Virus record (IMG/VR): IMGVR_UViG_3300047462_000782
Coordinates: 1 to 22,530 of that record
Direction: 5' to 3' (one strand)
Length of the DNA: 22,530 nt
DNA from: a virus
The notes under the pieces are model-generated. The model saw only the letters and a program-made list of their open reading frames with translations, had not been told where the DNA came from and searched no databases. How positions within the stretch are numbered: the stretch's first letter is position 1; the number at the start of each line of letters is the position of its first letter. This document shows, in pieces, positions 1 to 22,530 of the stretch. A program made the translations under genes and the position numbers.

Positions 1-1521
1 GTGGCAAGGCCCGCTGGAAGGGGAAAATTTCCCAAACCGAAGGCGAAATCGACGCGCAAGGCGAAGCCCGTCGCGGTCGACTACGGCCGCAAGCCTGCCG
101 AGTATTGCAGCAAGCGCCTCAAGGTCCAACTCACACCCGCCCAGGAGCAAATCGCCCGCTTGTTGGTCAAGCCGCCGTACAAGGTGTTGGTCCGGGCGGG
201 GCACAATGTCGGCAAGTCGTTTCTCGCCGCCTGCATGGTCAACTGGTGGTTCGACTGCTTCGACCCGGGCGTCTGCCTGACCACTGCCCCCACCGATCGG
301 CAGGTCAAGGACATCCTCTGGAAAGAAGTGCGGACGTTGCGGACGCGAAAGGGATCGCTCGTTCGCAAGACTGTCTTCCCCGGCCCGAAAGTCTGCCGCA
401 TGGAAACATCCGCCTATCACTTCGCCCACGGCTTCACCGCCCGCGACGGCGACCGCTTCCAGGGGCAGCATTCCGAGGCGGTGTTCATCGTGTTCGACGA
501 AGCCGAGGGTGTCGCCCCCATTTTCTGGGAGGCAGCCGAGGCAATGCTCGGCGGCCAGCGCTTCGCCTTCCTGGCCCTGTACAACCCCACGTCCCAAAGC
601 GGCCCGACTGCCGACGCCGAGCGCAGCGGCCGCTATCACCTGGTCACCATGTCGGCCCTGGATCACCCGAACATCAAAGCCGAGTTGCGCGGCGAAAAGC
701 CGCCGTACGCGTCGGCCGTCCGCCTCGGCCGGCTCCGCGAGATGTTGGAGCAATGGTCCGCGCCCGACCCGTCGCCGGACACTCCGGGGGCCGTGCGCCT
801 GGGCGACCGCTGGTACTTGCCGGGACCGGTCGCCCGCGCCCGTCTGCTCGGCGTCCGGCCGACGGCCGGCTTCAACGCCGTTTGGCCCGAATCGGTCTTC
901 GACCAGGCGGTGCAACGCGTGCTGCCGGAGAACGGCCTGTTGCAGATCGGCTGCGACGTCGCCCGCTTCGGCGACGACTTCACCGCCATCCACGTCCGTA
1001 GGGGCGGCGTGTCGCTGCACCACGAATCGGCAAACGGCTGGAGCGTGGATCAAACGGTGGACCGCGTACACGAGCTGGTCTTCGAGTACGCCGCGCGAGC
1101 GGGCGTGGACCCGCGACGCGTGCCGGTGGCGGTGGACGACGTCGGCGTCGGTGGCGGCGTCACGGACATGTTGCGGAAGAAACGCTGCTATTCGATCGGC
1201 GTGAACGTCGCGCGCGCGGCCCGGGACCCGGACGAGTACCCGAACCTGCGCTCGGCCCTGTGGTTTAGCCTGGCCGAGGAAGCGGCCCGCGGCAACATCA
1301 GCTTTGCACGCCTGCCGCCGGCCGTGCTCGCCGCCCTGCGCCGCGAGCTGACAGCACCAACTTACACCCTCGACGTCCGCGGCCGCCGCGAGGTCGAGAG
1401 CAAGCAAGCGACGAAACAGCGCCTCAAGCGCTCGCCCGACAACGCCGACGCCACCTTGCTCGCCTTCGCCAACGTCATCCCGGCCCGCGAACGCATCGCC
1501 GGCCACGTGAAAATCCTTTGA
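1..1521 (+). CDS. terL: Phage large terminase subunit (TerL)
   Basis: This is the DNA-packaging motor ATPase and headful/cos nuclease, which docks on the portal vertex. The N-terminal ATPase shows a Walker A motif GHNVGKS at residues 67-73, a Walker B stretch VFIVFDEAE at 161-169 (D166, E167) and a coupling-like LALYNPTS at about 191-198. The C-terminal RNase H-like nuclease shows candidate metal ligands in GCDVARFGDD (D319, D324), VAVDDVG (D379/D380) and SPDNADA (D480, D483). The length of 506 aa is normal for TerL. The ORF begins with GTG at the first base of the window, so the true start could lie upstream. It is followed by a hairpin and then by head genes, the usual place for TerL. The family call is solid; the packaging type is not determined. 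Confidence 0.93.
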   Translation: MARPAGRGKFPKPKAKSTRKAKPVAVDYGRKPAEYCSKRLKVQLTPAQEQIARLLVKPPYKVLVRAGHNVGKSFLAACMVNWWFDCFDPGVCLTTAPTDRQVKDILWKEVRTLRTRKGSLVRKTVFPGPKVCRMETSAYHFAHGFTARDGDRFQGQHSEAVFIVFDEAEGVAPIFWEAAEAMLGGQRFAFLALYNPTSQSGPTADAERSGRYHLVTMSALDHPNIKAELRGEKPPYASAVRLGRLREMLEQWSAPDPSPDTPGAVRLGDRWYLPGPVARARLLGVRPTAGFNAVWPESVFDQAVQRVLPENGLLQIGCDVARFGDDFTAIHVRRGGVSLHHESANGWSVDQTVDRVHELVFEYAARAGVDPRRVPVAVDDVGVGGGVTDMLRKKRCYSIGVNVARAARDPDEYPNLRSALWFSLAEEAARGNISFARLPPAVLAALRRELTAPTYTLDVRGRREVESKQATKQRLKRSPDNADATLLAFANVIPARERIAGHVKIL

Positions 1522-1527
1522 AAGCAG

Positions 1528-1592
1528 AAAGCAGAAACTAGAAACCAGAAACAAAGACGTGAGAGGTGGTTTTCTGCTTTCTGGTTTCTGCT
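1528..1592. repeat. Intergenic inverted repeat (AGCAGAAA family)
   Basis: An imperfect hairpin lies directly after the terL stop. The left arm is about 1528-1550 and the right arm about 1568-1592, with a loop of roughly 17 nt and about two mismatches. The arms are built from AGCAGAAA / TTTCTGCT units. The same AAAGCAGAAA core recurs in the hairpin at 19969-20013. There is no clear T-tract, so an mRNA-processing or mobile-repeat role is as likely as termination. Confidence 0.7.
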
Positions 1593-1628
1593 TTTCCCTC
1601 CACTGTCCACCTTTCCTGCGAGGAAATC

Positions 1629-1943
1629 ATGTCATCCGGACGCAATGTTTCCCCCATCGGAGTTCAGGGCAACGCCTGGAGCGCAGCCGCGGTCGGTGCC
1701 AACGGCACGTCGGCGGTAGTGGACGCGTGGAGCTGTCCGTACGTTTCGGCCTTCGGCAACGCCGGCGCGGCGACCACGCTCACGCTCCAGTACAGCCTCG
1801 ATGGCACCAATTTCTATGCCGGCCCGTCCGTCACGCTCGCCGGCGCCGGCGACTTCCACATCGACGCCACCACGGCCGCCCGCTACCTGCGCCTCCTCTC
1901 CTCCGCCGCGGCGACCATCACCGCCACCATCGCAGCCAAATGA
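1629..1943 (+). CDS. Small virion-like beta-rich protein
   Basis: This 104-aa protein sits between terL and the portal, so a virion role is likely. The ATG at 1629 is preceded by GAGGAAATC, a good ribosome binding site. The frame is open upstream to 1566, but that part overlaps the hairpin and has poor composition, so the shorter form is chosen. Residues about 45-60 contain LQYSLDGTNFYAG, a beta-strand/turn pattern common in small phage surface or fibre-associated proteins, followed by alternating hydrophobic Ala/Thr-rich strands. There is no signal peptide or membrane segment. I do not recognise a named family; decoration or a neck-associated role is a guess from position. Confidence 0.75.
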   Translation: MSSGRNVSPIGVQGNAWSAAAVGANGTSAVVDAWSCPYVSAFGNAGAATTLTLQYSLDGTNFYAGPSVTLAGAGDFHIDATTAARYLRLLSSAAATITATIAAK

Positions 1944-1960
1944 TGTCGCTGCGCTCCGCT

Positions 1961-2057
1961 TCGCTGGGGCGCGAAGTGCAGAGCGCGAAGCGCCGAATGC
2001 AACAACTCTATCCCCGCGCGTTGCGCGCCTCGCGCTCTGCGCTTCGCGCTCCAGCGA
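1961..2057. repeat. GC-rich inverted repeat (CAGAGCGCGAAGCGC family)
   Basis: A 33-nt arm at 1961-1993 pairs with 2025-2057, with about three mismatches and a 31-nt loop. It fills the gap between the small virion gene and portal 1. The 16-mer GCAGAGCGCGAAGCGC at 1978-1993 recurs exactly at 20651-20666, in front of the tail-tube gene. This looks like a REP- or MITE-like intergenic family rather than a terminator. Confidence 0.75.
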
Positions 2058-2088
2058 GCGAAGCGAGCGACCGAAGAAGAGGTTCCGC

Positions 2089-5043
2089 ATGTCCGACAAA
2101 CAAGAACCGTCCCTGCAGGAACTCCGCGAACAGGTGGAGCGGCAAGAATTGCTGGTCCGCAAACGCACGTTGGAGACGGCGTACAACTGGTACGACGACT
2201 ACGTCAATCCCGCCGAACCCCTCTTCGACACTCCCGACTTCTTCTTCCCCCTCGCCGGCGAAAATCTGCCGTTTAATTTGGACAACCGCCAAAAAGGCGA
2301 GTTGCTTCCGGTTTACATCACCGAGTACGGACTCAAGATTCTCCGTGACTATTCCCGCTGGCTCGCCGCCTTCAACCCCTTCGCTCTCAACGCCCTCGAC
2401 AACCGCGTCTCCTACACCGTCGGCACCGGCTTCGGCTACCGCGCCGTACCCACTCGCGATGACGATGTGGAAGCGTGGCGCCTCTGCCGGCAGGTTCAGG
2501 GAGTAATCGACGACTTCCTGGAACGCACCGACTGGGGGGAGCTGGAGCAAGAAGTCCTCCGCCGCGCCGACCGCGACGGCGAGGCCTTCCTCCGCTTCTT
2601 CCCCACCGGCAACGGCCATTGCACGGTGCGGACGGTGGAACCCGAGCACGTCAAGAGTCCCGGCGACCAGTCGGCCCACTTCTCCTTCGGCGTCGAGACC
2701 CCCGAGCACGACGTCCAGGACGTCCTCGCCTTCTGGATCGTCGAAGAACCTTCTGTCGGCTGGTCGCCCAGCCGCGTGCCCGCCGACGAAGTGGTGCACA
2801 TCCGCCTCAACGTCGACCGTTCCGCCAAACGCGGCTACCCCACACTGATACCGGTGCGGCGCAACCTCCTCCGCGCCGACAAGCTGCTCCAGAACATGTC
2901 CACCCTGGCCCAGGTCCAGGCCACCTTCGCCCTTATCCGCAAACACAAACAGTACCCCGCCAGCGCTGTGCAGAGCTGGCAGCAAAGCCAGGCCGACCTC
3001 GCCGTCGGCGACCCCGTCAGCGGCAATAGTCGTTACCTGCAGCGCTACCTGCCCGGCACCATCCTCGACGTCCCCGACCAGACCGACTACGAGTTCCCCG
3101 CCGCCAAGGTCCCCGCCGATTCCCTCGTCGCCGTCTTGCAGGCCGAACTCCGCGCCGTGGCGGCGCGCCTCGTCTTGCCCGAGTACATGCTCACCAGCAA
3201 TGCCGAGAATGCCAACTACGCCAGCACCCTGGTGGCCGAGGCGCCGGCCGTCAAGCACTTCCAGCGCCTGCAGCGGCAACTGGCCCGCGCCTTCGGCGAC
3301 GGTCGCTACGGCGGACCACGCCGCTGCGGCGCGCTGTGGCGCGTCCTTGAGTGCGCCGTCCGCTGGGGCAAAATTCCCAAGGACGTCTTCCGCCGGGTGG
3401 CGCTGCACGTCGAGCCGCCCTCACCGGTCGCCCGCGACCGGGACAAGGAGACCGCTCGCGCGGCGTCGTTGAACAAGGCCGGCGTGCTGTCCAAGGCCAC
3501 CTGGTCGAAGTGGGAGGGGCTCGACCCGGCCCGCGAGCGGCGACAGATCGAACGCGAGAAGCAACTCGAACAACCACCGGCGGCCGGCCGCGATCCACTG
3601 ACCGAGACTGTGCAGCGTCTGCTGGAACAGTGTCAGCCGCACAAGAGCGGCCGCTTCCAGGGCACGAACATCGGCTACGACCCGGAGCGGCATAACGCCA
3701 ATTGCCGACTCGCACCGGCCGGCAGCGGTCAACTCGCCCGACAAGCCGGCCAGCAAGTGCCGGCCGAGAAACCACGGCCGGATGGGGATGCCAACCCAGC
3801 CGCAGGCGACCGCCCGGCGGCCCAGCCCGCGGCCGACCAAACGGTTGTCGAACACCCGTCCAAGGACGACTCCAATCTCCAATGGATCACCCGCCAGAAG
3901 ATGCAGGACTTGGCGGACCATCACCTCGTCCACACTTTCGGAGAAGTCAACGACTACCAGCCCTACCGCGTCCTCATCGCCCCCTACGGCACCGGCGTCC
4001 GCGCCTTTGTCTACACCCTCGACGTCAACCCCGCAGCCCTGGGCGACCGGCAGTGGCGCCTGGCCGCCATGTACTCCTTCGGGTTGCCGCCCGGCGCCAC
4101 GCCACAACAACTCCAGACCGCGCTGGCCGGCATCGACACCGCGGACGTGGCCCGGCGGCTCGTCAAGGCGACTCAAGACACCGGCCTGGCCGCGGCCAAC
4201 GTCGCCGCGATGAACTCGGCCATTCTCATAATCAACATGCTCCCGGGAGGGGCCACGGCCGACGCCCTCGACCGCAAGGACTACGTCGATGCCACGATCT
4301 CCTTCGTCGGTGATGTCGCCACGCTCGGCAGCATCTGGGCCGCCTGGAAGGCGGGGCGAGCGCTAAAGGCCGGCCAGGCTGCCCTACGGGCCAATCAGGC
4401 ACTGGTCCGTTTCCAAGCCATCGACGGCGCGATTGCCGTGGCCCGCACGGGCCAGGCGGGCTATGCTGTCATCCAGGGAGAGGATGGCAAGGCCGCCGGC
4501 TATATGGGCGAGGCACTCCTCCGCCTCTTCGGCATCGCCTACACTCGGGCGAAAGCGCCGGCCGTCACCAAGGTGCCCAAGGGCCGTGTCGTTCTCGCCA
4601 TGGGGCCGCGAACGACCACCTTCCACACATGGGAGGTGCACCTCGAAGGGCCATTACAAAAACAGGCGCAAAGCGTGGTCGAAAAGGCCGCGAACATTGC
4701 CGGGATCGACACGCGCAGAGTCCGAGTTGGTTATTCCCCCAACGCGGCGACCCCAGTCTATGAAAAAATGAGTGACGGAAAGCTCGCCCTCGTCCTGAAC
4801 AAGGGCTCGCTGACCCACAAGGAACAGGCGACCAAGCTACTAGTCGCACTCCACGAGTTGATGCACCACCAAGATATCGAGAAACACGGCCTGGAGGCCA
4901 TGAGGAAGCTGGCCGGAAAGGCCCCTTACGAGATGGACGTTGAAAAGCGGGCGTTTGACCTTCTTAAGGAGTCCTACGGCAAGCCCTTGCCCGAGGAAAC
5001 CGTACGATTCCATTCAGAGCTGGTCAAACACCTGAGCAAATAG
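2089..5043 (+). CDS. Portal protein 1 fused to polymorphic-toxin-like C-terminus
   Basis: This 984-aa protein starts at the ATG at 2089, behind GAAGAAGAGG; the frame is open further upstream but through the GC-rich repeat. Residues 1 to about 541 are a phage portal: a conserved N-terminus, HIRLNVDR-AKRGYPTLIPV in the middle, and LPEYMLTSNAENANYAS, typical of lambda-type portals. They match portals 2 and 3 in this window almost residue for residue. After NANCRL (about 541) homology to portal 2 stops. Next come a Pro/Ala-rich linker, an unknown region (~600-700), a hydrophobic Gly/Ala-rich pre-toxin-like stretch (~705-800), and a tip (875-984) with H922-E-L-M-H926 and E948/E952 in EMDVEKRAF, the layout of an IrrE-type zinc peptidase. 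Ordinary portals are far shorter. The portal call is firm; the toxin role is inferred from architecture. Confidence 0.9.
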   Translation: MSDKQEPSLQELREQVERQELLVRKRTLETAYNWYDDYVNPAEPLFDTPDFFFPLAGENLPFNLDNRQKGELLPVYITEYGLKILRDYSRWLAAFNPFALNALDNRVSYTVGTGFGYRAVPTRDDDVEAWRLCRQVQGVIDDFLERTDWGELEQEVLRRADRDGEAFLRFFPTGNGHCTVRTVEPEHVKSPGDQSAHFSFGVETPEHDVQDVLAFWIVEEPSVGWSPSRVPADEVVHIRLNVDRSAKRGYPTLIPVRRNLLRADKLLQNMSTLAQVQATFALIRKHKQYPASAVQSWQQSQADLAVGDPVSGNSRYLQRYLPGTILDVPDQTDYEFPAAKVPADSLVAVLQAELRAVAARLVLPEYMLTSNAENANYASTLVAEAPAVKHFQRLQRQLARAFGDGRYGGPRRCGALWRVLECAVRWGKIPKDVFRRVALHVEPPSPVARDRDKETARAASLNKAGVLSKATWSKWEGLDPARERRQIEREKQLEQPPAAGRDPLTETVQRLLEQCQPHKSGRFQGTNIGYDPERHNANCRLAPAGSGQLARQAGQQVPAEKPRPDGDANPAAGDRPAAQPAADQTVVEHPSKDDSNLQWITRQKMQDLADHHLVHTFGEVNDYQPYRVLIAPYGTGVRAFVYTLDVNPAALGDRQWRLAAMYSFGLPPGATPQQLQTALAGIDTADVARRLVKATQDTGLAAANVAAMNSAILIINMLPGGATADALDRKDYVDATISFVGDVATLGSIWAAWKAGRALKAGQAALRANQALVRFQAIDGAIAVARTGQAGYAVIQGEDGKAAGYMGEALLRLFGIAYTRAKAPAVTKVPKGRVVLAMGPRTTTFHTWEVHLEGPLQKQAQSVVEKAANIAGIDTRRVRVGYSPNAATPVYEKMSDGKLALVLNKGSLTHKEQATKLLVALHELMHHQDIEKHGLEAMRKLAGKAPYEMDVEKRAFDLLKESYGKPLPEETVRFHSELVKHLSK
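4318..4710 (+). repeat. Pre-tip cassette, parental copy of a long direct repeat
   Basis: This 393-nt block encodes portal-1 residues 744-874, just before the metallopeptidase-like tip. It is repeated at 8553-8944 with about seven substitutions and one 1-nt deletion by my count. Its right edge coincides with the start of the tip. Confidence 0.9.
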
Positions 5044-5098
5044 GCGTCGCGCGCCTTCCAATGCCTTTGCTGTTTATCGTCCGAAGAGGAGACTTCTC

Positions 5099-5314
5099 GT
5101 GCTAGCGTCACCATTTCACTGGTTCCTGCTAAACCTCCGGCAAGAGTTGCCACCAACGTCCTTGTACTACCTGCCCAAAGAAGAGGCACACCAGAGACTG
5201 GTGGAGCGCACCGGGCAGGACTTCGGGTACGACGACAAGCGCTGGGAACGGTGGGGAGTAGATAATCATCAATTCCTGCCAGGGTATGAACCCAAACTCG
5301 ACCCTGACATCTGA
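5099..5314 (+). CDS. Small protein next to portal-1 tip, candidate immunity protein
   Basis: This 71-aa protein starts at GTG 5099, about 8 nt behind a strong AGAGGAG site and 55 nt after the portal-1 stop, the position of an immunity gene in polymorphic-toxin loci. It has no signal peptide, so it would act in the cytoplasm. Residues about 38-54 read TGQDFGYDDKRWERWG, a Gly-Asp-Phe-Gly / Trp-x-x-Trp pattern that I associate with small C-terminal modules in planctomycete proteins. No catalytic motif is visible. The immunity assignment rests only on position and size. It could also be an unrelated small module. Confidence 0.6.
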   Translation: MLASPFHWFLLNLRQELPPTSLYYLPKEEAHQRLVERTGQDFGYDDKRWERWGVDNHQFLPGYEPKLDPDI

Positions 5315-5388
5315 TACAACTCGTGTCCATCCCGGGCCTGTTTGTATGGCTGTCCCGGACTTTGACCTTGAACGGCTCAATCGCCATT

Positions 5389-5880
5389 ATGATTCTTCAC
5401 CGATTTACAATCTCTGACCAAATGGCGGAATACGACCCGGTAACCGGGGACATGACGACGTTCTCACTCAAGGCCGAGCCGGGCCGTGCATCCGGTACGT
5501 TTTGCGGGCACTTTGACTACCCGGGGGGACAAACTTCTCCTTCTTTTTCGCCTTACGGGCGTTCTGCACTTGCAGGCCCAAAGTCAACGCCTGGCCATGT
5601 CCGATCACACCGTCAAGCTTCTAAGCCCGGGCGACCGCCGCATTCTCCGCGTGCGCTCGGCGACGAAGACCGTCCTTGAAATAACCTACGATGCCCCCGT
5701 CATTGATCCGCCGCTCAGCGAAGACATGACCCCCATGGTCGAGGAAGAAGACTTCGATTTTGGCCTCTTCCTTGCCAATGTGTCCCGAGACCGAGGCCGA
5801 CAAGACCGACTTTACCCTGGCTGCTGATCGAGGGGCTGGCGCCAACAGCGTTTGCCGAATCCGGAGGCCATGTGAAGTAG
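5389..5880 (+). pseudogene. Frame-broken gene in the accessory array
   Basis: A coherent protein can be read only by changing frame. It starts MILHRFTISDQ at 5389 and runs to FDYPGG. At the run of six G (5523-5528) it continues one frame over as GDKLLLLFRLTGVL and on to EEEDFDFGLFLANVS. A further break around 5780-5820 leads to PWLLIEGLAPTAFAESGG and a stop at 5878-5880. An extra G in the run explains the first break. It lies among candidate immunity genes, but no family is recognised and the start has no good ribosome binding site. It is either a decayed gene or affected by homopolymer sequencing errors. Confidence 0.5.
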
Positions 5881-6923
5881 CTCATCTGTGTGCCCCGGGC
5901 TCTAACGTTACCCGATGGTTCGCCGAGGATCCGATACGGCACCTGAAGCACAGGTGCGACACCGAACATTCCGTGTGGTCACCCTCGGACGTACTGGCAT
6001 TTATGCATGAAGCCGCCGATCTAATGTCGTACAAGTGGCTCGACTTCAGCGCGCCTTCCGCGCCCCGGGGTAGCGACCAAGTACCGAAGGGAAGCAACAC
6101 AGTCGTAGTCGGCGATCTCGCCATGGCGAAGAAACAGCTCGGGAACATCGCGTTTATGTTCGTGCCCACCATCGACCGGCCCAACGGTCCGACCCTTTCA
6201 ATCGGCGCAGAGGCCAAAGGATTCGCAGACTGGTGGAAGGGCGACAACCACAAGGAACCCGTCCTAGGTGTCAAAACTGCACCCAAGGTCAAGGACGCTC
6301 TTGAGGAAATCGCCCGCATCGGCTACTCTGTCGAGCCGTACTACAAAGCGCCGGCATTCGGTAACTTTGAGGATCCGCCTGTCTATCGCGCGGATAATCT
6401 CGCCGCCTTTGCTGTCGGCCGCGATCTTGGCTGGACGTTCCTCGACGAATTGGCCCGGGATGGTCAGGAAGAACCGCGGAAAAAGATTAAAAGCATGCTT
6501 TGCAAGAAGAACAACGCCAAGAACGACGCGACGGTCGAAAAAAACGTGCAGATACTGACTGACCGCTTGGAAAAACTGCTGAACCGAAAGGTCGGCAATG
6601 GTGGCAAGGATTTGGCGAACGTCGTCGATTCTTTTCGCAAGTTCCAGCCGATTTCGAACGCGCCGCCCATTACCCTTGACGCCCTGACCACTACGCCTGA
6701 CTACGGCGGCTTCAATTTCCGCAGTCTGGCAGGCAGCGACAAAGCGCCCGCCTTTAGTTCAATGGACAACAGCATTGCCGCCGCCGATCGGATGTTCAAG
6801 GAATTCAAGCGAGAGACAGGCCACGACAAGAACGACGACCGATTCAAGCGATGGCGGGCCGAAAAATACCAGCAATGGACTGTACCTGGTAATGGGTTTC
6901 CTCTCATTCCTCACGACAAATGA
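5760..6923 (+). CDS. Unrecognised ORF, possibly a displaced toxin tip
   Basis: The open frame spans 387 codons. TTG 5760 is the most upstream start, but it overlaps the broken gene before it, and an internal start such as ATG 6003 is plausible; no start has a convincing ribosome binding site. From about residue 50 the composition is protein-like, with VPKGSNTVVVGDLAM, FMFVPTIDRPNGP and a Lys-rich helical part at about 240-290. I recognise no domain. The last ~30 residues (RFKRWRAEKYQQWTVPGNG...) are closely matched by the fragment at 8988-9089, which sits directly behind an orphan portal pre-tip block. This suggests the ORF is a toxin tip detached from a portal stem. There is no signal peptide or catalytic motif that I can name. 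Confidence 0.55.
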   Translation: MASSLPMCPETEADKTDFTLAADRGAGANSVCRIRRPCEVAHLCAPGSNVTRWFAEDPIRHLKHRCDTEHSVWSPSDVLAFMHEAADLMSYKWLDFSAPSAPRGSDQVPKGSNTVVVGDLAMAKKQLGNIAFMFVPTIDRPNGPTLSIGAEAKGFADWWKGDNHKEPVLGVKTAPKVKDALEEIARIGYSVEPYYKAPAFGNFEDPPVYRADNLAAFAVGRDLGWTFLDELARDGQEEPRKKIKSMLCKKNNAKNDATVEKNVQILTDRLEKLLNRKVGNGGKDLANVVDSFRKFQPISNAPPITLDALTTTPDYGGFNFRSLAGSDKAPAFSSMDNSIAAADRMFKEFKRETGHDKNDDRFKRWRAEKYQQWTVPGNGFPLIPHDK

Positions 6924-6977
6924 AACCCAGCCCACTATTCTCGCTAGCCGCAGGAACGCCTCGCCACGGAGTTCGAC

Positions 6978-7769
6978 ATGCGCACGTTGGCATGGGTCGC
7001 CGCCTCGGCAGTTCTCTTGACATCAATGGCTTTTTCAGCGGCGAGAGGCTTGGGCGCCACCGACGAGGAAAGCGCCGTCGCGTCCCTGCGATCTCTCGGC
7101 GTGCAGATCACCGCCGACAAGAAGTGCCCCGAGAAGTTATCGCTTAACGCCTCGCTGGCATTCAAGAATACTGACGAGGGCAAGGTCAAAGCCTTTGCAC
7201 CCCTTCGGCGGCTAAGGTCGCTGAAAGCGGTTTACATCGGCGGATGGGGCGTCAACGATGCGCTTCTCGGGTATCTGACAGACTTGCCCCAATTAGAGTG
7301 TGTGGACTTGGGTTACACGTTTGTAGGAGACGAAGGCCTGCGATGCCTTTCAAAGATTACGAGTCTTAGGAATCTCAGCCTAACCTTAAATACAAAGATT
7401 ACCGACCGCGGCATCCGGCATTTGGGAAAGCTCGTGAATCTGGAGGAATTGGTGATTTCCGACTGTCCCAAGATAAGCGGTGCCGGCTTGATAGCTGTTC
7501 GGCGCATGACAAAGCTTCGGCATCTCGACTTGAGTCGGACTTCCGTCACGGATGACGGCGTGCCGGCGCTCGGACCGCACCCCGCCTTGGAGAGCGTGAT
7601 ACTTCGCTGTACCATGTTCAGCGATAAGGCAATGGATGGCTTGGCGACGATGGTCAATCTTCGGGATTTGGACGTTGAGGAGACCGTTGTCACGACAGCC
7701 TGTGCAAACGCCTTCCGAAAGGCACATCCGAACGTCAAGGTTGATCACAGGAGAGGACTTTTTGAGTAG
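6978..7769 (+). CDS. Exported leucine-rich-repeat protein 1
   Basis: This 263-aa protein starts at ATG 6978 behind CACGGAG. Residues 1 to about 25 form a Sec signal (MRTLAW, a hydrophobic core, then SAARGLGA). The rest is a run of about seven LRRs of the bacterial planctomycete type, with units such as LRSLKAVYIGGWGVNDALLG, LRNLSLTLNTKITDRGI and LRHLDLSRTSVTDDGVPALG, ending in AFRKAHPNVKVD. It overlaps the next LRR gene by 8 nt and belongs to a three-member paralogous set in a toxin-like array. A periplasmic immunity or binding role is inferred from context only; LRR proteins of this type also occur widely in planctomycetes with no known function. Confidence 0.85.
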   Translation: MRTLAWVAASAVLLTSMAFSAARGLGATDEESAVASLRSLGVQITADKKCPEKLSLNASLAFKNTDEGKVKAFAPLRRLRSLKAVYIGGWGVNDALLGYLTDLPQLECVDLGYTFVGDEGLRCLSKITSLRNLSLTLNTKITDRGIRHLGKLVNLEELVISDCPKISGAGLIAVRRMTKLRHLDLSRTSVTDDGVPALGPHPALESVILRCTMFSDKAMDGLATMVNLRDLDVEETVVTTACANAFRKAHPNVKVDHRRGLFE

Positions 7770-8535
7770 GAGCGTATGGTTGCCCGTCGTGGCGCTCTGT
7801 CTTGCACCGCTCCACGGACATGCCGCGCGTTTCGACGGCGTGACACCACAGCGGCGTACGATTTATGCCTTGGAGAGACGAGGTGTCAAAGTTTGGTGCG
7901 GAGACTATGAATGGGTCAAGCCGGCAATTGCCATAGAATCATTCATCAGTCCGTTTGATGAGGTATCAGTAGATGACTTCGCTCTGATTCGTCAGCTGCC
8001 ATCAGTGCGCGAGGCGATGCTGACGGGTGCTCGCATTGACGACACGTATCTGCAGCACCTGTCCAGTCTGCCAAATTTGGAAACCATCGAACTAGTGGAC
8101 ACCAGGATCACAGACCGTAGCCTCGAACGATTGAGTCATCTGAAGAAGCTCCGGCGGCTCACCATAGCATTTTGTCCGAAGGTCTCCGATCGTGGCGTGG
8201 AATACCTGAAAACGCTGACGAACCTGGAAGAGCTTACCCTTACCGACGTGCCGGGCCTCACGGGGCCGGGACTTATCTCGGTGCAAGGAATGCCTAAGCT
8301 GCGCGCGCTGGACATTTCTTGGTCCTCCGTCACGGACGAGGGTATCACGGCCATCGGAGGCCACCCCGCGCTACAGAAGCTGACGCTGGAAGAGTGCAAG
8401 GTCACCGATTCGGCCCTGCAGACTATCGGTGCGCTGCCGAAGCTGCGCGAATTGACGATCGATGAAAGGCGGATTACGAAAACCCGTCTCGACGCCTTTC
8501 GCAAGGTTCGCCCGAGCGTGCAAATCAACCATTAG
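7762..8535 (+). CDS. Exported leucine-rich-repeat protein 2
   Basis: I place the start at TTG 7762, which overlaps the previous stop (7767-7769) and has AGGAGAGG just upstream. This start gives a clear Sec signal (LSRSVWLPVVALCLAPLHGHAA), whereas an upstream start at 7636 would bury that segment. The mature part contains LRRs (LETIELVDTRITDRSLERL, LRRLTIAFCPKVSDRGVEYL, LRALDISWSSVTDEGITAIG, LRELTIDERRITKTRLDAF) and ends like its two paralogues (AFRKVRPSVQINH). It is translationally coupled to LRR protein 1. Its role is unknown; immunity to a portal tip acting in the envelope is the contextual guess. Confidence 0.82.
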   Translation: MSRSVWLPVVALCLAPLHGHAARFDGVTPQRRTIYALERRGVKVWCGDYEWVKPAIAIESFISPFDEVSVDDFALIRQLPSVREAMLTGARIDDTYLQHLSSLPNLETIELVDTRITDRSLERLSHLKKLRRLTIAFCPKVSDRGVEYLKTLTNLEELTLTDVPGLTGPGLISVQGMPKLRALDISWSSVTDEGITAIGGHPALQKLTLEECKVTDSALQTIGALPKLRELTIDERRITKTRLDAFRKVRPSVQINH

Positions 8536-8552
8536 GATTTCGCGCGGTCGAC

Positions 8553-8944
8553 GCCACGCTCGGCGGTATCTGGGCCGCCTGGAAGGCGGGGCGAGCGCTA
8601 AAGGCCGGCCAGGCTGCCCTACGGGCCAATCAGGCACTGGTCCGTTTCCAAGCCATCGACGGCGCGATTGCCGTGGCCCGCACGGGCCAGGCGGGCTATG
8701 CTGTCATCCAGGGAGAGAATGGCAAGGCCGCCGGCTATATGGGCGAGGCACTCCTCCGCCTCTTCGGCATCGCCTACACTCGGGCGAAAGCGCCGCCGTC
8801 ACCAAGTTGCCCAAGGGCCGCGTCGTTCTCGCCATGGGGCCGCGAACGACCACCTTCCACACATGGGAGGTGCATCTCGAAGGGCCATTAAAAAAACAGG
8901 CGCAAAGCGTGGTCGAAAAGGCCGCGAACATTGCCGGGATCGAC
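8553..8944 (+). repeat. Pre-tip cassette, second copy of the long direct repeat
   Basis: This block of about 392 nt is nearly identical to 4318-4710. The near identity, including at third codon positions, points to a recent duplication or gene conversion, since the rest of the surrounding array is not repeated. Confidence 0.9.
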
Positions 8945-9089
8945 ATGCGCCGCGAGCCGAATGTGGGAATTATTCCAAAAGGAAACCAATAGCAAGGACC
9001 AGGGCATGTTCGCAAAGTGGCGCGAACGTAAGTATCAGTCCTGGACTCAGCCCGGCAACGGACTGCCGCTCAGCCGGTCAGACGAGTAG
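8553..9089 (+). pseudogene. Orphan portal-tip cassette (broken, no stem)
   Basis: Positions 8553-8944 repeat portal-1 nucleotides 4318-4710 almost exactly. One G is missing near 8795 (GCGCCGCCG for GCGCCGGCCG), which breaks the frame. After GIDMRREPN the sequence is unlike tip 1 and reaches a stop at 8990-8992. In another frame, 8988-9089 encodes FAKWRERKYQSWTQPGNGLP, matching the C-terminal end of the 5760-6923 ORF. There is no portal stem, start codon or ribosome binding site. This is the pattern of an orphan tip in polymorphic-toxin loci: pre-tip homology plus a different end. It looks decayed here. Confidence 0.8.
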
Positions 9090-9142
9090 TCAGTGCGTTT
9101 CTCGACTCTGGCCATGCCGGTGCATCGCGAAAGGAATGGTCA

Positions 9143-9661
9143 ATGTTTCGGCTCGTCCGCGCTTACACGGTACTCGCTGTGCTTCCGTCATTGGCCCTCT
9201 CGATCACGGCGCCGAAGGTGCGGGCCGGTGAAGCAGAGACGATCTCCGCGCTCCGATCAATCGGCGTCCACATCACGACAGACGACGCACTCCCTGGCAG
9301 ACCTCCGGTGAGCGCCCGCATTATCGACGACGGTGCGGGTGGGGATCGGACCAGCCGGTATGCGCCGATTCAAACCCTTCGATCCCTCCGCGAGCTCGAC
9401 CTCACGGGTTTCGGTGTCGATGATCGGTACATCGAATACCTCTCTGGCCTGCCCGAATTGGAGTCGGTTAGTCTGGTCCACACGGCTGTTACCGACCGTG
9501 GGATCGAAAGACTCGGCACGCACACAAAACTAAAGCACCTCCGTCTTAGCTTCAACTATCAGGTTACCGATCGCGGTATGGTCCTCTACGAAACACAGAT
9601 TACCAAAACGAAGCTCGAGGCCTTTCGCGAAGCCCGTCCAGAGATCAATGTCCGCTATTAG
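9143..9661 (+). CDS. Exported LRR protein 3, internally shortened
   Basis: This 172-aa protein starts at ATG 9143 behind AAAGGAA. A signal peptide covers residues 1 to about 29 (LVRAYTVLAVLPSLALS, then KVRAGEAE). The LRRs LRSLRELDLTGFGVDDRYIE and LESVSLVHTAVTDRGIERL are followed by NYQVTDRGM, and then the sequence jumps directly to VLYETQITKTKLEAFREARP, the closing motif of its paralogues. About 90-100 residues of central repeats are missing compared with LRR protein 2, without a frame break, as expected from recombination between repeats. It follows the orphan tip fragment, so it may be the leftover partner of that tip. Function is unknown. Confidence 0.78.
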   Translation: MFRLVRAYTVLAVLPSLALSITAPKVRAGEAETISALRSIGVHITTDDALPGRPPVSARIIDDGAGGDRTSRYAPIQTLRSLRELDLTGFGVDDRYIEYLSGLPELESVSLVHTAVTDRGIERLGTHTKLKHLRLSFNYQVTDRGMVLYETQITKTKLEAFREARPEINVRY

Positions 9662-9728
9662 CGGTCACGAGGCGCGAAGATCGCAATCTTGCGGGCAAGG
9701 AACACGCGCCGATATTTGACTCCGCCCA

Positions 9729-9893
9729 ATGCACCTGCCAGGAGGCACCCGTAAGGAGGGTGAAACTTGGACGGACGACAACGGGGGCATCGTTGTCGCC
9801 TTTGACAAGGCCGGCCGGGTGACCGAGCGGGGATGGCCCGGCGACGGCAGCAAGTGGTCCCCGAAGCGCATCATCACGCGGCTGCGCAACTGA
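9729..9893 (+). pseudogene. Remnant of a small BamE/SmpA-like protein
   Basis: A 54-codon frame encodes WTDDNGGIVVAFDKAGRVTE and then WSPKRIITRLRN. The W-x-D-D-x-G-x-I-x-V-x-F-D-x-x-G-x-V pattern resembles the C-terminal half of small SmpA/BamE-fold proteins frequent in planctomycetes. The expected N-terminal half is absent and the upstream 60 nt contain stops, so I read it as a truncated remnant. The ATG at 9729 has no good ribosome binding site. The rest of 9662-10152 shows no gene that I can support. Confidence 0.4.
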
Positions 9894-10152
9894 TGGGAGG
9901 ATATTCGCGAAGGGCCACCGCCGCCGTTTAAACCTCAGTAATCGCACAGCAAATCACGGGTAAGTAGCGACTCCGGCCTAGACGTGAGCTGCACATCAAG
10001 CTCGTCACGACCGTCACCGCCACAGGCTTCACTGTCCGCGACCTACGGAATTATCTGGCGCGCGTTGGGCCGGCCGGGCCCGGGCTGTTCTAGCCTGGTC
10101 GCGCCACATCCCTCACCGACCGGCACCGACTGCCAAGTACGAGGCAACAACC

Positions 10153-11016
10153 ATGTACGATTTCGACGAACAGCTCCTACAGCGGATCGACTCCGACTCG
10201 GGACGGAATTCGGCGGCGGACGCCGCCTCTCCGGCCCCGCAGGCAGGGCAACGCCAGTCCCCGTGGACCGCGGCCACGCCAGCGACGCCACAAATCGCTC
10301 GCTACGACACGGGTCGTCACCAACGGCTGCATCGAGAGGGCTTGCCCGTAGCCGCGTTGTTCCACCGGGGCACCGTGTTCCGCGAACGCCTGGCCGCGGC
10401 CACGGGCGGGCAGCCCGCCAGCGGTTCACGCGGAGGCACTCCGCGCCATCACGGGGTCGAACGTCACGCCGCCGGCTCGAAACCGCTGGTCCACCGGACG
10501 GCGCGGCCGTTCGCCGCGCCTCCCATCGGGCCGAGCTCGGGCACCGGCGGCGGTCAACCGGCCACGGCCGGCCCGGCCAACCCGACGCGACCGGCAATCG
10601 ACACACCCGCGCCGCCGCGACCCGGGAACTCCTCCGGTCAGCCGTCCGTGCCCTCCGGCGTCGACTTCGCCTCCGTCGCCGCCGGCGCCTGGGGCTCGGT
10701 CCTCCGCGATTTCCGCGCCCGCGCGGAGGCTGCCGGCCAGTGGCTCCGCGGTTTCTTTACCCCCCAAGCCGGCGCGGGCGGCGCCGGGCCCAATACGGTA
10801 TACCCGCTCGACCCGCACCTTCGGACGCCGCCGCAGGCCGTGTTTTCACCGGCCGACGAGGCCCGAAGGGTCCTCGGCGCCCACACGCCCGAGGCCGACT
10901 CTTCCGACCTGCGGCTGCGGCAAAAGGCCCTTGAGTTCTTCGAACGCTTCGAACAGGAGTGGGGCCGGGCCATTCTGGACACCGCCCGCGCCGCCCGAAG
11001 CTCGGGCCTGTCGTGA
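10153..11016 (+). CDS. Ala/Pro/Gly-rich hypothetical protein
   Basis: This 287-aa protein starts at ATG 10153 behind ACGAGGC and lies 140 nt before portal 2. The N-terminus (MYDFDEQLLQRIDSD) and the C-terminal ~50 residues, a charged helix around LRLRQKALEFFERFEQEWG, look like real protein. The middle, about 20-175, is low-complexity and rich in Ala, Pro, Gly and Arg, as in a disordered linker. No family is recognised, and there is no signal or membrane segment. The position before a portal suggests a particle-associated or adaptor role, but this is weak. High-GC low-complexity frames can be spurious, so confidence is moderate. Confidence 0.55.
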   Translation: MYDFDEQLLQRIDSDSGRNSAADAASPAPQAGQRQSPWTAATPATPQIARYDTGRHQRLHREGLPVAALFHRGTVFRERLAAATGGQPASGSRGGTPRHHGVERHAAGSKPLVHRTARPFAAPPIGPSSGTGGGQPATAGPANPTRPAIDTPAPPRPGNSSGQPSVPSGVDFASVAAGAWGSVLRDFRARAEAAGQWLRGFFTPQAGAGGAGPNTVYPLDPHLRTPPQAVFSPADEARRVLGAHTPEADSSDLRLRQKALEFFERFEQEWGRAILDTARAARSSGLS

Positions 11017-11143
11017 CCTCCCGTCCCTGGCGCTCTATCGACCGCTGATTTCCCTCCCGTCGGCAACTCATACGAGCTGCCGCGCCAGCACTTCTTGCCC
11101 GTCCCCTTCGCACTTCCCAGCGACCCCCTCCCGGTCGCACCTC

Positions 11144-11155
11144 GCGGAATTCCGC
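11144..11155. promoter_or_regulatory. Palindrome abutting the portal-2 start
   Basis: The perfect 12-bp palindrome GCGGAATTCCGC ends one base before the ATG of portal 2. Portal 3 has the near-identical GCGGAATCCCGC at 21252-21263, one base before its own ATG. The GGA inside may serve as a weak ribosome binding site; a structured start region or protein site is possible. Confidence 0.4.
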
Positions 11156-11156
11156 C

Positions 11157-14100
11157 ATGCAAGCCAACGGCCACGTCCCGTCCCTGCAGGAACTCCGTGA
11201 ACAGGTGGAGCGGCAAGAATTGCTGGTCCGCCAACGCACGCTGGAGACGACGTACAACTGGTACGACGACTTCGTTAACCCCGCCGAACCTCTCTTCGAC
11301 ACTCCCGACTTCTTCTTCCCCCTCGCCGGCGAAAACCTGCCCTTCAACCTCGACAACCGCCAGAAGGGCGAACTGCTCCCCGTCTACATCACCGAGTACG
11401 GACTCAAGATCCTCCGCGACTATTCCCGCTGGCTCGCCACCTTCAACCCCTTCGCCCTCAACGCCCTCGACAACCGTGTCTCCTACACCGTCGGCACCGG
11501 CTTCGGCTACCGCGCCCTGCCCGCGCAGGATGACGACCCCGGGGCCTGGCGCCTTTGCCGTCAGGCGCAGGCGATCCTCGACGACTTCCTGGAACGCACC
11601 GACTGGGGCGAGTTGGAACAGGAAATCCTCCGCCGCGCCGACCGCGACGGCGAGGCCTTCCTCCGCTTCTTCCCCACTCGCGATGGCCAGTGCACCGTCC
11701 GCACCGTCGAACCCGAGCACGTCAAGAGTCCCGGCGACCAGTCCGCCCACCTCTCCTTCGGCATCGAGACCCCCGAACACGACGTCCAGGACGTCCTCGC
11801 CTTCTGGATCGTCGAAGAACCTTCTGTCGGCTGGTCGCCCAGCCGCGTGCCCGCCGACGAAGTGGTGCACATCCGCCTCAACGTCGACCGCTGTGCCAAA
11901 CGCGGCTACCCCACACTGATACCGGTGCGCCGCAATCTCCTTCGCGCCGACAAGCTGCTGCAGAACATGTCCACCCTGGCGCAGGTCCAGGCCACCTTCT
12001 CCCTCATCCGCAAGCACAAGCAGTACCCGGCCAGCGCTGTCCAGAGCTGGCAGCAAAGCCAGGCCGATATCGCCGTCGGCGACCCCGTCAGCGGCAACAC
12101 CCGTTACCTGCAGCGCTACCTGCCCGGCACCATCCTCGACGTCCCCGAGCAGACCGACTACGAGTTCCCCGCCGCCAAGGTCCCCGCCGACTCCCTCGTC
12201 GCCGTCTTGCAGGCCGAACTCCGCGCCGTGGCCGCACGGCTCGTCTTGCCCGAATACATGCTCACCAGCAACGCCGAGAATGCCAACTATGCCAGCACCC
12301 TGGTGGCGGAGGCGCCAGCCGTCAAGCACTTCCAGCGCCTGCAGCGCCAGCTCGCCCGCGCCTTCGGCGACGGTCGCTACGGCGGACCACGCCGCTGTGG
12401 CGCGCTCTGGCGCGTGCTCGAATGTGCCGTCCGCTGGGGAAAGCTGCCACGCGACGTGTTTCGGCGCGTGGCGCTGCACGTCGAGCCGCCCTCGCCCGTG
12501 GCCCGCGACCGGGACAAGGAGACCGCGCGAGCCGCGGCACTGCACAAGGCCGGCGTGCTGTCCAAGGCGACTTGGTCCAAGTGGGAGGGGCTGGACCAAG
12601 CCCGCGAGCGGCGACAGATCGAACGCGAGAAAGAACTCGAACAACCGCCCGCGCCTGGCCGCGACCCGTTCGCCGAACAGGTCCAGCGCCTGCTCGAACA
12701 ATGTGTGCCGCACAAGAGCGGACCGTTTGTTGGCACCGACATCGGCTACGACCCCGACAACCACAACGCCAACTGCCGGCTCAGCGCGCGCGAAAAGGCC
12801 GAGCGGCTCAACCAATTCGTCCGACAATTGGCCGACGATGTCGGCCAGGACGGCGGGGCCGTCGACCCGAAGCTGGTCGGCCTCCTGCTCGACTCTCTGA
12901 CCCCCGAGCAACGCGAGCAACTCTACAAGTACTACCAGGACAACGCCGAACGCTGGCAGGAAGAGGCCGACCGCCAGGCGGCACTTCAGGCCGAACTTCG
13001 CAACGACCCCGAGCTGGCCCGTGAACTGGAAGCGGAGATTGCCCGCCGGCGCGGCGAGTTTGAGAAGACCAGTCCCCAACTCAGTGCCGAGCAGCGTCGC
13101 CAGGCGGCGCCATGGCTCTACAAGAAGGAATACCGCTACTTCGCTCCGATGCTGACGGCTGGGCCCGACGGCAAGCCCCGGGTCGATTTCGCCGCTACTG
13201 CGGCCCTGCGCCGCCTGCAACTCCGCCAGGCGCTACTCCGCGGCATCGGCTGGATCGGCGGCGGACCCGATGCACTGCACGCCGTCCGTCCGGAACGTGC
13301 CTTCCAGCCACCGCACGGCGACGACGAGGCCATGGCCTGGTACCAACTCTACGGTACCACGCCCGCCCAGAAGCTCGGCTCGCTGCCAGGCGAGCGCGGC
13401 GGCGCGCAGGCGGCCAATAGTGACCTGCAGGTGTTGGTGCCGGCCGGCGCACTACTCCGCACCGGCGGCACCTTTGCCGGCTTTGTCGCCCGGTCCGCTT
13501 GGGAGATTTTCACCAGCATTGTCTTCGCCCAAGCGGCCGACGCGGTCGCCGAAAAGCACGGCCCTGCCGCCGGGGCCGTGGTGCCGTTCATCCCCACTCT
13601 CGTCGGCCTACTCCGCGGCCGCGCCGTCGACGCCCCGGCCTTTCGACGATTCTTGCGGCGCAAGCCCGGCCCCAACCCTGTGCCGATGCGCGGCGCCGCG
13701 TCGCCGCGGATACCGCCCACGAGCGCTGGCGTTAACGATTGGGAGCAGCTAGAACGGCAGGTGCAAGGCTTTGCCAACCAGGTCGCGCATGAACTCGGCG
13801 TTTCCACGAGCGACGCGGCAAGGGCTGCCGGCAAGAGCGATGTGGGGACGTGGAGAATTGACTTCCTCGAGCATCAAGTCGATGGTCAAGTGCACTTTGG
13901 CACGGTCCATGAAAGTCACTCTGGCGGTGGCCGAATACTACTCGATAAGGGTATCCTGTTTCCGGCAGAATCGGGAAGTCCCGAGCTTGCAAAACTTCCT
14001 CTTAAGTCGCGCGTACAGGCCATCCTGATTCACGAGGTCACGGAGGGGGACGTGGCACGAACTCTGAAGCTTGGACCGAACCAGATGGTAGACAAGACAC

Positions 14101-14210
14101 ATGGCCTTTCCCTACTGACCTCACCGTTCTCCGACCTCGCGCGGAAGGCCGACCCCGAAGTCCGCTCGTACCTCCTCAAGTGGAAGCAAAAGGGTGGCGA
14201 CCCGCCCTAA
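11157..14210 (+). CDS. Portal protein 2 with a different C-terminal extension
   Basis: This 1017-aa protein starts at ATG 11157. Residues 1 to about 542 match portal 1 nearly throughout, including the central HIRLNVDR and LPEYMLTSNAENANYAS segments and the closing NANCRL; many third positions differ. Beyond that it is unrelated to portal 1: a charged helical region (~545-640), an unknown region with WLYKKEYRYFAPML, hydrophobic pre-toxin-like stretches (~755-825, e.g. AAGAVVPFIPTLVGLL), and a tip from about 860. The tip has IHEVTEGD with H959, E960 and E963, and H982 in DKTHGLS, which could be a variant metal site but lacks HExxH. The portal call is firm; tip function is unknown. It is followed 58 nt later by a candidate immunity gene. 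Confidence 0.88.
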   Translation: MQANGHVPSLQELREQVERQELLVRQRTLETTYNWYDDFVNPAEPLFDTPDFFFPLAGENLPFNLDNRQKGELLPVYITEYGLKILRDYSRWLATFNPFALNALDNRVSYTVGTGFGYRALPAQDDDPGAWRLCRQAQAILDDFLERTDWGELEQEILRRADRDGEAFLRFFPTRDGQCTVRTVEPEHVKSPGDQSAHLSFGIETPEHDVQDVLAFWIVEEPSVGWSPSRVPADEVVHIRLNVDRCAKRGYPTLIPVRRNLLRADKLLQNMSTLAQVQATFSLIRKHKQYPASAVQSWQQSQADIAVGDPVSGNTRYLQRYLPGTILDVPEQTDYEFPAAKVPADSLVAVLQAELRAVAARLVLPEYMLTSNAENANYASTLVAEAPAVKHFQRLQRQLARAFGDGRYGGPRRCGALWRVLECAVRWGKLPRDVFRRVALHVEPPSPVARDRDKETARAAALHKAGVLSKATWSKWEGLDQARERRQIEREKELEQPPAPGRDPFAEQVQRLLEQCVPHKSGPFVGTDIGYDPDNHNANCRLSAREKAERLNQFVRQLADDVGQDGGAVDPKLVGLLLDSLTPEQREQLYKYYQDNAERWQEEADRQAALQAELRNDPELARELEAEIARRRGEFEKTSPQLSAEQRRQAAPWLYKKEYRYFAPMLTAGPDGKPRVDFAATAALRRLQLRQALLRGIGWIGGGPDALHAVRPERAFQPPHGDDEAMAWYQLYGTTPAQKLGSLPGERGGAQAANSDLQVLVPAGALLRTGGTFAGFVARSAWEIFTSIVFAQAADAVAEKHGPAAGAVVPFIPTLVGLLRGRAVDAPAFRRFLRRKPGPNPVPMRGAASPRIPPTSAGVNDWEQLERQVQGFANQVAHELGVSTSDAARAAGKSDVGTWRIDFLEHQVDGQVHFGTVHESHSGGGRILLDKGILFPAESGSPELAKLPLKSRVQAILIHEVTEGDVARTLKLGPNQMVDKTHGLSLLTSPFSDLARKADPEVRSYLLKWKQKGGDPP

Positions 14211-14268
14211 TCGATAAATGACATCCCTCATCCCTCTTGCGATTGCCTCTTGCACAGGGAGATTATTA

Positions 14269-14733
14269 ATGGACGGACTGGAAATGAGGCTCTATCCCGG
14301 GCCCACTCAGACTTCTGTATCGGTGCGGATGAAGAATTCGTCGTCCGGCCCTCTGACCGTTGCCGCTCCGAATCCGTTTCAATCGGTCTGGATTGGTGAC
14401 CCTAACGGCATTCCACATACTCGTGTTCGGTCCGTCAGGTACAATCATACTGTCAAATCGGCGCGGCTCGAACCAAAAGAGGCGCTGGACATAATAATTG
14501 ATCTCTTCAATTACTGCCACGATGTTCAGGGCAGTTGCCTGGTGCGTATCCGATTTGAGGTGACCGACGACCACGGGGTGCGCCATGAGCAATTTGTGGA
14601 AGGAGAGGCGTTCCTCAAGGTTCCCTCTTATGAGGAGCGTCTTGAGGAAACGAAGCGAAATCCAAGACCCCGGGGCGGGCCGATAAAGGTCTTCGACGTT
14701 AGCGATAGCACTCGATTTGAGAGAGTGTACTAA
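14269..14733 (+). CDS. Candidate immunity protein for portal-2 tip
   Basis: This 154-aa protein starts at ATG 14269, supported by AGGGAG upstream and by a paralogue at 14844 that starts at the same residue (MDxLEMxL). The sequence is beta-rich: TSVSVRMKNSSSGPLTVAAP, then LEPKEALDIIIDLFNYCHD and VRIRFEVTDDHG. The order 'N-S-S-G-x-L-x-V ... L-x-P-x-E' suggests an Ig-like sandwich, loosely like small proteinase-inhibitor folds. It has no signal peptide. Its place directly behind the tip and its duplication together with a tip fragment support an immunity role. The fold and inhibitor idea are inference. Confidence 0.72.
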   Translation: MDGLEMRLYPGPTQTSVSVRMKNSSSGPLTVAAPNPFQSVWIGDPNGIPHTRVRSVRYNHTVKSARLEPKEALDIIIDLFNYCHDVQGSCLVRIRFEVTDDHGVRHEQFVEGEAFLKVPSYEERLEETKRNPRPRGGPIKVFDVSDSTRFERVY

Positions 14734-14764
14734 CGATTCTATGGGGACACGATTTACGCTATGA

Positions 14765-14820
14765 GTCCGCTCCTACTGCCTCAAATGGAAAGAGAAAGGC
14801 GGCAAACCCACTCTGCCTGA
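14765..14820 (+). pseudogene. Remnant of the C-terminal end of tip 2
   Basis: Read from 14765 the sequence encodes VRSYCLKWKEKGGKP, against VRSYLLKWKQKGGDP at the very end of portal 2 (14160-14207). Twelve of 15 residues agree. It sits just before a paralogue of the gene that follows portal 2, so a tip-immunity pair was duplicated and most of the tip lost. Confidence 0.7.
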
Positions 14821-14843
14821 AGCGAAACACAAGGAGACTGCCG

Positions 14844-15240
14844 ATGGACGAATTGGAAATGACGCTCCACAGCGGCCCTACCCCGACGTCCGTATCTGTG
14901 CGCATTAAGAATTCATCACCGGGCACATTAAGTATCGCGGCCCCGAATCTCTATTACTCCCTCTGGGTAACCGATGGTTCCGGCGAGCTCTTCCCCCGTA
15001 TCCGGGTTTTCAAGTGTGCCCATTCGCCGAAGTCCGCGCTGCTCCAACCCCGACGAAGAGACCCTCGCCACGATCGACCTCCTTCACTACTGCCATAGCG
15101 TCGACGGCCCGGCCAACGGCTCGGATGGAAATGGCGTGTTCAACTCATACCGCGTCCCAAGAGCACGACTTGGGACGTCCAGGCAACACGTCTTGGAGAT
15201 TAGTTGTGAACGAATCCGAAAACCATTACTGGCCCTATGA
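14844..15240 (+). pseudogene. Frameshifted paralogue of the tip-2 immunity candidate
   Basis: ATG 14844 follows AAGGAG. The protein MDELEMTLHSGPTPTSVSVR and onward parallels the gene at 14269 through KSALLQP, then breaks at a run of four C (15048-15051). In the next frame it resumes as DEETLATIDLLHYCHSVDG, which matches KEALDIIIDLFNYCHDVQG. An extra C accounts for the shift. After VDG similarity fades. It is either decaying or carries a homopolymer sequencing error. The end is taken at the stop of the second frame. Confidence 0.7.
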
Positions 15241-15604
15241 AGTCGCGCCCGCGGAGCAACAGTCGCCGCAGGACCGCAGCGAAGTCCGATTCCTGGAAAC
15301 GGCTTACCGTGACGGCTATCGGCCCTACGAGTTTCGTGGCGGCAACTTCGGCGCCGATAACGGACGACGGGTGGGCGAAATTCTGTACCGCGGCTGCGCC
15401 GGGAAACACTGGGAAGTACGCCTGGCCGAATCGGAGAAGCTCACCCTGACGGCCCACGTCACTGACTTCAACCTCGCGGCCGAGGCACTGCTCCGATGGC
15501 TCCGTGGCACGCCAGCGGCGCAGGTCCTGGAACCCCTGCGGTCCCACCTCTTCGCCACGGCGGCCACTGGCTCGGGCTTCGTGCTCCACGATCTTGACGA
15601 ATAA
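15206..15604 (+). CDS. Hypothetical small protein in the portal-2 accessory array
   Basis: This 132-aa protein starts at GTG 15206, about 9 nt behind TTGGAG. The frame is open upstream to 15014 but there it covers the broken immunity paralogue, so the GTG is preferred. The sequence is soluble and compact: RFLETAYRDGYRPYEFRGG, EILYRGCAGKHWEVRL, FNLAAEALLRWLRGTP. There is no signal or membrane segment, and I recognise no family. It closes the accessory block before the capsid genes and may be another immunity-like gene, on position only. The 265 nt after it, up to 15869, show no gene or clear signal. Confidence 0.68.
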   Translation: MNESENHYWPYEVAPAEQQSPQDRSEVRFLETAYRDGYRPYEFRGGNFGADNGRRVGEILYRGCAGKHWEVRLAESEKLTLTAHVTDFNLAAEALLRWLRGTPAAQVLEPLRSHLFATAATGSGFVLHDLDE

Positions 15605-15869
15605 TCGGCGCCAAGGATTCGGCGAAATTCCGCAATCGCCTCCCTGACCTGCGGCCATGCACGTCGTCTCGAAAGATTTTCCCGCGAGAGTGTCTCATCA
15701 CGTCCCGACGCTGTTACAACGGTCCCGCAAGAAACAATGGCTGAGATGCCCGATCGGTGGTGCGTGACAACGGGTAACCGGAACTCACCATCGGATAGAC
15801 AGAGCGGGCAATCGGCGGCAAGGCCGGACCGCAAAATCACGATCCCCATCAGCGTATTGCGAGGACGTC

Positions 15870-16496
15870 ATGCAATCCGAACTCGACAACGACAGCGACC
15901 TCGAGAAAGACGAGGGCAACGGCGACGGGTACGAGGCCAAAATCGGCCACCTGATCGTCGCGGTGCTTCACGACGACTCTCTCGATTTGAAGGCCAAGCG
16001 GAAGAAGATCCTCAAGGCCCTGCAGTTGATGGACGAACCCGCGGAGGCGCCGCCCGAAGACGAAGAGGGCGACGAGACGGCCGAACTGGATGACGACGGC
16101 CCGGCCGACGACGAGGGCGATGAAGAGACCGACGGCGACGAAACGCCTGATGAAAAGGATGAGTCAGTGGAGTGGGCTCGCGTCTTCCGCACCCACCGCG
16201 ACCCGGACGTTCGCCGCCTGGCCGAGCGCTTTGACCGGATGCAAGTCCGCGAGCGTCTGCGCGGGCGACGGGCCAGGGCCCGACAACTCTGCCGCCGAGC
16301 CAGCCTGCCGCCGGCCGTGGTGAGCCGCTTGTTCGTCGATCAGTTGCTGCACGCCCCGGACGAGCAGGCCATGTTGGCTCTGATCGAGGACCGGCGCCGC
16401 CTGGCCGGCGTGCGCGTGCCCCGCAGCGCCTCGCCCGGCGCTGGAACTCGTATGGACGTCAAGGAATTTGCCAATCACCTCCGAAGGGGGGCCTGA
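15870..16496 (+). CDS. Acidic scaffold-like head assembly protein
   Basis: This 208-aa protein starts at ATG 15870 behind GCGAGGAC. Residues about 55-100 are a strongly acidic Asp/Glu-rich tract, and the C-terminal half is basic and helical (RDPDVRRLAERFDRMQ, RRRLAGVRVP, KEFANHLRRG). A charged, helical protein directly before the decoration and major capsid genes is typical of a scaffold or delta-domain protein. No protease catalytic triad is evident, so maturation protease activity is not claimed. The next gene starts 4 nt after the stop. Confidence 0.65.
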   Translation: MQSELDNDSDLEKDEGNGDGYEAKIGHLIVAVLHDDSLDLKAKRKKILKALQLMDEPAEAPPEDEEGDETAELDDDGPADDEGDEETDGDETPDEKDESVEWARVFRTHRDPDVRRLAERFDRMQVRERLRGRRARARQLCRRASLPPAVVSRLFVDQLLHAPDEQAMLALIEDRRRLAGVRVPRSASPGAGTRMDVKEFANHLRRGA

Positions 16497-16499
16497 ACC

Positions 16500-17015
16500 A
16501 TGAGTCTCGGTAACGACACGTTCCGCTACCGCTACGGCGATACCAACCCGGTACAAATTGCTTTTGACCAAACCACCGGCGGGGGCGCCTTCCCGATCTC
16601 CATCGGCGACCTGTGCTGGATCGACAGCTCCGACGGCTACAAGGTCAAGGCGGCCGACGCCTTCACCTGGACGACAAACCTGGCAACCACGCAGCAGAAC
16701 TTCGCGCCGGTTTTCGCCGGCGTCTCGGCGCAGCGCTGGGACGGAACCAATCTGCAGGCCTACGGCATCAAGGACGGATTGCTGCGCATCGACACGAGCG
16801 GCGTCTTCGAGTTCGCCTGCGCGGCCAACTCCAGCTTCAACGCCGGCGACCTCGTCGGCCCCGACAAGGCGGCCGGCAACGCTATTTTGCCGCAGCAGGT
16901 CGCTGCGGTTTCCGCCAAGAATCAGGCCATTGGCCGGGTCGCGCGCGCTGTTACCAGCGCCAGCACCGTGCTCGTCGAGATCATCGCGGCCAAGTTCGAT
17001 CTGGGATACAACTGA
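16500..17015 (+). CDS. Head decoration-like protein
   Basis: This 171-aa protein starts at ATG 16500, behind AAGGGGGG. It is beta-rich and free of signal or membrane segments. The second half (GVFEFACAANSSFNAGDLVG, then QAIGRVARAVTSASTVLVEI) has the rhythm of DUF2190-type capsid decoration proteins, which lie just before the major capsid gene in many siphophages, as here. The family match is from memory of pattern and position, so decoration is likely but not certain. Confidence 0.7.
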   Translation: MSLGNDTFRYRYGDTNPVQIAFDQTTGGGAFPISIGDLCWIDSSDGYKVKAADAFTWTTNLATTQQNFAPVFAGVSAQRWDGTNLQAYGIKDGLLRIDTSGVFEFACAANSSFNAGDLVGPDKAAGNAILPQQVAAVSAKNQAIGRVARAVTSASTVLVEIIAAKFDLGYN

Positions 17016-17030
17016 GAAGTAGTTGTTATC

Positions 17031-17080
17031 AGTTGTTAGTTGTTAGTGAAATCAATCAGGATTCCCGACAACTAACAATT
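17031..17080. repeat. AT-rich intergenic inverted repeat
   Basis: The arms AGTTGTTAGTTGT (17031-17043) and ACAACTAACAATT (17068-17080) pair at 12 of 13 positions across a 24-nt loop, right after the decoration-like gene. The base composition differs strongly from the GC-rich surroundings. Possible roles are termination, processing or a mobile repeat; there is no T-tract. The 230 nt from here to 17310 hold no gene; they are pyrimidine-rich and contain AAGGAG at about 17215-17220 with no in-frame capsid start. Confidence 0.6.
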
Positions 17081-17310
17081 AGCGCGATCACCGCGGTCCC
17101 GTCGGCCGGCAGCACTCCTGACGCGGCATCACTTCCGCCGGCCATCCTCCCTACCTTCCCGTTCCCGTCCCGGTCTTCACTTCTCTTGGCCGGGGCGGGG
17201 ACCCACCTCTATCCAAGGAGAGTGGAACGTACCGGTCGCTCAGCCCCGACCCGAGCCGCTGCGCGGTTCCGGGAGGCGCCGACCGCCGGCCACCGACCAC
17301 TAATACGCGC

Positions 17311-18513
17311 ATGCTCGGGCAAAACCTTCGCCAACTCTACGAATCGCTCGGCCCGGCCGAGTGTGTTCACCTGCTTTCCGAAGGGATCAAGACCGGGGAG
17401 TTCAAGCCAACCGACTTCAGCCTTCGGGAACTCGCCGAAGCTTTCTGCGGCGAAAACTGGGTACGGCGGCTGAACCCCGCCAGCACCGCCCGCTACGGCA
17501 CGGTCGACCTGCTCGAGGCCGGCGAGGGCGTGGACGTCACCGCCTTCTCGAACATCACCGGCCAGATCTTCTACAACCGCATCCTGGAGGGATGGAAGAA
17601 CGCCACCCTCGTCAGCGAACAAGTCACCGAACGCATACCGACCACGCTCGACGGGGAAAAGATGCCCTGGCTGTCCCACGTGCTCAGTGAGGGCCAGGCG
17701 ATCCATCCCGGCATGCCTTACCCGGAGGCGAACTTCGGCGAACGCTACGTCACCACGCCATCGACCACGAAATACGGCCTGATCGTGTCGGTCACCAAGG
17801 AGATGATCTTTTTCGACCGCACCGGCCAGGCACTGCGGGCGGCCGGCGAGACCGGATTCAAGCTCGGTTACAACAAGGAAAAGCGCGTCCTCAACGTCGT
17901 GCTCGGCCTGGTTAACAGTTACTCGCTGAACGGCACGACTTACAACACCTACCTGGCCGCCCCGCAAACGCCGCCGGCTTATGCCAACACCCAGGCGTCG
18001 ACGCCGCTGGTGGATTACACCTCCATCCAGTCGGCCATCACTCTCGCCAGCCAGATTCTCGACCCGGACACGGGCAACCCGCTCGACAATATCGAGATGA
18101 AACAATTGCTCGTGATGCCGGCGCGACTATTCCACGCCAAGCGCCTGGCTGCCGCGACCGAATACCGGTCGACCTACCCCGGCTTCGCGGCGACAGCGTC
18201 CGAGCCGGACGGCAACGTGCAGATGATCGCGCCGAATCCCGTCGGGCCGCTGCAGGTCCTCACTTCCCCGATCGCCTACCAACTTTTGGTCAACAGCGGC
18301 CTGAGCGCGACGCAGTCCAACGAGTACTGGTACATCGGCGACTTCAAGCGCGCCTTCGCGTACATGGAGAACTGGCCCATCACCGTCGTCCAGGAGCCGG
18401 CGAATTCCATCAAGGAATTCGAACAGGACCTGGTCGTGCGCTACAAGGCGAGCGAGCGGGGCACACCGGCCGTTCTGGACCCGCGCTACGTCTTCAAACT
18501 CACGAACACCTAA
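17311..18513 (+). CDS. Major capsid protein (HK97 fold)
   Basis: This 400-aa protein starts at ATG 17311; the ribosome binding site is weak. It forms the icosahedral shell. The N-terminal helix-rich part (MLGQNLRQLYESLGP, then FSLRELAEAFCGENWV) precedes a core with SNITGQIFYNRILEGW, SVTKEMIFFDRTGQ, YNKEKRVLNVVLG and a C-terminal FEQDLVVRYKASERGTPAV / DPRYVFKL, the ordering of HK97-type shells. Length is typical. It sits between the decoration-like and head-completion genes. No long N-terminal delta domain precedes it, consistent with a separate scaffold gene upstream. Confidence 0.88.
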   Translation: MLGQNLRQLYESLGPAECVHLLSEGIKTGEFKPTDFSLRELAEAFCGENWVRRLNPASTARYGTVDLLEAGEGVDVTAFSNITGQIFYNRILEGWKNATLVSEQVTERIPTTLDGEKMPWLSHVLSEGQAIHPGMPYPEANFGERYVTTPSTTKYGLIVSVTKEMIFFDRTGQALRAAGETGFKLGYNKEKRVLNVVLGLVNSYSLNGTTYNTYLAAPQTPPAYANTQASTPLVDYTSIQSAITLASQILDPDTGNPLDNIEMKQLLVMPARLFHAKRLAAATEYRSTYPGFAATASEPDGNVQMIAPNPVGPLQVLTSPIAYQLLVNSGLSATQSNEYWYIGDFKRAFAYMENWPITVVQEPANSIKEFEQDLVVRYKASERGTPAVLDPRYVFKLTNT

Positions 18514-18525
18514 CGCGAGGTTACC

Positions 18526-18780
18526 ATGCCAAGCAAACCGAAACCTTCGGCCGTCACGGCCGCGGGCAATCCGACCTCGCCCGGCAGCACCTCTGTCGCC
18601 ACGGCAGACAACGGCGGCGCTGCACGCACGCGAAGTCGTTCCTGGACCGTCACCATTCCCTACGTACCGCCGACCGTGGTCGAGGCCGCCGACGAGGCCG
18701 AAGCCTGGGACAAGTTCAGGTCGAAATGGGGCATTGTGCAGAGCGAGCACGTGCCCGTCATCCAACCGGTCGGCGAATAA
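18526..18780 (+). CDS. Small head-region protein, unknown
   Basis: This 84-aa protein starts at ATG 18526 behind GCGAGGTTACC, 12 nt after the capsid stop. The first ~40 residues are low-complexity Ser/Thr/Ala/Pro. The rest (RSWTVTIPYVPPTVVEAADE, then AWDKFRSKWGI) looks folded. I do not recognise it. Position suggests a minor virion or head-completion protein. Confidence 0.7.
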   Translation: MPSKPKPSAVTAAGNPTSPGSTSVATADNGGAARTRSRSWTVTIPYVPPTVVEAADEAEAWDKFRSKWGIVQSEHVPVIQPVGE

Positions 18781-18784
18781 CTCT

Positions 18785-18845
18785 AAATGCAAAAGGCAGA
18801 ATGCAGATTAACCGCCTTTCTTTCTGCGTTCTGCCTTTTGCATTT
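18785..18845. repeat. Intergenic 23-bp stem hairpin
   Basis: Arms 18785-18807 and 18823-18845 pair over 23 bp with a single mismatch around a 15-nt loop. It is the strongest hairpin in the window. The stem contains AAAAGGCAGAATGC, loosely like the AGCAGAAA hairpins at 1528 and 19969. The next gene's GCGGAG site begins a few nt downstream, and there is no run of T after the stem, so it may protect or process mRNA downstream of the capsid gene. Confidence 0.75.
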
Positions 18846-18861
18846 CAACGCGGAGTGACAG

Positions 18862-19110
18862 ATGGCCGTTATCGACGACCTCAACACGGCTAAGGCCAAC
18901 GTGGCCGCAATTCTGGCGCAGATCACGGCCGATCCCAAGCCCACGTACTCCATCGACGGACAAAGCGTGAGCTGGGAGAGTTACTTCTCGATGCTCAGCG
19001 ACAAGCTCGAGAAGCTCAATCAGCTCATTCAGGTCGAGGGCGGACCGTTTGAGCGACAGACGCAAGCTCTCAGCGGCGGCGGCAGCGGGGGTGGCGTGTG
19101 GCCGGTTTAA
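18862..19110 (+). CDS. Small helical phage protein, unknown
   Basis: This 82-aa protein starts at ATG 18862 behind GCGGAGTGACAG. It is largely helical (MAVIDDLNTAKANVAAILAQ, then WESYFSMLSDKLEKLNQLIQ), with a Gly/Ser-rich tail. It overlaps the next gene by 13 nt, indicating coupled translation. Small helical proteins at this place are often head-tail connector or accessory proteins, but I see no family mark. Confidence 0.72.
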   Translation: MAVIDDLNTAKANVAAILAQITADPKPTYSIDGQSVSWESYFSMLSDKLEKLNQLIQVEGGPFERQTQALSGGGSGGGVWPV

Positions 19111-19439
19111 TCGACCCGTCGGACGACTTCGCGGTCGTCGACAACCTCGAAGCCGTGACCTTTTACCGCCGCACCGGGAACAGCACCTTCGACGAGGGCG
19201 CGATTTGCGAAAGCGCACTTCGCCGTGACGTCGCGCGTGAAGAGATCCAGGTCGACGGCGCCACTCTCGTCCGCATCAAGGCGCGCTGGCACATCTGGGC
19301 CGCCGACCTCGGCCAAGGGCCGCCGCCGAAGGTCAATGATGTCATTCAAGACGCGGCCGGCATCCGCTGGTCGGTGCTCGACGTTGACGAAGGCACGCTG
19401 CAGTCGCGTTACCTGATCCACGCCGTGCAGGAACGTTGA
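19098..19439 (+). CDS. Head-closure / head-tail joining candidate
   Basis: This 113-aa protein starts at GTG 19098, preceded by GGGGGTGG and overlapping the previous gene's end. The beta-rich pattern VEAVTFYRR-like near the N-terminus (NLEAVTFYRRTGN), IKARWHIWAADLG in the middle and WSVLDVDEGTLQSRYLIHAV at the end fits the SPP1 gp16 type of head-closure proteins by length, strand order and position after the capsid gene. The call is by pattern and synteny; a different neck protein is possible. Confidence 0.65.
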   Translation: MAGLIDPSDDFAVVDNLEAVTFYRRTGNSTFDEGAICESALRRDVAREEIQVDGATLVRIKARWHIWAADLGQGPPPKVNDVIQDAAGIRWSVLDVDEGTLQSRYLIHAVQER

Positions 19440-19460
19440 ACGAACGGGGTGCGCAACGTC

Positions 19461-19943
19461 ATGGCCGCCACTTCGCTGTACGACTCGATCCTGTCGGCCG
19501 TCGCCGGCGTCATTAACTCCCTCGTGCTAACGTTCGAGCCGCCGGATGGCGCGCCCGTGACACCCGAAGCGGTCGTCCTGAAATCGCCCAAGGTCCAGGA
19601 GTCGCTCGATGTGCCCCTACCCGTGATCGCGGTGTCGCCGGCCGTCGAAGAGCAGCGCGCCGAGCCGGCGGCGACCGAGGGATTGGTGTTCGTCACCTAC
19701 CCGGTCGAGGTGGCCATCCACGCGGCCGGCAACCGGGACTTCGCGGCCAACCTGGACGTTTGGCTCAACTGGCGCGAGCAAATTCGTCGCCAGTTCCAGG
19801 GGCCGAGCTTGGCCGGCGTGCCCCAAGTCATCGACGTCAACACGCAAGCCGACGCGGCGTTCGACCGCAACGCCCTTCCCGACAATTACGACCGCTCGCG
19901 ACTAATCCTTCGTTTCAAAACCGTCGAGCCGCGGGGATTGTGA
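19461..19943 (+). CDS. Tail-completion / tail-terminator candidate
   Basis: I prefer ATG 19461, with GGGG upstream; GTG 19449 in the same frame is an alternative that adds four residues. The ~160-aa protein begins with a helix (SLYDSILSAVAGVINSLVL), followed by strands and VEVAIHAAGNRDF, then WLNWREQIRRQFQG and a closing SRLILRFKTVEPRG. The helix-strand-helix plan, size and position between head closure and tail tube match minor tail or terminator proteins. Not assigned to a family. Confidence 0.68.
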   Translation: MAATSLYDSILSAVAGVINSLVLTFEPPDGAPVTPEAVVLKSPKVQESLDVPLPVIAVSPAVEEQRAEPAATEGLVFVTYPVEVAIHAAGNRDFAANLDVWLNWREQIRRQFQGPSLAGVPQVIDVNTQADAAFDRNALPDNYDRSRLILRFKTVEPRGL

Positions 19944-19946
19944 GTC

Positions 19947-20042
19947 GTGGCCAGCGGCCAATCGAACTTGAAAGCAGAAACGAGAAACCGCTGCCGGTTC
20001 ATTTCTGCTTTCAGATTTCTTCGTTCGCCGGCCACTAGCCAC
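19947..20042. repeat. Nested inverted repeat (AGCAGAAA family)
   Basis: Outer arms GTGGCCAGCGGCC (19947-19959) and GGCCACTAGCCAC (20030-20042) pair with two mismatches. Inner arms TGAAAGCAGAAA (19969-19980) and TTTCTGCTTTCA (20002-20013) pair perfectly. The inner stem shares its core with the hairpin after terL. It fills the gap after the tail-completion gene. Confidence 0.72.
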
Positions 20043-20070
20043 CCACCACTGAACATTAACTGAGGTATTT

Positions 20071-20619
20071 ATGGCCATTAGCAACGTCTCCGCGACGTTC
20101 AGCGTCGGCATCAGCTACCAGGCCCAAGGCGCGGCGCCGGGCAGCCAGTACCAGCCGACCACGGCACAGGGCAATCCGAAGAAGAATATCGCCTTCAAGA
20201 CCGGCACCACGACGGCCGGCCAGGTCAACGAGATCGCCAGCAAGATATTCGCGATCGCCGCCAGCGGCACGACGACCATCAGCTTGCAGTCCCTGACGGA
20301 CGTGCTTGGGCAGACGGTGAACTTGGTGCGGGTCAAGGGCCTGTTGTTCCAGTTGCTGTCGACGGCCGACGACTCCGTCAACGGCACGGCCTGCAGTGGC
20401 GTGACCCTTAATGCCACGCCGCCGTCGCATCCGTTCCTGGGCTTCCTGGGCGGCACCAACCCGACCATCACGCTCGGCAACGGCGAGGCGTTGGCGTGGC
20501 TTTCTCCAAGCGCCAACGGCACGGGCGTCTCCGGCTCGGCCTATCAGATTGAGGTAACGAACCTTGACAGTACCAACGCGGCGGCTTTCCAGGTGACGAT
20601 CCTTGGGGCGGATTCGTAG
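20071..20619 (+). CDS. Virion structural protein, tail region
   Basis: This 182-aa protein starts at ATG 20071 behind TGAGGTATTT. It is Thr/Ser/Gly-rich and beta-dominated: AISNVSATFSVGISYQAQG, SLQSLTDVLGQTVNLVRVKG, YQIEVTNLDSTNAAAFQVTI. It has no signal or membrane segment. Composition and place before the tail tube gene suggest a virion surface or tail-associated protein. A second decoration protein is an alternative. Confidence 0.7.
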   Translation: MAISNVSATFSVGISYQAQGAAPGSQYQPTTAQGNPKKNIAFKTGTTTAGQVNEIASKIFAIAASGTTTISLQSLTDVLGQTVNLVRVKGLLFQLLSTADDSVNGTACSGVTLNATPPSHPFLGFLGGTNPTITLGNGEALAWLSPSANGTGVSGSAYQIEVTNLDSTNAAAFQVTILGADS

Positions 20620-20647
20620 TCACCGTCGCTCGACTCCCCTTCGCCAG

Positions 20648-20711
20648 AGCGCAGAGCGCGAAGCGCGGAGTGCCCGAGACAAGCGAGCAATTCGTATTGG
20701 CGCTCTGCGCT
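20648..20711. repeat. GC-rich inverted repeat, second member
   Basis: AGCGCAGAGCGC (20648-20659) pairs exactly with GCGCTCTGCGCT (20700-20711). The 16-mer GCAGAGCGCGAAGCGC at 20651-20666 is identical to 1978-1993 in front of portal 1. It lies between the previous structural gene and the tail-tube gene. Confidence 0.65.
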
Positions 20712-20735
20712 TTAGCGATTGAAGGGAGCGACGTC

Positions 20736-21143
20736 ATGGCCGCGGGAACGCCGTTATCGGCAAAGAACTGCAAGGTCCGGATCAATAGCTCCGTCTTGTA
20801 CAACTCGAAGTGGACGGCCACCCCCGAACGGGCGATGCTCGACACCTCGAACATGGAAGGGCAGGGCTACGAAGACCAGATCGGCGGTCTCAGCAAGCTC
20901 GACGTTCGGGTCGAAGGCTGGTGGGATGCCGGGGCCAATCCGTACGATTCGCCGCTGGATCTGCAAGACGGCCAGATCGTTTCGTTCGTCCTGTACACGA
21001 ACGACATCGGTTCGCCGTCGTGGTCTGGCACCGCGCTCGTCAAGGGCGTGCCCATGACCGCCGAGGTCAAGGATCTGATCAAGTACACGCTCGAAATGAA
21101 GGCCAAGGGACAATTCAACTACCCGACCGGCGACGCGGCTTGA
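20736..21143 (+). CDS. Tail tube (major tail) protein
   Basis: This 135-aa protein starts at ATG 20736 behind GAAGGGAG; the open frame reaches back to 20670 through the repeat, which is unlikely to be coding. The plan fits siphophage tail tube proteins: SAKNCKVRINSSVLYNSKWT, GLSKLDVRVEGWWDAG, SFVLYTND, a strand with SGTALVKGVPMTAEV and a final YTLEMKAKGQFNY. Such proteins stack as hexamers around the tape measure. No tail-assembly chaperone or tape-measure gene follows within the window; a third portal does. Confidence 0.75.
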   Translation: MAAGTPLSAKNCKVRINSSVLYNSKWTATPERAMLDTSNMEGQGYEDQIGGLSKLDVRVEGWWDAGANPYDSPLDLQDGQIVSFVLYTNDIGSPSWSGTALVKGVPMTAEVKDLIKYTLEMKAKGQFNYPTGDAA

Positions 21144-21264
21144 TCCGCCTCGGTTCTGCACGCACGCACCAACGAGCGCACGAGGGACGGGCTTACTTCA
21201 CCTCTTACTGTTCCGCGCCGGGTGCCCTGCACTTCTCGCCGGCCGCGGGACGCGGAATCCCGCC

Positions 21265-22530
21265 ATGCAATCGAACGGCCATGTTCCGTCCCTGTCCGAG
21301 CTGCGCGAGCAAGTCGAACGTCAGGAACTCCTCCTCCGCCAACGCACGCTGGAGACGGCGTACAACTGGTACGACGACTTCGTCAACCCCGCCGAACCTC
21401 TCTTCGACACACCCGACTTCTTCTTCCCCCTCGCCGGCGAAAACCTGCCCTTCAACCTCGACAACCGCCAGAAGGGCGAACTGCTCCCCGTCTACATCAC
21501 CGAGTACGGACTCAAGATCCTCCGCGACTATTCCCGCTGGCTCGCCGCCTTCAACCCCTTCGCCCTCAACGCCCTGGAAAACCGCGTCTCCTACACGGTC
21601 GGCACTGGCTTCGGTTACCGTGCTGTACCTGCTAACGACGACGATCCCCAGGCGTGGCGCCTTTGCCGCCAGGCGCAGGCGGTAATCGACGACTTCCTGG
21701 AACGCACCGACTGGGGCGAGCTGGAACAGGAAATCCTCCGCCGCGCCGACCGCGACGGCGAAGCCTTCCTCCGCTTCTTCCCCACCGGCAACGGCAATTG
21801 CACGGTGCGGACGGTGGAACCCGAGCACGTCAAGAGTCCCGGCGACCAGTCGGCCCACCTCTCCTTCGGCGTCGAGACCCCCGAGCACGACGTCCAGGAC
21901 GTCCAGGCCTTCTGGATCGTCGAAGACCCGTCCCTCGGCTGGTCGCCCAGCCGCGTGCCCGCCGACGAGGTGGTGCACATCCGCCTCAACGTCGACCGCT
22001 CCGCCAAACGTGGCTACCCCACTCTCATCCCCGTCCGCCGCAACCTCCTCCGCGCCGACAAGCTGCTGCAGAACATGTCCACCCTGGCGCAGGTCCAGGC
22101 CACCTTCGCGCTGATCCGCAAGCACAAACAGTACCCGGCCAGCGCCGTGCAGTCCTGGCAACAGAGCCAGGCCGATCTCGCCGTCGGCGACCCCGTCAGC
22201 GGCAATACCCGTTATCTGCAGCGCTACTTGCCCGGCACCATCCTCGACGTCCCCGACCAGACCGACTACGAGTTCCCCGCCGCCAAGGTCCCCGCCGACT
22301 CCCTGGTCGCCGTCTTGCAGGCCGAGCTGCGCGCCGTCGCCGCACGCCTCGTCTTGCCCGAGTACATGCTCACCAGCAACGCCGAGAATGCCAACTACGC
22401 CAGCACGCTGGTGGCGGAAGCGCCGGCCGTCAAGCACTTCCAGCGCCTGCAGCGGCAACTGGCCCGTACCTTCGGCGACGGTCGCTACGGCGGGCCACGC
22501 CGCTGCGGCGCGCTCTGGCGCGTCCTTGAG
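21265..22530 (+). CDS. Portal protein 3, cut by the window end
   Basis: The frame opens at ATG 21265 and stays open to the last base (422 codons visible). Its start context (CGCGGAATCCCGCC-ATGCAA) matches portal 2. The N-terminus MQSNGHVPSLSELREQ and all visible segments, including HIRLNVDR and LPEYMLTSNAENANYAS, match portals 1 and 2 closely, so a normal portal stem is present. The switch point (about residue 541) and the variable tip lie outside the window. A third portal after the tail tube gene is out of the usual phage order. By analogy I expect a third, different tip with its own immunity gene, but this cannot be seen here. Confidence 0.87.
   Translation, partial: MQSNGHVPSLSELREQVERQELLLRQRTLETAYNWYDDFVNPAEPLFDTPDFFFPLAGENLPFNLDNRQKGELLPVYITEYGLKILRDYSRWLAAFNPFALNALENRVSYTVGTGFGYRAVPANDDDPQAWRLCRQAQAVIDDFLERTDWGELEQEILRRADRDGEAFLRFFPTGNGNCTVRTVEPEHVKSPGDQSAHLSFGVETPEHDVQDVQAFWIVEDPSLGWSPSRVPADEVVHIRLNVDRSAKRGYPTLIPVRRNLLRADKLLQNMSTLAQVQATFALIRKHKQYPASAVQSWQQSQADLAVGDPVSGNTRYLQRYLPGTILDVPDQTDYEFPAAKVPADSLVAVLQAELRAVAARLVLPEYMLTSNAENANYASTLVAEAPAVKHFQRLQRQLARTFGDGRYGGPRRCGALWRVLE

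What the first reader, a model, noticed from the sequence alone, without database searches (positions are those of the whole stretch)
8553..9089. Orphan tip cassette with near-perfect homology to the portal-1 pre-tip region
8553-8944 repeats 4318-4710 with about seven substitutions and one deletion. The homology ends where the tip begins, and a different end follows. Orphan tips with homology arms let polymorphic toxins swap tips by recombination. Here the homology arm lies about 4 kb downstream of the expressed gene.
Basis: partly seen in the sequence, partly recalled or inferred. Interest (0 to 1): 0.85.

Follow-up and report, generated by a model that had tools for sequence, protein, structure and literature searches.

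The report
Decayed relic of a swapped phage toxin tip
In a bacterial virus whose DNA-gate (portal) protein carries swappable, toxin-like ends, the flagged segment is not a spare working end but a broken leftover: a recent copy of part of the current gene joined to the last 45 codons of an older end, next to what looks like that older end's leftover protection gene.

Summary
The repeat is real: 4318-4716 and 8553-8950 match with 8 substitutions and one 1-nt deletion (98%). The interpretation needs changing. What follows 8950 is not a complete alternative tip. It is the last ~45 codons (8949-9089) of a relative of the nearby ORF 5895-6923 ("T1"), followed by an LRR gene, as T1 itself is. In the related record L003, T1 is fused to the portal as its C-terminal tip and is followed by two LRR genes. 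T1 in the window is therefore a displaced tip, and 8553-9661 is an older, mostly deleted tip-immunity unit with a recent pre-tip copy in front. The orphan cannot donate a tip: it has a frameshift, an out-of-frame junction, and most of its tip is gone. The homology also seems to run 20-35 codons into the tip. Downstream lies a stub of the immunity-like gene that follows the portal tip in relative L004 (9753-9947). The region reads as a push-down stack of replaced tips with partner genes left behind, as described for T6SS loci. New here are the carrier, a phage portal protein, and its three copies. Toxicity and immunity are inferred, not tested.

The parts
2083..3711 (+). portal-1, constant part (lambda-family portal domain)
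   Evidence: Pfam PF05136 E 1.7e-26, phrog_21; 89.5% DNA identity to portal-2 up to 3711/12782
3712..4655 (+). portal-1 variable linker / pre-tip; the right end is approximate
   Evidence: No homology to portal-2, L003 or L004 after HNANCRL; GC change-point 4610-4653
4656..5043 (+). portal-1 current tip, HELMHH motif (zincin-like metallopeptidase by motif only; no database match)
   Evidence: Sequence; low-confidence AF2 topology helix-strands-HExxH helix; Pfam negative
4318..4716 (+). source copy of the repeat (pre-tip plus probable start of the tip)
   Evidence: 98% to 8553-8950
5099..5314 (+). small ORF 55 nt after tip-1, putative cognate immunity gene
   Evidence: Position only; no Pfam match
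5895..6923 (+). T1: displaced tip; its homologue is the C-terminal tip of the L003 portal
   Evidence: 178 identities in 341 columns with the L003 portal C-terminus, starting sharply at GSNVTRWF; tblastn 52%, E about 1e-101 or better
6978..7769 (+). LRR1, putative immunity gene with signal-peptide-like N-terminus
   Evidence: Pfam LRR; 45% to L003 LRRa
7753..8535 (+). LRR2, second LRR gene (start approximate)
   Evidence: Pfam LRR; 59% to L003 LRRb
8553..8950 (+). orphan arm: copy of 4318-4716 with a 1-nt deletion and no start codon for its frame
8949..9089 (+). 3' stub of a T1-family tip (about 45 codons), out of frame with the arm
   Evidence: tblastx 6801-6926 ~ 8967-9092; alignment score 117, shuffle maximum 48
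9143..9661 (+). LRR3, retained putative immunity gene with a shortened LRR
   Evidence: Pfam LRR_6 1.3e-5; 32-37% to LRR1, LRR2, LRRa and LRRb
9753..9947 (+). 3' fragment, with an internal stop, of the immunity-like gene that follows the L004 portal tip
   Evidence: score 134 against shuffle maximum 55; tblastn E 1.3e-8, the only hit among the records besides L004
11157..14210 (+). portal-2 with an unrelated variable end (HEVTE motif)
   Evidence: PF05136 4.4e-26; homology to portal-1 stops at 12782
14765..15053 (+). same kind of relic behind portal-2: last ~15 aa of a tip-2 relative plus a decayed copy of the downstream gene (intact copy 14218-14733)
   Evidence: tblastx 14160-14204 ~ 14765-14809 80%, 14233-14478 ~ 14808-15053 51%
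21265..22530 (+). portal-3, cut by the end of the record
   Evidence: 91% DNA identity to portal-2, 95% aa to portal-1

Best explanation
The segment is a decayed layer in a push-down stack of replaced C-terminal tips behind a phage portal gene. The portal gene keeps a constant N-terminal part (to about 3711) and has carried different tips, each with its own downstream gene that probably confers immunity. When a new tip-partner unit is acquired, the old one is pushed downstream, loses its connection to the portal and decays from its 5' side, while the partner gene or a piece of it stays. In the window the layers are: current HELMHH tip with ORF 5099-5314; displaced T1 with LRR1 and LRR2; the orphan, now only a T1-family 3' stub with LRR3; and a fragment of an L004-type partner gene. 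The 399-bp arm is a recent (about 2% diverged) copy of portal-1's pre-tip and tip start, joined to the old stub by an out-of-frame junction that looks illegitimate. Shown: the homologies, the frames, the order, and the occurrence of T1 and the L004 gene as current tip or tip partner in relatives. Inferred: that tips are toxins delivered with the portal, that LRR and other downstream genes are immunity genes, that LRR3 is kept for protection, and the order of events.
For: T1 is a separate ORF in the window but the C-terminus of the L003 portal, 52-54% identical over ~340 aa, and both are followed by two orthologous LRR genes. The orphan has the same local order (T1-family 3' end, 53-54 nt gap, LRR gene) with only ~45 codons of tip left. 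The L004 downstream gene survives in the window as a 3' fragment with a stop. Portal-2 shows the same scar: tip 3' end plus decayed copy of its downstream gene. L003 and L004 carry their own broken portal pieces (488 nt at 93%; 57 nt at 81%). All portal comparisons lose homology within a few nt of 3711. The arm is 98% identical whereas the adjoining stub and LRR3 are 32-49% identical to their paralogues, so they differ in age. GC drops from 0.66 (arm) to 0.56 (stub) at the junction. The same outcome is described for V. cholerae T6SS loci, where old effectors are displaced, their immunity genes are kept and an effector 3' end can be left behind (PMC5361080).
Against: No toxic or protective activity is demonstrated. 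No tip matches a known toxin family except a GHH-like sequence in L003, below Pfam's cut-off. Only three related records carry this portal type, so the stack is inferred from few samples. The metagenomic contig cannot be checked against reads. Structure models have low confidence (pLDDT 41-42), so the tip boundary is uncertain.
Confidence: 0.7

Rival explanations
1. Functional silent tip cassette: the arm recombines with portal-1 and loads the tip that follows 8944.
For: A 399-bp, 98% identical direct repeat is long enough for homologous recombination; orphan CDI modules can keep such homology (PMC3150448).
Against: Only ~45 codons of a tip follow; the junction is out of frame and the arm has a 1-nt deletion; no relative carries such an exchange and the arm DNA is not found elsewhere.
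Confidence: 0.06
2. Simple tandem duplication of the block 4318-8552 followed by a large internal deletion; no tip displacement needed.
For: Order arm - T1-type end - LRR is the same in both units, with the same 53-54 nt gap.
Against: The arm is 98% identical but stub and LRR3 are only 32-49% identical to T1, LRR1 and LRR2, with no DNA-level match; LRR3 is more distant than the LRR1/LRRa and LRR2/LRRb pairs. It would need gene conversion of the arm alone.
Confidence: 0.12
3. The relic is a displaced tip remnant, but the arm in front of it is an unrelated later accident: a 399-bp segment copied there by illegitimate recombination, with no common history with the stub and no role.
For: Neither junction shows a motif; substitutions in the arm look unconstrained (5 amino-acid changes among 8 substitutions); L003 and L004 have similar random-looking portal pieces.
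Against: The arm lies directly in front of a tip stub, where displacement by an incoming pre-tip-tip unit would put it.
Confidence: 0.3
4. The C-terminal ends are not antibacterial toxins but injected anti-host or particle-assembly domains, and the LRR and lipoprotein-like genes are surface or superinfection-exclusion proteins.
For: Portal and MuF fusions to injected effectors are known (PMC5512222, PMC9503650); LRR1-3 have signal-peptide-like starts and ORF 14218-14733 a lipobox-like start (translations), so they may act outside the cytoplasm.
Against: Different ends travel with different downstream genes, and old downstream genes are kept after the end is lost, as expected of immunity genes.
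Confidence: 0.25

Closest known systems
T6SS effector displacement with retained immunity-gene arrays, V. cholerae (Kirchberger 2017, PMC5361080)
   Same: Old effector end displaced by a new effector-immunity unit; a 3' remnant of an effector and old immunity genes stay in a row downstream
   Different: The constant carrier here is a phage portal protein, not a T6SS VgrG; relics are more decayed; a pre-tip copy sits in front of one relic
Orphan cdiA-CT/cdiI and Rhs modules (Poole 2011, PMC3150448)
   Same: Constant gene followed by detached C-terminal ends with small partner genes; some keep homology upstream of the variable part
   Different: CDI orphans can be complete and functional, with homology ending at the VENN motif; here homology seems to pass the tip boundary and the tip is nearly gone and out of frame
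MuF polymorphic toxins of temperate phages (Jamet 2017, PMC5576092; Bxa, PMC11699363)
   Same: Head-module protein of a phage with a variable C-terminal end and small downstream ORFs
   Different: The carrier is the portal itself; no MuF domain found; three portal copies
Portal and MuF fusions among phage polyvalent proteins (Iyer 2017, PMC5512222)
   Same: Effector-like domains fused to portal domains
   Different: Those are described as injected effectors; the passages read do not describe displaced portal tips with retained partner genes

Membership tests
Polymorphic toxin system | Constant N-terminal carrier with variable C-terminal ends | tested here: met
   Four portals (portal-1, portal-2, L003, L004) are 80-90% identical in DNA to about 3711 and unrelated after it; most relatives have portals of about 460-530 aa with no long end
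Polymorphic toxin system | Partner (immunity) gene directly downstream of each end | tested here: inconclusive
   An ORF lies 7-66 nt downstream of each tip in the window and L004, and LRR genes follow in L003; LRR is a recorded immunity class (PMC3482391), but protection is not shown
Polymorphic toxin system | C-terminal end is toxic | not testable with these tools
   Only motif-level hints (HELMHH, HEVTE) and a sub-threshold Tox-GHH match in L003
CDI/Rhs-type orphan tip cassette | Homology to the main gene up to the start of the variable end | tested here: inconclusive
   Homology ends at 4716; likely tip start 4610-4657, but the boundary is of low confidence
CDI/Rhs-type orphan tip cassette | Followed by a complete alternative end readable in frame with the arm | tested here: not met
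   Only ~45 codons, in another frame; arm itself frameshifted
Displaced-effector / retained-immunity array | 3' remnant of an old effector followed by its partner gene, in a row behind the current pair | tested here: met
   8949-9089 plus LRR3; 9753-9947; 14765-15053
Displaced-effector / retained-immunity array | Displaced units match current units of relatives | tested here: met
   T1 is the current end of the L003 portal; the 9753-9947 fragment matches the gene behind the L004 tip
MuF toxin family | MuF domain (PF04233 or PF06152) | tested here: not met
   Pfam scans of portal-1, portal-2, L003 and L004 portals give only Phage_portal_2 above its cut-off

The most novel reading that the evidence does not exclude
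A family of phages uses the portal protein as the carrier of a polymorphic toxin system: several portal copies in one element bear different exchangeable ends, and replaced ends with their partner genes pile up behind each portal as a readable fossil record of past exchanges.
Probability: 0.45. Interest if true: 0.65.

Novelty: new variant of a known kind. Interest (0 to 1): 0.48.

Why it matters
Polymorphic ends on phage head proteins are known mainly for MuF. A portal that carries exchangeable ends, with the present units of two relatives found as displaced relics in a third, would extend the displacement-and-retained-immunity model from bacterial secretion systems to phage head proteins and make it testable by comparing further records.

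Tried and rejected
Silent-donor reading rejected on frame, truncation and lack of exchange at that junction. Whole-block tandem duplication disfavoured by unequal divergence. Searches that found nothing: pre-tip/tip-1 in viral contigs and genome contigs, portal body in genome contigs, in phages and in plasmids, T1 and tip-1 in phages, LRR1 in plasmids, exact arm DNA in viral contigs, tip-1 in PDB sequences (one weak unrelated hit). AlphaFold models were too poor for a fold search, so none was run. Host genomes could not be searched by kinship because the window is a virus record and no genome handle was available. Tip-1 and tip-2 share no detectable sequence similarity.

Full report
What the window is. 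The 22,530-bp window is a whole IMG/VR virus record, probably a fragment. It holds a terminase large subunit (1-1521; phrog_2), three copies of a lambda-family portal gene (2083-5043, 11157-14210 and one cut by the end from about 21265; PF05136), a capsid gene (17311-18513; PF25209) and small head or tail genes. The three portals are about 90% identical in DNA.

The observation. The direct repeat is real. 4318-4716 and 8553-8950 differ by 8 substitutions and a 1-nt deletion. Five of the eight substitutions change an amino acid in the portal-1 frame, compatible with a copy under no constraint, though the number is small.

What follows the arm. The DNA after 8950 is not a new tip. Its open frame ASRMWELFQKET...GNGLPLSRSDE-stop (ending at 9089) aligns with the last 45 residues of ORF 5895-6923 (T1) at 22 of 45 identities, score 117 against a maximum of 48 in 1000 shuffles. 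After 53 nt it is followed by an LRR gene (LRR3, 9143-9661), just as T1 is followed after 54 nt by LRR1 and then LRR2. The stub is read in frame 0's listing; the arm after its 1-nt deletion is read in frame 2 and stops at 8991-8993. Arm and stub are therefore not one reading frame, and the arm frame has no proper start. GC falls from 0.66 in the arm to 0.56 in the stub.

What T1 is. Two records from one metagenome, L003 and L004, carry the closest portals (85% and 81% aa identity). In L003 the portal ORF (948 aa) ends in a domain homologous to T1 over its full length (178 identities in 341 columns, starting sharply at GSNVTRWF), and two LRR genes orthologous to LRR1 and LRR2 follow. So T1 is the kind of domain that sits on the end of a portal, and in the window it has been displaced by the present HELMHH-bearing end. 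L004's portal has a third, unrelated end followed by a 164-aa ORF.

A fossil of the L004 unit. A targeted six-frame search of the stretches between genes found a fragment of that L004 ORF in the window at 9753-9947, 39% identical over 66 residues, with an internal stop (score 134 against a shuffled maximum of 55; tblastn E 1.3e-8 and no other hit among the records). Going downstream from portal-1 the layers are: current end with ORF 5099-5314; complete T1 with LRR1 and LRR2; T1-family stub with LRR3; fragment of the L004-type gene. Decay grows with distance. Behind portal-2 the same kind of scar is seen: the last ~15 residues of a tip-2 relative (14765-14809) and a decayed copy of the gene after tip-2 (14808-15053).

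Where ends are exchanged. All pairwise portal comparisons lose homology at the same place, directly after IGYDPxxHNANCRL (about 3711, 12782, L003 6044, L004 1697). This, not 4710, is the constant/variable boundary of the family. The arm begins about 600 bp further on, inside the variable part. The composition change-point in portal-1 (4610-4653) and a low-confidence model (first helix of the HExxH domain at residue 145 = 4657, pLDDT about 41) suggest that the arm also includes the first 20-35 codons of the tip. This boundary is the weakest point of the argument.

Other broken portal pieces. L003 has a 488-bp portal fragment (14231-14718, 93% to its own portal) joined out of frame to a sequence with a sub-threshold Tox-GHH match. 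L004 has a 57-nt portal fragment (3282-3338, 81%). Extra portal pieces in these elements thus appear prone to deletion, and the window's orphan fits that pattern. In the wider capsid family (80 loci) most portals are about 460-530 aa without a long end, and second portals were seen only in the window and L003.

Mechanism. The best-supported account is repeated replacement of the portal's end by incoming tip-partner units, with old units pushed downstream and decaying from their 5' side while the partner gene or part of it persists. This is the model put forward for V. cholerae T6SS loci, including a shifted-back effector 3' end (PMC5361080). The 399-bp arm is a later, recent copy whose two junctions look illegitimate. 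That tips are toxins and the LRR or other neighbours immunity genes is inference from arrangement; LRR is a recorded immunity class (PMC3482391). LRR1-3 have signal-peptide-like starts, which leaves room for action outside the cytoplasm or for a superinfection-exclusion role.

Known relatives. Phage-borne polymorphic toxins are known on MuF (PMC5576092; PMC11699363), and effector domains fused to portals are recorded (PMC5512222; PMC9503650). I found no paper on exchangeable portal ends with displaced relics, within an open-access library only. MuF domains were not found here. I file this as a new variant: displacement arrays of polymorphic ends with a portal as carrier.

Limits. The host is unknown: genome searches gave nothing and kin of a virus record could not be drawn. 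An acyl-CoA dehydrogenase next to the L003 module indicates that the element can sit in a bacterial chromosome. No reads, no strain series and no experiments were available.

Noticed in passing
window 2083-5043, 11157-14210, 21265-22530: Three portal copies of about 90% DNA identity in one short record; homology of the first two ends at the same IGYDPxxHNANCRL point, and the third is cut by the record end.
   Followed up: partly
window 14765-15053: Relic behind portal-2: last ~15 aa of a tip-2 relative plus decayed copy of ORF 14218-14733.
   Followed up: yes
window 9753-9947: Fragment of the gene that follows the L004 portal tip, with an internal stop.
   Followed up: yes
L003 14231-15249: Portal fragment (93% to own portal) joined out of frame to a sequence with a sub-threshold Tox-GHH match.
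   Followed up: partly
L009 15317-17107 (minus strand): Acyl-CoA dehydrogenase gene next to the L003 phage module, suggesting that the element is integrated in a bacterial chromosome.
   Followed up: partly
window after about 21143; L003 after about 14225: The module looks head-only: no long tape-measure-like gene seen, whereas relatives L015 and L020 have a ~920-aa candidate one.
   Followed up: no
window 5391-5827: Two overlapping frames look like one small gene broken by a frameshift, between tip-1's neighbour and T1.
   Followed up: no
window 6978, 7753, 9143, 14218: LRR genes have signal-peptide-like starts and ORF 14218 a lipobox-like start, suggesting export.
   Followed up: no
window 10153-11016: ORF in a stretch of 73-76% GC in front of portal-2, no family match.
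   Followed up: no
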